This document shows positions 1 to 64,000 of a DNA stretch of 64,000 nucleotides, piece by piece. The notes beneath the pieces were generated by a model that made no database searches, was not told where the DNA came from, and was given only the letters and a program-made list of their open reading frames with translations. Position 1 is the stretch's first letter; each line of letters opens with the position of its first letter. The position numbers were made by a program, and so were the translations under genes. This DNA comes from an uncultured Treponema sp. GTDB taxonomy: Bacteria; Spirochaetota; Spirochaetia; Treponematales; Treponemataceae. The stretch lies in assembly GCF_946187725.1 (NCBI RefSeq), contig NZ_CAMHSK010000006.1:1-64000 (forward strand), written 5' to 3'.

Positions 1-2
1 AC

Positions 3-230
3 CAGTTCGGCTACGAAAGATTTGTCCACGACTGCATCTCCCGCGAAAAATACGCGTTCAATAATGGACTTGCTGAGGGCGAAGCTCGCGGAAGAGCTGC
101 TGGACTTGCGGAAGGTAAACGCGAAATGGCTCTTGAAACAGCAAGGCGTTTTCTTCAAATGGGGTTACCTGTAGAACAAATTGCCCAAGGGGTTGGGCTT
201 TCTGTTGAGGAAATCAAACGACTCTCATAA
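3..230 (+). CDS. Rpn family nuclease, C-terminal tail (partial)
   Basis: An open frame runs in from the left edge and stops at a TAA. It encodes about 75 residues, with a Gly/Ala/Glu-rich segment (LAEGEARGRAAGLAEGKRE) followed by a short helical tail containing PVEQIAQGVGLSVEEIKRL. This tail, a charged repeat followed by a helix-turn-helix-like end that resembles a Rpn/PDDEXK transposase-family C-terminus, closely parallels the end of the complete gene just downstream (TPEQIAQAVSIPLEQILAL). I infer a second member of the same family, cut by the window edge. The catalytic part lies outside the window. Confidence 0.75.
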   Translation, partial: QFGYERFVHDCISREKYAFNNGLAEGEARGRAAGLAEGKREMALETARRFLQMGLPVEQIAQGVGLSVEEIKRLS

Positions 231-237
231 AAAAACA

Positions 238-268
238 CCGCACTGCGGGTTTCAATGCGGCCTTTCTT
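238..268 (+). terminator. Weak hairpin after the truncated Rpn gene
   Basis: CCGCA at 238-242 pairs with TGCGG at 256-260, followed by a short pyrimidine run (CCTTTCTTG). It sits 8 nt after the stop of the partial gene. The stem is only 5 bp, so this is a tentative intrinsic terminator. Confidence 0.35.
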
Positions 269-397
269 GTAATTATAACAAATTATTATCTGTGGACATT
301 GCCGAAACATGACTTTTTTTTCAAATAAATAAGTGTACTGGAAAGAGAGAGAGCACTCATCTCTTCTTTCTCCCATCTTATTTATCTGGAGGAAGTC

Positions 398-1369
398 ATG
401 AAAAAACGACTTCGAAATAAAAAACGCAATCGTGTTAGTTCAACCCGCGAACGAGAACCGAAACGTACTTACCGCGACAGCCTTTTCCGCACGATTTTTG
501 GCGGCAAGGATGAACGAAGCAAACGCTGGCTTCTTTCACTCTACAATGCGCTTAGCGGAAGAAACCACACAAACATCGAGGACCTGGAAATCACCACGCT
601 CGAAGATGTGATTTATGTCTCGATGAAAAACGACCTGTCGTTCCTGATTCACTCGCAGATGTGCCTGTATGAACATCAATCGACAGTGAATCCTAACATG
701 CCACTCAGAGGAATGCTGTACTTCTCGCAATTGTACCAGCAGTACATCGACAAGCACAAAAAGAACCTCTACGGCAGCGTGCTTGTGAAAATCCCCGCTC
801 CACAGTTCATCGTGTTTTATAATGGCGACGCGGAACAGGCGGACACCATCAAGTATAGGCTCTCTGACGCATTCATCACAGAAGACAGTTCTTCAAAAGA
901 TGATGAAACTTATGATGCAGATTTTGAATGGACCGCAACCGTGATAAATATAAACAAAAATCACAACGAAAGTCTTTCAAAAAACTGCGAGCCGTTGTAT
1001 CATTATCGTAAGTTCGTAAATCAAGTAAAGGAAAATCTTTCGAGCGGAATGAGTTTTGACAGCGCAGTTAATGAGGCCGTTGACTTCGCAATCAAAAGCG
1101 ACTTCCTTGAAGGATTTTTCCGGGAGAATCGCATGAAGATTTTGGATGACATTTATACAGAGTTTGATCAGGAATCTTACGATGAAACACTCCGAAACGA
1201 TGGCCGCATAGAAGGTGCACGAGAAAATGCCATCGCAAATGCGAAGAACTTGATTCTCATGCATATTCTTACTCCAGAGCAGATTGCACAAGCGGTTTCC
1301 ATTCCTCTAGAACAAATACTTGCGCTCAAAGAGGAGCTTACACGAGAGGCGGTTGCTACCACGAATTAA
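398..1369 (+). CDS. Rpn family recombination-promoting nuclease / putative transposase
   Basis: A 323-residue protein of the Rpn (PDDEXK_2, formerly 'transposase_31') family. Visible family marks are the N-terminal YRDSLFRTIFG, with the conserved Asp, around residues 25-35, then NDLSFLI and LYEHQST near residues 79-95, which carry the Asp and Glu-x-Gln of the PD-(D/E)XK fold. RGMLYFSQLY and FIVFYNG are further family blocks. Rpn proteins are DNA endonucleases that stimulate recA-independent recombination; several are implicated in phage defence. The C-terminus ends in a helical motif (TPEQIAQAVSIPLEQI) shared with the truncated gene upstream, so two family members stand in tandem. The start is supported by GGAGGA at 388-393. 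No inverted repeats that would mark a mobile element are obvious. Confidence 0.88.
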   Translation: MKKRLRNKKRNRVSSTREREPKRTYRDSLFRTIFGGKDERSKRWLLSLYNALSGRNHTNIEDLEITTLEDVIYVSMKNDLSFLIHSQMCLYEHQSTVNPNMPLRGMLYFSQLYQQYIDKHKKNLYGSVLVKIPAPQFIVFYNGDAEQADTIKYRLSDAFITEDSSSKDDETYDADFEWTATVININKNHNESLSKNCEPLYHYRKFVNQVKENLSSGMSFDSAVNEAVDFAIKSDFLEGFFRENRMKILDDIYTEFDQESYDETLRNDGRIEGARENAIANAKNLILMHILTPEQIAQAVSIPLEQILALKEELTREAVATTN

Positions 1370-1490
1370 CTTAAAATCTGTCCGGCTCTTTTCAAAGTTG
1401 GAATTGGAGTCTTGCATTTGCTGAGTAGAGCTTGTTTTTATGGCTTTCAGAGGATTTGCAAAACTCGACATTTGACATGATACATTTTCA

Positions 1491-1532
1491 GGAATCATGC
1501 CTGCTCCATAAAGAAGGTTTTGGCATGATTCC
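1491..1532. repeat. 11-bp perfect inverted repeat between convergent genes
   Basis: GGAATCATGCC at 1491-1501 and GGCATGATTCC at 1522-1532 form a perfect 11-bp stem with a 20-nt loop. It lies between the stop of the Rpn gene and the stop of the minus-strand giant lipoprotein. It could be a bidirectional terminator, although no long T-run follows on either side. Confidence 0.55.
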
Positions 1533-1556
1533 GAGTGAAAATATATTGTAATATTG

Positions 1557-4500
1557 CTACTTCTGTTTTACTTCGCCCATGAGAGTTGTTCCATCGGCGA
1601 AGTGTGCAATTGTTGTGTAATAATAACCGTCTGGGATATCTTTATAATTATCACTTCCATAGGTAAAACTTGTGTTTGTTGTACCAGTATAAGTAACAAT
1701 ACCAGTTTCCTGAGCTCTAGCTTCCCATTCACGGATATATTGTTCAGTAGTTGCAGTTCCAAAACGCTCAGCATAAAGCTCAGAACTAAAGTCTCTTGAA
1801 CAGTACATAGTATGAACAAACACTGGATTATCTGTAAATATCTGGTAACCGTTAGCTCCCACTATCCAGTTTTTATTATTGCAGACGATTTCATTAGCAG
1901 TGCCCTTGTAACGAAGATAATCTGGATAAACATAGAGTGGCTGACTCTGAACAATTTCAAAATTATTTCTTCCATAACCAGAACCTTCGTACCAAACTGT
2001 ACTAGTATAATTTACAATAACTTGCATAAATTGGTTTTCATAATCACTGCAATCGACAGAATAGTAATACCTTGTTTCAGCAGCTATATTACCAACATAG
2101 AAACTATCTGTACCATTCACATCTTTCATTCGAGCAATTGTTGATCTTTGATAAGTAGGGCTATCAAATTCTACACACGGAGTCCATGAATTATCCGCAA
2201 GTTTCTGTATATTTACAAAATTTCCATGAATATGCTGTTCATCATTCTGTAGTTCGTTAGCAACAGGATATGATTCTGTTCTACGATGAATTCGTCCATA
2301 AGGCTGTGCAGAAACCTTAATCTGGTCTACAGATTCAACAGTTTCAAAACTGACTTCCGGAACATAATTTGCAATATAATATCTCATTAGATAAGGTGCA
2401 ACTTTCAGATAATTATTTTTCAATGGAGAATTATCTTCAAGATATGAGTATATATAATAATCTCCAAAATCAAGGCCAGCATATGGAATAGTCAAATATG
2501 CAGTTTCATTATAATATGTATCTGTTAGAGTAGATATAGTTTTATTGAATTCACCAGCATCAAGTTGCTCTTTAGTCAGATTTACACCGTAAGATTTAGG
2601 AACCACATAACAAGTAATTGGGTTAGGATTAGGAGACCTTTTTAACAAACCATTAATGTCATAAGGTTCTCTTCGTGCATCATATTCTCCATTAAGCCAT
2701 CCCCATGCTTGTAGGAATAATCTATAATTTCTATAATCATTAAATGACGCATGATTGTTTATGCCTCCGGTTATAAATGGAGGCTGATTATCAACAAGAG
2801 TCAAGTCAAGAGTCTGCTCGTCACTTTTTGCACATTCATTTCCCTGCGAGTCTAAAGCAACAAGATAAACAGTCTTTACAGTACCAGTTTTTACCCTGAT
2901 ATTTCTACCATCATAAAAACATTCACTGGCGTCATTTCTATCTCTGATTTCATCCAATCTAATAATATATCTATACTGAGAATAATCATAATCTTCATCT
3001 GAATATTCAATATCGATATCAAAGGTTGCGTATCCAGTATTAGGTTCATATATGACCTCACCAGCTTCATAACTTGAATCCGGCAGCGTCATTGTTGGAA
3101 ACTGTATACTGTCATCTGTAGGTGCCGTCACACCATTATAGTAAGCAAATGGTTTTGAAATACATAAAGGTCTATAGTCCTTAAAAGCATAATCCAAATG
3201 ACCTTTTTTACCTAATTGCGCAATAACCCAAGGGAACAAATAATAAGTTCCTTCACCATCGATATCAGGATCGTGTCCAGAAGTTCCTTTCCAATATTGT
3301 TTTATCTCATCTTTTGAAGGATTAGGAACAGTCGAAAAATAAAGTATTGGTTCATCATTTTCTCGCGGGTCCGTAACTATTATCCTATCATCTAGATAAA
3401 TACTATGCCCCATTAGTCCAGCAATGTATGTACTTTTGTAAAAAGGAAGTTCCAGTTCTTCAATGATACCATTTTCCTGCTCTACTTTAGCTCTTAATAT
3501 ATAGTCTTTATCGATATCTCTCTTTATATTACTAAGTGCTGTGTTGATTCTGTCTTTCAAATCGTAGTCTGTCCCAATATTACTACTAAACACTTCACCT
3601 TTATTAACATCATCCTCATATAAAGTAACTGTCAGATAGCGTGAAGTATTTAAATATGTGGTACCATAATGCTTATAGAACTTATCGCTATAAATTCGGA
3701 ATTCTGAAAAAGTGAAATCAGCCTCGTAGCAATTTTTCTCACTGTTATAAACAGGAACTATTGTTTGAAAATCATTTTTAGTGTAAATCAATATTTTATC
3801 TAAGCGCACATTATTTTGAGTGTCTTTAATGACATAATAATCTTTTTCAGTTTTATTTCCCTCGTTATCCCAAAGACTTATCGTAAGTTTAAACAGACCA
3901 TCTGCAGTTGTATGTTCAGAGTCAAAATCATATATGAACGCATAATTATACACTGTATTTCCATTGGTATCGTTGTCATATGAATCTACAATTCTAAATG
4001 AACGAGTTGAACTTGTTTCCTGAGCCACATAACCGCCTTCATTATCTTTCTTATAAGTTTCTGTTACCTGAACTTCTTTGATTCCGCTTTCCAAATCATA
4101 CCCTGAAAGAGTAATATACACTGAAGAAACATGGTTCGTACTATAAGTACCCCAACCATTTGAATATCTTAAAATTTTTTGCCAAGAACTTTCAGGTTGA
4201 TTAGAGAGTTCCCGATAAAAATGAGCACTCGTATCATTTGTAGAATAGAGATGAATATCAGAAATAACTGGAGGATTTGTTTCCTGAGAGCCAGAAACAA
4301 GACAATTTATTGCCAGAGAATTGTATATTTCTTCACTTGGGCACAGCGGATGTCCATCTTTATCTGTAATAGATTTTCCATTAGCATTCAAAGTTATTGT
4401 CATTGCCAGCTGGTTATTTTCATTTTTCACAAGATTTCTAAACGAACTTGTTGGAATAAGTATAAGTTCTGTGGAATCTGTTGAACTTTTCCATCTTTCA

Positions 4501-7500
4501 TAAAAGTACTCTTCGTAATGGATTCCATTCTTACCAGTCTTTGTAATTGTAATCGAGCCTGACGGTGATAAAATCTCCGATGCAGCGTCTATTTCTTTGT
4601 TAAATTTGAGATGTATATTAGAGTAACTGTTGAATGAATTTACGCTAAACAAGTCAACTGTACCATTCAACTTCACGCTCTGAACTATAGGCACAAGATA
4701 TGATTCAGCCTTAACCGTTACATTATCAACCTGCTCATAAATATACATTTTTGTTGAGATAGCTGAAGGATCTGCTATTTTGATTTTTGATTCGTCAATA
4801 TCATCTCCGGCAGAATCTTTTACTGTCCAGCCTGTAAACTGATAACCTGATGTTGGGGTAAATTTCAAATCAATTACATCACCGAGATTATAAGAAGTGT
4901 CTGTTACATTAAGATTTCCACCATCGGCCTCATAAGTAACGGAAACTTTTTTGCTTGATGTCGAATCTATTTCATAACGGCCAGAATATTCTTCTTCCAT
5001 ATAAATTGGATTATCACCGTCTTTATAATAGAAGATAGCTGGAACCGTAACGGTAATTGTTTTTTTGGTATTTAGTCCAGTAACATCAAGAAGTTTTGTG
5101 TTTTTAATCGTGATTATATTTCCGCTCAATGAACGAGTTTCAAAGAAATCACTGACATCATTTCCAGCCATTGTAATTTTGATTCTGTTCAGAAGCGATG
5201 AACATGCAACATCAAGATTTTTGTTGAATTCAATTGTAATCGTTGAATCTTTTGGATTTACATTGTTTGAATTCGGCGTAAACCCGGTAATCGCAGGCAA
5301 CAACACATCCTTCGCTGAAATATTGATTCCCCAGCCGCTTGTTCCTGAACCGACTGCGTCATTTGAGAAAATTGTGGCTTTGGCGGGATTTGTGCTGTCG
5401 ATTGTGAGTGTAAAATATGTTTTTGTGCCGCTTCCGTTCTTTACTGTGATTGTGCCGCTTGTTACATAGCCAGATGGGCTTACCGTGTAGCCTGATGTTG
5501 CAGATTCGACTTTCCAGCCTGCAAACTTATAGCCAGCTACGGCCGGGAATTCAAGATTCAGAGACTCCTCAATGTTCATCTCCTGATTTGTTCCGCTTGA
5601 ATGGAATGTGCCGTTAACGCTAATCTGTCTTCCTGTAACTGCCGCATCTGTTGTCGCAAAACGCACTTTTGTTTTTGTCATTGTCGAGCTGTTTACTCTG
5701 TACGACCAGCTGAAATCTTCATCAGCAACGGTGATTTTTGTTTTGCCGTCGGCTGCCATGTAGTAAATCTTATCGTGTGGAACTGTTACGGTCACGGTTT
5801 CAAACGAGTTGTTTACCGGGAGCATTTTGGCAGGTGAGAGAGTGACTGTCTTGTTGTCACTTGAAATGCTTGTAGAAAAATATGTGGTCTTGTTGAAATT
5901 TGAAGCGGTATATGTTACGAGCACTGCATCTTTTGTTTCGGCATTTATTTCATGGTCAAATTCGAGCACAATCGGCTCGTTTTTGGCGAATTCGGTGAGA
6001 GCATTTTCATTATACGGAGAGACTTTTGAAATTGACGGTCTTTTGTAACAAATCGCCGTAATGTTAAGTGTTGCGGCCTTGTTTGCAGTGATTACCGCCT
6101 CCTGCGATGATGAATTTGAATCTTTGAATGAAACCGCATCTGTGACGACATTTCCATCCGAATCAGTGATTTCCCAGGCATAGAACTGATATCCTTCAGC
6201 AATCGAATGAGAAATCGAAACATCTTCGCCGATATTGAATTCTTCGTAATTATTATGATTTACGATTCCTGCGGCAGTTGCCGGTGAAAAGGCTGCCCCA
6301 TCCTCACCGTTTTTGACGCTGAAATTTGCTTTTAATTTTGCATTCGTGCTGTGGTCGACCGTAAAATCAAAAGAGCTTTCTTTGAGGCTGATTTTTGTTG
6401 CGCCATCGATATAATACAAATCTTCCGGAACTGTTACCGCGATGATTTTTTTGCTTCCCTTTGGAACTGAAATCATTGCTGTGTTTTTAAGAGTGATTGT
6501 GTTTCCGTCAAGAGTTCTGGTCGTGTAATATGCGTCGAGGCTGTTTCCGTCTGAACTTACACGGATTTTGTTAAGGAGTTCGGCACACTTTGGCTCCAAA
6601 TTCTTATTGAATTTGATTACGATGTCCGAATCCTTTTTGCTTGTTCCTTCTGATGAAGGGCTTGTTTCTCTTATTACTAGTTTTTCGCTGACATTTGCGC
6701 TCACCACGGCAGGAACTGCATCATAGGCAACGATTTTTGTTGAAAGAGCGGTTTTGTCTGCGATTGAGATTTTGTCTTCATGAACATTTATGGTCCAGCC
6801 ATTGAACTGCCAGCCTTCGTTCAATTCAAAGGAAATTGTTCCTTCCTGCCCGATTGAATATTCACCTCTCGTAGAAGAAAGTTTTCCAGAGCCGCTTGCC
6901 GCTGTAAAGGTTACGGTTGCTTTTTCGTTTGTGCTTGAGTCGATTTTATAGTCGAAAGTGAATCCCTTTCCGCCAATCGAGATTTTTTTGCCGTCTGCAT
7001 TCAGATAATAGAAATCAGCCGGAATTGCGACAGTTACGGTCTTTGTCTGGCCTGATGCCACATCAATCATGTTTGATTTGTCGGCCGCAAAAGTGACTGT
7101 ATTTGCACTCACTCTCGGTGCAAGGAAACTTGATTTTACAGGAAAGCCGCCGACCGTAATTGTAATATTGTCGAGCTGTGCGATTCCTTCTTCATCGTCC
7201 GGCAAATCGTTACTGAAAGTCAATATAATAGAAGAATTCTTGCTTACGACCTTTGTTTTTTCCGGGCTGTATTCAGAAACTCTAAGTCGCGGTGCACAAA
7301 TTGCTTTAATCTGAGTAGCATTTAAATTATCTGTTTTTTCCATTACGGTTGCCGTTGTATCAGCACTGTCTTCATCGGCAACACGGATTATGCTTGGATT
7401 ATATTCCCATTTTACAAACTGATAATCTGGATTTTCGGTGAAACCAAGCGTGATTTTCTGACCGATTGAATAATCTTTTGAACCGGCAAGATAAACTGTG

Positions 7501-8416
7501 CCTTCGGTCGCATTACTTGTAAGGTTTACGGTTGCCTTTTCATCGGTTGCTTCCGTGATTCGATAGCTCCATGATTTGTCTGAACTCATCGAAACACCTT
7601 TTTCATCTGTAATATCTTTTGAAATTGTAACGCTTACGGTTTTATAAGATACGCCTGCCTCAAATTCAATCTGATTCTTTTTATCGACTGCAATTGTGAG
7701 GAATTTTCCTTCGATTGTTGGCCTAAGAAAGTGCTCAGCGATTGAAATTCCGTCCGAAGTAATTGAGATGTTCTTGAAGAAAACCTGACCGTTATATTTG
7801 TATGCCCAGATTTCATATTCGTCATCGTCTTCATCCAGGATTTCTTCTGCACCGCTTGGGATTTCGCTGTTCTTAAAAATAAAGCTTGATTTTGATGGGG
7901 CTTTAGTGAATTCCACGATGATTGAGCGGTCGCGGCTTACACCATTCGGCTCGTATTTTGGACTTGGCTCGCCGGCAAAAGCCAGTCGCTCTGCACACAA
8001 CGGCTTGATTCGGATGTCTTTTGAATCGATGGTGATTTTTGCCTTTGTTTTGACAGAATATGCGTCTTCAAATTCTACGCCTTCGATTTCTTCACCGCTT
8101 TCTTTGGAAACGGCAATCCATTTTGAAAAACTGTAGCTTGAATTCTCGGAGAAAGAAAGTTCAAAATCATAACCGACCTTTGCAGTATAATTGCCCGAAG
8201 GAAGAGTTGAGCCAGTGCCTTCGTCAGAAGAAACCAAAACGGTTACGGAAGCGGCTTTGGCAAAAGCGATGTCTGCATCAAGCTGTTCCTTGAAATCTCC
8301 GCCCTCAAAAATGTTATTGCAGGAAAGGAATAAAAGCGGTAAGGCAATACATAGTAATACCCCCCCCCATACAAATGAAAGTTTTTGTTTAGATTTTTTG
8401 CGTGGAACTTTTTCAT
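1557..8416 (-). CDS. Giant repeat lipoprotein, frame interrupted at a poly-G tract
   Basis: A 2,226-codon open frame that lacks a sensible start. Upstream of it in the same frame lies a full lipoprotein signal peptide (VLLCIALPLLFLSC, Cys lipobox), but no ATG precedes it in that frame. The only ATG with a good ribosome site (GGAG at 8423-8426, ATG at 8414-8416) reads into this frame only if one base is gained at or before the G9 tract (plus-strand C at 8360-8368). With ten Gs the product is about 2,286 residues. The N-terminal half has six modules, each pairing an InlB-B-like unit (GYxFxxW core) with a SbsA/Big_5-like Ig unit (SxIxIxFNKNL core). The C-terminal roughly 900 residues are non-repetitive, Tyr/Asp-rich and coded by more AT-rich DNA. 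It is likely a surface adhesin-type lipoprotein. The break is either a phase-off state or a homopolymer error. Confidence 0.85.
8360..8368 (-). repeat. Poly-G9 tract (C9 on plus) in the lipoprotein signal-peptide region
   Basis: Nine consecutive C on the plus strand, nine G in the coding direction, lie between the ATG at 8416 and the hydrophobic signal-peptide core. The ATG frame and the long frame meet only with 10 or 7 Gs. Slippage at this tract would therefore switch synthesis of the lipoprotein on and off. Confidence 0.85.
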
Positions 8417-8469
8417 GTTTGTCTCCGTATATGTTTTTGTAATGTGAACAATTTTAAGCAGTATTTAAA

Positions 8470-8498
8470 ATTATAACACAATATTATCAAAAAACAAA
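8470..8498 (-). promoter_or_regulatory. Predicted promoter of the giant lipoprotein
   Basis: On the minus strand TATAAT (8475 to 8470) is preceded after 17 bp by a weak -35, TTTGTT (8498 to 8493). Transcription would begin near 8463, giving a leader of roughly 45 nt that carries the GGAG ribosome site. This allows the gene to be transcribed separately from the upstream rimO operon. Confidence 0.5.
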
Positions 8499-8512
8499 TA
8501 CGGAGAAAAATT

Positions 8513-10069
8513 CTACAAATCCTGAGCGAATTTTAAGTCGTCTTTTCGGCTGATTTTAGCGTTCAAAGGTGAATCGCACACGAAGTCACCGTTCAAATCA
8601 ACGTCGCCGCTTGAAACGATTTTTACCCGAACCAGACGGCCTGTTTTGACAGCCTCGCTTTCTGATTCAGAACTTCGGTCATAACGCACGACAACGCTTC
8701 CGTCAACTTCTGGAGCCTGGAACCATGCCCTGCCGATTGCAAGTCCTTCATCAGGATTTTCCTGACTCTCGGAAAGCACTTCCTCAATCAGAATATCGTA
8801 TTCCTGACCACAGCGGGTTTTGAGCCTTTCGCGAGTGATTTCTGCCTGAATTTCAACAAGTTCCGAAGCGCGTTTTTCGGCTGTTTTATGAGGAACCTGT
8901 TTTTTAAAACTATATGCGGGAGTATCGTCTTCTTTGGAATATGCAAAACAGCCGCTCCAATCGGTCGCAGTCTCGTTTAGGAAAGTCTTTGTGTTTTCAA
9001 AAGAACTCTCGCTTTCACCAGGGAAGCCTGCAAGGAAAGTGGTTCGAATTGCGGCATCAGGGAAAGTTTCGCGGATTTTTGCAATAAGCGCTTTATATTT
9101 TTGATGAGAGCCTACCCGGTTCATCGCTTTGATGATTTCATCATCGCCACTCTGGAAAGGAATGTCAAAATAATGCAGGAATCGTGAATCAGCTTTCATA
9201 ACCGGAAGAATGTCTTCATTAAAGTGATCCGGATGAATGTAAAGCAGACGGACTGCAAAAGTTCCTTCGATTTCAGAAATCATTTTGATAAGGCGAGCAA
9301 GCCCTGATTCAGAATTAGACGCGGATTCACACAGATTCACGCGGATATTATTTCCATCATCATTTAATCTGCGTTCATCTGCGTCCATCTGCGTCAAAAT
9401 TTGACTTCCAGGCGTGCCGTTCGGCAGGAAAGTTCTTCCGTCACCAAAACAATTGTCATCGGCACCTGTGCCATAGGCGGCCAAATCCTGACCAATCAGA
9501 TTGATTTCATAAACGCCTTTTGAAACCAGAAGTTTGATTTCTTCTATTATATCGGCGGCTTTTCGGCTTCGTAAATTGCCACGGATAATCGGAATTGCAC
9601 AGAATGAACAGCGGTTATTGCAGCCTTCAGTGATTTTTACGAAAGCGGTACCAGGGAATGAAAGCAGCAAATCTCTGTCGCCACAGCAAACGCCTTTCTG
9701 CTCCGGAACGAGCACCGGCCGTTCGTCCTTCATCAGTGGTTCAATGACCTTGTAAATCTGGCTCAAATCACCGTTTCCGAAAAAGCCGTCTGCTTCAAGA
9801 AGTTCATCCTTTAAATCGTTTGCATATCGCTCTGCAAGACAGCCCGCCAGAAGAATCTTTGCTTTTGGGTACATTTGCCTTGCGCTCATTACTGCGTTAA
9901 TGCTTTCGGTTTTAGCAGATTCAATAAATCCACAAGAATTGACAACGATTAGATCAGCTTCTGTTGGTTCAAAAGTCTGAACCCAATCCTTTTTTTTGAG
10001 AAGATTTATGATAAGTTCGCCATCAACCTGATTTTTGGCGCATCCATGCTGGTCAATAAAAAATTTCAT
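8513..10069 (-). CDS. rimO: Ribosomal protein S12 methylthiotransferase RimO
   Basis: A 518-residue radical-SAM methylthiotransferase that adds a beta-methylthio group to the conserved Asp of ribosomal protein S12. The N-terminal UPF0004 domain carries cluster cysteines C10 (QHGCAKNQVD), C46 (VNSCGFI) and C77 (LAGCLAE). The radical-SAM triad is C150, C154, C157 (GCNNRCSFC), and a C-terminal TRAM-like region occupies about residues 440-515. It is longer than typical RimO (about 430-450), partly because of a 29-residue in-frame insert at about 223-251 that derives from a DNA repeat (9317-9403). It starts one base after the stop of the rodZ-like gene, so translation is probably coupled, and it is the last gene of the ftsH-lolA-rodZ run. 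Specificity for S12 rather than tRNA is inferred from the QHGC and overall family resemblance. Confidence 0.93.
   Translation of the reverse strand: MKFFIDQHGCAKNQVDGELIINLLKKKDWVQTFEPTEADLIVVNSCGFIESAKTESINAVMSARQMYPKAKILLAGCLAERYANDLKDELLEADGFFGNGDLSQIYKVIEPLMKDERPVLVPEQKGVCCGDRDLLLSFPGTAFVKITEGCNNRCSFCAIPIIRGNLRSRKAADIIEEIKLLVSKGVYEINLIGQDLAAYGTGADDNCFGDGRTFLPNGTPGSQILTQMDADERRLNDDGNNIRVNLCESASNSESGLARLIKMISEIEGTFAVRLLYIHPDHFNEDILPVMKADSRFLHYFDIPFQSGDDEIIKAMNRVGSHQKYKALIAKIRETFPDAAIRTTFLAGFPGESESSFENTKTFLNETATDWSGCFAYSKEDDTPAYSFKKQVPHKTAEKRASELVEIQAEITRERLKTRCGQEYDILIEEVLSESQENPDEGLAIGRAWFQAPEVDGSVVVRYDRSSESESEAVKTGRLVRVKIVSSGDVDLNGDFVCDSPLNAKISRKDDLKFAQDL
9317..9403. repeat. Interspersed repeat inserted in frame in rimO
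   Basis: The plus strand holds ATCTGCGTTC, ATCTGCGTCC and ATCTGCGTCA in tandem (9368-9397), and facing them GCGGATTCAC and CAGATTCACGCGGAT (9320-9345), i.e. decamer-like units in direct and inverted order around an AT-rich centre. I recognise this ATCTGCGT(T/C)C style of repeat, from memory, as an intergenic repeat in various bacteria. Here its 87 nt equal 29 codons, contain no stop in the rimO frame, and encode a hydrophilic Asp/Asn/Arg-rich loop. Confidence 0.7.
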
Positions 10070-10070
10070 T

Positions 10071-11159
10071 CTAGTCCAAATCTACGATTACAATCTTGTA
10101 GCGTCCATCTGTGTCTTTAATCCACTTGATGTCCTGAGCAACAACTTCACCTGCACGCTGAACAACCAAATCATAAGTCTTGCTGTTAGCGACAACCTGC
10201 AATTTGACGGCATTTCCATTTGAAATCCACATTCTGATTCCGTTGCTTGCCGTCATGTTTACGATGTCGCCACTTGCGAAGTAATCTTCAACAGTTTCTT
10301 TTCGGTCTGGTCGGTATCGGAACAAACAACCGCCACGGAATGAGGCATTGATTGTGAACGGATAAGCTCTTGTGTCTGAGAAGATTTCGATTCGGTTCTG
10401 CTCTTTCGGCAAATCTTCTGCATTCGGAATTTGATTTTCGTCTGGAGAAGCAACCGCAATATTTGAAGAATTTTTGAGCATAATTTTGACTTCTGCACCA
10501 CGATCAGCATTTTTCTGTGATACATCAGAGACATAAACGATAAGCTCTGGAACAGAATTTCCGTCAACATCAAGCTCCATTTCTTCGGAAAGTTCTACAT
10601 ACTGAACACCTGCCGGAGTTTCGAGACCAAAAATACCTTCGGTTTCAGCAACAGTGAGGAAAATGTTACCCTTGTCGCTTCCCATAATAAGCTGGTCGCT
10701 TTTGAAAAGTCTGCCCGAGAAGGGTTTTTCCGTGAGCTCATATTTTTTGAACTCAGTTCCCCGTGTAGCAGATTCATCTTCGGCTTTTTCAGCAATTTTT
10801 GCCTTTATGAAAAGCGTGAGGACTACAACAAGAGCGGCAAAAGCAAGCACTCCCAAAGTCACGATAAGAGGAACCAAAAAGCGAGGCCTTTCCCGTGCCG
10901 TCAATGCAAGCGGCGGCGGCGACTCCTGAATCTTTTTTGCATTGTAGAGAGTCAAAACATGATTAGAGTCAATGTCCAGATACTCGGCGTAATTTTTTAA
11001 GAATCCGACAAGATACGGTTCTCCAGGAAAAACTGCGGCATTTTCTTCTTCAAGAGCTGCAAGATATTCCTGTGCGATGGAAGTTTCTCTGGCAATCACA
11101 TCATATTCGATGCCTTTTTCTTCCCTAGTCTTTTTTAAGAGTGCTCCGTAACTTTCCAT
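10071..11159 (-). CDS. RodZ-like helix-turn-helix membrane protein
   Basis: 362 residues. Residues 1-80 form an HTH_25/RodZ-type helix-turn-helix (GALLKKTREEKGI, followed by EPYLVGFLKNYAEYLDID). A single membrane helix lies around 95-117 (FLVPLIVTLGVLAFAALVVV), followed by an outside domain of about 240 residues rich in beta-strands. RodZ links MreB filaments to the elongation machinery; this arrangement of cytoplasmic HTH, one helix and periplasmic domain matches. A GGAG inside the end of lolA serves as ribosome site, and the gene sits between lolA and rimO in one operon. The periplasmic part is larger than in E. coli RodZ and is not recognisably the same domain, so the MreB role is inferred. 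Confidence 0.8.
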   Translation of the reverse strand: MESYGALLKKTREEKGIEYDVIARETSIAQEYLAALEEENAAVFPGEPYLVGFLKNYAEYLDIDSNHVLTLYNAKKIQESPPPLALTARERPRFLVPLIVTLGVLAFAALVVVLTLFIKAKIAEKAEDESATRGTEFKKYELTEKPFSGRLFKSDQLIMGSDKGNIFLTVAETEGIFGLETPAGVQYVELSEEMELDVDGNSVPELIVYVSDVSQKNADRGAEVKIMLKNSSNIAVASPDENQIPNAEDLPKEQNRIEIFSDTRAYPFTINASFRGGCLFRYRPDRKETVEDYFASGDIVNMTASNGIRMWISNGNAVKLQVVANSKTYDLVVQRAGEVVAQDIKWIKDTDGRYKIVIVDLD

Positions 11160-11162
11160 TTT

Positions 11163-11840
11163 TTACTCCGAAAACAGGAAATTGTTGTAATTGTTTGCCG
11201 ATGTCGGCGGGTCATAAATGAAGCGTTGATCCGAAATTCCATTGTTCAGAATGTAATTTTTGAAATCAAAGGTAAAAACTTCATTCTGAGGCGTAGTTGC
11301 CTCTATTCTTCTGATTAGCATTGTGCTCTGAGAAACAGACATTTTAATCGTGCTGAATGCTTCTGTCATGTTTCTTCGTCGCAAAATCAGATTTACTACA
11401 AGTTCTTCACTTCCCTCTTCGAGAGGCACTGCTTCCTGGCCAGTTTCGTATGCCGGTGAATAGTAGCGACCCAAAAGAGCAAGGCCCTGTGCAGTAGCAA
11501 GGTTCGCACCGTTATTTGAAGAATTGTCAACGCTCTGATTTAAGATTGCCGCACTTTCCGGAAGGTAAATCGTGAGCAAATCGCCGTTAAAGCAGATGAC
11601 CTGTTCTTCAGGACTTGAAAAATCGATTCTGAGCAGATTGGGCGACTTGTACGAGACATGCCCGGTCATATTGTTTTTGCCGGCCTTGATGTCCAAATCA
11701 GCCTCATAATCCTTGACGGTCGCATAGTTTTCTGAGACCGACTTAAAGAAAGAAGAAGCAGTAAGAATTCCCTGCGCAAAAACAGATGATGACAAAAGCG
11801 ATAAAAGAACAGCGAAATGTACTGCCAGCAATTTTTTCAT
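11163..11840 (-). CDS. lolA: LolA-family outer membrane lipoprotein carrier
   Basis: 225 residues with a cleavable signal peptide ([21 protein letters not shown]). The mature part follows the LolA pattern: [20 protein letters not shown], then a half-barrel with [26 protein letters not shown]. LolA ferries lipoproteins through the periplasm from the LolCDE transporter to the outer membrane, which fits the many lipoproteins in this genome. The start overlaps the ftsH stop by 4 nt (ATGA), so the two are translationally coupled. LolA-like proteins are weakly conserved; the assignment rests on fold pattern and length, not a strict motif. Confidence 0.8.
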
Positions 11841-13969
11841 TCTTTTGCCTCCGATTCTGCGTTTTCTGACACAGTTTTTTCTGATTCAACATTTTCTGTC
11901 ACAGTAGATTCAGCTTCCGCATTTTCTGCCTGTGCAGACGCATTTTCTTTTAACTCTTCACAGTGCTCGTGAGCCTTAATGATTTCATTGAATTCTTTGG
12001 CTTCCATTGTTTCAATTTCGAGCAAGCGTGTTGAAATGTATTCGAGCAGAGAGCGTTTTTCGCGCAGCAATGCAAGAACATGCTCATAGCGCTCGTTGAT
12101 TACACGGGCAATTTCTTCATCGATGAAGTTCTGTGTTTCCTCACTGAATTCTCGCACGAGATTAGGCTCACCGCCCCGGTTACCCAAAACGCCCTTACCC
12201 AAAGTCATGTTCTTAAAGCGCTCGCTCATACCGTAATCAGTAATCATCTGCTTGATTATGTCTGTGGCACGGGCAATGTCATTTGAAGCACCAGTTGAAA
12301 CATCACCGAGGATGATTTCTTCTGCGGCACGACCGCCCAATGCAGAATCAACCTCATTAAGCATGTCTTTTCGCGTCATGAAGTGCTTTTCTTCTTTTTC
12401 TTCACGGAACTGCGTAAATCCGCCGACACCATTTGAACGCGGCACAACAGTGATTTTATTGACCGGCGTGTGGTCCGGAGTGAATGCCGCAACCAAAGCA
12501 TGACCTGTTTCATGGACGGCAACAAGCTTCATTTCTTTTTCATTTTCTTTGCGGCTCTTCTTTTTGAGACCGATGCTGACTTTATCAATTGCCTCGTTAA
12601 AATCAGTCATTGAAACTTTATCGTGGCCGTTACGAACTGCGAGAAGAGCAGCTTCATTGACCACATTGGCCAAATCAGCACCAGCAAAACCGACCGTTCC
12701 ATGAGCAAGAGATTCAAAATCAACACTTTCATCGATTTTGACATTTTTTGCATGGATTTTAAGAATTGCCTCACGACCTTTTACATCAGGACGCTCAACC
12801 GGAACCTGACGGTCAAATCGGCCTGGACGAAGTAATGCCGGATCAAGGACATCAGCACGGTTTGTAGCCGCAAGAATAATCAATCCCTTTTCGTTGTCAA
12901 AACCGTCCATTTCAACCAGAAGCTGGTTCAAAGTCTGTTCGCGCTCATCATTGCTTGAAAAACCGTTCATTCGGCTCTTACCGATGGCATCAATTTCATC
13001 AATAAAAATGATACAAGGAGCCTTTTCGCGGGCCTGCTTGAACAAATCACGGACGCGTGAAGCACCTACGCCGACGAACATTTCAACGAAATCAGAACCA
13101 GAAATGCGGAAGAAAGGAACTCCCGCTTCACCAGCAACAGCACGCGCAAGCAAAGTTTTACCTGTTCCCGGAGGACCTACAAGCAAAACGCCTTTCGGAA
13201 TTTTACCACCGATGTCCGTATACTTTTTTGGAGTCTTTAAGAAATCAACGACTTCGACAAGTTCATCTTTTGCCTCATCGACACCCGCAACATCAGCAAA
13301 GCGAGTTTTTACCTTTCCTTCATCAACTGCCTTGGAACGATTTCCGCCGCCAAAGACAGAGCCCAAACCGCCCATTCCGCCAGCCATCTTTCTGAAAATA
13401 AAGACATAAGCGCCCACAAGAATCAGAACAGGGAGAATATTGAAAAGAATCTGAAGGAAAATGCTAGTCTGCTTTCTGACAAATTTGTAAGGAATGCCCT
13501 TTTCATCGAGAAGATGAATCAAATTCTCTGAAAGATAAAGATAACCGGTAGTGCGGTAGTGCTTTCGGTTTGAAAACTGAGACTGCACCTGCCGTTTAGC
13601 CAGAGAAAACGGTTTGATTACCGAATTGTCCTGCTCAAGGCGTGAAGTCGGAAATTCTTCTGCACCATAGCCGACAAAACCTGTTTCCTCAAAATCAACC
13701 TTAACAATCTTGTCGTCTTTTACGAGCTGAACGAATTCGGAATAATCAATAGGTTCGTCATCGGTCTTCTGCAAAAGGAATGTGTTTACGAAGGCCAGCA
13801 TAAGAACGACCGCTACCATCAAAGTGAAGAACGGAAATTTGAACGGTTTTTTGTTGCGGTCAGGGTCATCTCCATCACCAGAATTTGGGTCAAGCTTGAA
13901 AAAATTGTACGGATCATTATCAAGCTTTTTTTTATCATCATTTCGTTTATTTTCGTTGTTTTCAGCCAT
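11837..13969 (-). CDS. ftsH: ATP-dependent zinc metalloprotease FtsH
   Basis: About 710 residues, membrane-anchored AAA+ protease for quality control of membrane and short-lived proteins. Two membrane helices flank a periplasmic domain (about residues 46-66 and 180-200). The AAA+ module has Walker A GPPGTGKT, Walker [10 protein letters not shown] and the second region of homology ending LRPGRFDRQ; the protease zinc site is HETGH. I chose ATG at 13969; the longer frame uses TTG four codons upstream without a better ribosome site. The last about 40 residues form a Glu/Ser/Ala/Asn-rich low-complexity tail ([20 protein letters not shown]). It leads an operon with lolA, the rodZ-like gene and rimO. 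Confidence 0.97.
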
Positions 13970-14161
13970 CTGTCTTCTCAACTCAAAATTATGGGAAATC
14001 AGAAAAACGAAGGCTTTCCCAGATTCCCTTTATACTTCATAATAATATAGAGAAAAATCGCCATTTAGTGAATAGAAAAGAAGAAAATAGAATAAAAAAC
14101 TAAAGTGGTGAAGTCAAATTCCGAAAATAAAAGGGAATCTCTGTTTTCGGGAGGGAAACAA

Positions 14162-14602
14162 ATGGCATTTGGAAATCCATATGCAGCCTATCAGACAACC
14201 GCAGTAAAAACAGCCAGCCAGGGCAAACTTGTCGTCATGCTCTATCAGGGAGTTGAACGAGAAATGACTGCGGCCCTAAAATGTTTCGATGCAGACGAAA
14301 AACTTCCGACTTCAAAAATTGAAGACTTCGGCAAGCATGTCATGAAAGCACAGGAAATCATCAGTGAGCTTCAGGTTTCATTGGATATGGACAAAGGCGG
14401 ACAAATCGCACAGAATCTAATGTCACTCTATGTCTATTTCAACAAGGAACTTCTGAATGTGAGTATCAGCCATGACAAGGAAAAACTCAAAATCATTCTT
14501 GGCATGATAAAGCAGCTTTGTTCTGCATGGGAAGTTGCGGCTTCAACGACTCAGGCAGATTCAATTCCGCAGGCACAAAGAGCCCTCAACATCACGGGCT
14601 AG
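14162..14602 (+). CDS. fliS: Flagellar export chaperone FliS
   Basis: 146 residues. FliS binds flagellin C-termini in the cytoplasm and prevents premature polymerisation before export. Family features seen are the N-terminal NPYAAYQTTAVKTASQGKLVVMLYQG and the helical bundle containing LDMDKGGQIAQNLMSLYVY and a C-terminal WEVAA segment. ATG at 14162 follows GGGAGG (14149-14154), so the 19-codon upstream extension of the frame is not used. The gene heads a two-gene flagellar unit with the next gene and is divergent from ftsH. In spirochaetes the clients would be the periplasmic flagellin core proteins (FlaB). Confidence 0.95.
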   Translation: MAFGNPYAAYQTTAVKTASQGKLVVMLYQGVEREMTAALKCFDADEKLPTSKIEDFGKHVMKAQEIISELQVSLDMDKGGQIAQNLMSLYVYFNKELLNVSISHDKEKLKIILGMIKQLCSAWEVAASTTQADSIPQAQRALNITG

Positions 14603-14616
14603 TGCAAGGAGATTTT

Positions 14617-15105
14617 ATGGCAAAGGAACTCTCAAAAGAAGAATTAGACGAGCGCGTTGCGATTCTTAAAAGATTCCGAAAACTGCTTGAACAGCAGCGC
14701 AACAAATTCCGGGAATATCTTGCAGTTCTTGAAAGTCAGGAAGGAAAAATCGAAATAGAAGACGGCGATTCGATTGCCGCTCATGCAGAACTTGAAAATC
14801 AGATTGTCAAAAATCTTGCAAGTTTGCAGAAAGTTATCGTTCCGATGCAGGGAATGTACAATGCAATCATGCCGGGCGTTCCTGTTGCAGATAACGCAAG
14901 CGTGGAGCAGCTTCAGCTTGACCTTGCTTCACTTCAGAAACAGGTTCTCGCTCAGAACGAAAGAAACCGCAGTCTTCTTCAGGCTCAGATGGGCAAAATC
15001 AAAAATCAGCTGAACAACATCAATCTGATGAACCCATACCGTGGCCGAACTTCAATTTATGCAGAAAAATCAGCGGTCGGAAGCGTTATTGAATACAATG
15101 CTTAA
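14617..15105 (+). CDS. FlgN-like flagellar export chaperone
   Basis: 162 residues, almost wholly predicted helix and coiled coil, with a central LxxLQKVIVPMQGMYNAI and Gln/Asn-rich repeats. Placement 14 nt after fliS and the helical Leu/Gln composition resemble the FlgN chaperone family, which escorts hook-filament junction proteins. AAGGAG at 14606-14611 fixes the ATG at 14617. The stop codon overlaps the stop of the opposing gene (TTAA at 15102-15105). Family assignment is by context and overall character; no diagnostic motif is visible. Confidence 0.65.
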   Translation: MAKELSKEELDERVAILKRFRKLLEQQRNKFREYLAVLESQEGKIEIEDGDSIAAHAELENQIVKNLASLQKVIVPMQGMYNAIMPGVPVADNASVEQLQLDLASLQKQVLAQNERNRSLLQAQMGKIKNQLNNINLMNPYRGRTSIYAEKSAVGSVIEYNA

Positions 15106-15914
15106 CTGACTCCTAAACCAAATAATGCAAAGTCAGCTTTTACAGGGTCGTCGGGGAAAACCTCGGCGACTTTTTTTGTCAGTTCTATGGCAGTACGAAG
15201 GTTCGCGCTCTTTGAAGAAATCAGACCGAGATTATTTGACTGCTGCATCACATGCGTGTCGAGCGGCATAAGCAGATTTTTGGGTTCAAACCATGTCCAC
15301 AATCCCAAATCAACCGGAGAATCCAGGCGCACAAGCCATCGAAGCAGCATGTTCACTTTTTTAGCCGCAGAGTCTTTCGAATGAGGAAGCAGCTTGCATT
15401 TGGGGTCGAAAGCCGAAGCAATAATCTGATGAAGGAAGGCAGTTTCCTGTGTCTGAGAGCGGGAACTGCAATCTTGTTCCCATCGATTCTTAAAAAAATC
15501 CCCAATTGTGTCAGAGTTTTCAAGGATTCCACGCAATCCGTCAAAGAAAAGCCTCATGTCATGATTCGTGTACATACGATAGAAAGAAACTTCATTTTCA
15601 GGGAAAAAATCATTGTATTTTTGAGAAAGAATCCATTCGGCAGGACTTGAACCAGCAGCAGTTAAAATCTGCTCAACATGCGAAAGAATTTGATCGCGCC
15701 GGCCAAAAGCAAGGTTTGCAGATATAAAAGCAACCGCCTCAACATCACGCACTTTTGAAAAACGGTGCATGAATTGAGACGGGTCTTTTTTGAGAAAATC
15801 AGCTGTCTCATAAGTCTGAGCCAGCTGAATCAGTTTTTCAGCAAGTTCCGTCGAAACTGATTTTGAATCAGCGGACGGAACTTTGAAAGAACTACTTGTT
15901 GAGGATGAATTCAA
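15102..15914 (-). CDS. TIGR02757 family protein (unknown function)
   Basis: About 270 residues matching my memory of the TIGR02757 family: opening helix LIQLAQTYETADFLKKDPSQFMHRF, then EAVAFISANLAFGRRDQIL and a C-terminal block RWLVRLDSPVDLGLW with LLMPLDTHVMQQSNNLG. The function is unknown; the helical fold with a late LDTHV motif has a flavour of HhH-type DNA-repair folds, but this is only an impression. No ATG is available: TTG at 15914 with a GGAAG 11 nt upstream is the best start, which overlaps the 3' end of the OmpA-type gene by 23 nt. The longer open frame upstream is a shadow of that gene. Confidence 0.75.
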   Translation of the reverse strand: MNSSSTSSSFKVPSADSKSVSTELAEKLIQLAQTYETADFLKKDPSQFMHRFSKVRDVEAVAFISANLAFGRRDQILSHVEQILTAAGSSPAEWILSQKYNDFFPENEVSFYRMYTNHDMRLFFDGLRGILENSDTIGDFFKNRWEQDCSSRSQTQETAFLHQIIASAFDPKCKLLPHSKDSAAKKVNMLLRWLVRLDSPVDLGLWTWFEPKNLLMPLDTHVMQQSNNLGLISSKSANLRTAIELTKKVAEVFPDDPVKADFALFGLGVS

Positions 15915-18900
15915 CTCGTCTGTTCTTCCATGCATTGTCTTTATCACCACGGGCAGCAACCGGCTGGCGGCCACCGCGACCAACTGCACTAAGTCTGTCA
16001 CCCGCAACGCCGTAGCCCTTGAGCTTAGACTTAACGAATTCGGCTCGGTCTTTAGAGAGCGGTTCAAGAGCGAGACCGTGTTTGTTTGTAGTCTCTTCTT
16101 CTTCTGTTCCTGTGACAGAATTTGCGTGACCTTCGACCGTAACAGTGTAATTCTTGAACTTGTTGAGAATCTGTGCGATTCGTTTAAGAATTCGCTCGTT
16201 GTTTGAAGCCTGAGCCTGAGTGATACCAGGTTTTGTGACCTTTCCGTTAGCATCAACGACCTGAACATTGAAGTCAGCCGCATCCTGACGGAAGATGATT
16301 GATGGAACAGCCATTTTGAGCACATCACCGACTCGGATAACAAGAATATCGATTTCGATTTTACCTTCGACAGTGCTTGTCATTCCAAGTGTGTCAGTAA
16401 CTGTGAATACATACGGATAATCCATTGCAGACTGGACAAGCTCACCATTGTTTCCGCGGCCGTCCCAAATAATTCGCTCTGTAATAGAAGATTTTCCGCT
16501 TGTTCCCCAGAATGGCTTGCCGTTCGGGTCTTTAATCTGGAATGACCAGTTTTTGAGAGGAACAACATCATTGCCTTTAAGCTGGATGAACAAATCATCG
16601 TTCTCGCCATCGTTATCTGGAGAGAAGTACTGAGGTGCTGTTTTGACTGTGAGCTGTGGAGGTGTAACAGAACAGATGAACAATGAAGAATTGACATCAA
16701 CTTCGTTACCCTTTGCATAATGCATCTTGAGGTTTGCAATGAATGCACCTTCTGCAACCTTGCCTTCTGAATCAAGACCGTTCCATGTAATTTCGGCAGG
16801 CATGTCGTTCTGATCTTTTTCTGACCAAGTTTTAACAGTTTTGCCTTCAGGAGTTACGATTGAAACGCTCCATGATTCAACACCGTCTTTGAGTGAAGGG
16901 CGGAGAGAAAGTTTTTGTGTCTCAAGGAAGCCGTCACCGTTCGGACTGAATGCGTCATTCTCAACAGTGATGTAAGCTTTTGCCTCGCGTGTATCGACTA
17001 CGATGTTAGAGATTTCAGCACTGCCCTTATTTCCGGCTGCATCTTCTGAAGCAAATACAATCTTGTATGTGCCGTCTGCAACTTTGTTTCCAGCCTGATC
17101 AGTGCCATTCCATTCAACAGAAGAAGGAACCTTGCCCTGCCAGCTGTAAGTGCGGATAACCTGATTCTTTGAATCAAGGATGTTTGCTGTCCATTTGTCT
17201 TCGCTTGAAGTTTCAGCAGTGATTTTGATTGAGTCTTTTTTGCTGTCGCCGTCCGGAGAGAAGAGTGTGTACGGAGTGCTCAAAGAAACGCTCGGTGCAA
17301 CAGTATCAAGCACGAATTTCTGTGAAGAAGTCTTCGGATTTTTACCGTTTGAAGTTTCTGTTGAAAGGCTTGCGTAATACTTTCCGTCATCACAACGAGA
17401 ACCGTTTGAATCAAGGCCGTTCCATGAAATTGAAGCCGGAAGAGAAGCGCCGTTTGAAGTCCATACAGTTTCGTTCTTTTCGTTTTTGATTTCGAGGCTG
17501 TATTTGTTTACATCAGCACCCTTTGCAATCGGTGAGAATTTTACAGAAGCTTTTGATTTGTCGCTTCCAGCAGGATTGAATGCCGTTGGAGAAACAGAGA
17601 GCAAAAGTTCAGCAGCCCGTGTATCAAGAGTGATTTCAGAACTTGAATTTTCTGAATAGTTGCCTGCAGAATCTGTTGCCGCAAGAACATATTTGTATTT
17701 TCCATCCGGAGCGATTACACCAGAATCATCAAGACCATTCCATTCAACAGTGTCCGGCGGGAATGAACCGAAATCAAATTCTGTGACAGTTTTTTCTTCT
17801 GAATTGATGATTTTACCAATCCAGTTTTCAACAGGAGCACCAGCATCAGAAGCGATATCCTGTGTGATAAGAAGAACATCTTTCTGACCGTCGCCATCCG
17901 GAGAGAAAATTGTTTCGCTTGCCTTGATTTTTGCGACAGGCGGTGTTTTATCCAAAGTGAATTCAGGAGATTTTACAACATCAGGAACGAAACCGTTTGA
18001 GTATTTTGCAGTAACGACAGCCTGATATTTTCCTTCTGCAGCTTCTGAACCGTCATCGGCTTTTCCGTCAAATGTAATTGATGAAGGAGGATTGTCCTTT
18101 CCTGCGAAGGTTTTTACGACATTGCCTTTTGCGTCAGTGATTTTGACAGCCCATTCAGTAAGTTTGTTGACAGATTTTGCATCTGGAACCGGAACTTTGA
18201 CATTGAATGAAACTGTATCGTTGATGCCGTTGCCGTTCGGAGAGAAGTATTTGCTTCCAGCGATTGAAATGTTTGTAGCCGGCTTGTCAGCTGAGTAAAT
18301 GATGTTTGAGATTGCGGCAAGATTAGATTCATTGCCTGCACGGTCAGTAGCAGTGACTTTGTAAGAATAAACGCCGTCAGGAAGCGGAGCACCTGCGTCA
18401 TCAGAACCGTTCCACTCGAAGCTGAGCGGTGAGCTTGATGTCCATTTGTAAGAACGAACGACATTACCAGCCGCATCAGTGAAAGTTGCATTCCATTCAT
18501 CTTCTTCAGAACCGCTCTGTTTGATTGCAAGAACAGGTTTTGAGCCTTCACCGAAGATTTTTTCTGAAGACGATGGCTGTGCAAGATTAACTTCCGGTGG
18601 AGTATTATCAACCACTACAGAAAGTTTTTTGGTTGATGCAGTGTTGCCGTTATCATCGGTAGCAGTTGCATAGTAGAAATAGTTTCCGTCAGGAGCAACT
18701 TCACCGGAATCCATGATACCGTTCCACATTACAGAAGAAGGGATTGTGACTCCTGATTTCGGAGTAAAGAGAGCCTTCCAGAAAGTTTTGAAAGTAATCT
18801 TTGTTTCGCGCTTTTCTTTGTTTCCGATTGTACGAACGATTTCACCCTTTTCGTTTTCGATTATGAGTGCCCAGTCTTTTACATATCGTCGCTCTTTAAT

Positions 18901-19026
18901 TTTGAAAGGAACTTCAAGGACATCCTTTTTACCGTCGTTGTTCGGAGAAATGTAAACAGTTCCTTTTTCTGCAAAGGCTACAGCCGATGCGAGGACACAA
19001 GCTAATACAAGTACGCTTTTTTTCAT
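15892..19026 (-). CDS. FlgD-Ig repeat protein with C-terminal OmpA domain
   Basis: 1,044 residues with a signal peptide (VLVLACVLASAVAFAEKG). The body is a chain of about seven beta-sandwich repeats of FlgD-Ig/CHU_C type, each opened by a Ca-binding-like loop (ISPNNDGKKD, FSPNGNGIND, FSPDGDGQKD, FSPDGDSKKD, FSPNGDGFLE, FSPDNDGEND) and containing VEWNG(T/L)D...G..(V/A)PDG.Y. The last about 110 residues are an OmpA peptidoglycan-binding domain (TVTVEGHANSV, LSKDRAEFVKSKL, GRGGRQP, NRRVEF). It is probably periplasmic or outer-membrane-linked, bridging peptidoglycan. GGGGAGAAGAG precedes the ATG at 19026. It lies two bases after the UPF0164 gene, so both form one transcript. Confidence 0.9.
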   Translation of the reverse strand: MKKSVLVLACVLASAVAFAEKGTVYISPNNDGKKDVLEVPFKIKERRYVKDWALIIENEKGEIVRTIGNKEKRETKITFKTFWKALFTPKSGVTIPSSVMWNGIMDSGEVAPDGNYFYYATATDDNGNTASTKKLSVVVDNTPPEVNLAQPSSSEKIFGEGSKPVLAIKQSGSEEDEWNATFTDAAGNVVRSYKWTSSSPLSFEWNGSDDAGAPLPDGVYSYKVTATDRAGNESNLAAISNIIYSADKPATNISIAGSKYFSPNGNGINDTVSFNVKVPVPDAKSVNKLTEWAVKITDAKGNVVKTFAGKDNPPSSITFDGKADDGSEAAEGKYQAVVTAKYSNGFVPDVVKSPEFTLDKTPPVAKIKASETIFSPDGDGQKDVLLITQDIASDAGAPVENWIGKIINSEEKTVTEFDFGSFPPDTVEWNGLDDSGVIAPDGKYKYVLAATDSAGNYSENSSSEITLDTRAAELLLSVSPTAFNPAGSDKSKASVKFSPIAKGADVNKYSLEIKNEKNETVWTSNGASLPASISWNGLDSNGSRCDDGKYYASLSTETSNGKNPKTSSQKFVLDTVAPSVSLSTPYTLFSPDGDSKKDSIKITAETSSEDKWTANILDSKNQVIRTYSWQGKVPSSVEWNGTDQAGNKVADGTYKIVFASEDAAGNKGSAEISNIVVDTREAKAYITVENDAFSPNGDGFLETQKLSLRPSLKDGVESWSVSIVTPEGKTVKTWSEKDQNDMPAEITWNGLDSEGKVAEGAFIANLKMHYAKGNEVDVNSSLFICSVTPPQLTVKTAPQYFSPDNDGENDDLFIQLKGNDVVPLKNWSFQIKDPNGKPFWGTSGKSSITERIIWDGRGNNGELVQSAMDYPYVFTVTDTLGMTSTVEGKIEIDILVIRVGDVLKMAVPSIIFRQDAADFNVQVVDANGKVTKPGITQAQASNNERILKRIAQILNKFKNYTVTVEGHANSVTGTEEEETTNKHGLALEPLSKDRAEFVKSKLKGYGVAGDRLSAVGRGGRQPVAARGDKDNAWKNRRVEFILNK

Positions 19027-19028
19027 TT

Positions 19029-20156
19029 TTACTCTTCTCCCCACAAGATGATTTCAGGTGCTTTAGTGTCAGCAAGACCGAGATTCATAACAGCCCCCGC
19101 ACTGACAGCATTCACATTTTTATAAAGCTGCTTCCATGCTCCGGAAACAGTCATGTCGCTTTCTGCCCAGCCTTTTCGCTCAAGATATGAACCGTTGCTT
19201 GACTTGAACAAGAATTTGAAACTTACGCCAACTGAAGGAAGAAGATTCTTTGCATCGTTAGAGAATTCCTGAAGGTCAAATTCCCATGCAGAATTGATTT
19301 TAAGGAAGTCCCAGAGCTGAAGATTAACACCAGCATCGAATGCGAAGTCCTGGAAGCCAGGAGCCGCAAAATCAAGGGAAAGACCTAAATCCATGCTTTC
19401 GTTTTTTAAGAGACTTGCGGCAACACCAAAGCGCGGAGTACAGATTCCCGGCCACATAGTTGCATCATCTGCCTCAAAAGGACTTGTTGTATCACCTGAA
19501 TCAACATAATCACGGTATTTTTTAGCAGTTTTGATACCCATTGCTTCTTTGCGGTCATACATTTTACCAATGTTAGTGAGGGCAAAACCAAAGCGGAGAT
19601 TCTGAAGGAAAGAAAGGTCTCCGAAATTGTAGTAAGCACCCAAAGCGGCACTCGCACTCCAGTCAGATTTTGTGAGGTCACCGTAAATGAGGCCGAAATT
19701 ACCGCTCAAACCAACAGAAACCTGATCTGTGATGTCTTTTGCAACTCCAGCCGTAAAGCTGATGTTGTCACCAATCGGCATGTCGAAAGCCTTTGTCCAT
19801 ACGCCCTGGAAGAGAAGCGTAGAAACGCACCACCGTGAAGGGAACAAAATGCCCCCCTGGAAAGCTTCACCAAGAGAATTGCAGTAATCGTAAGGAGCGT
19901 CGGTATTTGAGTTGATGAACAGGGTTCCGGCGACATCAAGAGTGATTCGCTGTTCCCATGCCGTAAGAGCCGGGTTATTGATTATTGAAGCAGGCGTTGC
20001 ACCGAAAACACCACCGCCAGCCACGGAATTTGCGCCTGTTATAAGCTGAGGTTCCGTGAGCCGCAAGACATTCTGGCTGCCAGCGGGCGGGTTGTATGCA
20101 AACAGAGCCGCACTGAACAAGGCAGAGACAAGCACTGCCCCCGTAATTTTTTTCAT
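19029..20156 (-). CDS. UPF0164 family outer-membrane porin-like protein
   Basis: 375 residues with a signal peptide (ITGAVLVSALFSAALFAY). The start of the mature protein, GANSVAGGGVFGATPASIINNPALTAW, is the hallmark of the spirochaete UPF0164 / PorV-FadL-like barrel proteins; alternating hydrophobic strands such as LGLSLDFAAPGF and AAWFDL-type segments follow. T. pallidum has a family of such FadL-like proteins implicated in long-chain fatty acid uptake; the substrate here is unknown. GGAGG places the start at ATG 20156, not at the ATG four codons upstream that contains this ribosome site. It is co-transcribed with the OmpA-domain protein. A G7 run lies 31-37 nt before the start. Confidence 0.85.
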   Translation of the reverse strand: MKKITGAVLVSALFSAALFAYNPPAGSQNVLRLTEPQLITGANSVAGGGVFGATPASIINNPALTAWEQRITLDVAGTLFINSNTDAPYDYCNSLGEAFQGGILFPSRWCVSTLLFQGVWTKAFDMPIGDNISFTAGVAKDITDQVSVGLSGNFGLIYGDLTKSDWSASAALGAYYNFGDLSFLQNLRFGFALTNIGKMYDRKEAMGIKTAKKYRDYVDSGDTTSPFEADDATMWPGICTPRFGVAASLLKNESMDLGLSLDFAAPGFQDFAFDAGVNLQLWDFLKINSAWEFDLQEFSNDAKNLLPSVGVSFKFLFKSSNGSYLERKGWAESDMTVSGAWKQLYKNVNAVSAGAVMNLGLADTKAPEIILWGEE

Positions 20157-20186
20157 AAAATCCTCCATAGGGAACGAAAGAATTCA

Positions 20187-20193
20187 CCCCCCC
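20187..20193 (-). repeat. Poly-G7 tract in the leader of the UPF0164 gene
   Basis: Seven C on the plus strand (G7 in the gene direction) lie 31-37 nt before ATG 20156, between AT-rich promoter-like sequence (TATAAA near 20209) and the ribosome site. Treponema pallidum uses poly-G tracts near tpr promoters to vary expression, so length variation here could modulate this porin gene. Confidence 0.55.
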
Positions 20194-20274
20194 ATAATTT
20201 CATTTTTATAGAAAATTTTAATATAAAGAATAACAAAAATAAACACATTTGTCATTAAACATATATGAAAGCAT

Positions 20275-20305
20275 TTGACTTTATATCTGGAATTCTGCAT
20301 ATTTA
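20275..20305 (+). promoter_or_regulatory. Promoter abutting the start codon at 20310
   Basis: TTGACT (20275-20280) and CATATT (20298-20303, 17-bp spacing) or TATTTA (20300-20305, 19 bp). The predicted start of transcription falls at or next to the ATG at 20310, and no Shine-Dalgarno sequence is present. Confidence 0.55.
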
Positions 20306-20309
20306 AAGC

Positions 20310-21848
20310 ATGGCAAATAAACAATCCTTCTTTCAGAAACTGCTTAATTCTTTGGCCGGCGGTAAAGATGCCGATGCAGCAAAAAAAAAGCATCTTAAAA
20401 ACATAGCAAAAAATCTTTCTAAAACAAAATTCAAATTCTATAAAGCAAATTCCGATCAAGCACTTCCCCTCATGGGCAAATTCTTCTTCGATTTGTACAA
20501 GGCACTCTCTCAGTGTCAGACGCTGTTCAACAGCCAGATGAATCCCAATTACTACAAGACCTTTACAATCAATTTCGGTCTTTCAGAAAACCAGAAAAAA
20601 TGCGTTGAAGAGCTTTCAGAAGAAGCAATCGTCGAAGCATCCAAAAAAATGCCCTTCGACCAGCTCAAGGCAAAAGTCAAGGAAACTTCATCTCAGTTTT
20701 CAAATGAATTCGATCAGTCAAAGATTCAGATGATTGACGGTCTCTATCAAAAACTTCTAACTTTCAAATCCTTCTGTACATTCGATTACTTTTTCATCAT
20801 AAAAAAATTCGATTCAACAGTCCGCGAAAATGAATTCTCAAAGGCCCCGAAATTCAACACAATCGATGCGTCATACATCAGCGAAGATCTCAAAGATTTC
20901 CTCGCCGTTCTCTATGCACTTCCTTTTGGTGCCGACTGGACCGATTTAATGCAGCTGTTAAAAGCTATGCGTGGCGGAAACGAGCCAATCAAGGCCGCTC
21001 AGTGGGCAAAAGTCATTGCTCGGCTCACTCAAATCCGGGCATCACGCGTCTTCGAAATGATTATTCAGCTCATCACAAAAGACCCTCTCTACGAAGTCAA
21101 ATACGAAGAAAAGCATGAAACCATAATCGAAGAATATATCGATAAGATTCGCAACGACGCGCAGGCGACCCTCAAAAAAATCGAAAATGCACAAAAGAAC
21201 TCAAAGGTTGACGGTCTTCTCAATCAAATCTTCGGAACGACAAACATTTCTTCACTGCAGAACTACACCGATGACCAGAGCGCATATTTTGCCAAAAAGA
21301 ATCTCGGCACCTTCGAATATACAAAGCCGCTCAACTACCTCAAACACTTCCTGCTCGAATATGTAAAGCGGGATGTGCGAGCCTATGCTGATTTGGTTCT
21401 AATCCGCGGAAAATGGACGACAAGCGCTCTTTCTGCAGAAATGAGTGACGCATACAATGCAATTCTCGAAAGCTCAGAAAAAATCTCGATTTTCGACAAA
21501 AAACTCTCTGAAGAAGACGGTGAATACGGCAAAAAGCTCAAGACACTTCTTCCGCGTGCAGACCGCGACAAGGAATCAGCAAACATCATCAGGACAACAT
21601 TAAAAGACTGCAACAATCTTGCGCGAGAATACATCGTCAACACCACAAAGCAGCTTATCGTTTTCGGCAAGAACACCAAGCTTCTCATCGAAGATTATCA
21701 GAAACAGAGGCCGGAATTGCTCACAAACTGGAAAGAAGTTGAACGATTCGCCGAAACTCCAATCAAAGAGCTCGGCGTAACAGTCTACAAAAAGATTTAT
21801 CTTGTGGTTCAGCTGATGCAGGGGCTTGTAAACAACTCACAAGCATAA
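20310..21848 (+). CDS. Uncharacterised helical spirochaete protein
   Basis: 512 residues, cytoplasmic (no signal peptide or membrane helix), Lys/Glu/Gln-rich and predominantly helical. Recognisable segments are SFFQKLLNSLAGGKDAD at the N-terminus, FCTFDYFFIIKKFDS mid-protein and KNTKLLIEDYQKQRPELLTNWKEVE near the end. I recall similar roughly 500-residue proteins restricted to treponemes (possibly the DUF5312 family), but no function is known to me. It stands alone, divergent from the UPF0164-OmpA pair and convergent with the prepilin peptidase gene. The ATG has no ribosome site and abuts a promoter-like sequence, so it may be translated from a leaderless mRNA. Confidence 0.8.
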   Translation: MANKQSFFQKLLNSLAGGKDADAAKKKHLKNIAKNLSKTKFKFYKANSDQALPLMGKFFFDLYKALSQCQTLFNSQMNPNYYKTFTINFGLSENQKKCVEELSEEAIVEASKKMPFDQLKAKVKETSSQFSNEFDQSKIQMIDGLYQKLLTFKSFCTFDYFFIIKKFDSTVRENEFSKAPKFNTIDASYISEDLKDFLAVLYALPFGADWTDLMQLLKAMRGGNEPIKAAQWAKVIARLTQIRASRVFEMIIQLITKDPLYEVKYEEKHETIIEEYIDKIRNDAQATLKKIENAQKNSKVDGLLNQIFGTTNISSLQNYTDDQSAYFAKKNLGTFEYTKPLNYLKHFLLEYVKRDVRAYADLVLIRGKWTTSALSAEMSDAYNAILESSEKISIFDKKLSEEDGEYGKKLKTLLPRADRDKESANIIRTTLKDCNNLAREYIVNTTKQLIVFGKNTKLLIEDYQKQRPELLTNWKEVERFAETPIKELGVTVYKKIYLVVQLMQGLVNNSQA

Positions 21849-21860
21849 TCAGCAAAAGAA

Positions 21861-22343
21861 TCAGGCAATCACCCAGAAAAGCAGCATTGAAAGCACGGAA
21901 CCGGCAGTGATGAACGGTACAAAGGGAATCGCGAAAATCGGTCTGTGCACGAAGCTGCTTTTTTTTATTTTCTGAACGACCGCAAGCAAAAGATAATAAA
22001 GAACGCCAAGAAGAGCGGCAAACACCGTGGCAATCAGATTCATGTAAAATCCGGTATAAAGGGCACTGAAAAGACCAAAATAGATGTCTCCGAATCCGAG
22101 CCCTTGTGCCGTAAGAACACGAGTGCAGAAATAAAGCAGAAAAGAACTTGCAAGCGCAAAGAAAAGATTTTTGGCAAGCGGAATGGGCTGCGACGGAAGA
22201 ACAAAAAATCTTACACAAATCATCGCAACAGAAGCCGCAAGCAGCAAAGGCAGCGAAATTCTGAATTTGCGTGAATCCATGTAAGAAAGCGGCAGTGCAA
22301 AGACAAGATAAGCGGCATTAAGAATCAAAAAATTTCTGTCCAT
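21861..22343 (-). CDS. Prepilin peptidase (A24 family), short form
   Basis: 160 residues, about six membrane helices. Both catalytic aspartate motifs of the A24 aspartyl proteases are present: SYMDSRKFRIS near residue 20-30 and GLGFGDIYFG near residue 80-90. This short form lacks the N-terminal methylase domain of PilD. A24 enzymes cleave type IV pilin-like leader peptides. No pilin, ATPase or secretin gene is nearby, so the substrate is unknown. It follows the Glu/Val repeat protein gene by 5 nt, so the two are likely co-transcribed. Confidence 0.85.
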   Translation of the reverse strand: MDRNFLILNAAYLVFALPLSYMDSRKFRISLPLLLAASVAMICVRFFVLPSQPIPLAKNLFFALASSFLLYFCTRVLTAQGLGFGDIYFGLFSALYTGFYMNLIATVFAALLGVLYYLLLAVVQKIKKSSFVHRPIFAIPFVPFITAGSVLSMLLFWVIA

Positions 22344-22348
22344 CGTGC

Positions 22349-25300
22349 CTACCGCAGAATCGAGTCAACCAGCTTCTTAAAATCACTATCAAGTTCGACA
22401 TTCATGTTTGAAGTCGGCATGTCTGTAACGCGGAAAGTTCCGTCCAAATCCTGAACAATTGCATCCTGCGTGTCAGGGCAGAGTTCCGCTACACTCGCAT
22501 TTTGAGAAGCGGCAAATTTAGTGAACATAAAAGGCATATTCTCCTCCGAATCTTCGAGGGCTTCTACTTCCACCGCATCATCTAAATCCTCTGTCGGCTC
22601 ATCCTGCTCAGGCAAAGAATCTTGCGAAGGAAGCTCTTCTAAAATTTCGGCATTTTTTTCACTTTCTTCAGCAGATTCTATTTCTTCTACAGTTTCAACA
22701 TCTTCTTCCAAAGGAAGTTCTTCCGTCAATTCCTCAACTTCTTCAACAGAGTAAGTTTCTTCAGGTTCAACTGCCTCAACAGGCTCGATTTCCTCTACGG
22801 ATTCAACTTCTTCATGGGTATCCTCTGTTCCATCTTCTTCTGGCAGATACTCTACGGTCTCAAATGGCCCGTACAGTCTTTCATCGTTGTCATCTTCATC
22901 CAAAGAAGAGAAATCTAACGCAGCTGCGACAAAATTATCCGCGACGGCATCATCGGCCTCAAAAGTAAGGCTCTCCGAAGTCGGAACACCGAACTCGATT
23001 TTTTCGAGAAGCACTTCATCCCTATAAAAATCATCGTCTTCCTCTTCCTCAGACTCTTCATCCGAGTCATGCGGCACAAAATATTCCGTATCAACAGGTT
23101 CAGGAGGATTTCCAGCCTTGGTCGGATCGAAAAGCTCAAGCTCCTCAAGATTTCCGTCAGTTTCATCGATGGTCTTCGAAGCTTCCTTAAAGATTTTGAT
23201 ATGCTGCTGTTCAGAAGCCGTAAGTTTTCGGCTCAAACCATTATCATCCGACTCAGGCTCAGCGTCATCAAGTTCTTCCAGCTCTTCGACAGATTCGATT
23301 TCCTCTACGGATTCAGATTCTTCGACAGGCTCTACTTCCTCGACGGGTTCAATTTCCTCTACGGATTCTGCTTCTTCTACAGACTCAGATTCCTCGACCG
23401 GTTCAATTTCCTCTACAGACTCAACTTCCTCGACAGGTTCAACTTCCTCTACGGATTCAACATCTTCGACGGGTTCAATTTCTTCTACGGATTCAACATC
23501 TTCGACAGATTCAACTTCCTCAATAGGTTCAACTTCCTCAACCGATTCAACTTCTTCGACAGCCTCTGCTTCCTCTGCCGACTCAATCTCTTCTACGGAT
23601 TCAACTTCCTCGACAGATTCAACTTCTTCCGCAAGTTCAACTTCCTCAACCGGCTCAATTTCTTCTGCAGGGGCAACTTCCTCAACCGGTTCAATTTCCT
23701 CTACAGACTCAACTTCCTCAACCGGTTCGATTTCCTCTACAGCTTCATCCTCTTCAAGTGCCTCAATCTCTTCTACGGATTCAGCTTCCTCAACCGGTTC
23801 AATTTTCTCTACGGATTCTGCTTCTTCTACAGACTCAGATTCCTCGACCGGTTCAATTTCCTCGACAGGTTCAACTTCCTCAACCGATTCAATCTCTTCT
23901 ACGGATTCAGCTTCCTCAACCGGTTCGATTTCCTCTACGGATTCAACTTCTTCCGCAGATTCAATTTCCTCTACAGCTTCATCCTCTTCAAGCGCCTCAA
24001 TCTCTTCTACTGGTAATTCATCGCCTTCGGTTTCTACAAATGGCACTTCGGCATCAGAGATTTCTTCGACCGGCTCTATTTCCTCAACCGACTCAACCTC
24101 GTCCGCAGGTTCAACTTCCTCAACCGGTTCAACTTCCTCGACAGGTTCAATTTCCTCTACGGATTCTGCTTCTTCTACAGACTCAGATTCCTCGACAGGT
24201 TCAACTTCCTCAACCGGTTCAAATTCCTCTACAGACTCTACTTCTTCTACAGATTCAACTTCCTCAACTTCTTCGACGGGTTCGGCAGATTCACCTCGCT
24301 TTTCGGTTCTGGTGGCTGATTTTTCCACGGCATCTGCTTTTATACGAATCGTGCCGCCTTCAAGAATGTCTTCGAGAGACGAGCGGACTATTTCCTTTAA
24401 TTCGGCGGCATTGATTGCAGAGACAGGATTTCCACCGATTGAACGGTGATCCGCGACTTCACCGAAGGTAACCAGCATTTCCTGCCAGTAGGTTTCAAAA
24501 ATCGATTTAAATTCGGCGGCGTGCTTTTCGCCTTTTCGGCCAAGTGTTTTCAAAATCCGCTTTTCGAGGATAGTTTTCTGCTCGGCAAGATAGGCTGGAT
24601 TTTTCGCATCGCCCATATTTCTGTAGGCAACAAAAAATTCGTTCTCGTAACGGCGAACTCTGTCACGAATCACGACGATATCATCATGGCGGAAACTGAG
24701 AATCAGGAAAATCGCAAGGTAAAGAGTGACAAAGGCCGTTGCCAGAAGCAAAATCCGCATGTATGGAGAGAATTTCAATTCACTTTCGGGGTACAAAAGC
24801 GTTATGTGACCGAAATCCTTTCGTTCGTGAGCATATGAAAACGCACAAAGCGCATCTGTTTCATTCTTGCCAAAAATGTTAAAAATAGAAGAAAAATCAA
24901 CATTTTTGCGGGGTGGTTCATTCACTTTCTCAGAAGATTCAGATTCATCCCCGCTTTTTTCAACAGGCTCCAGTTTCCAGAAAGATTCTCTGTTTTCATG
25001 CCATTTTTTAAGAATCTGTGCCTGAATTGACTCGCGCCCATAATTCGGAAGACCGAAGACAAAGCCACCAGCATCATCAATATTTCCGTCTTTTGCAGAA
25101 TCACTCAGAAGTGAGGCAAATCCGTTTATGTCAATCAAATTTCGCCTGAACAGGAACTGACTGAAATTCGCCGCGTCACAGTAGAACAGAATGCTTCCGA
25201 CAAAGGAATTTTCAGAATTATAAAAAGGAAGAGAAAAAATCAGCCGTCGCTGCGAAGAATCCATGATTATGCGGGCTTTCTGCTCGGCCTGCGTGTTTAT

Positions 25301-25774
25301 ATCCAGAGATTTTGCCCTGACCTGATTGTACGGAAGTTCGTCAATCATGTTGTAATCACGGTACGAAATGCCTTTTTTGGAAGAAAGAAGATCCGTGCTG
25401 AAAGTACTGAAATAAACATTTCTGCCGTTCTCATCGATAATTCGCATTCCAGTGAGGGCGGCGGTAGAAGTCACAAGCTGAGAGCGGAGTTTTTCACGGT
25501 TTTTCTGTGCCGATTCGGCGGGTTTTAGCTCAATATACGACTTTACATCCGGAGCGACGGAAAATGAATCAAATCGCTGCATGAGAATGTTGAAATATTC
25601 GTTTTGAGCAGTCGCAATCTCTTCAATCTTCTTCTGCTTGATTTCCTGCACAATCGGCTGATAGAAGTTCACTTCAAGGATGTCAAAAAGCCCCGAAAAA
25701 GCAACAACCGTAAATGCACAAAATGCTAGCACTGAAATCAAAAGACTGAAAGCGACCTTTTGGCCTGAAGTCAT
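22349..25774 (-). CDS. Membrane sensor-like protein with long Glu/Val hexapeptide repeat
   Basis: 1,141 residues. Membrane helix 1 at about 7-30, an extracytoplasmic domain of about 300 residues resembling a Cache-type sensor (GMRIIDENGRNVYFSTFSTD, RLIFSLPFYNSENSFVGSILFY), helix 2 at about 335-358, then a cytoplasmic region. A hexapeptide tandem repeat, consensus VEE(V/I)E(S/P), spans about residues 500-830, with a second short patch near 990-1050. A conserved-looking C-terminal tail ends LDSDFKKLVDSIL. No kinase, cyclase or methyl-accepting domain is visible, so the output is unknown. The repeat makes a highly acidic, probably extended linker. It is divergent from hflX and precedes the prepilin peptidase gene. 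Confidence 0.85.
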   Translation of the reverse strand: MTSGQKVAFSLLISVLAFCAFTVVAFSGLFDILEVNFYQPIVQEIKQKKIEEIATAQNEYFNILMQRFDSFSVAPDVKSYIELKPAESAQKNREKLRSQLVTSTAALTGMRIIDENGRNVYFSTFSTDLLSSKKGISYRDYNMIDELPYNQVRAKSLDINTQAEQKARIIMDSSQRRLIFSLPFYNSENSFVGSILFYCDAANFSQFLFRRNLIDINGFASLLSDSAKDGNIDDAGGFVFGLPNYGRESIQAQILKKWHENRESFWKLEPVEKSGDESESSEKVNEPPRKNVDFSSIFNIFGKNETDALCAFSYAHERKDFGHITLLYPESELKFSPYMRILLLATAFVTLYLAIFLILSFRHDDIVVIRDRVRRYENEFFVAYRNMGDAKNPAYLAEQKTILEKRILKTLGRKGEKHAAEFKSIFETYWQEMLVTFGEVADHRSIGGNPVSAINAAELKEIVRSSLEDILEGGTIRIKADAVEKSATRTEKRGESAEPVEEVEEVESVEEVESVEEFEPVEEVEPVEESESVEEAESVEEIEPVEEVEPVEEVEPADEVESVEEIEPVEEISDAEVPFVETEGDELPVEEIEALEEDEAVEEIESAEEVESVEEIEPVEEAESVEEIESVEEVEPVEEIEPVEESESVEEAESVEKIEPVEEAESVEEIEALEEDEAVEEIEPVEEVESVEEIEPVEEVAPAEEIEPVEEVELAEEVESVEEVESVEEIESAEEAEAVEEVESVEEVEPIEEVESVEDVESVEEIEPVEDVESVEEVEPVEEVESVEEIEPVEESESVEEAESVEEIEPVEEVEPVEESESVEEIESVEELEELDDAEPESDDNGLSRKLTASEQQHIKIFKEASKTIDETDGNLEELELFDPTKAGNPPEPVDTEYFVPHDSDEESEEEEDDDFYRDEVLLEKIEFGVPTSESLTFEADDAVADNFVAAALDFSSLDEDDNDERLYGPFETVEYLPEEDGTEDTHEEVESVEEIEPVEAVEPEETYSVEEVEELTEELPLEEDVETVEEIESAEESEKNAEILEELPSQDSLPEQDEPTEDLDDAVEVEALEDSEENMPFMFTKFAASQNASVAELCPDTQDAIVQDLDGTFRVTDMPTSNMNVELDSDFKKLVDSILR
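23280..24282. repeat. 18-bp coding tandem repeat (VEE(V/I)E(S/P))
   Basis: Several dozen 18-bp units encode the hexapeptide repeat. Larger blocks are duplicated too: a stretch reading TCTGCTTCTTCTACAGACTC occurs at about 23368, 23818 and 24165, so the array grew by multi-unit duplication. Size variation between strains is expected, always in frame. Confidence 0.9.
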
Positions 25775-25801
25775 AAGTTTTCTTTATATTTTCGGCGAAT
25801 T

Positions 25802-25832
25802 TTGCAACAAAAGCAAGTTTTTATGCTATATT
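25802..25832 (+). promoter_or_regulatory. Promoter abutting the hflX start
   Basis: TTGCAA (25802-25807) with TATATT (25827-25832, 19-bp spacing). The ATG of hflX begins 8 nt after this -10 box and no ribosome site is visible, so the transcript would be leaderless or nearly so. Confidence 0.5.
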
Positions 25833-25839
25833 TCTTTGC

Positions 25840-27207
25840 ATGGATTTAATAAATCTCGCTGAAGAAGAAGAGAAAAAAATCAGGGCTTTGCTGATTGGCG
25901 CTCCAAAGGCTGACATTTCTGAACTTGAAGGCCTTGTTGATACCCTGGGCTATGAAATCTGCCGCTCAGTGATTCTCGCCCGCATGGAACAGAATCCTGT
26001 TTATGGAATTGGAAGCGGCAAGGCAGAAGAAATCGCCGCGCTCGCAAAGGAGCTATCTGCCGAAATCATAATCTTTGACTTTGAACTTTCTCCGCGCAAG
26101 CAGCGTAACTGGGAAAAGCTTGCGAAGATTCCAGTGATTGACCGCCAGGAAGTTATTTTACGGATTTTTGCACAGCGCGCACAGACAAAAGAAGCCGTCC
26201 TGCAGGTTCAGCTCGCACAGCTGGAATACGCACGCCCGCGCCTCGCCCACTCTTACGGTGACATGGCACGCCAGCGGGGCGGAAATTTCGGTTCAAAAGG
26301 CTCAGGCGAAACTCAGCTTGAACTTGACATCCGTAAAATCCGCGAAAAGATTCAGCAGCTCAAAAAAGAACTTGAACAGGTCGTCCGTGACCGTGAAACT
26401 CAACGAAAGCGCCGTGAAAGAATCCCGCTGCCGACCTGTGCGCTTGCCGGCTACACGAACGCAGGAAAATCTTCTCTATTAAATGCGCTCACCGGAGCAG
26501 ATGTTTTCGTCGAAGACAAGCTTTTTGCCACGCTCGACCCCACAACGCGAAAACTTCAGCTCAAATCTTCTATTAAAACAAGTGAAAGCGAAAAGGGGTT
26601 TGCGGCAAACATCCTGCTCACAGACACCGTTGGTTTTATCTCGAACCTGCCCCACTCTCTCGTAAATGCATTCAAATCAACCCTCGAAGAAGCACAGCGC
26701 GCGAACTTGATTCTTCTTGTGCTTGATGCCAGTGATGAAAAGGCTGAATTCCAGTACAACACGGTCGTAAAAGTCCTTGAAGAAATCGGTGCTGATAAAA
26801 CGCCTCGAATCATCGTGCTTAACAAAATCGACAAACTCGCTGAAAATCCGGCGCAACTTGCAAAAATGACGGCACTTTTCCCGGAAGCAGTAAAAATCAG
26901 CGCAAAGACACACGAAGGATTTGAAGAACTTTCGGCAAAAATCTGTGATGAGCTTTTGGGAAAGGAAATGCCCTTCACCCTGCCGCTCGAAAAACAGTTC
27001 CTCTTAAACGAAGCAAGAAAAACCGGCATCATTACCGAAGAAAACTGGCTCGACGACGGAATTCACATCAAAATCAAGGGCGGCGAGCTAAAGAAAAATC
27101 CGCGGCTTTCGGCCCTGCTTGCCCCGTTCAGCGAAGAAGCTCTTCCAATAGAAGAAAACGAACCCGCTGAATCAGGTTTCAAGAAAAAATTCGGTTCAGA
27201 CTGGTAA
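25840..27207 (+). CDS. hflX: GTPase HflX
   Basis: 455 residues. HflX is a ribosome-associated GTPase that splits stalled or hibernating 70S ribosomes. The N-terminal HflX domain (VYGIGSGKAEEIAALAK) is followed by the family signature GSKGSGETQLELDIRKI at about residue 150-166, a coiled-coil linker, and the G domain with GYTNAGKSSLLNAL, DTVGFISNLPHSL and NKID. A C-terminal extension of about 60 residues follows. No Shine-Dalgarno sequence precedes the ATG. A GC-rich repeat follows five bases after the stop. Confidence 0.96.
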   Translation: MDLINLAEEEEKKIRALLIGAPKADISELEGLVDTLGYEICRSVILARMEQNPVYGIGSGKAEEIAALAKELSAEIIIFDFELSPRKQRNWEKLAKIPVIDRQEVILRIFAQRAQTKEAVLQVQLAQLEYARPRLAHSYGDMARQRGGNFGSKGSGETQLELDIRKIREKIQQLKKELEQVVRDRETQRKRRERIPLPTCALAGYTNAGKSSLLNALTGADVFVEDKLFATLDPTTRKLQLKSSIKTSESEKGFAANILLTDTVGFISNLPHSLVNAFKSTLEEAQRANLILLVLDASDEKAEFQYNTVVKVLEEIGADKTPRIIVLNKIDKLAENPAQLAKMTALFPEAVKISAKTHEGFEELSAKICDELLGKEMPFTLPLEKQFLLNEARKTGIITEENWLDDGIHIKIKGGELKKNPRLSALLAPFSEEALPIEENEPAESGFKKKFGSDW

Positions 27208-27211
27208 AACT

Positions 27212-27296
27212 GGGCGTTCCCCTTCGGGGCGGCTGTTCCGCCCTTCGCTCACGCTCATACCGCTTCGCGGTACTTCGGGGCTCCATAGCCTAACGC
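27212..27296. repeat. GC-rich multi-hairpin intergenic repeat
   Basis: Contains nested short palindromes: CCCCTTCGGGG, GGCGGCTGTTCCGCC and ACCGCTTCGCGGT, ending TAACGC. It lies between hflX and the FliL-like gene. I recognise the opening GGGCGTTCCCC, from memory, as a type of interspersed repeat found between genes in several unrelated bacteria. It may terminate hflX transcription. Confidence 0.65.
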
Positions 27297-27316
27297 TTAA
27301 AAACTGGAGGTTCAAA

Positions 27317-27784
27317 ATGAACAAAATCAATAAAATCCTGCTTGCCATAATCGGCGGAATCTTAATCTTCATCATCGCGGTTTCAGCAATCGCCCTCTGC
27401 ACCAAAAATGCCCGGCCAGGCGAAGGCCTTCGTCATGAGGATCCGCTTCCCAAATCAGTTGCCGCATCAAAGACCGCCTTTAACGAAATCGGCCAAATCA
27501 GAGTCTTCACAAAAGAAGATGAAAATCAGCAGAAAAGCGTGATTGTCCTGATTCCATGGTTTGAATACGACGGCACGGACAATTCTTTCTATGAGGAACT
27601 TGACCGCAAGCACCTGAACTTAAAATCCATCCTGATGAATTATTTCCAGAATCATACAAAGCACGAACTGATGCAGCTCGGCGAAGAAAAAATCAAGACC
27701 GAACTGAAAGAAAAAGTCAATGAAAGCCTCGTCCTCGGAAAAATCACGGGAATCTACTTTAACGACTATCTTTTTTTAGATTAG
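27317..27784 (+). CDS. FliL-like single-pass membrane protein
   Basis: 155 residues, one N-terminal membrane helix (ILLAIIGGILIFIIAVSAIAL), then an outside domain. The C-terminal pattern LNLKSILMNYFQNHTK...LKEKVNESLVLGKITGIYFNDYLF matches FliL, where this region ends in the Y-F-T-D-F strand. FliL surrounds the flagellar stator and modulates torque. No motA/motB is nearby, so this may be a second, divergent FliL-like protein (inference). CTGGAGG precedes the ATG. The gene leads into a small cluster with an ECF sigma factor. Confidence 0.65.
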   Translation: MNKINKILLAIIGGILIFIIAVSAIALCTKNARPGEGLRHEDPLPKSVAASKTAFNEIGQIRVFTKEDENQQKSVIVLIPWFEYDGTDNSFYEELDRKHLNLKSILMNYFQNHTKHELMQLGEEKIKTELKEKVNESLVLGKITGIYFNDYLFLD

Positions 27785-27831
27785 CGCAACCAAAAATGAA
27801 ATCCGGTGTCTAACATATAAAAGGAATTATT

Positions 27832-28188
27832 ATGGAACAAATCACTTCACCTGCAGCTCAAGTCATTCTCGCGCTAATTCCAATCGTTGGAATCACAATC
27901 GGGGGAATCATCATATTCTTTGCGCTTCTTTGGATTCATCACGAAAAAAAGCAGCAGATTAAAACTGGAGAAAAACCCAAGTCAAACTTCAACTACAAGG
28001 CAATGACCCTTCTTTCGGGGCTTTTGCTTACTGGAATCGGAGCAATGCTGTCAGTCTTTTTTGCCCTCATGACAGGTGCTTCGCCTTCACTTCTCGGCGG
28101 ATTAATTCCTCTTACAACTGGCATCTGCCTTCTAATGTTCTACAAGCTGTACGACTGGCACAATGAATCTGGAACAGCTGTTAATTAG
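27832..28188 (+). CDS. Small three-helix membrane protein upstream of an ECF sigma factor
   Basis: 118 residues with an N-terminal helix (VILALIPIVGITIGGIIIFFALLWI), a Lys-rich loop HHEKKQQIKTGEKPK, then two further helices. It resembles the DUF6249 type often encoded beside ECF sigma factors (recollection, not tested). AGGAATTATT lies before the ATG. The 3' end overlaps the sigma-factor start by 26 nt, which points to translational coupling and a role in the same regulatory unit, perhaps sensing membrane state. Confidence 0.6.
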   Translation: MEQITSPAAQVILALIPIVGITIGGIIIFFALLWIHHEKKQQIKTGEKPKSNFNYKAMTLLSGLLLTGIGAMLSVFFALMTGASPSLLGGLIPLTTGICLLMFYKLYDWHNESGTAVN

Positions 28189-28726
28189 GCGTCGGGATAA
28201 CGCTCTAATCAAATCAAGCCTTGCGGGAAATCAAAAAGCATTCTCAAAGCTTATTTCTTTCTATAAAAAGCGGGTCATGTCGCTTGGCATGAGTTTTTTC
28301 AAGAATGAAACGGATTCAGAGGATTTCGCACAGGAAGTTTTCATAAAGGCGTACACGAATCTTTCAAAATTCCGAGGAGATTCTTCTTTTCCGACATGGC
28401 TCACTTCAATCGCACTGAACACGGCCATGAACGCAAAGAACCGCCGTAAAGAATACCTTGCGATTTCAAACGAAGAGCAGCTTGAATACAAAGGATTCGG
28501 CCCCGAAAAAAATCACATCAGGAAAATCACCATGCTTGCCGTACGGGAGGCGGTCAAAAACCTGAGCGAAAATGAAGCCATCTGCGTAGAACTGTACTTT
28601 TTCTACGACAATTCCCATATAGAAATCAGTGAGATTACGGGTTTGCCGGTAAATACAATCAAATCACATATTTTCCGTGCAAAGAAAATCCTGCGCGAAC
28701 GATTAAGGAGTTATTATGAAGAATGA
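28163..28726 (+). CDS. ECF-type RNA polymerase sigma factor
   Basis: 187 residues. Region 2: ALIKSSLAGNQKAFSKLISFYKKRV, then DSEDFAQEVFIKAYTNLSKFRGDSSFPTWL; region 4 with a helix-turn-helix IEISEITGLPVNTIKSHIFRAKKILRE. It redirects RNA polymerase to a stress or envelope regulon. The start at 28163 overlaps the preceding membrane-protein gene and the end overlaps the next gene by 11 nt, so the trio is one coupled unit. A later start is possible, but the N-terminal helix fits region 2 length. The target promoters are not identifiable here. Confidence 0.92.
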   Translation: MNLEQLLIRRRDNALIKSSLAGNQKAFSKLISFYKKRVMSLGMSFFKNETDSEDFAQEVFIKAYTNLSKFRGDSSFPTWLTSIALNTAMNAKNRRKEYLAISNEEQLEYKGFGPEKNHIRKITMLAVREAVKNLSENEAICVELYFFYDNSHIEISEITGLPVNTIKSHIFRAKKILRERLRSYYEE

Positions 28727-29153
28727 AAAATGCGAAAAGACAATGGAGACCTTTCTCTTGCTCGATAAATATGAACGCCTGCCGCTAGGAGTGACTCTGC
28801 ATCTTCTCAAATGTAAGAAGTGCAGGACTCAGGTTCATTATCTGACACTGGCCGAAAAATACGCCGCAATCCCGCTCAGACCGATGAATTCGATGAATCT
28901 CAAAACATTCCTCAGCAACATGAGCACAAAACCTGTCTCAATGGCAAAATGGATTGTCGCAGGGATTCTTATGATTCTGATGCTCGTGATTTTCGGTCTG
29001 TTCCTGAACAAAATAGACCGCACCAGTTTCGCCATCACTTTCAATGTGATGTTCGGTGTTCTGGTAACGGTCTACTGTGCCCTCTTCGTATGCACGAACA
29101 TTGATTTTTTCATAAAGAAAGTAGATTTCAAACCCCAAATGAACATGGATTAA
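28716..29153 (+). CDS. Putative membrane anti-sigma factor
   Basis: 145 residues. A Cys/His motif HLLKCKKC at about residue 28-35 resembles the HxxxCxxC of zinc-binding anti-sigma (ZAS) domains, followed by two membrane helices (WIVAGILMILMLVIFGLFL and FNVMFGVLVTVYCALFVC). Being encoded with an 11-nt overlap directly after an ECF sigma gene, it most likely holds that sigma factor at the membrane until a signal arrives. The similarity is short, so this is inferred mainly from motif plus context. Confidence 0.7.
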   Translation: MKNEKCEKTMETFLLLDKYERLPLGVTLHLLKCKKCRTQVHYLTLAEKYAAIPLRPMNSMNLKTFLSNMSTKPVSMAKWIVAGILMILMLVIFGLFLNKIDRTSFAITFNVMFGVLVTVYCALFVCTNIDFFIKKVDFKPQMNMD

Positions 29154-29155
29154 CC

Positions 29156-29186
29156 GTGAAAAAGAAAAGCCCCGCAAGGATGCGGG
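29156..29186 (-). terminator. Terminator of the LysM/M23 gene
   Basis: Read on the minus strand, CCCGCA-TCCT-TGCGGG (29186 to 29171) is followed by GCTTTTCTTTTT. It lies 20 nt after the peptidase stop codon, between convergent genes; the A-rich flank gives it the T-run only in the minus direction. Confidence 0.85.
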
Positions 29187-29205
29187 TACTAGCATATTCT
29201 TTCCG

Positions 29206-30213
29206 TTAATTCCACAAGTTTTCTGGATTGACTTGCTTGCCGTTCTTGAACACGGTAAAGTGCAGGTGCGGTCCGGTACTCATGCCGGTGCTTCCGACGC
29301 GACCGATTTTTGTGTCCTGAGTGACATAATTGCCTTTGTGACAAAGAATTGCGCTCATGTGTCCGTAAAGCGTTTTGTAGCCGGAATGATGAGCCACGAT
29401 TACATAGTTTCCGTAAGTTGAATTGTAGCCTGTAGCAGTGACTTTGCCAGGAAGGGCCGCATAAATGTTGGTTCCTGTAGGGCATGCCATGTCAACGCCA
29501 GAATGATAAGAGCGTGCTCCAGTAAACGGACTTGCACGCCATCCGAAGCTTGAAGATTTGTACCATCTTGCGTGAATCGGTTTTCTGAACAAGTCACCGT
29601 TGATTTCCTGACGGGTTACCCAGTCAAGCTTTGCGTCAGGAACAAAAACCATGGTTCCGGCAGTAAGTGAAGCACCTACAGCCAGATGATTGACAGATGA
29701 GCATTTAGCCACATCAATCTTGTATTTCTCGGCGATTGACTCAACAGTTTCGCCGTCTTTTTTTACAGTGTAAAGGATTCCAGGCATAGTCGGGATTTTG
29801 AGATATGAGCCAATCTGCAAAAGCCTTGAAGAGCGGATGTTGTTCACAGAAATGATTGAGTCAGAAGTAACATCGAAAGTCTCTGCAATCTTGCCAATCA
29901 TGTCGCCTGAACGAACCCGATATGCGAAATAAGAAAGATTGTATGAATCATCAAAAGAAACAAGCTCTGCATCTGTACCAGAAGGATTTTCCTGACCTTC
30001 CACGATTCCATCAAGAACTTCTTCGCTTACAGGGATGGTCGGACTTTCAAATCCACCCTGACCATTTTCTGCCTTTGAAGAGTGATTCGCAAACACAACG
30101 GTTCCGGTAAGAACAAGCGCACACACACCGAATGTCACTGAAAGGCACTGAACAGCATTTTTTACAGACACGCCTTTAAGTTTATTCTTAACAATCCAAA
30201 AGAACTTTTTCAT
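29206..30213 (-). CDS. LysM-M23 peptidoglycan endopeptidase
   Basis: 335 residues. An N-terminal membrane or signal segment (AVQCLSVTFGVCALVLTGTVVFA), two LysM domains (YRVRSGDMIGKIAETFDV and YTVKKDGETVESIAEKYKI), then a C-terminal M23 domain with SSFGWRASPFTGARSYHSGVD (first zinc His/Asp), LYGHMS and GPHLHFTV (HxH). M23 enzymes cut peptide cross-links of peptidoglycan; in spirochaetes they may help growth or flagellar insertion. Its ATG overlaps the rlmE stop by one base. A second, longer paralogue lies at 52452-53663 with the same architecture. Confidence 0.92.
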   Translation of the reverse strand: MKKFFWIVKNKLKGVSVKNAVQCLSVTFGVCALVLTGTVVFANHSSKAENGQGGFESPTIPVSEEVLDGIVEGQENPSGTDAELVSFDDSYNLSYFAYRVRSGDMIGKIAETFDVTSDSIISVNNIRSSRLLQIGSYLKIPTMPGILYTVKKDGETVESIAEKYKIDVAKCSSVNHLAVGASLTAGTMVFVPDAKLDWVTRQEINGDLFRKPIHARWYKSSSFGWRASPFTGARSYHSGVDMACPTGTNIYAALPGKVTATGYNSTYGNYVIVAHHSGYKTLYGHMSAILCHKGNYVTQDTKIGRVGSTGMSTGPHLHFTVFKNGKQVNPENLWN

Positions 30214-30806
30214 TACTTTTTACCCAACCCAATTAAGTAAGTTTCAAATGATTCAGAACGACATGCCTTAGGCTTAAATCCCTTCGCGTTGGTGAAAACC
30301 TCACGCATCTTTTTGAGCAGAGCCTGCTGGTCCCCGTTCTGAAAAATCTTCACGGCAAAATTACCGCCCGTTTTCAGCATCGTCTCCGCATACCAGATTG
30401 CCATTTTCACAAGCCCCTGAGAGCGGGCTGTATCGACAACACGGTTTCCTGTGGTGAGCGGAGCTGCGTCACAGACAACGAGGTCAAAAGGACCTTCGGC
30501 CTTGATTTTGTCAAAAATCTCCTTCTGCTGTAAATCGCCCTGAATAAAGACGAGATTTTCTCCTTTGACACTTTTTGAAAGCGGATTCAAATCGCACGAA
30601 ACGACCTTGCCGCTTCCGTCCATCTGCCTGAGAAGAAAAGTTGTCCAGCTTCCTGGAGCCGCACCCAAATCAAGCACTTTGTAATTCTTCTTAATCATGC
30701 CGAATTTCTCATCAATCTCCTGCAGCTTGTAAACTGAACGGGCCGGATAACCCTCGGAGAATGCTTTTTGAGACCAGAAATCAGGTTTTTCATAAGAATT
30801 TGCCAT
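30213..30806 (-). CDS. rlmE: 23S rRNA 2'-O-methyltransferase RlmE (FtsJ)
   Basis: 197 residues. It methylates the 2'-OH of U2552 (E. coli numbering) in the A-loop of 23S rRNA. SAM motif VLDLGAAPGSWT, and the K-D-K-E catalytic set is visible as the Lys in ARSVYKLQEI, Asp in VVCDAAP, Lys in NFAVKIFQNGD and Glu in ACRSESFETYL. The length is normal for the family. It is co-transcribed with the downstream M23 peptidase through a stop/start overlap. Confidence 0.96.
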   Translation of the reverse strand: MANSYEKPDFWSQKAFSEGYPARSVYKLQEIDEKFGMIKKNYKVLDLGAAPGSWTTFLLRQMDGSGKVVSCDLNPLSKSVKGENLVFIQGDLQQKEIFDKIKAEGPFDLVVCDAAPLTTGNRVVDTARSQGLVKMAIWYAETMLKTGGNFAVKIFQNGDQQALLKKMREVFTNAKGFKPKACRSESFETYLIGLGKK

Positions 30807-30876
30807 AAAGTTTGCCTAATTAGATTGTCGGTAAAATTAAATCAGATTTTAGTGCTTTTGTGAAGAGAATTCCATA

Positions 30877-30970
30877 GGGGGAAAGCCTTCCCCCTGGGGT
30901 TCAAGCTTCGCTTTTACCCACACCCCCATCTCCTGGGGCAGAAAGTCTGTCACAGTGCCCCAAGCCCCAG
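30877..30970. repeat. Palindromic GC-rich element, copy D (intergenic)
   Basis: Begins GGGGGAAAGCCTTCCCCC (a complete palindrome, 30877-30894), has a second hairpin CCCC-ATCTCCT-GGGG near 30923-30938 and ends GTGCCCCAAGCCCC. It shares this three-part plan with the copies at 42578-42717, 46978-47066 and 57626-57818. It lies between rlmE and the rny promoter. Confidence 0.7.
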
Positions 30971-30980
30971 AATTTTCAGT

Positions 30981-31009
30981 TTGACAACACTAACGCTATA
31001 TAGTATCAT
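30981..31009 (+). promoter_or_regulatory. Promoter of rny
   Basis: TTGACA (30981-30986), 17 bp, TATCAT (31004-31009): a strong sigma-70-type promoter with a leader of about 30 nt before the rny ribosome site (AGGAG) and ATG at 31048. Confidence 0.8.
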
Positions 31010-31047
31010 AGAAGAACTTGATTTCATAAAACTAGGAGAAGTCTAAA

Positions 31048-32580
31048 ATGAACGATTTAGTTAAGTTCATTGGTCTCCCGGTTGCAGGAATCGTTCTTGG
31101 ATGGATTATTCGATGGTGTTATGCCAGATTTCAACTATCTGCGTCAGAACAAAAAGCTGAACGCTTAAGACAGGATGCAATAAAGGAAGCAGAAGCACAG
31201 AAAAAAGAAATTTTGCTCGAAGCAAAAGATCAAATCATTCGTGAACGAAAACAGCAGGAACGGGAAGATCGTGAACGACGCGCTGAAGTACAGAAGTATG
31301 AAGCACGAGTTAGTAAAAAAGAAGAGCTGATTGACAAACGGGCAGAAGAATTTGATAAAAAAGAACTCGAATTCAACGATCGCGTCAATGCAATGAAGAA
31401 GCGTGAAGAACAGCTTCAGGTTCAGGAAGAGCAGTATCGGGCAGAACTGGAGAGAATTTCGGGGCTTTCGGCAAAGGAAGCAAAAGATTTAATCATCAAA
31501 AACCTCGAAAATGACGCTCGCCATGACGCTCAGGCACTCTTGAACAAAATTGAGCAGGACGCACAGCTTTCAGCCGAAAAAAAGGCTCAGGAAATTCTTG
31601 TTTCCACGATTCAGAGAATCGCAACCGAGACTACAGGTGACTTGACCGTCACTACAGTTTCATTGCCTGGCGATGAAATGAAAGGCCGTATCATCGGGCG
31701 TGAAGGCCGCAACATCCGTGCCCTCGAAACGCTCACCGGTGTAGACATCATCATCGATGACACACCAGAGGCAGTTGTAATCAGCTGTTTCGATCCGGTT
31801 CGAAAAGAAATCGCAAAGCAGTCACTTGAACGACTTGTTACGGACGGACGCATCCATCCGGCCCGCATTGAGGAAATCGTTCAGAAGGTTACGCGCGAAA
31901 TTCAGCAGAAGATTTATGAAGAGGGCGAAAAGGTTCTGTTTGACCTTGGAATCCACAACATGAGTCAGGACGGAGTTCGTGCATTGGGTCGTCTTTACTT
32001 CCGTACAAGCTACGGTCAGAATGTGCTTACCCATTCAAAAGAAGTCGCAGAAATTGCATCCCTGCTTGCCGCAGAAGTCGGTGCAAATAAAGAGCTCGCA
32101 AAGAGAGCTGCCCTTCTTCACGACATCGGTAAGGGTGCAGAAAACGATTCAGATCAGAACCATGCAGAAGTCGGTGCAGAGATGGCACGAAAAATGGGCG
32201 AAGATCCAAAAGTCATCAATGCAATCGCTGCACACCACAACGATGTCGAAGCTGCCACTCTCGAAGCGGTCATCGTTCAGATTGCAGATGCTATTTCTGC
32301 AGCCCGACCAGGTGCCCGCCGCGAGACAGTTGACAATTATGTCAAACGCCTTGAAAACCTCGAAGAAACTGCAGAAAAGTTCAACGGTGTCGAAAAGGCT
32401 TATGCAATTCAGGCTGGCCGCGAACTTCGCATTTTGGTCAACAACGAAAAAATCCCTGATGGTGAAGTCAAGGATTTGGCACAGAAAATCGCCAAACAGA
32501 TTGAGACTGACATCCGCTATCCGGGCCGAATAAAACTTACAATGATTCGCGAAACACGAATCGTTGAGTACGCACGCTAA
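31048..32580 (+). CDS. rny: Ribonuclease Y
   Basis: 510 residues. Membrane-anchored endoribonuclease that starts mRNA decay. An N-terminal membrane helix (IGLPVAGIVLGWIIRWC), a long charged coiled coil to about residue 190, a KH domain (GDEMKGRIIGREGRNIRALE) and an HD domain (THSKEVAEIA, ALLHDIGKG, HAEVGAEMA, IAAHHND) are all present. The length is typical. A clear promoter and AGGAG ribosome site precede it and an intrinsic terminator follows, so it is a single-gene unit. Confidence 0.97.
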   Translation: MNDLVKFIGLPVAGIVLGWIIRWCYARFQLSASEQKAERLRQDAIKEAEAQKKEILLEAKDQIIRERKQQEREDRERRAEVQKYEARVSKKEELIDKRAEEFDKKELEFNDRVNAMKKREEQLQVQEEQYRAELERISGLSAKEAKDLIIKNLENDARHDAQALLNKIEQDAQLSAEKKAQEILVSTIQRIATETTGDLTVTTVSLPGDEMKGRIIGREGRNIRALETLTGVDIIIDDTPEAVVISCFDPVRKEIAKQSLERLVTDGRIHPARIEEIVQKVTREIQQKIYEEGEKVLFDLGIHNMSQDGVRALGRLYFRTSYGQNVLTHSKEVAEIASLLAAEVGANKELAKRAALLHDIGKGAENDSDQNHAEVGAEMARKMGEDPKVINAIAAHHNDVEAATLEAVIVQIADAISAARPGARRETVDNYVKRLENLEETAEKFNGVEKAYAIQAGRELRILVNNEKIPDGEVKDLAQKIAKQIETDIRYPGRIKLTMIRETRIVEYAR

Positions 32581-32587
32581 GCATTTC

Positions 32588-32618
32588 AAGGCTGCCTTTT
32601 GAAGGCGGCCTTTTTTTT
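32588..32618 (+). terminator. Intrinsic terminator of rny
   Basis: AAGGCTGCC (32588-32596) pairs with GGCGGCCTT (32604-32612), one G-U pair, 7-nt loop, and T8 overlapping the stem end. Eight bases after the rny stop. Confidence 0.92.
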
Positions 32619-32641
32619 ATCCCAAAAAAATCTTGAAAAAC

Positions 32642-32670
32642 TGACGAAACATATAATTTTGCGTTATAAT
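32642..32670 (+). promoter_or_regulatory. Promoter of the barrel/transglutaminase-like gene pair
   Basis: TGACGA (32642-32647), 17 bp, TATAAT (32665-32670), giving a leader of about 24 nt with GGAG at 32687-32690 before ATG 32701. Confidence 0.65.
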
Positions 32671-32700
32671 ATAAGCTATTATAAATGGAGTCATTTTTAT

Positions 32701-34566
32701 ATGAAAAAAGTTGTTTTGGCAGGTCTGGCTGCACTTACCCTTACAGGGCAAATTTCCGCGCTGGACTTTGCGTTCAGGCTCACCCCTGTCATGAATTTTC
32801 CAAAAGAAGAGAATCTTGGAACAGGATTCGGCGGTTTTCTTAACGCAGACATTGATTTGTTCAATTTTGTGACTTTGGGTGTTGAGGGCGGCTACAACTC
32901 AATCAAAGAAGAATCATTAGATAAAAATTACGATATTTTAATGGGCGGTGCGACTCTCGGCCTTTATTATTATCCTTTTTCCCGCCTTTATTTAAGTGCA
33001 AACGGCTCATACGGAATTCAAAAGATTTCGATTGATGCCCCAAGCGTTACAAGTGATTCACGCGGCACATATTACCGTGCTTTTGGAGAGCTTGGCTTCC
33101 GCTTCACGCCGGGCTTTGTCATGAGCGCAGTCGGTGGTTGCCAATCATTTAAAATCGAAGGCTCACCATTCATTTCTTCAAATTTTGCAGGATTGAGCGC
33201 AAAGTTTAATTTTTCCACAAATTCCTCTGCATCCTCAGATGATTTCTGGGTCAGCTTTGAGCAGGACTCAGCGGCATTCCCGGTCTACGCATCAATGTAC
33301 AGTCAGGTTCCGCTCGGTTATGCGACGCTCCGTAATGTCAGTTCTGCAGAAGTCCGAGATGTCCACATTTCATTCAGGGCAGGAAAATACACTTCCGCAG
33401 AAAAAGAATGTGAAGTTCTTTCTATATTAAACCGCTACAGCAAGGTCGAGATTCCGGTATATGCCGATTTCAGCCCGGAAATTTTGCGTTACAGCGAAGA
33501 TGGTAAAATCAACGGTGAACTTGTAATCAGCTACACTTTCCTTGGCAAACGAAAAACCGAAGTACAGAACATTGTTTTTGATGTAAAACATAGAAACAGC
33601 TTTATGTGGAGCGACAGCGCTTCCCTTGCATGCTTTATCGATAACGGTGCAACAGAGATTCTTGAAACCGCAAAATACATGGCGGGTGCAGAAATCACAA
33701 ATCTAAAGGCCGGAATCAACTCTCCGTTTCAGTACGCGGCAGCTATCATGGAAGGATTAAGGCTCGCCGGAATCGTCTACAGCGAAGACACTGTTACGCC
33801 ATACACGACCTTCCGTTCAACAGAAGATATTGATTCAATTCAGTACCCGTTGCAGACTTTGAACCTTCTTTGCGGTGATTATGATGATTTGGGAATCCTT
33901 GTCTGCTCATGCCTTGAAAGTTTTGGAATCGGAACGGGCTTTGTTGCAATGGATGATGATTTTATCGTTCTCGTTGACACAGGCATTGCTCCAGAAAAAA
34001 AAGGCAATCAGTTCACAGGGAACGATGTCATTACAGACGAAAACACAAGCTGGCTTGGTTTAAGCATGAAGAATTTCGGCAAAGGCTTTACGCAGGCACG
34101 AATTGAGGCCGCAAAACAGCTTAAAAAAATGCAGAAAGATCCAGAATCTCCTTATGAACTAGTTGATGTTCATGCAGCCTGGGAAGCATATCCTCCGGTC
34201 ACTTTCTCAGGATACAGAGGTTCTTATAAAAATCCATCAAAAGACGCAATCATTAAAGCTGTCAACGAAGACATCAATTACTATATAAATAACGATTTGG
34301 CAACTTTAATCAAAAAATTCCGCAGTTCAGGAGATACAAAACACCTCGCTGACACCTATGTTCGCGCTGGAATGTACAATGACGCAATCGCTGAATATCA
34401 GAAACTAAATTCTATTGCAGCATGGAATAACATGGCCATGGTCTATACAACGCAGAAAAGTTACAAATCAGCGCTCAGCATGTACAACAGAGTCCTTGCA
34501 AAAGAACCTGAAAATAGAACTGCACTGGCAGGAAAAAAGAAAATTCAAATTCTTGTCGGAGAATAA
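32701..34566 (+). CDS. Outer-membrane-type barrel, degenerate transglutaminase-like and TPR protein
   Basis: 621 residues with a signal peptide (VVLAGLAALTLTGQISALDF). Residues about 20-180 look like beta-barrel strands; a middle domain follows; residues about 355-450 align with the transglutaminase-like core of the next gene but the catalytic Cys is Tyr394 (CGDYDDLGIL) and the His position is Asp420 (MDDDFIVL). TPR-like helices close the protein (YNDAIAEYQKLNS, YKSALSMYNRVLAKEPEN). It is therefore a probable catalytically dead paralogue. The frame extends upstream of ATG 32701, but GGAG at 32687-32690 and the signal peptide fix the start. The next gene begins two bases after its stop. Confidence 0.85.
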   Translation: MKKVVLAGLAALTLTGQISALDFAFRLTPVMNFPKEENLGTGFGGFLNADIDLFNFVTLGVEGGYNSIKEESLDKNYDILMGGATLGLYYYPFSRLYLSANGSYGIQKISIDAPSVTSDSRGTYYRAFGELGFRFTPGFVMSAVGGCQSFKIEGSPFISSNFAGLSAKFNFSTNSSASSDDFWVSFEQDSAAFPVYASMYSQVPLGYATLRNVSSAEVRDVHISFRAGKYTSAEKECEVLSILNRYSKVEIPVYADFSPEILRYSEDGKINGELVISYTFLGKRKTEVQNIVFDVKHRNSFMWSDSASLACFIDNGATEILETAKYMAGAEITNLKAGINSPFQYAAAIMEGLRLAGIVYSEDTVTPYTTFRSTEDIDSIQYPLQTLNLLCGDYDDLGILVCSCLESFGIGTGFVAMDDDFIVLVDTGIAPEKKGNQFTGNDVITDENTSWLGLSMKNFGKGFTQARIEAAKQLKKMQKDPESPYELVDVHAAWEAYPPVTFSGYRGSYKNPSKDAIIKAVNEDINYYINNDLATLIKKFRSSGDTKHLADTYVRAGMYNDAIAEYQKLNSIAAWNNMAMVYTTQKSYKSALSMYNRVLAKEPENRTALAGKKKIQILVGE

Positions 34567-34568
34567 AA

Positions 34569-36134
34569 ATGAAAAAACTCACTACGATTTTTTCCGCATT
34601 TTTGCTCTCTCTTCCAACATTCGGAATGGACTTTGAAATTGCCCTGATGCCGCAGCTTGATTTCCATACCGCAGGGGATTTTGACAATTCTTTTTCAGGC
34701 ACGGTTTCCCTCGACTCATACCCTTTTACTGTCCGTGGCCGCGATAAAATCGGATTTGGCTTTCAGGGGGGCGTGGCTGACATAAAGGCACTCACTCTCG
34801 ATGATACGCCGCTCTATTACGGAGACCTTGCACTCACTTATCAATGCAGGCTTCATGACAGATTTGCTTCAGGCCTTCAGGTTTACGGAGGAATGTGGAA
34901 TTTCCCCAAAGTCGAAGAAAAAAACACCGAATCCATGTCGGGAAGTCTTTTTGGCGGACGGATTTTTGCTGATTTCTATGCTTTACCTGAGCTGAAATTC
35001 GGAGTTTTCGCGGGCTACAGCAAGTTCAAGTATAAACCGGAAGATTTTACCAACAGAATTGATTTGGGAGTCAGTCTAAAATACAGCTTTACAAAAGGAA
35101 TCTTTGCAAAAAAAGTCGTTGAACTGGATGAAAACACGATTGAGCCAATTTTCCCAGTTTTCTACAGCTTCTACAACGAAAATTCTTTCGGAAAACTTGT
35201 ATTCTTTAACGGCGAAGAAAATAAAATCAGCGATGTCACGGTCTCTGTTCTGATTCCTGAATACATGACGCTTCCAAAAATCTGTGCACAAATCGAAGAA
35301 GTGGGAATCAACGAATACTTTGAAGCAGAGCTCACGGCATTCATAAACGAGACAATTCTTTCTTCACTTGCAGCACACAAAACAGAAGGAAAAGTCATCG
35401 TCTCTTACCGCTCTCTTGGCAAACGAATTACCAGCGAGCAGGTTTTGGACTTCACGGCATTGAACCGCAACGCAATGAACTGGAACGATGACCGTAAGGC
35501 GGCCGCTTTTGTGAGCAGTCATGATGGTGCGGCAAACAAAATATCTAAACTCGCAAAATCAATTATCCTTAAAAATCCCCAGAATGATTATACACAAAAT
35601 CTTGATTACGCAAGGGGAATTTTCGCCACTTTAAAAGCCTACGGTGTAAGCTATGTAAAAGACCCTACAAGTCCATTTTCTTCCGGCGAAACACTTGAAA
35701 TTGACTTTTTGCAGTTCCCTTATCAGACACTTTTGTACTCTGGCGGCGACTGCGACGACCTTTCTATTCTGAACTGCGCAATTTTCGAATCAATTGGAAT
35801 TCAAACGGCATTCATCACAGTTCCAGGGCATATTTTCATGGCAATTGATTCTGGCGTATCTTCAAAGCGGGCATCAAAAGTCTTGCTGGACGGGCGCTAC
35901 ATCATTCAGGGTGAAAAGGCATGGATTCCGCTTGAAGCAACTGTTTGTCAGGATAACTTTGAAATTGCCAGAACAGCGGGTTATAATCAATGGAAGAGCG
36001 CAGCCAAAAAAGGTGAAGCCGAGCTTTACCCTTTGAGTGAAGCATGGCAGCACTACAAGGCAGTCAGCGTTCCTGAATCAGATGCGGACATTGAGCTTCC
36101 ATCTGTTGAACGAGTTTTAAAATATTTAAAATAG
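34569..36134 (+). CDS. Paralogous barrel protein with intact transglutaminase-like core
   Basis: 521 residues with a signal peptide (LTTIFSAFLLSLPTFGMDF). Same order as the preceding protein, barrel-like N-terminus, middle domain with ISYRSLGKR-type block, then a transglutaminase-like core with Cys395 (GGDCDDLSILNC), His421 (VPGHIFMAID) and an acidic residue in WIPLEAT. No TPR tail. Bacterial transglutaminase-like proteins often act as periplasmic proteases or peptide-modifying enzymes; the substrate is unknown. GGAG lies at the end of the upstream gene. Its pairing with a catalytically dead homologue suggests a complex or division of labour. Confidence 0.85.
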   Translation: MKKLTTIFSAFLLSLPTFGMDFEIALMPQLDFHTAGDFDNSFSGTVSLDSYPFTVRGRDKIGFGFQGGVADIKALTLDDTPLYYGDLALTYQCRLHDRFASGLQVYGGMWNFPKVEEKNTESMSGSLFGGRIFADFYALPELKFGVFAGYSKFKYKPEDFTNRIDLGVSLKYSFTKGIFAKKVVELDENTIEPIFPVFYSFYNENSFGKLVFFNGEENKISDVTVSVLIPEYMTLPKICAQIEEVGINEYFEAELTAFINETILSSLAAHKTEGKVIVSYRSLGKRITSEQVLDFTALNRNAMNWNDDRKAAAFVSSHDGAANKISKLAKSIILKNPQNDYTQNLDYARGIFATLKAYGVSYVKDPTSPFSSGETLEIDFLQFPYQTLLYSGGDCDDLSILNCAIFESIGIQTAFITVPGHIFMAIDSGVSSKRASKVLLDGRYIIQGEKAWIPLEATVCQDNFEIARTAGYNQWKSAAKKGEAELYPLSEAWQHYKAVSVPESDADIELPSVERVLKYLK

Positions 36135-36169
36135 ATTCATGAAAACATGAGGTCTAAAAGGAGGATTTT

Positions 36170-36541
36170 ATGAAAAAATTAGCATTCGTGGCAGCCGCAG
36201 CACTTCTCGCATCATCAGTTCTCTTTGCTGTTGATTACGAGGTCAAAACCGTCACAGGAAAAGTCACATTCGCAGAAAGTGAAAAAGGCAAACAAAAGCC
36301 TGTCACAAGCGGCATGACACTTTCAGACACGGCAATCGTCGCTCTAGGAACAAATTCGAAACTCGTTGTCACTGCAGACGGCAAGGACATTACGCTCCGC
36401 ACACCCAAAAAGGCCAGCCTCGGTGATTTAATTTCCACAAAAAACGGAATTTCAGGTTCACAAGCCAAAAAAGGCAAGGGCACAGCAACAGCTGCTTCTC
36501 GTGCATCAGATGTAATGGCAGAAGGCGAACTTGATGACTAA
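36170..36541 (+). CDS. FecR-like periplasmic protein
   Basis: 123 residues with a signal peptide (LAFVAAAALLASSVLFAVDY). The mature part follows the FecR beta-strand pattern: VKTVTGKVTF...KPVTSGMTLSDTAIVALGTNSKLVVTADG. AAGGAGG precedes the ATG. It overlaps the cyclase gene start by 8 nt. Treponema pallidum, as I recall, has the same order, a FecR-domain protein followed by a CHASE2 cyclase, so it probably tunes the sensor domain of the cyclase from the periplasm (inference). Confidence 0.8.
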   Translation: MKKLAFVAAAALLASSVLFAVDYEVKTVTGKVTFAESEKGKQKPVTSGMTLSDTAIVALGTNSKLVVTADGKDITLRTPKKASLGDLISTKNGISGSQAKKGKGTATAASRASDVMAEGELDD

Positions 36542-38831
36542 GCGAAAGACATTTGCGTTCCTCATTCCGCTTGTCTGTGTGGCGGCAAGTTCGCTCCTGC
36601 TCTTCACGAATCTTGAGGCAAAATTTTCTGATTTGTTTCAGAGATTTTTGCCTTCAACTCAAATTCGAAACGATGTTCTTATGGTAGGAATCGATGATTT
36701 CGCGATTGAAACCATCGATTCTTTTCCTTTTACAAGGGATGTCTATGCAGACTGTATTTCCATTATGGAAGAAATGGGAGCACAGTCTATCGTATTCGAT
36801 TTGAGTTTTATCGACAAAGCACGAAAAAGCGTTAATGAGAAAGACGAGATATTCTCTCCTGATGAGGAGATGGAAAAGGCCCTTAAAAAATCCGACATTA
36901 CCTTCCTGAACTTTACGCTTGATTATACCAGCGACATTGATGAAGAATCAAAAAACATTCTTGATCAAAAAGGTCTTTTACCAAACGCTGAAATCAAAAA
37001 CGACAAAGTTACTGAAGAATATACAGGCGTAGTTCCGACTCTTCCAATTTTTATTGAACATGCAAAGGCAGCTGGATTTGTAAATGCAGATCCTGACAGC
37101 GACAATTACTACCGCAGGGTAAATTTAATCGCAAAATATGATGATCAGTACTACATGCAGCTTACCTTACCTGCCCTTCTTCAAAAACTTGGAAATCCCA
37201 AAATCATCGTAGAAAATAGAAAGATTACGCTCAAAAATGCCAAAATCGACGGTAAAACAAAAGACCTGCAGATTCCACGCGGAAATGACGGAAAATTTAT
37301 CCTCAAATATCCGAAAATGCAGTTCAATGAATACAATTATCTCTCACTGGGAGACATTTACCGTATTGCACAGCTTAAACGCGCTATGGCAGAAGAGGGC
37401 GAAGCTGAACACATCGAAGAATACACAAATCTATGTGCTGAGGTAAGACCCAAGCTTGCATCAGCAATCTGCATTATCGGAACCTGTGCAACAAGCACAT
37501 CCGATTACGGCGTAAATCCGTACGAATCTCAGTATCCTCTTCCCGGCGTACACTACACTATAATCAACCAGATTTTGAATGGTGACTTTACAAGTGAAAT
37601 TCCGCCGTACATTTCAATCATTTATGCCCTGATTTTAACGACTCTTCTTGTATTGGCCGCAAAAAAAATGAAATCGACGGTCGGAAAAGTCATAATCGGG
37701 CTAATTATGATTTTTGTCGGCACTGGAATTCTGCTTGCCTATTACATCATAACAAGAACCTTTGTCGGTGAAACGGTTCCGCTCTTCTCTTCAATTCTGG
37801 CATACATTTCCGTAATCGTTCTTGGATTCCTTACAGCTTCAAAAGACAAAAAATTCATAACGAATGCATTCAGTCAGTGTCTTTCAAAAGATGTCGTTAA
37901 TCAGATTGTTGCAAATCCTGACAGTTTCAAGCTTGGCGGTGAAAATCGTGAGATGACTGCAATCTTCACTGATATCCAGAAGTTCTCTTCTTTCTCTGAG
38001 CTTCTTACGGCTAGTGAACTGGTTGCGCTTCTCAATTATTACCTCACAAAAATGAGCGACATAATCATGGCAGAAGGCGGCACAATCGACAAATACGAGG
38101 GAGATGCTATTATCGCTCTTGTAGGTGCGCCGCTCAAAATGGATGACCATGCCACTCGTGCGGTAAAGGCTGCACTCAAAATGAAGGCCGCAGAAAAGGT
38201 TATGAATCAGGAAATCCGGAATATCGCTAATGGACCACAACCAGTCGGAATGAGCGATTCCCTTTACTCTGCATTCAAAATCATGGTTCAAAACCGAAAG
38301 GAAATCTTTACGCGAATTGGCATCAACTCCGGTGAAATGATTGCTGGCTACATGGGAAGCGAAAATAAAAAGAATTACACAATGATGGGAAACAATGTAA
38401 ACCTTGCAAGCCGTCTTGAAGGCGTAAACAAGCAGTATTCCACCTTCGGTATTCTAGTGAGTGAAGCAACTTACAAACAACTGGGCGAAGAGATTCTGTG
38501 CCGCAGACTCGATAAAGTCCAGGTTGTAAATGTTACGACCCCGCTCACGCTTTACGAACCGCTTTCACTCAAGGCAGAAGCGAGCGAAAATCTTCTTGAA
38601 TATGTCGCTGTCTGGGAAAAAGCAATGCAAAACTTTGACCGTGAAGAATATGCAGAGGCACATGATAAATTCTGCAAACTTGCCGTCGCAAATTCAGATG
38701 ATAAAGTTGCCGCATATTATGTAAAACTTCTTGAAGATTTCTTCCTCAAAGGACGCGCACCTAGCGAAGAAGACGGATTCGGAGTTGTCTACAATCCAAA
38801 ACTACACTGCTTCAGACTTCTGAGCAAATAA
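36534..38831 (+). CDS. Class III adenylate/guanylate cyclase with CHASE2 sensor
   Basis: 765 residues. Membrane helix near the N-terminus (FAFLIPLVCVAASSLLLF), CHASE2 extracytoplasmic sensor (RNDVLMVGIDDFAIETID, AQSIVFDLSFID), three further helices around residues 360-440, then a cytoplasmic class III cyclase with metal-binding TAIFTDIQKFSSFSE and YEGDAIIALVG, and RIGINSGEMIAGYMGS...MGNNVNLASRLEG. A TPR-like tail (MQNFDREEYAEAHDKFCKLA) follows. It makes a cyclic nucleotide, probably cAMP, in response to an envelope signal. Start: ATG 36534, three bases after an alternative TTG. Confidence 0.93.
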   Translation: MTKRKTFAFLIPLVCVAASSLLLFTNLEAKFSDLFQRFLPSTQIRNDVLMVGIDDFAIETIDSFPFTRDVYADCISIMEEMGAQSIVFDLSFIDKARKSVNEKDEIFSPDEEMEKALKKSDITFLNFTLDYTSDIDEESKNILDQKGLLPNAEIKNDKVTEEYTGVVPTLPIFIEHAKAAGFVNADPDSDNYYRRVNLIAKYDDQYYMQLTLPALLQKLGNPKIIVENRKITLKNAKIDGKTKDLQIPRGNDGKFILKYPKMQFNEYNYLSLGDIYRIAQLKRAMAEEGEAEHIEEYTNLCAEVRPKLASAICIIGTCATSTSDYGVNPYESQYPLPGVHYTIINQILNGDFTSEIPPYISIIYALILTTLLVLAAKKMKSTVGKVIIGLIMIFVGTGILLAYYIITRTFVGETVPLFSSILAYISVIVLGFLTASKDKKFITNAFSQCLSKDVVNQIVANPDSFKLGGENREMTAIFTDIQKFSSFSELLTASELVALLNYYLTKMSDIIMAEGGTIDKYEGDAIIALVGAPLKMDDHATRAVKAALKMKAAEKVMNQEIRNIANGPQPVGMSDSLYSAFKIMVQNRKEIFTRIGINSGEMIAGYMGSENKKNYTMMGNNVNLASRLEGVNKQYSTFGILVSEATYKQLGEEILCRRLDKVQVVNVTTPLTLYEPLSLKAEASENLLEYVAVWEKAMQNFDREEYAEAHDKFCKLAVANSDDKVAAYYVKLLEDFFLKGRAPSEEDGFGVVYNPKLHCFRLLSK

Positions 38832-38837
38832 AAAAAA

Positions 38838-38880
38838 CGGGGGCAAGATTAATATCAATCCTGCTCCCGCTTTTCATTTT
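38838..38880. terminator. Bidirectional terminator between cyclase and cheB
   Basis: A 13-position stem (38838-38850 with 38857-38869, one G-U and one mismatch) around AATATC, with an A-run on the left and CTTTTCATTTT on the right, serving both convergent genes. Confidence 0.85.
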
Positions 38881-38903
38881 AAAAGATTCAAAATACCAAA
38901 GAT

Positions 38904-40106
38904 TTAAGCGTTTTCTCTTGCCAACTTACTGATTTCGTCAGCCATTTTTTCGAGCGAAACCTGTTTTTGAACACCGCCCAGTTCGTATGCGACTTTTGGC
39001 ATTCCATAGACGATTGCACTCGCTTCATCCTGGCCCAAAGTCCATGCACCCTGTTTTCGCATTTCGGCAAGCTCAACAGCACCATCTTTACCCATGCCAG
39101 TCATGATTACGCCAAGAGCACGGTTCTGATAGATTTTGGCAACTGATTCAAAAAGAACATCTGCAGAAGGCCTGTGACCGTTTCGCTGCGGTTCCTGTGA
39201 AAGACGCAACATCTTTTTGCCAAGATTGGTCTGCTCAACATAGATATGATAGTTACCCGGAGCGATGTAGATGTTTCCGCTTTCGATTGGCTCATTATCT
39301 TCTGCCTCTTTTACATTGAGGGCACAGATTTTATTGAGAGAATTGGCGAATTCTTTTGTGAAACCCGCCGGCATATGCTGAACAACAAGAACTGGCTGCT
39401 TTAAATGCGGGTCAATCATCTTAAACACATCACGAAGGGCATTTGGTCCACCCGTAGAAATACCGATTGCAATGACCTCGATTTTGCCAGGTTTGCGCAG
39501 AGGCTCAATAACAGCAGGACCTTTTGCTGGAGCTGACGAAAGAGCACTAGCTGAAGCAGCAGGTTTTGCCGCTGTGCTTGCAAGGAACTCTTTTGCCTTA
39601 TCAGCACCCATCTTTGATGCAAGTTTTCGCTCAACGAGACGGTCAGAACCGAGATTTGAGAAGAAATCACTGCCACGAACCTGCTTTCCGTGACGGCGAG
39701 CATAAGAGCCACCGTAAGAAGCAATAAGTTCAATGAGTCTGTCTGAAACAGAACTGATGTCGGCAGAGATAGAACCGTTCGGTTTTGTGATAAAATCAGC
39801 AGCACCAAGTTCAAGACACTCGATTGTGACAGCAGCACCCTTTTCGGCGATACTCGAAAGAATGATGACAGGAATATCGATTTTATTCTGTTTGCGCCAC
39901 TTGAGGAATTCAACGCCGGTCATTACTGGCATTTCAATGTCAAGAATGATGACATCCGGCTTGAACAAAGCCAGCTTTTCGACAAGGAACTGCCCGTTCA
40001 TAGCCTTTCCTGCAACAGAAAGGCCTTCAGTTTCATCAATTACGCGAGAAATAAGATTGCGCATGAGCGCCGAGTCATCACATATAGCAACAGAAATATC
40101 TTCCAT
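38904..40106 (-). CDS. cheB: Chemotaxis methylesterase/glutaminase CheB
   Basis: 400 residues. The N-terminal receiver domain has AICDDSALMR and phospho-acceptor Asp in VIILDIEMPVMTG; the C-terminal methylesterase has catalytic Ser in GISTGGPNAL, His in VVQHMPAGF and Asp in MTGMGKDG. A linker of about 60 residues is Ala/Lys-rich. It removes methyl groups from chemoreceptors to reset sensitivity. GGGAGGAG lies before the ATG. It follows cheR by 46 nt in the same direction and ends at a shared terminator. Confidence 0.97.
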   Translation of the reverse strand: MEDISVAICDDSALMRNLISRVIDETEGLSVAGKAMNGQFLVEKLALFKPDVIILDIEMPVMTGVEFLKWRKQNKIDIPVIILSSIAEKGAAVTIECLELGAADFITKPNGSISADISSVSDRLIELIASYGGSYARRHGKQVRGSDFFSNLGSDRLVERKLASKMGADKAKEFLASTAAKPAASASALSSAPAKGPAVIEPLRKPGKIEVIAIGISTGGPNALRDVFKMIDPHLKQPVLVVQHMPAGFTKEFANSLNKICALNVKEAEDNEPIESGNIYIAPGNYHIYVEQTNLGKKMLRLSQEPQRNGHRPSADVLFESVAKIYQNRALGVIMTGMGKDGAVELAEMRKQGAWTLGQDEASAIVYGMPKVAYELGGVQKQVSLEKMADEISKLARENA

Positions 40107-40152
40107 TAATCTCCTCCCAATTTGCCTAAAAGCCTGAAATCAAAAGGCTAGC

Positions 40153-40968
40153 TTAGACATGCTTTTGATACAGACAAGCCCAGTCGGTCTTCAAGAATTC
40201 GAATTTTGTTTCCATACCGAACAGACTTTCTGAATGACCGATAAACAGGTATGAATTTGGAGCCATTGAATTCCAGAATCGGTCGATTACATTCTTTTGT
40301 GCAGGTTCATCAAAATAGATGAGAACATTCCGGCAGAAAACAACATCAAGATTGCGCGCACCAGAATCGTTTCGCAAGTTATGGTAGTCGAATTTGATGG
40401 TCTGCATGAGCTCTCGTTTGACCTGATATCCGCGCTCGTTCTTTGTAAAGAAGCGGTCGAGATACTTTTGCGGAATTCCAGTTATTCGGGCTTCAGGATA
40501 GAAACCTGCCTGCCCAGTCATGAGACATTTGAGGGAGATATCAGAAGCTGTAATCTGGAATTTATATGGCGGAGGAAGAACATCAGCAAGAATCATTGCA
40601 ATAGTGTAAGGTTCTTCACCCGTTGAGCAGCCTGCACTCCAGATTCGGATAGTGGTGTCACCCGTTTTGCGCTTATTCTCAATAACATGAGGAATTACAT
40701 AGTTTACAAGTGCATCAAAATGAGGCTGATTACGGAAAAATCTCGTAAGGTTTGTCGTAACAGAGTCGAGCATGATCTTCATCTCTTCTTTGTTTGACAT
40801 GACGAGTCGATAATATTCTTCTATAGAGTCAAGTTGCTTTTCCCTCAGCTTTTCCTTCAAACGACTGTCAAGAATTGAGCGGTTTGTTGCCGAGAAAGTA
40901 ATTCCGCTTTCGTCATAAATGACTTTTCGGAACATATCAAATTCTGCATCGGTTAATAAGTCTGCCAT
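40153..40968 (-). CDS. cheR: Chemoreceptor methyltransferase CheR
   Basis: 271 residues. The N-terminal helical domain (FDMFRKVIYDESGITF) and C-terminal SAM-binding domain (IRIWSAGCSTGEEPYTIAM, ASDIS, VVFCRNVLIYFD, GHSESLFG) are complete. It methylates receptor glutamates, opposing CheB, encoded next. I place the start at ATG 40968; the frame extends five codons further, but that segment is the -10 box (TATAAT). No ribosome site precedes this ATG, so the mRNA is probably leaderless. Confidence 0.95.
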   Translation of the reverse strand: MADLLTDAEFDMFRKVIYDESGITFSATNRSILDSRLKEKLREKQLDSIEEYYRLVMSNKEEMKIMLDSVTTNLTRFFRNQPHFDALVNYVIPHVIENKRKTGDTTIRIWSAGCSTGEEPYTIAMILADVLPPPYKFQITASDISLKCLMTGQAGFYPEARITGIPQKYLDRFFTKNERGYQVKRELMQTIKFDYHNLRNDSGARNLDVVFCRNVLIYFDEPAQKNVIDRFWNSMAPNSYLFIGHSESLFGMETKFEFLKTDWACLYQKHV

Positions 40969-40974
40969 AACTGT

Positions 40975-41003
40975 ATTATACACCCTAAGTCTTTAATTGT
41001 AAA
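40975..41003 (-). promoter_or_regulatory. Promoter abutting cheR start
   Basis: On the minus strand TTTACA (41003 to 40998), 17 bp, TATAAT (40980 to 40975), then 6 nt and ATG. A near-consensus promoter whose start point coincides with the start codon. Confidence 0.8.
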
Positions 41004-41065
41004 ATAAAAATTAAGATTGTCTTCAAAAGTGCGACATTGACTGAATCAACTTGAAAAAACCTCCG

Positions 41066-41094
41066 TTGAAACAAACAAATCTTAATGTTAAAAT
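41066..41094 (+). promoter_or_regulatory. Promoter of lptCAB
   Basis: TTGAAA (41066-41071), 17 bp, TAAAAT (41089-41094). Transcription would begin near 41101, at most about 7 nt before ATG 41108, and no ribosome site is visible. CATAAT at 41095-41100 is an alternative -10 with 7 nt to the same ATG. Confidence 0.6.
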
Positions 41095-41107
41095 CATAAT
41101 GCAAACG

Positions 41108-41692
41108 ATGAAAAATTCATATTCAATTCTTATCATTTTTCTCACAATTTTCTCTTTTTCATGCTCATTAAACTATCTTAAAAGCGAAAATTCCGAAGAT
41201 TCTATTCCAGAATTCAGTTTCAAAAACGCCACCTATTCAAAATATGAATCCAGCAAAAAAAATGTCAGCCTCAAAGCAGAGCAGCTGGAGCAATACAAGA
41301 GCGACAATTCAGTTTTCGCCAAAAATGCAGAATTTGAAACCTTCGATTCAGAAGGAAAAGAAGAAACAAGCGGTTCATGCCAGCTCATTTCGGCCAACAT
41401 CAAAAAAGAAATTTACACTCTCTACGGCGAAATTCAGCTTAATCTGCCCAAACAAGACATGCAGATTTCCGCAGATTCTCTCAATTTCAACAAAAAAACC
41501 GAACAAATCACCAGTGGAAAGAGCAGCGAAGTCAAACTGATTAAAAAAGACATCGAAATGTCAGGATACGGATTTTCTGCAAGCGGAGTAAGCAAAACTT
41601 TTTCTTTTGCAGACAGCGTTTCCGGCACAATTAACACAAGTGATTCAGAAGAAACAGAAACTGAAACAAAGGAATCAACCGAAGATGAATAA
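41108..41692 (+). CDS. lptC: LptC-like lipoprotein
   Basis: 194 residues. An N-terminal lipoprotein signal (ILIIFLTIFSFSC, lipobox Cys) followed by a beta-jellyroll-type domain with PEFSFKNATYSKYES...VSLKAEQLEQY, the usual LptC opening, and ISADSLNFNKKTEQITS. LptC takes lipid from the LptBFG extractor and passes it to LptA. Being lipidated rather than helix-anchored is unusual. It overlaps lptA by 8 nt. Assignment relies on pattern plus the lptA-lptB context. T. pallidum, as I recall, has a comparable trio although it lacks classical LPS, so the cargo is likely another glycolipid. Confidence 0.8.
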   Translation: MKNSYSILIIFLTIFSFSCSLNYLKSENSEDSIPEFSFKNATYSKYESSKKNVSLKAEQLEQYKSDNSVFAKNAEFETFDSEGKEETSGSCQLISANIKKEIYTLYGEIQLNLPKQDMQISADSLNFNKKTEQITSGKSSEVKLIKKDIEMSGYGFSASGVSKTFSFADSVSGTINTSDSEETETETKESTEDE

Positions 41693-42533
41693 AAATCTTC
41701 TCACAAAATTTTGCATTTTATTTCCATTAATTCTCGCAAATCCGCTTGTTCATTCCGAAGAAATTAAATTTCAGGCAGATTCCATGACAGGCGTTTCGGG
41801 AAGCAAAAATGACGACACAAAACTCATCGGGAATGCTTTCGTAAAAACCAGCACAATGGAAATCAAAGCGGACTCAATCATACTGAACGGCGACGATTTT
41901 CGATACATCACAGCGGAAGGCAGCGTCGAAGGCAAAAACACAGAGACAAAAATGGACTTCACCTGCGGCAAATTGCGCTACGACAGGCAGACAAAACTGG
42001 CACGCCTCGAAGATTCAGTGCACATGATTGACCTTGAAAACGATGTCACAATCGATTCGCAAATCATTGAATACAACCAGAACAAAGAAATCGCCACGAT
42101 GCAGATTGGCGTTACCCTCAAACAAAAAAACAACACTTGTACGGCCGCATTTGCAATCTACCGAAAAGCCGCTCAAATGCTTGAAATGAGCGGAAACCCA
42201 AAAATCGTTCAGGGCGATGATACTTTCCGCGCCCAGGAAATCGTGCTGAACCTCGAATCGCAGGAAATCACGCTTTCGGGCAGGGTAAGCGGAACTGTCA
42301 CCGATTCAAAGAAAGAAGAGCCTAAAAAAGACGAAGAAAAGCAGCCTGAAGAAAAATCAGAAGGTGGTGACGAAAAGCCGGAACTTCCTTCCATAACGGA
42401 CATTCTTAATCAGGATGCACAGGCAAAAGAAAAGACAGAAAATGCTGAGTCTTCAAAGTCCGAAGAAAACGAAAAATCAGCCCTTGAAACCAAAGAATCA
42501 AAAACTGAAAACGATAAGGTGAAGAAAGAATGA
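41685..42533 (+). CDS. lptA: LptA-like periplasmic transport protein (OstA family)
   Basis: 282 residues with a signal peptide (KFCILFPLILANPLVHSEE). The OstA-like repeat pattern is clear: IKFQADSMTGVSGSKNDDTKLIGNAFVKT, IKADSIILNGDD, GKLRYDRQTKLARLE, QEIVLNLESQEITLSGRVSG. LptA forms the periplasmic bridge for lipid export. A Lys/Glu-rich tail of about 80 residues is extra to the usual 185-residue protein and may be disordered. The start ATG lies inside the end of lptC and the stop overlaps lptB (ATGA). Confidence 0.85.
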   Translation: MNKNLLTKFCILFPLILANPLVHSEEIKFQADSMTGVSGSKNDDTKLIGNAFVKTSTMEIKADSIILNGDDFRYITAEGSVEGKNTETKMDFTCGKLRYDRQTKLARLEDSVHMIDLENDVTIDSQIIEYNQNKEIATMQIGVTLKQKNNTCTAAFAIYRKAAQMLEMSGNPKIVQGDDTFRAQEIVLNLESQEITLSGRVSGTVTDSKKEEPKKDEEKQPEEKSEGGDEKPELPSITDILNQDAQAKEKTENAESSKSEENEKSALETKESKTENDKVKKE

Positions 42534-43513
42534 GCGACGAAGAAATTGATGGAATTGAAAATACAGAGACTTTTGAAGGGGGAAGCGAGTTTTGCGAACC
42601 TCAATCAATAGAATCGGACGCAAAACTCGTTAGCGAAGCGACATTCCCCCTCGCTCCAACCGCTGACGCGTTTTCCGCTACCCCTTCTAACGGTGGCCCT
42701 GCCCCCGTAACGCCCCCGGATAATTCTACTGAAAGCGAGTCATTCGATTCAGAAGAAACTGAACCGGTTGATTCTGAAGGAAAACCTTATCACACCTTGA
42801 GAGTCAGTTCTCTTTACAAGTCGTTCGGTAAAAAGAAAGTCGTTCAGGGTGTTGATTTTCAGATGCACACAGGAGAAGTTCTCGGTCTTTTGGGGCCAAA
42901 CGGAGCCGGAAAAACAACAAGTTTCTACATGATTGTCGGCTTCTACAAGCCCACTTCAGGTGAAATTTTTCTGGATAACAAGAGAATCACTCCGCTGCCG
43001 ATGTTCAAGCGTGCTCAACTTGGAATTTCTTATCTGCCGCAGGAACCAAGTGTTTTTAAAAAGCTCACTGTTGAAGAAAACATCTGGTCAATTCTGGAAA
43101 CCCGTCCTGATTTGACACGAAAAGAAAAAAAACAAAAACTTGAAGAATTAATAGAAGAATTTGCGATTGGAAGAATCAGAAAGCAGCTCGCCTACACTCT
43201 TTCGGGTGGAGAACGCCGCAGAACGGAAATTGCTCGCTCACTCGCAATTGAACCGAAATTTCTTCTTTTGGACGAACCATTCGCAGGAATTGACCCGATT
43301 GCGGTCGCCGACATCAAAGGAATGATAAAATTGCTCGCGAACAGAGGAATTGGCGTTCTGATTACAGACCACAATGTCCGGGATACGCTTGAAATTACTG
43401 ACCGAGCCATTATCGTAAGCACCGGTCAGATTTTGATTCAGGGCACCAAACAGGAAATCATCGACAGCCCAGAAGCCCGCGAGATTTACCTCGGCGAAGG
43501 CTTCCATATGTAG
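42530..43513 (+). CDS. lptB: LPS-type export ABC ATPase LptB, with repeat-derived N-terminal extension
   Basis: 327 residues. The ABC domain begins near residue 88 (LRVSSLYKSFGKKKVVQGVDF): Walker A GLLGPNGAGKTTSFYM, signature LSGGERRRTEIARSL, Walker B FLLLDEPFAGIDPIA and switch His in LITDHNVRDTLE. It is closest to LptB, which powers lipid extraction from the inner membrane. Typical LptB is about 240 residues; here an extra about 85 residues precede the domain, of which residues 17-63 are coded by an interspersed palindromic element (42578-42717). The extension is Pro/Ser/Glu-rich and probably disordered. The gene is translationally coupled to lptA by a 4-nt overlap. Confidence 0.95.
   Translation: MSDEEIDGIENTETFEGGSEFCEPQSIESDAKLVSEATFPLAPTADAFSATPSNGGPAPVTPPDNSTESESFDSEETEPVDSEGKPYHTLRVSSLYKSFGKKKVVQGVDFQMHTGEVLGLLGPNGAGKTTSFYMIVGFYKPTSGEIFLDNKRITPLPMFKRAQLGISYLPQEPSVFKKLTVEENIWSILETRPDLTRKEKKQKLEELIEEFAIGRIRKQLAYTLSGGERRRTEIARSLAIEPKFLLLDEPFAGIDPIAVADIKGMIKLLANRGIGVLITDHNVRDTLEITDRAIIVSTGQILIQGTKQEIIDSPEAREIYLGEGFHM
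42578..42717 (+). repeat. Palindromic GC-rich element, copy A (in frame inside lptB)
   Basis: Starts GGGGGAAGCGAGTTTTGCG and mirrors it with CGCAAAACTCGTTAGCGAAG...TTCCCCC (hairpin 42578-42649), followed by CCCCTTCTAACGG and the end motif GCCCCCGTAACGCCCCC (42701-42717). The 20-mer at 42621-42640 recurs exactly, in reverse orientation, in the Maf gene at 57754-57773, and the 17-mer end motif recurs exactly at 57626-57642. Confidence 0.9.
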
Positions 43514-43517
43514 CGAG

Positions 43518-43602
43518 CGGCGGCGAAGCCGTTAAATCGCATGAGATGCGATTTAAGCGAGTCTCGCCCAAAGCTATGCTTTGGGCGCATACGCTAGGAG
43601 AC
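43518..43602. repeat. Three consecutive hairpins between convergent lptB and COG0523 GTPase genes
   Basis: CGGC-GAA-GCCG (43521-43531), an 11-bp perfect stem TTAAATCGCAT/ATGCGATTTAA (43532-43556, loop GAG), and GCCCAAAGC/GCTTTGGGC (43566-43586, loop TAT) enclosed by GTCTC/GAGAC. It probably terminates transcription from one or both sides (T5 at 43608-43612 on the plus strand) and looks like a mobile repeat cluster. Confidence 0.7.
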
Positions 43603-43610
43603 GATAATTT

Positions 43611-44879
43611 TTATGCCAGACAAGCATCCAGGTCGGCGGAGATGGCTTTTTTGTCTAGGTTCTGACCGATGATGCAGAGTTTTACCATGCGGTCGCCGAC
43701 TTTTTCATCCCATTCCTTTTTGATTTCAGGATTTGTAGCAAGAATCTTTTCCTGCTCTTTTTTGGGCGCACAGGCAATCCACTGACCAGAATAGCCGGCC
43801 TGAATCTGGCGGCCTGAGGTTTCGAATACATAAGCCATTTCTTCTTCATCACTGAACCAAAGAAGACCTTTGCAGCGGATGATGTTTTTTGGCCATCGGT
43901 TTGCATATTCATCAAGTTTCTGGCGGTCAAACGGCTTGCGGCGATAGTAAATGAATGTTCCGATTCCGTATTCATCTTCATCGGCTCCGCTGTCACCATC
44001 GTGCTTGTGCTCATGATGATGGTGATGATGTCCGTGCTCATCATGTTCATCATGGTCGTGGTGATGGTGCTCACATTCTTCGTCACAAACATGACCTTCT
44101 TCACCGTGCTCAGGATTATCATGATCGTGATGATGATGTTCGTGCTCATCTTCTTCATCATCGTCATCGTCAATTTCGCCTTCTTCAAGCTGCTTACACC
44201 AGCCGGCACTTGCATAAACGCCTTCGAAATCAAAACTGCCGGTTGCAAGAATATCGCTTACAGGAACATCACCGTGACTTGTTTCGATGATTTTTACGCC
44301 TGGATGAAGCACTTCAATTACCTTGCGGACTTTCTTAAACTGATCTTCTGTAACCAGGTCCTTTTTGTTGATAACGAGAGTTGAACAGAACTCAATCTGC
44401 TGAACCAAAAGCGATTCAATGTCTTCTTCGCCAATTGCCTCTTTTGCAAGAAGTTTGTCACCGCCAGCAAATTCATCAACAAGGCGGGCTGCATCAACAA
44501 CACCGACAACATTGTCAAGTTTGCCGTTTTTGATAAGTTCAAGTTCCTGAGCAATTGGCATTGGCTCACAGACACCAGAAGCTTCAATCATGATGTAATC
44601 GTATTTGCCAGTTTTGATGAGATTTTCGATATTCTGTGCGAGTGCACTCTTCAATGTACAGCAGATACATCCATTTGTAAGAGGAACGATGTCACTTGTA
44701 TCAGTGATTTTTGCACCAGCAGCAATAAGCCGTGCATCAACATTGACTTCACCGATATCATTTACAATTACGGCGACTTTGTATCCTTCCTGATTGTTAA
44801 GAACTTTATTGAGCAATGTGGTTTTTCCAGCACCGAGATAACCGCAGAGCAATGTCATTGGCGTAAGATTTTTTGCCAT
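43611..44879 (-). CDS. COG0523 (CobW/ZNG-type) metal-chaperone GTPase with His-rich loop
   Basis: 422 residues. G3E-family GTPase: Walker A GYLGAGKTTLLNKVLNN, the metal-binding CxCC of GCICCTLKSAL, NKKDL for guanine, and a C-terminal CobW_C domain (FIYYRRKPFDRQKLDEY, RCKGLLWF). Between them lies a His/Asp/Glu-rich stretch (about residues 242-300) containing runs such as EHEHHHHDHD, plus a Cys pair. This favours Zn or Ni handling rather than cobalamin. AGGAG at 44887-44891 marks the start. The longer reading frames on the plus strand here are shadows of the His codons. Confidence 0.92.
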   Translation of the reverse strand: MAKNLTPMTLLCGYLGAGKTTLLNKVLNNQEGYKVAVIVNDIGEVNVDARLIAAGAKITDTSDIVPLTNGCICCTLKSALAQNIENLIKTGKYDYIMIEASGVCEPMPIAQELELIKNGKLDNVVGVVDAARLVDEFAGGDKLLAKEAIGEEDIESLLVQQIEFCSTLVINKKDLVTEDQFKKVRKVIEVLHPGVKIIETSHGDVPVSDILATGSFDFEGVYASAGWCKQLEEGEIDDDDDEEDEHEHHHHDHDNPEHGEEGHVCDEECEHHHHDHDEHDEHGHHHHHHEHKHDGDSGADEDEYGIGTFIYYRRKPFDRQKLDEYANRWPKNIIRCKGLLWFSDEEEMAYVFETSGRQIQAGYSGQWIACAPKKEQEKILATNPEIKKEWDEKVGDRMVKLCIIGQNLDKKAISADLDACLA

Positions 44880-44974
44880 TTTGTAACTCCTATAATATAG
44901 AATAAATATAGCGAATTTTTTGTTAATCGGCTATAACAAAAAACTTAAATTTTCTGAGACTTTTCATCGCGGTA

Positions 44975-45003
44975 TGGAAACTACATTTAAAATATGCTAT
45001 AAT
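44975..45003 (+). promoter_or_regulatory. Promoter abutting ilvN start
   Basis: TGGAAA (44975-44980), 17 bp, perfect TATAAT (44998-45003), then 7 nt and ATG 45011. No ribosome site; the start point is predicted at the ATG. Confidence 0.7.
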
Positions 45004-45010
45004 CGCGCAT

Positions 45011-45502
45011 ATGAAAAAATATGTACTTTCAGTTTTAGTTGAAGACCATGCAGGCGTTTTGAGCCGTGTTTCAGGACTCTTCAGCCGACGCGGATTCAAC
45101 ATTGACTCTCTCACAGTATGTGAAACAGGAAATCCAGGACAGTCACGAATGACAATCGTCGTTCAGGGTGACGAATATGTTCTTGAGCAGATAAAAAAAC
45201 AGCTTTCTAAGCTCGTCGAAGTAATTTCAATCAGCCACTGCCACAAAGAAAACACCACTCAGCGTGAAATGGCTCTCATCAAGGTAAAAGCTTCAGGCAC
45301 AGACCGTGCGGTCATCATCGAAACTTGTAACATTTTCCGTGCACACATCATCGATGTCGCTCAAAATTCTGTAATCGTTGAAGCAACTGGTAGCGAAGAC
45401 AAAATTTCAAGCCTTATCCGCCTTCTTGAGCCATACGGAATTCTTGAATTATGTAAAACCGGTCTCACGGCAATGGATCGAGGCGAAAAAATCCTTCGAT
45501 AA
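45011..45502 (+). CDS. ilvN: Acetolactate synthase small (regulatory) subunit IlvN
   Basis: 163 residues, the normal length. The N-terminal ACT domain has VLVEDHAGVLSRVSGLFSRRGFNIDSL with the valine-binding GVL loop; the C-terminal domain includes EMALIKVKA, FRAHIIDV and LEPYGILELCKTG. It gives valine feedback control to the catalytic subunit IlvB, the first enzyme of branched-chain amino acid synthesis. No ilvB is next to it, which is unusual because the two are normally in one operon. The start lies 7 nt after a TATAAT. Confidence 0.96.
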   Translation: MKKYVLSVLVEDHAGVLSRVSGLFSRRGFNIDSLTVCETGNPGQSRMTIVVQGDEYVLEQIKKQLSKLVEVISISHCHKENTTQREMALIKVKASGTDRAVIIETCNIFRAHIIDVAQNSVIVEATGSEDKISSLIRLLEPYGILELCKTGLTAMDRGEKILR

Positions 45503-45558
45503 CAACATAATCCAAAAACACGGCAAAATTTACAGAGATTTTCGGAGCCTTTTTCTTC

Positions 45559-45564
45559 TATAAT
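45559..45564 (+). promoter_or_regulatory. -10 box abutting the MATE gene start
   Basis: TATAAT ends 6 nt before ATG 45571. No convincing -35 hexamer at 16-18 bp. The spacer TAGGCA contains AGG but too close to the ATG to act as a normal ribosome site. Confidence 0.55.
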
Positions 45565-45570
45565 TAGGCA

Positions 45571-46977
45571 ATGAAAAATACGGCTCCAATCTCTGAAAAA
45601 GAACTTCGCCGTCGCGAGCTGATGCTTTCCGGCAATCAGCTCAAGGCGATTCTTACGATTTCGCTTCCACTTGTATTCTACGCCTGCGTGGGGCAATTTT
45701 TTCAGCTCATTGACACTTTTATCGCGTCCAGCATGAGCGCGAACACGGTTTCCACAGTGAGTTTTGTCGCCCAGCTCGAAAAAATGATTATGGCTGTGGC
45801 GAGTGCCCTTTCAATCGGTGGCGGTATTCTTGTCGCACGCTCTTTCGGAAGCGGCGACATGGAAAAAGTAAAAAGCCAGATAAGCACGCTCTTCTTTTCT
45901 GCAATCATCATATCACTTGTAATTCTTGCCCTCACAATTCCACTCATGTACCCTCTTTTGCAGCTCTTAAAAATGCCAGAAGAACTGCTTTTACAGGGGA
46001 CAATTTATTCAGACCTCGTTGTGACCAGCGTAATCTTCCAGTTCATCAACACGATTTTTTTTGCAGTCCAAAAATCACGCGGAAGCACAAAAATCATAAT
46101 GTTCGGAAATCTTCTCGTTCTTGGAATCAAAACCTCTCTCAACATTCTGACAATACAATTGATAGAAAAGGGAATCTTAGACCGCGAAAACGGAATCTAT
46201 TTTCTTCCCCTTGCAACAATTACGGCACATTTTACGCTCACTCTGATTGCTGTCGCCAAACTTGCTTCAAAAAACAATCCCTTCCGCCTGAGTTTCAAAA
46301 GCTGCCAGTTTAAGTCGAATTTTCTCGCCCCGCTTGCGAATCTGAGCATCCCGGTCTTTTTTGAGAAATTCATCTTTGCATTCGGAAAAACACTGGTCAA
46401 CTCACTATGTGCGACTTTGGGAACGACAGTCGTTGGTGCACTGGGGGTAAGCGACAGAATCTGCGGGCTTGCGACCAATCCAATCGGCGGTTTTCAGGAA
46501 GCTGAATCAAGCCTGATTTCAAACAATATCGGAAACAATAATGTTAAGCGGGCGATTTCCTTTTTTTACCGAACGCTCATTCTTGCACTGAGTTATGCCC
46601 TTGTATTTTTTATTCTGACCGGGATTTTTCGTCTCGCAATAATCGGAGTATTTGCAAAAGGGAACGCCGCATTCGCACATGAAATTGACCAGATTTACTA
46701 TTGGGAACGACTGGACACGATTTTAATTGCTGTAAATTCGAGCGTAATGGGGCTTCTCTATGGATTCGGGAAAACAAAAATCAGCATGATTTTGAACATA
46801 GCAAGGCTTTTTGTTTATAGAATCCCGGTTCTTCTGCTCTTTATGAAAATTCCCGCCCTGTATGCAAAAGTCGGCATTTCGGGCGTGGGAATGGCAATGT
46901 GCATTTCAAACGGACTCACAGGCTTGACGGCAGCGGTCGTGGCATTCTTTTTCATCAGACGGGAAATGAAAAAGTAA
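45571..46977 (+). CDS. MATE family efflux transporter
   Basis: 468 residues, twelve predicted membrane helices. Typical MATE features are LPLVFYACVGQFFQLIDTFI in helix 1-2, SIGGGILVARSFGSGD, and the second half PIGGFQEAESSLISNNIGNNN, mirroring the first. Exports drugs or metabolites in exchange for Na+ or H+. Substrate unknown. It begins 69 nt after ilvN with its own -10 box and ends directly against a palindromic repeat (46978). Confidence 0.93.
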   Translation: MKNTAPISEKELRRRELMLSGNQLKAILTISLPLVFYACVGQFFQLIDTFIASSMSANTVSTVSFVAQLEKMIMAVASALSIGGGILVARSFGSGDMEKVKSQISTLFFSAIIISLVILALTIPLMYPLLQLLKMPEELLLQGTIYSDLVVTSVIFQFINTIFFAVQKSRGSTKIIMFGNLLVLGIKTSLNILTIQLIEKGILDRENGIYFLPLATITAHFTLTLIAVAKLASKNNPFRLSFKSCQFKSNFLAPLANLSIPVFFEKFIFAFGKTLVNSLCATLGTTVVGALGVSDRICGLATNPIGGFQEAESSLISNNIGNNNVKRAISFFYRTLILALSYALVFFILTGIFRLAIIGVFAKGNAAFAHEIDQIYYWERLDTILIAVNSSVMGLLYGFGKTKISMILNIARLFVYRIPVLLLFMKIPALYAKVGISGVGMAMCISNGLTGLTAAVVAFFFIRREMKK

Positions 46978-47066
46978 GGGGAAAGTCTTCCCCTACGCCT
47001 CATCTAAAGAATCGGCTACCCCTTCTGCGGGGCAAAAATCGCGCTTTCACGGCCTCGCAACGCCCC
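46978..47066. repeat. Palindromic GC-rich element, copy C (intergenic)
   Basis: GGGGAAAGTCTTCCCC, then ACCCCTTCTGCGGGGC, then CGCAACGCCCC. It begins at the base after the MATE stop codon and ends 6 nt before the aroC stop, filling the space between convergent genes, where it may act as a terminator. Confidence 0.75.
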
Positions 47067-47072
47067 AAAAAA

Positions 47073-48176
47073 CTATATTCTGCTTGCACGATTCTGAAGC
47101 ATCAAATCAGCAAGAACAATTGCTGTCATTGCTTCGATTACAGGAACGATTCTCGGACAAAGGCAGACATCATGGCGGCCTTCAATCACCAAATCACTGT
47201 CAGTGTATTTGCCCGCTTCGTCAACGGAAATTGTTTTCTGCTCCTGGAAAATGCTCGGCACAGGCTTTACTGCCACACGGAAGAAAATATCGTTGCCGTT
47301 TGAGATTCCACCGAGGATTCCGCCCGCATTATTCGTTTCAAAGACAGGCTTTCCTTCTGAATCAACACGCATTTTGTCATTATTTTTGCTGCCTGTAGAA
47401 TCAGCGGCAGAAAATCCTGCACCAAATTCAATACCTTTTACGGCACCAACGCTCAAAATCGCCCTGGCAAGTTCCGCATCAAGTTTTCCAAAGACAGGCT
47501 CTCCCAAACCGGCCGGCAAGCCGCTCACACGACAGGCAATTATGCCGCCTGCGCTGTCTTTATTCGCACGAATTTCTTCGATTTTTGCGTTCATTTTGGC
47601 AGCGGCTTCATTATCCGGGGCACGCAAGGCATTCTGTTCAATTTGAGCAAAATCAACCTTAGAGATTGAAACGCCCGCCGCACGCTCTGTGTAAGCCATA
47701 ATCTTTATATTGCAAAGATTTTCGAGCACCTGGAGCGCGATTGCACCTGCCGCAACACGAGCCGCAGTTTCCCGACCACTTGAACGACCACCGCCCCTGT
47801 AATCACGGAATCCATATTTTGACTGGAAAGCAAAATCAGCGTGTCCGGGTCTGAATGTGTACGCAAGATTTCCATAATCCTTTGAATGTTGGCTTGTATT
47901 ACGGATTACAATTCCAATCGGAGTGCCTTCGCTCTTGCCTTCGAAAATGCCGCTCAAAAGCTCAGCCTTGTCGTCTTCTTTTCGGGCAGTAACGGAAGCG
48001 TTGTTTTTACCACCAAAGCTCTGGCCTGGCTTTCGTCTATCTAATGCGGCCTGAATCCTGTTTTCGTCGATTTTGATTCCAGAAGGAACGCCGTCAACAA
48101 TGCAGCCCAATCCCGCACCGTGGCTTTCTCCAAAAGTTGTTACCTTAAAAATTGTTCCGATTGTATTCTGTGCCAT
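47073..48176 (-). CDS. aroC: Chorismate synthase AroC
   Basis: 367 residues. It converts EPSP to chorismate, the last step of the shikimate pathway, using reduced FMN. Signatures: TTFGESHGAGLGCIVDG, FRPGHADFAFQSKYGFRDYRGGGRSSGRET and the C-terminal RHDVCLCPRIVPVIEAM. Its presence implies de novo aromatic amino acid or folate precursor synthesis, unlike the reduced T. pallidum. The start ATG follows a TATATA box by 9 nt with no ribosome site. Confidence 0.97.
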   Translation of the reverse strand: MAQNTIGTIFKVTTFGESHGAGLGCIVDGVPSGIKIDENRIQAALDRRKPGQSFGGKNNASVTARKEDDKAELLSGIFEGKSEGTPIGIVIRNTSQHSKDYGNLAYTFRPGHADFAFQSKYGFRDYRGGGRSSGRETAARVAAGAIALQVLENLCNIKIMAYTERAAGVSISKVDFAQIEQNALRAPDNEAAAKMNAKIEEIRANKDSAGGIIACRVSGLPAGLGEPVFGKLDAELARAILSVGAVKGIEFGAGFSAADSTGSKNNDKMRVDSEGKPVFETNNAGGILGGISNGNDIFFRVAVKPVPSIFQEQKTISVDEAGKYTDSDLVIEGRHDVCLCPRIVPVIEAMTAIVLADLMLQNRASRI

Positions 48177-48185
48177 GACGAGAAG

Positions 48186-48191
48186 TATATA
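48186..48191 (-). promoter_or_regulatory. -10 box close to aroC start
   Basis: TATATA on the minus strand, 9 nt before ATG 48176. The predicted leader is 0-3 nt. The -35 is not clear. Confidence 0.45.
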
Positions 48192-48207
48192 GAAAAACCT
48201 GAAGTTA

Positions 48208-49803
48208 TTAAAGTCGCCAGCTCACGAGAGCACCCAAAGCCTGACCGAAAATGCCCGCCCTTTCATAAGTTCTGTCTGCAACAAGAGGCACTGTTTCAAG
48301 CACGACATCACCAAGCATGTATTGAATTTGACCGTACTGCCGGCCAGCTTCAACTCCACCATAAATGAAGCGCGGAATGTTTACAGTTGCTTTTACGCTC
48401 TGAGCATCAGCACTTGCAGATTCCCCCGAAACATGAGGAACCGTGATTGTGCTGCTCCAGGCAGGAATCAGTTTTACGAATTTTCCGGCAGTGTTTTTTG
48501 AACCGATTGCAGGAATCGCATAGAATTCAGGCAAGGTTCCGCTCGGATTGAAATCAGCAAAATTTGAAAAAGCCCATTCCATCATTTCTGTTCCGTCGTG
48601 GACCCTGCCCGCATTTCCCTGTTTTGAGCCGATTCCTGTTCCTTTCATAGTGATTGAAATGAACCGCACTCCGTTTCGCTTTGCCGTGAGAGCAAGATTG
48701 TAGCGACTTTCGTAGATGAAACCGGTTTTGATTCCATCGCAGCCTTCCATTACGCCCAGAAGCGGGTTCGTATTTCGCTGATAGATTGCAGTTGAATCCC
48801 CTTTTGATTTTTGCCATGACGGAAGATTTTTTTCGAGCGGATAACGGATGCTCGGCGCACTGTGGAATTCTTCGACAGACTGAGGAAATCTTTTTATATA
48901 CTCACAGCAGAAAGCGGCAAGTTCGCGTGCCGTAGTCAGATTGTTTTCATCATAACCGCTTGGCTCGACAAAGTGTGTATGAGTAAGGCCAAGTGCTGCA
49001 CATTCCTGATTCATTCGCTCGACAAAAGCCTTTGTGCTGCCGGAAATGTAGTCTGCAACGGCAAGTGCCGCATCGTTACCGGAAGCAACGGCCAGTCCCT
49101 TCAAAAGTTCACGGAGAGTTACAATCTGCCCCTGCCCCAAAAACATGAGCGAAGCGTCTTTCGGCATGTTGATTGCCCAGCTTCGTTCTGGAAGAGTCAC
49201 CACATCATCAAGGGTGATTTTTCCGTCCGCGACATCCTTGAAAACAATGTACATTACGAAGAGTTTGGCAATTGAAGCTGGAGGAATGATTTCATCGGCA
49301 TTTTTCTCAAAAAGAACGCAACCGTTTGAAGCATCAATAAGAATCGCCGCACCAGCCCAAACATCAAGATTCGCCTTGTTAACCGAATAAGGAAGTTCCT
49401 TTAAGATTGAAGTCCGCTGCTCTGGATACAGTGAATCAAGCAGCACCGAAAGTTCAGATTCCTGCTCAAGAGAAAGAGCCTTAACATTTCCGGTATTTTT
49501 AAAATCAGATGAATAAGAAATGAAAACGCAAATCAGGATTGCAAAAACAATCACGCCCAACGAAGAAAGTACGAAGGTCTTGCCAAAACGAGACATCCGC
49601 ATGAAGATTTTGAAGGGATTTTCGAATTTTCTGATTTTTTTGCCTTCAGAAGGAGATTTCTTTTCTCGCTCAGCCTTTTCAAAAAAATCGTCAAAATCAG
49701 AGATATATTTTATTCCGGGCTTTTTTTTGCTCGATGCAGAATCCTTTTTTGCCCGCTTAGTTTCTTCATCAATAAAGTCGTCAGTTACATCGTAAATATC
49801 CAT
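48208..49803 (-). CDS. Membrane-anchored D-alanyl-D-alanine carboxypeptidase (S11)
   Basis: 531 residues from ATG 49803. It trims the terminal D-Ala of peptidoglycan stems. The S11 active site is complete: SxxK in PPASIAKLFVMY, SxN in LAVASGNDAAL and KTG in DGIKTGFIYES. Unusually, about 75 charged cytoplasmic residues precede a single membrane helix (FVLSSLGVIVFAILICVFI), in place of a cleavable signal peptide. The C-terminal about 120 residues form a beta-rich PBP5-like domain. The open frame extends eight codons further upstream, but that part is a -10 box; no ribosome site is present. Confidence 0.93.
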   Translation of the reverse strand: MDIYDVTDDFIDEETKRAKKDSASSKKKPGIKYISDFDDFFEKAEREKKSPSEGKKIRKFENPFKIFMRMSRFGKTFVLSSLGVIVFAILICVFISYSSDFKNTGNVKALSLEQESELSVLLDSLYPEQRTSILKELPYSVNKANLDVWAGAAILIDASNGCVLFEKNADEIIPPASIAKLFVMYIVFKDVADGKITLDDVVTLPERSWAINMPKDASLMFLGQGQIVTLRELLKGLAVASGNDAALAVADYISGSTKAFVERMNQECAALGLTHTHFVEPSGYDENNLTTARELAAFCCEYIKRFPQSVEEFHSAPSIRYPLEKNLPSWQKSKGDSTAIYQRNTNPLLGVMEGCDGIKTGFIYESRYNLALTAKRNGVRFISITMKGTGIGSKQGNAGRVHDGTEMMEWAFSNFADFNPSGTLPEFYAIPAIGSKNTAGKFVKLIPAWSSTITVPHVSGESASADAQSVKATVNIPRFIYGGVEAGRQYGQIQYMLGDVVLETVPLVADRTYERAGIFGQALGALVSWRL

Positions 49804-49810
49804 AAGTGGC

Positions 49811-49816
49811 ATTATA
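49811..49816 (-). promoter_or_regulatory. -10 box abutting carboxypeptidase start
   Basis: TATAAT on the minus strand followed by 7 nt and ATG 49803. No ribosome site in between. Confidence 0.65.
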
Positions 49817-49858
49817 ACACAAATCAATCACGCTTGCACACGGCTTATTGCACATCAT

Positions 49859-52123
49859 TTACTTCAATTTACGCACGAGAGTGAATTCGTATCCTTCATC
49901 AAGGAAATTTCCGATTAAGAGGGAAAGTTTTTCGTAAAGATAGTCAGTGCGCGTTCCATCCGTGACACCAATGTTAATCGGAATAATCATGTCTGGAGTG
50001 GCATTATCAACATAGAGTTTGACCAAATCTTTTGCACCGAGATACCATTTTTTGCCGTCAGCAGCCTTTTCTAAAGTGAAAGAATCAAGTGCAAGCCGAC
50101 CAGCCTCAATGTACTTGTATCCGCTCAATTCACCGGCTTTTTTTATCTGAGAGTTTGATTTGTAAAAAGGAGCGTGCCACATCAAAGAAAGTTCACGCCC
50201 AGTCGCAGCATAAAATTCATCTTCGTTGCGGGCCAATCCACGGCGAATGAATTCTTCGTCAATGATAAAGCCCTTCTCCGTCAAATCAGCAGCAGAAAAA
50301 TACATCGAAGCACAGTCATGACCGCTTTCGATAATCTGCTTGCATTCCATTGGATAGCGGCGGATGAATTCACCGTTCAAAAAGAAGGTCGCCTTTATGC
50401 CGTAATTTGCCAGAACAGAAAGGATATGAGTAAGACCGTCCGCACTGTCCAAAGCATCGAATATGAGAGCCACTCTTTTTCGCTCAGGGCTTGGTTTGAC
50501 CGTTTCTGGATAAAGAGCATAAGAAGTGCCAGTTCCAGCAAAATTCCTGACATAAAGCGCATTATCGTAAAGCTTATTGTCGGTCAGACCTGTGTAAACG
50601 CGGTAATGAGCATTTTGAACCGCATAAACTTCAACTTCCGCCTTTTTCATGAATTCAAAAGAAGTGCGCGAATCTTCGGTGCTTGCCTGCCAAACATTTT
50701 TGAAATAATCATAGTCATAAAATGTGGCCTTGTTGATTGCACTTTGCGCACAGATAATGTTTTCTGCCTTTGGCTTCCAGAATGCGGTTTCTGCAGCGGA
50801 CAAAAAGAGCACCTTCCCTTCCTTTTGAAATTTGCCGCTAACCGCATTCCATTCACGCACTGTCGATTCGCCGCCCACATAAAGAGTCGAAGAACCGTTC
50901 CAGGCAAAAGAATGAACCTTTTCGCCGTCAAGCCGCCCCAATTCAATCCACGCGCCCAAATCGTACACAAAAGCAAATTTCTGAGAGGCAAAGGCAATTT
51001 TCCGACCGTCCGGTGAAAGAACTGGGTGAGTCGCATTTTCGACGCGGTTCAGTTCTTTTAACTCGTGAGAAAGCCTGTAAACCGTAGAATTACGCTTACC
51101 GTCATTGATTCCGATTAAATTTACCCAGAGAATCTGACTCCCGTCACCGCAGAAAAAAACATCATAATCAACGGCAGAACCCGAAACATCCTTAAAAGGC
51201 TTAGAATAAACGCTTGTAAGATAAGAAGATGCCGTTCCATTCACCTGATAGCTTGAAACGACAGAATTTGATGTAACCGTAACGATTTGATTCACGAGCG
51301 GACTGACCCAAAATCTGTCCTTGCGCGCATCAAATCCAAGTGGAAGCCGACCGATTACGATTCCGATTCCGACCATTGGAGCATAAAGCCCGCGTGTATA
51401 AAGTTCCTTCGCACTGATTTTGTAGACCAAATCACGGTTTATGTAGATGAGGTACTTCCCGTTCGCCCATGAGACAGAATTGATTGTGCCCTCGCCGATT
51501 TTGCGGAATTCTTCACCCATCTGAACTTTTTGATAAACCGCCTTGGGGTCGCCAAAATAAAGATTTCCGCCTTTTTCGTAAACAAAAACGCTGCCATCGC
51601 CCGCCCATTTTGCAGGAATTTCATCGTAATCAAAATCACACTTGTCATTAAGAAGAAATTCTTCGAGAGTAGACATATTTTTGAGGAAAAGCTTGCCTGT
51701 AGCCGCGTCAGTCTTTTTGACATAGCAGGCCCATTTTCCGTCAGGACTCACCGCTTGCGGTAAAAGCGCCTTTGCATCAGCAGGAATGGATTCTTCGCGC
51801 TTAACCCAGCTCAAAGTAGAATCAGCAACCGAATAACGCGCCATGCCGTAACGATTACGAACCTGAAGAACCGCCCCGCCCGAAAGAAGCTCCATCCTCT
51901 CAGGAAAGCAAGTTAAAATCCGGGTAGATTCAGTTTGAGTCGCATCGGCAAGAAAAAGAGTCTTATAAGAGACCGTGCCGCCAAGTTTATGACTCACCGT
52001 AAAAAGAACCTTGTCCTCCGCATTAATCTGAGGATTTTCAAATTTGACTTGAGCAGAAAGAAAGTGAAAAGTGGAAAACGGAAAGAGAAAAAATGATAAT
52101 AAACACGCAAACTTTTTTTTCAT
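49859..52123 (-). CDS. Beta-propeller protein fused to a degenerate polysaccharide-deacetylase-like domain
   Basis: 754 residues with a signal peptide (FACLLSFFLFPFSTFHFLSA). Residues about 30-530 contain repeated blade-like segments (AVSPDGKWACYVKK, PVLSPDGRKIAFASQKFA) of TolB/WD40 style. Residues about 560-754 follow the NodB fold (KRVALIFDALDSADGLTHIL, GIKATFFLNGEFIRRYP, GHDCASMYFSAADL). The canonical metal motif FDDG is replaced by FDAL and the HxxxH motif by MYFSAAD, so the usual zinc triad is lost. It is therefore perhaps a carbohydrate-binding pseudoenzyme. The ATG is only a few bases from a TTATATAG sequence and has no clear ribosome site. Confidence 0.8.
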   Translation of the reverse strand: MKKKFACLLSFFLFPFSTFHFLSAQVKFENPQINAEDKVLFTVSHKLGGTVSYKTLFLADATQTESTRILTCFPERMELLSGGAVLQVRNRYGMARYSVADSTLSWVKREESIPADAKALLPQAVSPDGKWACYVKKTDAATGKLFLKNMSTLEEFLLNDKCDFDYDEIPAKWAGDGSVFVYEKGGNLYFGDPKAVYQKVQMGEEFRKIGEGTINSVSWANGKYLIYINRDLVYKISAKELYTRGLYAPMVGIGIVIGRLPLGFDARKDRFWVSPLVNQIVTVTSNSVVSSYQVNGTASSYLTSVYSKPFKDVSGSAVDYDVFFCGDGSQILWVNLIGINDGKRNSTVYRLSHELKELNRVENATHPVLSPDGRKIAFASQKFAFVYDLGAWIELGRLDGEKVHSFAWNGSSTLYVGGESTVREWNAVSGKFQKEGKVLFLSAAETAFWKPKAENIICAQSAINKATFYDYDYFKNVWQASTEDSRTSFEFMKKAEVEVYAVQNAHYRVYTGLTDNKLYDNALYVRNFAGTGTSYALYPETVKPSPERKRVALIFDALDSADGLTHILSVLANYGIKATFFLNGEFIRRYPMECKQIIESGHDCASMYFSAADLTEKGFIIDEEFIRRGLARNEDEFYAATGRELSLMWHAPFYKSNSQIKKAGELSGYKYIEAGRLALDSFTLEKAADGKKWYLGAKDLVKLYVDNATPDMIIPINIGVTDGTRTDYLYEKLSLLIGNFLDEGYEFTLVRKLK

Positions 52124-52194
52124 CTATATAACCACTATTCTTAGCAGAGAAATTGGAGGGCGTTACGAGAGGCTTGCGCCAAAATTGCTAAAAG

Positions 52195-52428
52195 CTAATT
52201 GTTAATTCCTAACTCCCTTAAACCTTTTTCGATTTCGGCGATTTTGCTTTCGATTTTTTTGACGCGGCTGATTCTGTCGTTAGACTGCCGTGCTTCAAGC
52301 TGCTTAAAAACATTTTCAAGGACGGATTCATCACCCGGCTCAGCATTTTCCTTGCCGCACCAGGGACAATAAATGAATTTTCGCTCGATAGTCTTTCCGC
52401 AATGATTACAAATACAAACAAAATCCAT
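52195..52428 (-). CDS. Small zinc-ribbon protein with C-terminal coiled coil
   Basis: 77 residues. Two Cys pairs (CNHCGK and CPWCGK), with an additional Cys at the N-terminus, form a zinc ribbon, followed by a helix with heptad-like pattern (RISRVKKIESKIAEIEKGLREL). Probably a nucleic-acid- or protein-binding adaptor; function unknown. The open frame begins six codons earlier, but these overlap the TATAAT box; I choose ATG 52428, 6 nt after the box and without a ribosome site. Confidence 0.8.
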   Translation of the reverse strand: MDFVCICNHCGKTIERKFIYCPWCGKENAEPGDESVLENVFKQLEARQSNDRISRVKKIESKIAEIEKGLRELGINN

Positions 52429-52434
52429 AAGCAT

Positions 52435-52440
52435 ATTATA
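52435..52440 (-). promoter_or_regulatory. -10 box abutting zinc-ribbon gene start
   Basis: TATAAT, 6 nt before ATG 52428 on the minus strand; CTGAAA lies 17 bp upstream as a possible -35 (4 of 6 matches). Confidence 0.65.
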
Positions 52441-52451
52441 GCACACTTCTT

Positions 52452-53663
52452 TTATTTTTTCAGCAAAGAAAGCGGGTCAACAAGATTTCCGTTTTTGTAG
52501 ACCGTAAAGTGAAGGTGCGGCCCTGTCGAATATCCGGTCGAGCCAACAAGGCCAATCCTTGTGTTCTGATCCACGCCCTGCCCTTTTTTTACAAGAGTTT
52601 TTGACATGTGACCGTACAATGACTGATATCCGTTTCCATGACTGATGATTACATAATTTCCGAAGATGTTTGACCAGCCGACATAAACGACTTTTCCGCT
52701 CATCGCCGCGCGAATCGGGGTTCCTGTCGGGCACGCCATGTCGATTCCAGTGTGATTTGAAGCAACTCCTGTAAACGGGTCCTTTCTCGGTCCGAATCGT
52801 GATGTGAGCCGCCATGCAGCTGTAATCGGATAGACAAAAAGCTCGCCCATTGCCTTTTTGAGTGAAGCTGAATCAAGTTTTGCGCCCGGAATAAAGAGTT
52901 CCATTCCCTTTGTGAGCGTGTCCGAATCCAAATCATTTGCGTCAAGAATTTCCTCAACGCTGACATGGTATTTTACAGAAAGAGAATTGAGCGAATCCCC
53001 TGCGACAACCTTATAAACTAGTCCGTCAGTTGAAGGAATCCTGAGTTTCTGCCCTGAACGAAGAGTGCGCACATTCGAAATGTCATTCACGGCAATCAAA
53101 GTTGAAATGTTTGAAAGTCCGAATTTGCGTGAAATCGTGCTGATTGAATCCCCTGCTTTAACCGTGTAAGTCTGGAAAGTTACTGTCTCTCCAAGGCCGA
53201 CACTCGCTGCACTCAAAACTGAGCCGTCTTCAGAAAGAACATTGCCATTTTCATCTATATTATCAGTCAGCGTGCCGTCCATTGCAAAGCGCGACATTGC
53301 TGAATTGAGCGTTTCAAATTCATAGGCAGAAAGTGAATCGTAAGAAAGTGAGGTAGTGTGATTATCCAGATATGAAAGAAGATTGAAAATCGTATACGGA
53401 ACAAGAATCAGAACTGCAAGACAGGCAAGCATGGAGAAGATTTTAGCAATTCCGACATAAGCGAACTGTCGTTCTGTCCTGGAATGACTTTTTTCAATTT
53501 TTACGGCCACAGATGATGAAGAAAAAGACGGTGAACTTTTCGTCACGAGCGGACGATATTCCTTTTTCTTTGAGACCTTTGGCAAGCGAGGAAAATTTAT
53601 GTTTGTTCCAACCGATGTCTTTTTTACAGCAGCCGAAGAACCGACAAAACTTATTATCTCCAT
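52452..53663 (-). CDS. LysM-M23 peptidoglycan endopeptidase (paralogue)
   Basis: 403 residues. Cytoplasmic Lys/Ser-rich N-terminus, membrane helix at about 76-95 (IFSMLACLAVLILVPYTIF), two LysM domains (YTVKAGDSISTISRKFGLS and YKVVAGDSLNSLSVKYHVS) and an M23 domain with SRFGPRKDPFTGVASNHTGID, LYGHMS and GPHLHFTV. The M23 part is very similar to that at 29206-30213, so the two are duplicates that diverged in the linker. It is divergent from lepB. Confidence 0.92.
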   Translation of the reverse strand: MEIISFVGSSAAVKKTSVGTNINFPRLPKVSKKKEYRPLVTKSSPSFSSSSVAVKIEKSHSRTERQFAYVGIAKIFSMLACLAVLILVPYTIFNLLSYLDNHTTSLSYDSLSAYEFETLNSAMSRFAMDGTLTDNIDENGNVLSEDGSVLSAASVGLGETVTFQTYTVKAGDSISTISRKFGLSNISTLIAVNDISNVRTLRSGQKLRIPSTDGLVYKVVAGDSLNSLSVKYHVSVEEILDANDLDSDTLTKGMELFIPGAKLDSASLKKAMGELFVYPITAAWRLTSRFGPRKDPFTGVASNHTGIDMACPTGTPIRAAMSGKVVYVGWSNIFGNYVIISHGNGYQSLYGHMSKTLVKKGQGVDQNTRIGLVGSTGYSTGPHLHFTVYKNGNLVDPLSLLKK

Positions 53664-53691
53664 ACATCTTTTATCGGAAGAAAAAAAGTAG

Positions 53692-53715
53692 TAAATTAGT
53701 AAATTAGTAAATTAA
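53692..53715. repeat. Three-copy octamer TAAATTAG upstream of lepB
   Basis: TAAATTAG at 53692-53699 and 53700-53707, then TAAATTAA at 53708-53715, in the short space between the divergent M23 and lepB genes. Copy-number change would alter promoter spacing. Confidence 0.7.
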
Positions 53716-53758
53716 GGAAGATTCGAAGTGTCCTTTGGGAACACAGTCGAAAATCACT

Positions 53759-54301
53759 ATGGAAAAAGATTTATTGCCAGAACGGGTCAAATTCTCCCGC
53801 CAGAACAAAATTTTGTGTCTCATTGTCTGCATCGGGCTTCTTTTCGGACTTCTTCTCAAACTCTTCGTCTTTGAAATTCTTACGGTTTCCGGCGAATCCA
53901 TGTTTCCGGCCATCAAGGACGGTGAGCGGCTTTTTGTTTCAAAATGCGCTTACGGACTTTGCGAGCCTTACGGAGACAAACTTTTGCTTCAATGGAAAAA
54001 GCCAAAATCGGGTGATGTCGTTATTTACTTATATAACAATAAGATAGTCGTAAAAAGATGCGTTGCGCTGGGCGGAGATAAACTAGAAATTTTAAGAGAT
54101 AGCGATTATAATTATATTTTACAGGCAGGGGATTTTTCGATTCCTTTGAGTCAGATTCAGTATCTCAATCTCAAAGATTCTTCATCCGTGCCAGAAGGCT
54201 ACATTCTCGCAGTTGGTGACAATCACGCAGTATCTGTGGATTCAAGGTCTTATGGTTTTGTCTCCGAGCGGAATATTTTGGGAAAGGTTTTATGCAAGTA
54301 A
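53759..54301 (+). CDS. lepB: Signal peptidase I
   Basis: 180 residues. One N-terminal membrane helix (ILCLIVCIGLLFGLLLKLFV) followed by the S26 domain: catalytic Ser in SGESMFPAIKDGE, catalytic Lys in KIVVKRCVALGGD and the GDN..SVDSRSYG box. It removes signal peptides from exported proteins. The start is uncertain: ATG 53759 lacks a ribosome site and an in-frame TTG at 53735 has AAGGAAG 14 nt upstream. Its end overlaps the PBP gene by 10 nt. Confidence 0.93.
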   Translation: MEKDLLPERVKFSRQNKILCLIVCIGLLFGLLLKLFVFEILTVSGESMFPAIKDGERLFVSKCAYGLCEPYGDKLLLQWKKPKSGDVVIYLYNNKIVVKRCVALGGDKLEILRDSDYNYILQAGDFSIPLSQIQYLNLKDSSSVPEGYILAVGDNHAVSVDSRSYGFVSERNILGKVLCK

Positions 54302-56166
54302 ACGGATATATCAAAAAAGCTCCTCTAATTTTTCTGATTGTCTGTGCTGTTCTTTTTTCAGTCTACACCGTCATTGAATACGCTTTTTTTGCTTTTACAG
54401 AGCCGCCAGCTCCTCTCGTTGAAAAGCAGGAAATTCAGCGCGGTTCGATTCTTGACAGGAACGGTAAGGCACTCGCAGTTCCGGCAGCATTCTATGATTT
54501 CGGTGCGTCTCCGCAGTCAATCAAAAACAAAGATTTTTTTGCCGAACTTGTCGCGCCAGTCATCAACGAAAGTGAAAAAGACATTTTCGAACTTATCTCT
54601 AAATCAGACAATTCTTCTTTTGTTTACATAAAAAAACAGATTGATTCAAACACTTACGAAAAATTAAGAAAAATCTGTCAGAAAAACGGCTTTGGTGCTG
54701 TTGTAAAATTCGACAGGCTGCAGGGGCGTGTCTATCCAGAAAATGAACTTGCATCTCAGCTTATCGGCTTTGTCGGTAAAGACGGACAGGGGCTTGCCGG
54801 CATCGAATATTCCATGAAGGACATCCTGCTTCCGCCACCAGGCGAAAACGGTGAAGCAGTCCAGGGCAAAAACATTTACCTCACGATTGATGCAAACCTT
54901 CAGTCCAATCTTGAAAAAATTGCCCACGAGGCAATGGACGACACTCAGGCCGAATCTCTCATGCTGATTGCGGCAGAAGCAAAAACTGGTGAAGTTCTTT
55001 CCTATATAAGCCTTCCTTCCGCAAATCTCAATGACTTTTCAAGTGCCTCAAAAACAGAGTTAAAGAACAAGCCGGCAAGTGACAGCTACGAACCTGGTTC
55101 AGTTTTCAAGATTTTTTCAGTCGCTTCATTTTTGGACACTGGCTCAATCACACCTCAAGACATCTTTTTGTGCGACGGTGTTTATGCCAAAAAAACTGGC
55201 CGTGAAACTATCAAAATCACCTGTCTTGACCATCATGGCTGGGAAACCGCACGCGATGCACTCAAATACTCATGTAACGACGCCCTTGCGCAAATGAGCG
55301 AAAAAATTGATTCTGAGCCATTCCTTGCAAAACTTCATCAGCTCGGATTCGGAGAAAAACCGGGAACAGAAATCGCTGGTGAAACTCCGGGTGTTTTGCG
55401 AAGTCCAAATGACAGACTGTGGTCAGCCCGCTCAAAACCGACAATCGCAATCGGTCAGGAAATCACGGTCAGTGCCATTCAAATGGTTCAGGCGGCAACG
55501 GCAATCGCAAATGGCGGTGTGCCAGTTCAGCTCACTTTTGTCAGCAAAATCACTGACAACGAAGGCCACGAAGAATTCACTCACGCTCCAGTCCTGCGCG
55601 ACAGGGTTTTCCAAAAATCTACCACGGATTACATCCTCGACTGCATGGAGACCGTTGCCACAAGCGGTACAGGTCATCGTGCAGACCTCAAAGATGTTTC
55701 CATCGGTGTCAAAACGGGAACCGCACAGATGGCCGATCCAACCACAGGTGCTTACTCAAAGACTGATTTCGTTTCAAACTGTATGGCAATTTTCCCTATC
55801 AATGACCCGGAAATCATTCTTTACATCGTAATTGAAAAAGCAAAGGGCGAAACTTACGCTGGCAGAATCGTTGCCCCGGTAATTGCAAAGGCAGCCGATG
55901 TAATTGTCGATCAGCTTGGCATGAGCCGAGGAAACGCTTCAAGTCTTGCACATCCGGGCTCTGTATCAATCGCGGGCACAGTGCCAATCGTGCTCGGAGA
56001 TTCCGTTCCAGATTTCCGTGGTGTTTCAAAACGGCAGCTTCTTCCACTTCTCGACTACAAAAACATCAAAATTAAAATCAACGGCGACGGCTGGGTCAAA
56101 TTTCAGGAACCGCCGGCTGGCACACCTCTCACGGAGAACATGGAAATTGAACTCTATCTGGAATAA
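54292..56166 (+). CDS. Penicillin-binding protein, transpeptidase with PASTA domain (FtsI type)
   Basis: 624 residues. Signal anchor (APLIFLIVCAVLFSVYTVIEY), dimerisation domain with QRGSILDRNGKALA, and a transpeptidase with Ser270-V-F-Lys, Ser327-C-Asn and Lys474-T-G. A PASTA domain (VPDFRGVSKRQLLPLLDYK) ends the protein. This layout matches septal PBPs of the FtsI/SpoVD class that cross-link peptidoglycan at division. No dcw-cluster genes surround it, so whether it is the division or an elongation PBP is open. GGAAAGG precedes the ATG. Confidence 0.94.
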   Translation: MQVNGYIKKAPLIFLIVCAVLFSVYTVIEYAFFAFTEPPAPLVEKQEIQRGSILDRNGKALAVPAAFYDFGASPQSIKNKDFFAELVAPVINESEKDIFELISKSDNSSFVYIKKQIDSNTYEKLRKICQKNGFGAVVKFDRLQGRVYPENELASQLIGFVGKDGQGLAGIEYSMKDILLPPPGENGEAVQGKNIYLTIDANLQSNLEKIAHEAMDDTQAESLMLIAAEAKTGEVLSYISLPSANLNDFSSASKTELKNKPASDSYEPGSVFKIFSVASFLDTGSITPQDIFLCDGVYAKKTGRETIKITCLDHHGWETARDALKYSCNDALAQMSEKIDSEPFLAKLHQLGFGEKPGTEIAGETPGVLRSPNDRLWSARSKPTIAIGQEITVSAIQMVQAATAIANGGVPVQLTFVSKITDNEGHEEFTHAPVLRDRVFQKSTTDYILDCMETVATSGTGHRADLKDVSIGVKTGTAQMADPTTGAYSKTDFVSNCMAIFPINDPEIILYIVIEKAKGETYAGRIVAPVIAKAADVIVDQLGMSRGNASSLAHPGSVSIAGTVPIVLGDSVPDFRGVSKRQLLPLLDYKNIKIKINGDGWVKFQEPPAGTPLTENMEIELYLE

Positions 56167-58144
56167 AAATCTCGTTCTTTTCATGCAACGATTTCCCGAA
56201 CTGGCCAAAATGTTCTCTCTGCAAAACGCAGGTGACATTCCAGAAGACATTCCGCCGCATCTCGTGGCTCCAATCGAAATTCTTCAATCAAAACAAGGCA
56301 TCCCCACGGCAAAAGACGGCGGGAAATTCCTTCACTCGGCATACAATCCGCTGCGCGAAGCAGAACAGGCAGCAAAAGCGGCAAAATCTTCCATTTCAGA
56401 CTGCTATGCCACGGCCTTTTTTTCATTCGGGCTAGGCTATACCGCTATTGAATACGCAAAACTTTTTCCGAACGACACAATCATCCTAATCGAAAGCGAC
56501 CCGCGCTACTTTTTTACCGCACTTTCGCTCGTTGACTGGTCGCCGCTCTTCTCGCACGCAAATTTCATAATTGCACTGGGCACCGGGATTGATGCCGTCG
56601 TGAGCCTTATTGAACAAACGGGTGGCCTCAATCACACCGCAATCTCCGAAAACGCTTCACAGTCCGCGCACTCAGCGGATTATTTCAAAGCCCTGCATTC
56701 ACTGATTGAGCGTAATAAGCGCAAGGTCGAAATCAATTCATCGACGCTCGAAAAATTTTCAAAACTCTGGCTCAAAAACACTTGCCGAAACCTTCATTTT
56801 CTTGCCGAAAAACGAGGCATAACCGCTTTAAAAAATTCGTGCCCAAAAGACCTTCCATGCGTGATTCTTGCGGCAGGGCCGACATTACAGGAACTTCTGC
56901 CTCATTTGGCAAAAATCAAAAAGCGCGCAATTCTGATTGCAGTTGACACGGCTTTGAGAGCCTGCCTGCGTGCCGGGGTTGAACCCGATTTTATCGTGCT
57001 GGCAGACCCGCAGTATTACGCCTGGCGGCACATCGCAGGGCTTTCATCACCGTCAAGCATTCTTATTACAGAAAGTGCCGCTTATCCGGCAGTTTTCAGA
57101 TTTCAATGCAAAGAAATCATCATGTGCGCGTCCCTTTTTCCGCTTGGTCAGTACATCGAAAAGCAAATCGGGAGCAAGGGCGCTTTAATTGCCGGCGGCT
57201 CCGTCTCCACAACGGCATGGGATTTTGCCCGTTTCATTGGCGCAAACGAGATTTTCTGTGCTGGTTTGGATTTGGGCTATCCCGCTTTTCAGACGCATAT
57301 AAAAGGCTCAACTTTTGAAGAAAACCTTCACGCACATTCAGGCCGTCTTTCCCCAGCGGAATATTCAGGAAGCAGGATTCTTTTTTCAGCAGGAATAAAA
57401 TCAGACAAAGCCTACGACGAAAGCGAAATTCTGACCGACGGCAAAATGAAAATGTTTGCGTGGTGGTTCGAAAGCAAACAGGAAGAATTCAAAGAATCGA
57501 TAAAGTCATACACTCTTTCACCGAAATCGCTCAAGATTCCGGGATTTCTGGTCGCTTCAGCACAGGAACTTCTTTCCCGAAGCGATAAATCCGCACAAAA
57601 AGAAACTTTCTTTGAGACCACATGCGGGGGCGTTACGGGGGCAGATTTAAGCAAAAACTCTCACACGGACTCGCAGGCAAATCAAAATGAACAGGAAAGT
57701 GCCCCCGTAGAAGGGGGTGTCGGCGCAACGAAGTGCGACGCAGGGGGAAGTGACGCTTCGCTAACGAGTTTTGTCTCCGATTCTATTTTATCGGAAGACA
57801 AAACATCGCATTCCCCCTTTTACACTGCGCTCGAAAATCTCAAAAACGGTCTGGAAGAGCTTTATTCTGTCGCGAGAAAAGGTGCCAGAACAGCCGATGA
57901 GGGCATCAAATCCATAAATCCGCAGAAATTCATTCCTGAACTGGCAAAAATTGACGCAAAAATACTAAACTCAGAGTACAAGGAAATCGCATCGCTCGTC
58001 TTCCCAAATGAAAAAAAACTGGCCGCTTTAATCGAAAAATTGCCGCCGCTTGCAGATGAAGTAAAATCCTCGCTGCAGAAGTCAAAACTAATCTACAGCG
58101 AGCTGATGAAAAGCATCGCGCAGTACAAAAAATTTTTGCCCTAG
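56147..58144 (+). CDS. Maf/DUF115 motility-associated glycosyltransferase with repeat-derived insert
   Basis: About 665 residues. The DUF115 core (AAGPTLQELLPHLAKIKKRAILIAVDTALRACLRAGVEPDFIVLADPQ, here in pieces: AAGPTLQELLPHL, ILIAVDTALRACL, GVEPDFIVLADP) matches Maf proteins that transfer nonulosonic acids to flagellin. The usual N-terminus IWNKNLVLFMQRFPEL is preceded by no ATG; I choose TTG 56147 with GGAG 10 nt upstream, while ATG 56183 is the conservative alternative. Residues about 494-557 are coded by a palindromic repeat (57626-57818) and are Gly/Ser/Asp-rich. It overlaps the PBP gene by 20 nt; its stop overlaps the opposing gene's stop in CTAG. Whether spirochaete flagellins are the target is inferred. 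Confidence 0.88.
   Translation: MNSIWNKNLVLFMQRFPELAKMFSLQNAGDIPEDIPPHLVAPIEILQSKQGIPTAKDGGKFLHSAYNPLREAEQAAKAAKSSISDCYATAFFSFGLGYTAIEYAKLFPNDTIILIESDPRYFFTALSLVDWSPLFSHANFIIALGTGIDAVVSLIEQTGGLNHTAISENASQSAHSADYFKALHSLIERNKRKVEINSSTLEKFSKLWLKNTCRNLHFLAEKRGITALKNSCPKDLPCVILAAGPTLQELLPHLAKIKKRAILIAVDTALRACLRAGVEPDFIVLADPQYYAWRHIAGLSSPSSILITESAAYPAVFRFQCKEIIMCASLFPLGQYIEKQIGSKGALIAGGSVSTTAWDFARFIGANEIFCAGLDLGYPAFQTHIKGSTFEENLHAHSGRLSPAEYSGSRILFSAGIKSDKAYDESEILTDGKMKMFAWWFESKQEEFKESIKSYTLSPKSLKIPGFLVASAQELLSRSDKSAQKETFFETTCGGVTGADLSKNSHTDSQANQNEQESAPVEGGVGATKCDAGGSDASLTSFVSDSILSEDKTSHSPFYTALENLKNGLEELYSVARKGARTADEGIKSINPQKFIPELAKIDAKILNSEYKEIASLVFPNEKKLAALIEKLPPLADEVKSSLQKSKLIYSELMKSIAQYKKFLP
57626..57818 (-). 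repeat. Palindromic GC-rich element, copy B (in frame inside the Maf gene)
   Basis: Read on the minus strand it starts GGGGGAATGCGATGTTTTG, mirrors this across a loop, and ends with GCCCCCGTAACGCCCCC (57642 to 57626), with CACCCCCTTCTACGGGGGC between (57719 to 57701). It shares exact 20-mer and 17-mer blocks with the element in lptB but lies in the opposite orientation relative to the host gene. Confidence 0.9.
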
Positions 58145-59430
58145 TTGAACTGATTTCGCCACACCGCGATTCGCTCATCAATCGATTTTGCCGCAGAAGT
58201 CGAGGCCGTATTTGACGCATCAGAAAGATAAGGAATAATCACGCGCTCTTTGAGACTTTCCCAGCGTGAAGGGAGCGGAAGCGGTGCGACCAGAGAATTT
58301 TCGGCCGGCAGGTTCCCGAGAAGATTTTTATAATAGGCCGGGAAAATGCGTTCATTCACACTTTTAATAGAAGAAAATCCACTGCAAATTCCGAAAGTTT
58401 CTGTGTCGAGATTCATGCGCATTGAGCGTTCAAGCAGATTTTTTTGAGTTGATTCCGAAAGGAACCAGTTGACGAATTCGCAGGCCGCCCTTACATTTTT
58501 GCTTTTTCTGTAGAGGGCAAGTGAAGTCATGTCATCATTTACGAAGATTTTCTCGTCTTTTGAAAGCCAGCGGAACAAAATGTTTTCGGTTTGATCGCTG
58601 GAAATATTGAAGAAATCGTCGCTTTTGATATACGCGAACAAACATCGGTCAGCATTTACGAGTTTGTGTGATGGCGCGTAAAGATATTTGAAAGAAAAAT
58701 CCTGTTCAGCTTCAGTTCCGCCGTTTTTTGCAAGAGACCAGTCTTTTAAGTAGGCAATTGTTTCATTCAGCGAAGAAGTGTTCCATGAAAAAGAAGTGCC
58801 CTTTTCACCGAATTCAGCCCCGTTCATCTTGGCAATATGGAACATAAAATTTGCATCCCAGGAAGGAGCATAGCCCATTTTTACGAAGAATTCATCTTTT
58901 GACTTCTGATTAAAAAGACTGCCCGCATTTTTGATTGTATCGACATCAATGAACATGTTTTCGCCCAGCAAATCCTGATTTTTTGAAGCGAAAATCATCA
59001 TCGGAATATTGAAGCTCACAGGAATCAAATACTGACGGCCACTGATTTTACCGTATTCAAGCAAAGGAGCATAAATCGAAAGAGGATTGATACGCCGTCT
59101 GCTGAAAACACGGTCGAGCGAAGAGAAATTCTTTTTGATTCGGGAATTGCGCAGGAAAGAACCGATTACAATGTCGGGCTGCTGCTCGTCTTTTGCAGGA
59201 GGCAAAGAAACAGCAAGTTTATCTTTGTAAACAACAACCGCCTTTGCCTTGTTCTGTGCGACATTGAAAAACTCGACATAAGAAACAATTTCCGGCCTGT
59301 CGGTCCAAATCACGACCGGGGAAGAAGAGCCACAAGATGAAAGAAGTATTAGCAATGAGAAATGGAAAAAAGTGAGCAGTGAGCAGTGAGCAGTGAGCAG
59401 TTTTTTTATGATACGGAATATGTTTTTCAA
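58141..59430 (-). CDS. Extracellular solute-binding lipoprotein (family 1 type)
   Basis: 429 residues. A lipoprotein signal ends FSLLILLSSCGSS. The mature chain resembles family 1 sugar-binding proteins (VVIWTDRPEIVSYVEFFNVAQN, YLIPVSFNIPMMIFASKNQD, AACEFVNWFLSESTQKN). No permease or ATPase genes are adjacent, so it is either an orphan receptor or a scavenging lipoprotein. The start is TTG 59430 with AAGGA 9 nt upstream; no ATG is available. The signal-peptide n-region is coded by a heptanucleotide repeat (59371-59400). Confidence 0.82.
   Translation of the reverse strand: MKNIFRIIKKLLTAHCSLLTFFHFSLLILLSSCGSSSPVVIWTDRPEIVSYVEFFNVAQNKAKAVVVYKDKLAVSLPPAKDEQQPDIVIGSFLRNSRIKKNFSSLDRVFSRRRINPLSIYAPLLEYGKISGRQYLIPVSFNIPMMIFASKNQDLLGENMFIDVDTIKNAGSLFNQKSKDEFFVKMGYAPSWDANFMFHIAKMNGAEFGEKGTSFSWNTSSLNETIAYLKDWSLAKNGGTEAEQDFSFKYLYAPSHKLVNADRCLFAYIKSDDFFNISSDQTENILFRWLSKDEKIFVNDDMTSLALYRKSKNVRAACEFVNWFLSESTQKNLLERSMRMNLDTETFGICSGFSSIKSVNERIFPAYYKNLLGNLPAENSLVAPLPLPSRWESLKERVIIPYLSDASNTASTSAAKSIDERIAVWRNQFN
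59371..59400. repeat. Heptamer tandem repeat AGTGAGC x4 in a lipoprotein signal peptide
   Basis: Four exact AGTGAGC units plus AG. In the coding direction they read CTGCTCACTGCTCAC... and encode LLTAHCSLLT. Seven is not a multiple of three, so gain or loss of one unit shifts the frame between the start codon and the signal core. Confidence 0.9.
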
Positions 59431-59492
59431 TTTTTGATGTCCTTTTTTATGGGGGAATTATAGCATAAAAGGGCTGGGTATCATAGAGCGTG

Positions 59493-59690
59493 AAAATAGT
59501 GAAATAACTGCACTTTTTGCGCTTTAAAATGCTGAAATAACTGCACTTTTCGTGGTTTAAAATATTGAAAAAACTGCACTTTTCCAGTGATAAAATATTG
59601 AAAAAACTGCACTATTTAACTAAAATAATTTTGAAAAAAGTGCACTATTTTGTGTATAAAATTCTGAAATAACTGCACTAAATGGAGGTT
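59493..59690 (+). repeat. Six 33-bp direct repeats (iteron-like array) upstream of the DUF4143 ATPase
   Basis: Units begin at 59493, 59526, 59559, 59592, 59625 and 59658. The block ACTGCACT (AGTGCACT in unit 5) recurs at 59507, 59540, 59573, 59606, 59639 and 59672, an exact 33-bp period. The conserved part is about AAAATNYTGAAAWAACTGCA plus CT and a T-run; the last 8-9 bases vary. The sixth unit runs into the ribosome site (GGAGG) of the ATPase gene. About three helical turns per unit would put every site on the same DNA face. Confidence 0.93.
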
Positions 59691-59693
59691 CGC

Positions 59694-61031
59694 ATGTTCA
59701 AGAGAAAAGCAGAGGATGCTCTTAAAAACTGGAAAGAAAACCTTGCTCCAAACTATGCGGCTATTCTTGAAGGTGCAAGGCGCGTTGGAAAATCTACCAT
59801 TGCAGAAGAATTCGCAAAATCAAATTATCGTTCCTATATAAAAATTGATTTTGCAAATATCACAAGGGAACTCGAAGATGTTTTCAAGGATATCGCAAGC
59901 CTCGACCGATTTTTTTTACGCTTACAAACAGTCAGCGGAGTCACTTTATACAAAAGAGAATCTGTCATCATTTTTGACGAAATACAGCTCTACCCGAAAG
60001 TTCGCCAAGCAATAAAATATCTGGTTTCAGACGGAAGATATGATTACATAGAAACCGGCTCGCTAATCAGTATAAAGAAAAATGTAAAAGATATAGTCAT
60101 TCCGTCGGAAGAACATAAAATCCCAGTCTACCCGATGGATTATGAAGAATTTATGTGGGCGACAGGGAATGACACATATAACAGTCTAAGAGACTTATAC
60201 ACCCTTAATGAAGAAGTCGGCAATGGCACGAACCGCAAGCTCATGAAAGATTTTCGCACATACATGGCGGTTGGTGGAATGCCACAGGCCGTAAAAGCCT
60301 ATGTTGACGGCAAAAACTTTTCTCAGATTGATTCAGTAAAAAGAGAAATCATAAATCTCTATATCGATGATTTCAAAAAGATAGATTCATCAGGCCTGAT
60401 AGGAAAAATGTACAAGTCGATTCCAAGTCAGCTAGCGACACACAAAAAAAGATATGTCATTTCGCAGGCAACACAAAAACGAAAAGTCGCCAAAGATCTG
60501 GAACGGCTCTCGGATTTGCTCGATTCAAAAACCGTCATTCCATGTTACAACACATTGAATCCCAGCATTACGCTTTCCCTCACAAAAGATGAAGATTCAT
60601 TCAAATTGTACCTCTCTGATGTCGGCTTGTTCACGACAATGCTGTTTGATTCGGAGCCGAAAACAGGAGAGAATATTTACAGCAAACTGCTTGGAGACAA
60701 ACTTCCCGCTGACCTGGGCTATCTGTACGAAAACATGGTCGCACAGATAATGAGGGCAACAGGCCGGGAGCTTTATTATCACACCTGGAACAAGGAAGGG
60801 AGCACACATTCTTATGAAGTTGATTTTCTGATTCAGTCAGGCAAAAAAATAGTTCCTTTCGAGGTAAAATCTTCTTCAAGAAAAACACACGAATCAATAG
60901 ACGCATTCTGCCAGAAATATGCGAAGTTTATTTCACACGCGTTTTTACTGTCGCAAAAAGATGTCGCTCAGGAGGATAATTTGCTCTTCAAGCCGGTTTG
61001 GATGTTGCCCTTTATTCTGAAGGAAGTGTAA
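59694..61031 (+). CDS. AAA family ATPase with DUF4143 domain
   Basis: 445 residues. AAA_14 ATPase domain with P-loop LEGARRVGKSTIAEEFA and Walker B SVIIFDEIQLYP, sensor-like IETGSLISI, then PVYPMDYEEFMWA typical of these ATPases, and a C-terminal DUF4143 domain (GYLYENMVAQIMRATGRELYYHTWN, VDFLIQSGKKIVPFEVKSS) that has a PD-(D/E)XK-like nuclease fold: the order D-F and E-V-K is visible. Function is not established for the family; many copies per genome occur in Treponema and Bacteroides relatives. GGAGG lies inside the repeat array, and I take ATG 59694 rather than the ATG at 59682 that precedes GGAGG. Confidence 0.92.
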   Translation: MFKRKAEDALKNWKENLAPNYAAILEGARRVGKSTIAEEFAKSNYRSYIKIDFANITRELEDVFKDIASLDRFFLRLQTVSGVTLYKRESVIIFDEIQLYPKVRQAIKYLVSDGRYDYIETGSLISIKKNVKDIVIPSEEHKIPVYPMDYEEFMWATGNDTYNSLRDLYTLNEEVGNGTNRKLMKDFRTYMAVGGMPQAVKAYVDGKNFSQIDSVKREIINLYIDDFKKIDSSGLIGKMYKSIPSQLATHKKRYVISQATQKRKVAKDLERLSDLLDSKTVIPCYNTLNPSITLSLTKDEDSFKLYLSDVGLFTTMLFDSEPKTGENIYSKLLGDKLPADLGYLYENMVAQIMRATGRELYYHTWNKEGSTHSYEVDFLIQSGKKIVPFEVKSSSRKTHESIDAFCQKYAKFISHAFLLSQKDVAQEDNLLFKPVWMLPFILKEV

Positions 61032-61058
61032 GCAGGGAATTGAGAGTTGAAGACAAAA

Positions 61059-61113
61059 AAAGAGGAAACACCCCTTTTTATAAAAGGTTTCTTTTCCTCT
61101 TTCAATCTTTTTT
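61059..61113. terminator. Bidirectional terminator between ATPase and 61130 gene
   Basis: AAAGAGGAAA (61059-61068) pairs with TTTCCTCTTT (61093-61102), with an inner CCTTT/AAAGG helix; T-run CTTTTTT follows at 61107-61113 and an A-run precedes it. Confidence 0.85.
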
Positions 61114-61129
61114 CTTCCAAAAATCAACT

Positions 61130-61702
61130 CTAAGCTTCGATTCCTATCTCAGATTTAAAATCTTTTGCTGAAGTAATTGTTTCTGGAACACTCAGTGACA
61201 AATTGTTATTTGCCTTTTCAAGACCTTTATTTATAAACAAGACTATTTCCTCAATATTTGACTTTTTTGAAAAAGTCTGTTTGAAATAATTTTTATCCTT
61301 GTCAGTTTTTAAAACAATATAGTAGCGTACCGTAAAAACTGAACCAGCAGGTCGAGCTTTCAGACATTTTGCAAAAGTCACCTTTGATAAATCAATTAGT
61401 TCGGTTGGTCTGAAATTCCCAGCTCTTTCAACGAGCAGTTCATTTGTGTCTTCATCGAATTCGATTTTTCGATTTAAGAAAAATGGAATCAGAAATAAAA
61501 TGAATACGGCATAAACCAAAACTGTAAAAGCCAGGAATCCTGTATAATCTTCGCCATACACAACTGAACGCCAGCAGCAAAATGCCAACGAAATACAAGA
61601 CAAAAGGTTGAAGGCATTGTCATACGAACCTTTTTCATCAATCCATGCACTTCCTTTTACATCAAGCATATTTCTTTTTATTTCTATTTTTTCATCGCTC
61701 AT
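61130..61702 (-). CDS. Two-helix membrane protein of unknown function
   Basis: 190 residues from ATG 61702 (ribosome site GGAG; an in-frame TTG 12 nt upstream overlaps it). Two membrane helices (SCISLAFCCWRSVVY and FLAFTVLVYAVFILFLIPFFL) are followed by a PH-like beta domain: FDEDTNELLVERAGNFRPTELIDLSKV. This is a pattern seen in small bacterial membrane proteins with bPH-type domains. Not further recognised. It follows the zinc-ribbon gene by 15 nt, so the minus-strand genes from here up to 63405 may form one transcript. Confidence 0.65.
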   Translation of the reverse strand: MSDEKIEIKRNMLDVKGSAWIDEKGSYDNAFNLLSCISLAFCCWRSVVYGEDYTGFLAFTVLVYAVFILFLIPFFLNRKIEFDEDTNELLVERAGNFRPTELIDLSKVTFAKCLKARPAGSVFTVRYYIVLKTDKDKNYFKQTFSKKSNIEEIVLFINKGLEKANNNLSLSVPETITSAKDFKSEIGIEA

Positions 61703-61717
61703 AATATTCTCCAAAAT

Positions 61718-62308
61718 TTATTGATTTGACATAGAATAGAGAAATGAGTTTATGCTAAAAGCATCATTCATTTCTTGACCACCTATATTCAACCCCACGA
61801 CACTAAAATTCTCTTCTTTCTTATAAACCTGAAATGTAAGGGTGACTTTTGTTTTTTTCCCGCCATACAGAATTTTTCCTTTAATATCAACAAAACAATT
61901 ATCGCCTTCATGCCTGCATTTCCACTTTGGGGAGGCAATAAAATTGTCAACCAGATCGTTAATACTCTTGTTTGGTGCATAATCTGCAAAACTACTATCC
62001 TTTACAAGAGAAATCGCATGTCTATCAACCCTTATATAAAGACAGCAAATCAACGAGAAAATAACACAGACTAAGGCAACGGGATGAAGGCATGCGACAA
62101 TTCTGTCCATAAGTCTGTCCATTCGTTTGGCTTCATTTATATCGACACATTCAGCTTCAACTTTTTCTGAAGTGGTCTCATCAGTTTGATGTAAATCCCG
62201 CTTTGATTGGCTTTCATCTGATTCTGCTTTTTGAACAGTTGAAGCTCCACATTTACTACAGAACTTTGCATCATCGGCTAATTCTGTACCACATTTTGAA
62301 CAAAACAT
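61718..62308 (-). CDS. Zinc-ribbon single-pass membrane protein (copy 1)
   Basis: 196 residues. The N-terminal zinc ribbon MFCSKCGTELADDAKFCSKCG has two CxxC knuckles, followed by a Ser/Glu-rich linker, one membrane helix (VALVCVIFSLICCLYIRV) and an outside domain of about 100 residues (KWKCRHEGDNCFVDIKGKILYGG, VTLTFQVYK). The N-terminus and leader are almost identical at DNA level to the next gene. Function unknown; zinc_ribbon_2 modules often link membrane proteins to assembly partners. Confidence 0.75.
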   Translation of the reverse strand: MFCSKCGTELADDAKFCSKCGASTVQKAESDESQSKRDLHQTDETTSEKVEAECVDINEAKRMDRLMDRIVACLHPVALVCVIFSLICCLYIRVDRHAISLVKDSSFADYAPNKSINDLVDNFIASPKWKCRHEGDNCFVDIKGKILYGGKKTKVTLTFQVYKKEENFSVVGLNIGGQEMNDAFSINSFLYSMSNQ

Positions 62309-62325
62309 ATTATAAACTCCTATTT
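62259..62325 (-). repeat. 67-bp duplication, copy 1 (ribosome site and zinc-ribbon start)
   Basis: This segment and 62828-62894 match at 65 of 67 positions. Each covers the leader, AGGAGTTTATA ribosome region, start codon and first 16-17 codons. The downstream coding sequences are unrelated, so either the module was copied or only this part is held alike by recombination. Confidence 0.9.
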
Positions 62326-62334
62326 CTTATGCTT

Positions 62335-62877
62335 TTAATTTTGCATTCTCATTCGTAATTTTAGTATTCTCTTCCACTGCTCAGGCGTAACATTTGAATC
62401 GTCACACCCCTCAAGTATCTCGGCGGCCTCCTGCATATCTTTCATAGCTTTTGAATACTCAGCCATAAGCTCCCCATACGCATCTTCAAATGTTGTGGCG
62501 GAGTTTTTTTTCGTATCCAATTTTTCTATCCGCGTTATTGCAGAGTCCATTTTATCCAAAGCCACATCCACGGCATTTTTTCGGACTTTCTCAACAGAAG
62601 AAGCACTTGATAATCCGCTGCGCTCGGCACAAGAAGAACAATTTCTAACCAAAGCTATGGCCGCTAATATAACAAAAATTAGTGCAACAAAACTTTTTAT
62701 ATGGTCAAGAATTGTTTTTGGCTGTTCTTTTTTTTCATTTTTCGATGATTCATCTTTTGGAGCCGTTGCACTTTCCGGTTTCAAAACACTTTCTGAAGGT
62801 TGACTCACTGTCGTACCACAAGTCGTACAGAATTTTGCATCATCGGCTAATTCTGTACCACATTTTGAACAAAACAT
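62335..62877 (-). CDS. Zinc-ribbon single-pass membrane protein (copy 2)
   Basis: 180 residues. The same zinc ribbon MFCSKCGTELADDAKFCTTCG, a Glu/Lys/Ser linker, one membrane helix (SFVALIFVILAAIALVRNC), then a Cys pair (CSSC) and a helical tail (VDVALDKMDSAITRIEKLD) with no resemblance to the other copy. The 67-bp duplication covers its start. Function unknown. Confidence 0.75.
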   Translation of the reverse strand: MFCSKCGTELADDAKFCTTCGTTVSQPSESVLKPESATAPKDESSKNEKKEQPKTILDHIKSFVALIFVILAAIALVRNCSSCAERSGLSSASSVEKVRKNAVDVALDKMDSAITRIEKLDTKKNSATTFEDAYGELMAEYSKAMKDMQEAAEILEGCDDSNVTPEQWKRILKLRMRMQN

Positions 62878-62894
62878 ATCATAAACTCCTATTT
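62828..62894 (-). repeat. 67-bp duplication, copy 2
   Basis: Partner of 62259-62325; the two differences are a C/T in the fourth-Cys region and a T/C just before the start codon. Confidence 0.9.
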
Positions 62895-63405
62895 ACCCTA
62901 TAACTCCAATTTTTACCAAAACTTCATCCTTATTTTCTTCTTTTTTGCAATTTTCATTTAAATTACAAAAATCTATCGGATAATTTGTTTCGTCATATAT
63001 ATTGGCACATTTATATTCTTTGGTATTCGTAAAACTAATCTTACAAATTAAATGAGAGCCAGTTTGCTGGAGCACAGGATTCATATGCTTTCTAAAGGCA
63101 TCAACACCTATTCCATTTTTGTCAAAATATATTCTGCAAAAACAAATTTTTCCTTCTGTCATAGAGTTTTCTATACATATATACAATTCTATGCTTGAAA
63201 TATTAAATGGACATAATTTCTCATTAGTTTCAAATAGTAAAACATAATATTGCTTGGTGGAAAAATCTAATTTATCTTTTATTATTTGGAAAGCCTTAAC
63301 ATAAACTGCACCATTTTCTTCTAGAAATTTTTTTGCATCCGTTATAGTCATTCCATGAAATATATTATAAATCTCGTTACTTGAAAGTTTTATATCAAAC
63401 GCCAT
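62893..63405 (-). CDS. Uncharacterised protein, AT-rich gene
   Basis: 170 residues, no signal peptide or membrane helix. It has an N-terminal helix (SNEIYNIFHGMTITDAKKFL) and alternating beta segments (YYVLLFETNEKLCPFNI, SSIELYICIENS). Eight cysteines are spread without a clear motif. The codon use is markedly AT-rich compared with the rest of the window. GAGGAAA lies about 7 nt before the ATG. Not recognised. Confidence 0.65.
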   Translation of the reverse strand: MAFDIKLSSNEIYNIFHGMTITDAKKFLEENGAVYVKAFQIIKDKLDFSTKQYYVLLFETNEKLCPFNISSIELYICIENSMTEGKICFCRIYFDKNGIGVDAFRKHMNPVLQQTGSHLICKISFTNTKEYKCANIYDETNYPIDFCNLNENCKKEENKDEVLVKIGVIG

Positions 63406-63425
63406 TCGACAGTTTTCCTCGTATA

Positions 63426-64000
63426 CTAGTAAATTAAATATCTGCTAGCATCATATTTTTTTACAAACTCTTTATACTCAGGATCATGCATAGGATAGCC
63501 TGTATAAACCCCCATAATCTCCTTTGATTTTAAAAGTTTCTGTAAAGCGATTGATTGAAGAATCTCGTTGCCATTACAGACATCTAATAACGTGATATCC
63601 ATACCTCTTCTAGTATTACTATTATATTCAGTGGAAATATAAACAGGTTCAAACTGTTCTGGAAATATTACTTCATGTAAGAAATTGTCTTCTCCAAAAA
63701 CATTCCGCCTAACATATTTTAAGCTAGCTGGGAATGTTACAGACTGAACTTGTGTTTTTGCAAAAGCACTTTCTCCTAAAAAAAGAAGGCCTTCTGGCAA
63801 TACAATATTTTTAGCATTGATTTTTTCAAATGCTTTTTGCTCTATTACTCGCAGACTAGGCGGTAAATTCAAGAGTTCAATTCCAGCATCTTGGAATGCA
63901 CATTTCCCGATGTAATAAACAGTCTCTGGTAATGTAAGACTTTCAAGAGACATACAAGAATAAAAAGCATAACTCTCAATTCTTTCAAGATTCTTCGGGA
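63426..64000 (-). CDS. BspA-like leucine-rich repeat protein, C-terminal part (partial)
   Basis: The frame is open to the window's right edge, so the N-terminus lies outside. LRR_5-type repeats are clear: LERIESYAFYSCMSLESLTLP, VYYIGKCAFQDAGIELLNLP, LRVIEQKAFEKINAKNIVLP, LLFLGESAFAKTQVQSVTFP. A non-repeat tail (QSIALQKLLKSKEIMGVYTG, KKYDASRYLIY) ends the protein. This family is abundant in gut treponemes and Bacteroidetes as surface adhesins or internal regulators; with the N-terminus missing I cannot say whether it is secreted. Confidence 0.85.
   Translation of the reverse strand, partial: PKNLERIESYAFYSCMSLESLTLPETVYYIGKCAFQDAGIELLNLPPSLRVIEQKAFEKINAKNIVLPEGLLFLGESAFAKTQVQSVTFPASLKYVRRNVFGEDNFLHEVIFPEQFEPVYISTEYNSNTRRGMDITLLDVCNGNEILQSIALQKLLKSKEIMGVYTGYPMHDPEYKEFVKKYDASRYLIY

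Follow-up and report, generated by a model that had tools for sequence, protein, structure and literature searches.

The window, that is, the whole stretch of 64,000 nucleotides that was analysed, belongs to a gut Treponema-type genome. On its minus strand, at 8513-10069, lies rimO, which encodes the ribosomal protein S12 methylthiotransferase, a product of 518 amino acids with the UPF0004, radical SAM and TRAM domains (Pfam). The ORF scores 381 bits against the TIGR01125 equivalog model (cut-off 357), and its product matches the structure of T. maritima RimO (4jc0) with an E value of 1.5e-79. It should be added that the gene adjoins an ORF of 2226 aa (1557-8237, minus strand), which has the look of a large surface protein built of repeats, its many domains being similar to one another.

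Inside rimO we found a copy of a palindromic repeat, designated here family A, at 9318-9395 (no strand assigned; the family model matches 9315-9399 with 85.6 bits). According to the sequence and the alignment of copies, it is composed of (i) arm 1, GACGCGGAT-TC-ACACAGAT-TC-ACGCGGAT, with three units at a 10-nt period (9318-9346, plus strand); (ii) an AT-rich centre of 20 nt, whose length and sequence vary among copies (9347-9366, plus); and (iii) arm 2, ATCTGCGT-TC-ATCTGCGT-CC-ATCTGCGTC, the inverse of arm 1 (9367-9395, plus). The architecture is that of three 8-mers ACRCRGAT at 10-nt spacing, the centre and three inverse units, the 8-mers being split by unpaired 2-nt linkers. The initial annotation had described partly inverted units around an AT-rich centre; the units and the centre were correctly recognized, but the palindrome is complete. 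Its 18-nt tandem motif gave two overlapping matches (0.1 expected) and occurs nowhere else in the 64 kb. The frame is intact across the palindrome, which is read through without a stop in the single 518-aa ORF and encodes residues L225-S251. The claim of a repeat-derived in-frame insert in RimO was thus borne out, in an ORF that passes the RimO cut-off, while the bounds proposed for it, residues 223-251, were right in location and about two residues off.

As minus-strand RNA the palindrome folds 6.25 standard deviations better than shuffled sequences. A structured RNA was ruled out by covariation below that of shuffles and by the lack of any match in an Rfam search of the window. In the covariation test of aligned copies, unit changes on one side of the hairpin were unmatched on the other; since they do not compensate, it is the DNA 8-mer that is kept and not an RNA stem.

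Searches with the rimO repeat at the DNA level revealed 12 further places in its own genome (E values from 2e-13 to 5e-5), and a model built from 12 aligned copies detected about 18 strong copies genome-wide. The elements are usually about 70-85 nt long, rarely about 130 nt. In the copy alignment the 8-mer units ACGCRGAT are retained and vary at fixed positions; linkers and centre differ among copies. Among about two dozen own-genome copies examined, the one in rimO is the only one located within a long ORF, in agreement with the earlier impression that the DNA resembles a noncoding interspersed repeat. When about 105 copies from several genomes were considered, the convincing in-frame cases were rimO, an ABC transporter ATPase (G023) and an MMPL transporter (G022), and both of the latter possess their Pfam domain. 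In the MMPL gene (L155, 421-2844, minus strand) the repeat keeps the frame and falls in a linker that joins membrane segments; comparison of relatives revealed that this linker is variable and bears another extra stretch in G020. The reading frames differ, giving TQMDADERRL in rimO and SDADKHRYTQM in the MMPL transporter.

Family A was found in 17 of 59 sampled congeners. An exact pattern search detected the same architecture in MAGs of Treponema, Acidobacteria, Chloroflexi, Betaproteobacteria and Thermomonas (for the palindrome of identical architecture in MAGs of Acidobacteria, Chloroflexi and Proteobacteria see L242-L269). No description was found in literature searches with the sequence of the repeat itself, and searches for Treponema repeats returned nothing relevant. 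Some copies are themselves modified: a 64-nt third repeat (CATACGCCACTTAGTGTCG...GCGGCTAATG) is nested in a copy from G084 (L353, 1518-1594) that is otherwise identical to L044 and L074, and in L156, L158, L350 and L071 the centre is about 50-60 nt longer and contains an inverted repeat of its own (ATACGAAA...TTTCGTAT).

The predicted structure of RimO (pTM 0.87) contains a sole long stretch with pLDDT below 50, residues 224-252, which corresponds to the insert and agrees with the suggestion that it forms a loop. In the model this disordered loop is flanked by the core strand 188-192 on one side and the core helix 256-265 on the other. The insertion site is probably solvent-exposed and tolerant. 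In T. maritima RimO the equivalent loop has about six residues (comparison with 4jc0); in the genus it is long throughout. At the DNA level the hypervariable segment, from GTPGS to ESGL, occupies 9308-9418 on the minus strand, as delimited by comparison with congeners and by the predicted disorder.

We scored the contents of this loop among the 200 congeners searched, most of which are MAGs. Family A occupies it in six species (G000, G023, G079, G084, G086 and G190). In G105 it holds A2, with CCACAGAT-type arms and part of the centre common with A. The loops of G051 and G022 carry B1, a GC-rich repeat unrelated to A and interspersed in most genomes searched, and B2-like inserts, 76% alike over 78 nt, were detected in G039 and the distant G107. 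A short linker with no repeat is present in G070 (88% identity), G020, G038 and many others, and the A insert is likewise absent from distant congeners. As the initial annotation had proposed to check by alignment, the insert is missing from several close relatives, but most of them carry the same or another repeat. Among the congeners searched there was no empty site with identical flanks from which the exact junction or a target duplication could be read. It had also been stated that conservation of the insert across distant treponemes, with ordinary codon variation, would speak against its origin from a repeat; the loop differs among relatives, and most pairs do not display such variation.

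The distribution of inserts conflicts with the history of the gene. In the tree of rimO without the loop, G051, which carries B1, groups with G105 (100%), and G022, likewise with B1, is joined to G086, which carries A (92%). Monophyly of the B1 carriers (AU test, p 5e-7) and of the A carriers (p 2e-5) is rejected, which rules out purely vertical descent of a single insert. It should be kept in mind that this tree is an average, because rimO is itself mosaic.

Inserts from different species mostly resemble each other much more closely than synonymous sites do. Between G000 and G023, 107 of 174 four-fold sites outside the loop differ, compared with 6 of 84 nt in the insert, where the changes are mostly non-synonymous; in the B1 pair L016/L017 the four-fold differences are 88/182 outside and 1/24 inside (Fisher p 1e-5). 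Selection at the protein level was rejected as the cause of the low divergence, given that the changes are mostly non-synonymous and the four-fold sites nearly unchanged. We likewise rejected gene conversion as the source of the A insert in rimO, since the nearest copy elsewhere in the same genome is about 84% identical at best. The sister genes L122 (G084) and L142 (G190) depart from this pattern: they are 5% different overall and 20% within the insert, which in L142 lies near a contig end and has a decayed 3' arm. A tract of the G084 gene (ORF positions about 690-825) mostly matches G023 (L015) and reaches beyond the insert; it bears the signature of between-species recombination, and rimO contains at least one other patch of this type (336-447).

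The best explanation, to which we assign a probability of about 0.8, is that a copy of an interspersed palindromic repeat landed in, or recombined into, the long disordered loop of RimO and that the enzyme survives. A family A copy would have entered by either route, and RimO would now carry about 27 superfluous residues that the loop accommodates; the enzyme would survive because additional residues are tolerated there and the frame read through the copy contains no stop. On this passive account RimO would still work and the inserted peptide is presumably neutral. Exchange between species together with recurrent insertion, by whatever way of moving the repeat may have, would keep renewing the loop, which would give the inserts a younger appearance than that of the surrounding gene. 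With the same repeat, an unrelated one or nothing present in related species, the loop would serve repeatedly as a landing place of mobile-like DNA. The analysis demonstrates the identity of the repeat, its frame, the variable occupancy, the conflict with the tree and one recombinant tract. Besides the lack of an empty site with identical flanks, the mosaic nature of rimO, the predominance of MAGs and the position of the L142 insert near a contig end, the following counts against the proposed explanation: in L014/L015 and L016/L017 the low divergence breaks off no more than a few nucleotides from the insert edges, an abrupt limit not expected of ordinary homologous recombination.

Sharing of inserts could also result from independent recent insertions at one preferred target, with no exchange of rimO segments; we consider this a possible but rather improbable account. 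It fits with the non-monophyly of the B1 carriers, and B1 copies from different genomes often share 90-95% identity along most of the element, so that two independent B1 inserts could reach 96%. The B2-type inserts of G039 and of the distant G107 likewise seem to have arisen separately. Against it, the A copies in rimO share centre, linkers and tails, and the closest other genomic copy is only about 84% identical, which indicates orthology; furthermore, the recombinant tract of L122 extends past the insert.

Somewhat less favoured still is a stronger version in which the loop is a cassette site, where A, A2, B1 and B2 trade places among species through short exchange events, the palindromes themselves seeding the content and keeping it uniform. 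If true, a DNA-level process would rewrite part of a conserved enzyme more rapidly than descent does.

Of about the same low likelihood, in our opinion, is the possibility that the palindrome is a selected DNA site, conserved even within a gene, to which a protein binds with a 10-bp spacing or which acts as a signal for recombination or uptake. It draws on the intergenic copies. In 13 orthologous intergenic pairs, picked among strong model matches and hence favouring conserved arms, the element is 95% identical, compared with 83% in the first 20 nt of flank and 74-83% further out (74-84% in the flanks overall). Linkers and centre, which are barely weighted by the model, are nevertheless 92% identical, and in several pairs the element is 100% identical with flanks near 78%. 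Besides, the rimO arms of L014 and L015 differ at one of 50 unit positions, and the lack of compensation across the hairpin agrees with a conserved 8-mer. The over-conservation of intergenic copies may reflect DNA constraint or between-species exchange. On the other hand, the conservation of arms is partly ascertained by the choice of pairs, the 3' arm has decayed in L142, several sites hold a different subfamily in a relative, and searches of 42 among the 59 congeners yielded no member of the family, which is accordingly not essential.

Intergenic sites can differ in subfamily between species. In L338 (1548-1625) and L356 (2817-2890), and likewise in L008 and L361, the same site holds an ACGCRGAT-type palindrome in one species and a CCACAGAT-type palindrome in the other, with the outer flanks kept. 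This is the same switch as in the rimO of G105.

Radical-SAM active sites lie on the face of the barrel from which this loop follows. That the inserted peptide was co-opted and is kept for RimO function, for example for contact with S12 or the ribosome, is very unlikely: the loop does follow a barrel strand on the active-site face and is long genus-wide, but close relatives have unrelated peptides (A, A2, B1, B2) or none there, the changes inside the inserts are mostly non-synonymous and the loop is predicted to be disordered.

In-gene palindromic repeats are already known, best from Rickettsia and Wolbachia. The palindromic elements of these bacteria (RPE/WPE) are interspersed, occur also between genes, and sit within conserved genes, in frame and at exposed positions; different RPE groups may stand close together in orthologs (PMC3767692, PMC2229807, PMC10969869). 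Family A resembles them in being palindromic, in having intergenic copies as well as in-frame copies inside conserved genes, and in the tolerant and probably exposed site. It differs in its spirochaete host, in its 10-nt periodic 8-mer arms and, by the published descriptions, in size (about 70-85 nt, rarely about 130, vs 100-150 nt for RPE). RPE/WPE are also defined by one conserved peptide and frame, whereas the frames of family A in rimO and MMPL are different.

Other known repeats are closer in single features. CGTC-tagged REPs (CGTC-1 to -4) have CGTC at one end and no known transposase, are recorded from several phyla including Spirochaetes and have intragenic copies (PMC3733652). Family A likewise consists of palindromes with CGTC at one end and includes intragenic copies, but in these REPs a stem of 8-9 bp closes a loop of 4-5 nt and is followed by a CCA tail, whereas each arm of family A comprises three blocks of 8-9 bp, the loop measures 7-25 nt or more and the tail is lacking. 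Interspersed palindromes, sometimes intragenic, are also known as GTAG REPs (PMC3733652); unlike GTAG REP/RAYT systems, family A has no GTAG tag, and the Y1 transposase (PF01797) was not found in its own genome or in most carriers (G000, G023, G051, G022, G004, G028 and G020 were searched), which rules out a RAYT-mobilised REP. In enterobacteria and Neisseria, small repeats fused in frame with host ORFs are known as intragenic MITE fusions (PMC2229807). Family A shares with them the position of a small repeat in frame in a host ORF; our comparisons yielded no empty site with intact flanks in which a target duplication could show, and no parent element. In short, family A acts like the in-frame Rickettsia palindromic elements and is not one of them, and it departs from the RPE/WPE and REP kinds in size, arm structure, frame or transposase.

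What is new here is that repeat families unrelated to each other have repeatedly filled one loop of a conserved enzyme in closely related species, in conflict with the tree of the gene. For the elements of Rickettsia and Wolbachia, published work did not decide between insertion hotspots and one diverged insert as the origin of orthologs that bear different repeats (PMC3767692). In contrast to RPE/WPE, the RimO loop holds families that are clearly unrelated, distributed at variance with the gene tree, which makes this question directly testable here. The loop variants form a natural series for RimO, and the repeat family spans phyla, with copies nearly identical between species while the neighbouring DNA diverges.

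The initial annotation counted RimO as the third gene of the window, after lptB and Maf, with a repeat-derived insert. A Maf insert was not found in the window by motif and Pfam searches; the claim holds in part for lptB, whose product has a repeat-like N-terminal tail. In lptB (42530-43513) the N-terminal region of about 80 residues before the LptB core includes a segment (SEATFPLAPTADAFSATPSNGGPAPVTPP) that looks like a repeat and is related to the GC-rich B2. Among 11 relatives, only G070 has a similar segment, and the lptB genes of G079, G023 and G084 contain a different, tandemly repeated one (GENFPEENSR...IQGGISGSQ).

Follow-up and report, generated by a model that had tools for sequence, protein, structure and literature searches.

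A barrel-transglutaminase-like protein and its catalytically dead twin are encoded in tandem in spirochaetes

Enzyme-pseudoenzyme pairs are usually recognised singly. A stretch of 64,000 nucleotides from an uncultured Treponema sp. (NZ_CAMHSK010000006.1; hereafter the window) encodes two tandem, full-length paralogues, of which one retains a transglutaminase (TG)-like active site and the other has lost it, raising the question of whether the dead copy is a partner of its neighbour. The two genes were found, as originally predicted, two bases apart on the + strand: gene 1, the catalytically dead copy, at 32701..34566 (621 codons), and gene 2, the copy with the active site, at 34569..36134 (521 codons). 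The gene 1 protein consists of a signal peptide, a barrel (residues ~22-172), an Ig-like domain (~176-298), a pseudo-TG core (~303-497) and a helical TPR tail (~514-621). This tail, which had also been predicted, maps to 34336..34563 on the + strand, and its best Pfam stretch is residues 573-605 (TPR_1, 4.8e-7). Gene 2 encodes a barrel (~20-173), an Ig-like domain (~184-297) and a TG core (~306-497), without TPR. Homology extends from end to end of the two proteins, as a comparison of the active and inactive family profiles shows (hhalign, probability 100, 677 columns).

Each protein was modelled alone with AF2, using input alignments of 8 sequences each (mean pLDDT 75.6 for gene 2 and 77.7 for gene 1). 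The beta-barrel-like N-terminus that had been proposed was recovered in both models as eight antiparallel strands, which predict an OmpA-type barrel; for the gene 2 and gene 1 barrels, respectively, alignment reaches Z 10.9 and 16.9 with NspA, and 9.8 and 15.8 with OmpA 1qjp. The proposed TG-like core likewise withstood the possibility that the domain has another fold. The gene 2 core (306-497) aligned with PNGase 1x3w at a Z of 9.8 (rmsd 4.2 A over 164 residues) and residues 304-488 aligned with 3kd4 at a Z of 9.1, values near 9-10 being moderate; in structure, this core comes nearest to a peptide:N-glycanase and to a putative protease. Pfam Transglut_core was found in 9 of 24 active-family members (best 1.3e-4), and with matches accepted up to an E of 0.1 it was also found in 4 of 20 members of the gene 1 family; the gene 2 protein (P0002) alone had no Pfam match. 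The structural matches listed for the gene 1 model are to its barrel, Ig and TPR regions, and the missing TG-core match does not count against the fold. A profile of the core alone had no significant match in the PDB, TPR chains appeared in all matches listed for the whole-model PDB profile search, and these multi-domain models scored poorly at the global level with Foldseek by itself.

The original prediction placed Cys395 and His421 in the second protein and Tyr394 and Asp420 at the equivalent positions of the first, and both scripted residue numbering and alignment agreed. It had missed a third catalytic position, which is Glu456 in gene 2 and Ser455 in gene 1. In gene 2, Cys395 (35751..35753, +), His421 (35829..35831, +) and Glu456 (35934..35936, +; the usual residue is Asp) are invariant at all 61 aligned genus loci, comprising 60 genus loci and the window locus, and also in a 24-member alignment of the active family (A6). 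Gene 2 therefore has both hallmarks of the TG superfamily, a TG-like core and a Cys-His-Asp/Glu triad, whereas gene 1, with Tyr394 (33880..33882, +), Asp420 (33958..33960, +) and Ser455 (34063..34065, +), has the homologous core without the triad. Among the 61 first copies, the Cys was lost in 55, the His was replaced by Asp in every one, and the Glu was replaced by Ser (53) or Ala (8); the six copies that retained the Cys all lacked the His and the Glu. We examined 17 further regions, 11 of them further genus loci and 6 from other genus genomes; here L219 was too fragmentary at the catalytic columns and the second gene of L216 was cut off. Locus L159 comes to a contig end within a few bases of its tail. 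At the further genus loci, 10 of 10 first copies were inactive by residues and 9 of 9 second copies had C/H/E, and outside the genus all 8 first copies were inactive while 16 of 16 single TG-TPR proteins had an intact triad. The residue loss is thus conserved among orthologues, with an intact triad in 0/61, 0/10 and, outside the genus, 0/8 first copies. Because the same pattern recurs in every pair examined, it is not due to chance. The strictness of C/H/E in the 61 active copies and the 16 single proteins argues that catalysis matters.

A tree of 78 rows, built with the catalytic columns removed and including 21 of the 61 genus loci (the short fragment L174_7360 was left out), placed the 30 paired dead copies in one clade (SH-aLRT 100), sister to the 30 paired active copies, with both clades nested among single-copy proteins. 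The pair was on the same strand at all 61 loci, with a median gap of 8 bases. Distances between loci are correlated for the two genes (matrix r 0.90, a value that 0 of 1000 permutations reached), and the mean distances are equal (0.600 and 0.599). From the 5 of 10 comparisons in which dS could be estimated, dN/dS was 0.08-0.09 for dead and 0.05-0.09 for active copies; the dead copies are under purifying selection. The pairing of active and dead copies is firm, and the notion of a pseudoenzyme partner, advanced in the original prediction, is well supported because the residue loss is conserved, co-inheritance is strict and the origin is single. The arrangement was conserved in every examined pair across several spirochaete families, and the single-gene relatives show the state before duplication, so that the service of a pseudoenzyme to its twin becomes directly testable. 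We found no description of such an active/dead barrel-TG system in the open-licence PMC papers searched.

Directly behind the pair, in the window as at many loci of group A, come a gene for a small secreted protein (gene 3, 36170..36541, +) and a CHASE2-guanylate/adenylate cyclase gene (gene 4, 36534..38831, +; CHASE2 5.9e-34, Guanylate_cyc 3.5e-22) that overlaps the end of gene 3; two f2 pair genomes have no small protein. Genes 1-4 appear to be transcribed as a separate unit, with an intrinsic-terminator-like site after the preceding gene (32588..32612, +; such sites are no commoner here than in shuffles) and a sigma-70-like promoter match, by consensus only, before gene 1 (32641..32670, +). 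The LapA retention module family was matched weakly by 12 of 13 gene 3 proteins (best 1.5e-7), gene 3 itself scoring 24.3 bits against an NCBIfam cut-off of 50. A FecR label for gene 3 was dropped, as none of the 13 members matched a Pfam FecR family even when E values up to 1 were admitted. The last 20 codons of gene 3 (36479..36538, +) encode a C-terminal tag, R-A-[SA]...W, that occurs on single TG proteins or, in 2 pairs, on the dead twin, and elsewhere on the small protein; among 698 other ORFs it was found once, in a mislabelled relative of gene 3. That the tag moves between subunits suggests one complex, and such a travelling tag is useful evidence for a protein complex.

A family of giant lipoproteins, represented by profile A5, accompanies the pair. 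At E < 1e-10, giants were found in 33 of 33 genus genomes bearing the pair versus 4 of 65 without it, counts that are uncorrected for phylogeny, and up to 23 matches occurred in one genome. Their genes often adjoin TG genes, including single TG genes with no small protein alongside. In the phylum survey no more than three or four candidates were scored in each genome, which makes its copy numbers lower bounds. Some of its 92 matches are TPR-only, and 57 genomes matched the TG core. The core was present in 27 of 28 genomes with A5 (again uncorrected for phylogeny), and 30 of the 57 had no detected giant. Giants were present without TG in G010 and G041, and G009 encodes a tag-bearing small protein, a cyclase and a giant, yet no TG core. 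The family member in the window (1557..8416, -; A5 match 7995-8360, E 2.7e-26) is ~24 kb from the pair, on the other strand and outside its operon, and as assembled, a tract of 9 G (8360-8368) leaves its ATG out of frame with its lipobox. The association of the pair with these giants points to a way of controlling the cell surface that the open-licence papers searched do not describe.

We propose the following scheme. An ancestral barrel-Ig-TG-TPR-tag gene would have duplicated once, one copy keeping catalysis while the other lost its catalytic residues and kept the TPRs. Gene 2 would encode a TG-like cysteine enzyme tethered to the outer membrane and facing the periplasm, with gene 1 as its obligate, catalytically dead twin. 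We infer that the two proteins bind each other, or that the dead one acts as a scaffold; a heteromeric complex of the two at the inner face of the outer membrane is very probable. Its client is probably the giant lipoprotein family found beside TG genes, and the R-A-[SA]...W tail is slightly favoured as a docking or cleavage element common to the complex. Chances appear even that the enzyme cleaves its client proteolytically, like LapG, and does not cross-link it. It is conceivable, although the balance tips a little the other way, that the small retention-module-like protein links the complex to the CHASE2 cyclase and so couples the state of surface lipoproteins with the cyclic nucleotide level. 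Both the substrate and the signalling we infer, and an outer-membrane LapG-like module as a whole, at least as regards the complex and its lipoprotein client, may equally be right or wrong. Only tentatively do we extend this to a full trans-envelope system of spirochaetes, in which the outer-membrane-tethered enzyme would depend for its work on a dead twin of its own, gained once and kept ever since, would handle giant lipoproteins of the cell surface (phase-variable ones in some species), and would be assembled via a C-terminal tag that migrated from the enzyme to the dead twin and then to a separate retention-module-like protein reporting to the cyclase. Should the giants prove to be its clients, the pair would open a way to study how the large and variable surface-protein repertoires of many Treponema species are controlled, and this control may be connected with cyclic nucleotide signalling.

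The scheme resembles known systems in part. Among the closest are LapG and DvhG, bacterial transglutaminase-like cysteine proteases (BTLCP), with LapA-type adhesins and LapD (PMC13090378); the literature consulted also includes PMC5192318, PMC13001267, PMC5498481, PMC9239204 and PMC7529298. Shared with LapG and DvhG (PMC13090378) are a periplasmic TG-like cysteine enzyme, a giant surface protein as presumed client, a protein that here is weakly retention-module-like, and an inner-membrane second-messenger protein in the cluster. Unlike LapG, the gene 2 enzyme is tethered by its own barrel and paired with a dead twin, its clients would be lipoproteins, and a CHASE2 cyclase replaces the c-di-GMP receptor. 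The triad also differs, being C-H-D in LapG and C-H-E, with Glu in 61/61, in gene 2, which thus lacks the BTLCP triad; none of our data show a [T/A/P]AAG site like that of the LapG system, and the D-C-D/A flank bears only a partial likeness to the acidic calcium pair of DvhG (PMC13090378). Known CHASE2 sets include gene clusters of Campylobacterota that pair a CHASE2 cyclase with proteins of the FecR-domain and TPR kinds, FecR-CHASE2 operons in Burkholderia and NsrA-CHASE2 cyclases in Sinorhizobium. There as at our locus, the gene for the CHASE2 sensor enzyme lies with one for a small periplasmic protein, and an outer-membrane barrel precedes the enzyme in the pathway, which here is a presumed one. 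Here, in contrast, gene 3 has no Pfam FecR match, and the barrels carry TG cores as an active/dead pair. Direct membership of LapG/BTLCP was considered and rejected, since no such Pfam family was among the matches of 24 members at E 0.01, and the best PDB chain, 4u65_E, had a non-significant E of 0.66. This chain is annotated 'putative cystine protease'; we take it to be LapG.

Another reading of the same locus is that the complex is mainly a receptor, with barrels that sense the outside, a TG core of little or non-processing activity, a signal passed via the tagged small protein to the cyclase, and giants that are merely co-regulated effectors. It draws on the position of genes 3 and 4 directly after the pair and on reports that the outer-membrane barrel protein NsrA feeds CHASE2 cyclases in Sinorhizobium and that CHASE2 cyclase genes cluster with those of FecR-domain and TPR proteins in Campylobacterota, but the strict C/H/E of active copies and single TG-TPR proteins, and the giants beside single TG genes that lack a small protein, make it unlikely.

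Cross-linking or anchoring, not cleavage, of the giants or of the tagged small protein, with the dead twin presenting or holding the acyl acceptor, is similarly improbable. The TG core and Ig-like domain do resemble parts of animal transglutaminases; however, the Ig-like domain here precedes the core whereas the matched animal domain is C-terminal, and the core itself is structurally nearest to the N-glycanase and putative protease above. The structural matches of the Ig-like domain include protein 4.2, the erythrocyte TG homologue, which has a TG fold. Protein 4.2 is catalytically inactive, and we know of no adjacent active twin, barrel or TPR for it.

A new site in the first copy, such as a metal or peptide site on the G-D-x-D/E-D/E and D-D-F segments, would agree with the conserved acidic residues beside the lost Cys and with an Asp that is fixed at the His position in 61/61 genus copies while the Cys position varies freely. 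It is nevertheless quite improbable, as outside the genus the replacements are Glu with Arg/Lys (SER, SEK) or Glu with Ser (NES), so that no single new site is conserved. That gene 1 is a duplicate in decay, as the absence of all three catalytic residues might suggest, is scarcely credible and was rejected, being contradicted by a tree in which all pairs go back to a single origin at their base, by dN/dS of about 0.08-0.09 in the dead copy, and by co-inheritance, with the first copy present at 61/61 pair loci and as divergent on average as the active one.

The Ig and TG part of the active proteins also matches the N-terminal part (14-291 of 1903) of NCBIfam NF058533, 'anti-phage protein ProA', in 24 of 24 members scanned (best 7.9e-16), gene 2 scoring 35 bits, far below the cut-off of 1500; we found no paper on this family in open-licence PMC. 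An anti-phage role, to which this weak match and PADLOC matches of the gene 4 cyclase to Pycsar cyclase models might point, was set aside, as PADLOC matched none of genes 1-3, the cyclase carries a CHASE2 sensor and the neighbouring genes are envelope genes.

The original prediction described two tandem barrel/transglutaminase (TG) paralogues, and its placing of both genes agreed with our coordinates for gene 1 (32701-34566, 621 aa) and gene 2 (34569-36134, 521 aa). The two proteins share a signal peptide, a barrel, an Ig-like domain and a TG-like core, to which gene 1 adds a TPR tail. AF2 models, each built from an alignment of only eight sequences, had mean pLDDT values of 75.6 and 77.7, with eight barrel strands in each. 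Among solved structures, NspA and OmpA matched the barrels, and the Ig-like domain resembled domains at the C-terminus of animal transglutaminases. The core of gene 2 matched peptide:N-glycanase (1x3w, Z 9.8) and a putative protease (3kd4, Z 9.1). Pfam Transglut_core was matched by 9 of the 24 active-family members, and the alignment of active-family and dead-family profiles spanned both from end to end. Because both ends of an eight-stranded barrel are periplasmic, the TG core should lie under the outer membrane, on its periplasmic side. The N-terminus of the NCBIfam model "anti-phage protein ProA" also matched gene 2 (residues 209-428), as it did every one of the 24 proteins in the active-family alignment (best, 7.9e-16), which suggests an Ig+TG unit common to this family and a defence protein.

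In the Treponema genus of the window, residues were counted at 61 loci, comprising 60 fetched loci and the window. All second copies retained Cys, His and Glu (61/61 each). In the first copies, His was replaced by Asp at every locus (61/61), Glu by Ser (53) or Ala (8), and Cys was absent from 55 and retained in 6. Similarly, in 17 further regions all readable first copies were inactive (10/10), and C/H/E was present in all readable second copies (9/9) and long single genes (5/5). Outside the genus, the first copies of pairs were again inactive (8/8; SER, SEK, ADS, VDS, EDS, ADS, NES and LDS at the Cys/His/Glu positions), and C/H/E was found in 7 of 8 second copies and in 16/16 single-copy TG-TPR proteins. 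The eighth second copy, at locus L174, has the same residues over two reading-frame pieces; an in-frame stop splits this gene (7360-8970, minus strand) between its His and Glu parts. The reading of the first copy as a pseudoenzyme thus held in every readable pair, within the genus and beyond. A third TG type is single and longer, about 830-1090 aa (L184 in genome G013, L185 in G046, and L221-L225). The long gene of L184 carries Q/H/E and its relative in L185 is intact; the Gln-for-Cys change is a separate, independent nucleophile loss.

The history of the pair was examined in a 78-row tree, obtained by a quick search with the catalytic columns removed and with SH-aLRT as its only support. The 30 paired dead copies grouped in a single clade (SH-aLRT 100), whose sister group was the 30 paired active copies; the single-copy genes of other families lay outside. 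This topology fits a single duplication with a single loss. Genes 1 and 2 have evolved at equal pace, with mean distances of 0.600 and 0.599 and a matrix correlation of 0.90. Purifying selection acts on the dead copy. Single-copy proteins have a barrel, core, TPR and tail; after duplication, the two copies in the lineage of the window divided catalysis and TPR between them. In the lineage of the L066-L089 type, the active copy retained the TPRs and acquired a long extension; these second genes are about 700-1370 aa, and a transmembrane-like stretch and basic tail close most complete ones. The pairing is ancient, with no exception in any locus where both genes were readable. The nearest named relative is L094, from a Treponema sp. 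MAG of water-buffalo rumen, with an identical set of four genes; no description of the pair or system was found in open-licence full-text papers.

In the window, the pair is followed by a small secreted protein (gene 3, 36170-36541, plus strand) and a CHASE2 cyclase (gene 4, 36534-38831, plus strand). Relatives of these genes occur at 15/61 and 16/61 loci, respectively, mostly at positions +2 and +3, and in two other genera (L174 and L176) the dead copy is followed by gene 3, the cyclase and then the active copy. Gene 3 had no Pfam match, and at E up to 1 Pfam FecR matched none of the 13 gene 3 proteins scanned; weak matches to the NCBIfam LapA retention module were found in 12 of 13 gene 3 relatives. 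Matches reaching the end of the small-protein profile were found in 33/33 pair genomes of the genus, as compared to 3/65 others (G009, G013 and G043). Outside the genus (E < 1e-18), the protein was present in 5/7 pair genomes and 0/16 single-TG genomes, and relatives of the cyclase in 22 of these 23 genomes.

The gene 3 relatives end in an S/T-rich R-A-S tail, conserved in 13/13, behind a variable linker. A tail of the type R-A-[SA] with Trp near the end closes all 16 single TG-TPR proteins (one as R-G-A). In the two f2-family pairs this tail is on the dead copy; in the remaining pairs it is on the small protein and absent from both TGs. The Trp is absent from the small proteins of L174, L176 and the window's closest relatives. 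The only one of 698 other complete ORFs (at least 100 aa) at these loci to carry the tag was a mislabelled gene 3 relative. Because the tag moves among three polypeptides of one cluster, its distribution would be best explained if these act in one complex.

A family of giant lipoproteins, with a lipobox and conserved N-terminus, accompanies the pair. At many loci the giant gene directly flanks the pair, on its upstream or downstream side, or follows the cyclase; in other families it lies directly 3' of single TG genes. In raw genome counts, uncorrected for phylogeny, the giant profile (E < 1e-10) matched 33/33 pair genomes of the genus, as compared to 4/65 without the pair (G009, G010, G013 and G041). 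Across the phylum (E <= 1e-5; likewise uncorrected), 28/392 genomes matched, 27 of them within the 57 TG-core genomes; the 28th (G366) matched weakly, in a frame of 71 codons. The 30 TG-core genomes with no detected giant may reflect profile sensitivity or true absence.

The most economical reading of the whole system is a Lap-like module. The TG-like enzyme, which its dead twin would hold or regulate, would act from the inner side of the outer membrane on the giant lipoproteins or the tagged small protein, with the cyclase in the inner membrane. The module resembles that of LapG in parts and layout, although kinship is unproven. NsrA, an outer-membrane barrel, is reported to signal in a receptor-like manner to CHASE2 cyclases, which supports the signalling half of a Lap-like module. 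Against this reading, G009 lacks a TG core but has the tag protein, cyclase and giant, and the small protein is absent from two f2 pair genomes.

The window's own giant gene (1557-8416, minus strand) lies on the strand opposite to the pair. A 9-G tract at 8360-8368, in its signal-peptide region, leaves the ATG and lipobox out of frame with each other in this assembly. G/C runs of at least 8 occurred only three times in the 100 fetched loci (1.50 Mb) and once in the window, and all but one of these four are found where a giant gene starts (window, L039 and L048); phase variation of giant genes through such tracts is possible. Genomes G072, G074 and G005 held up to 23 matches each to the giant N-terminus, and the surface-protein family is large and apparently expanding.
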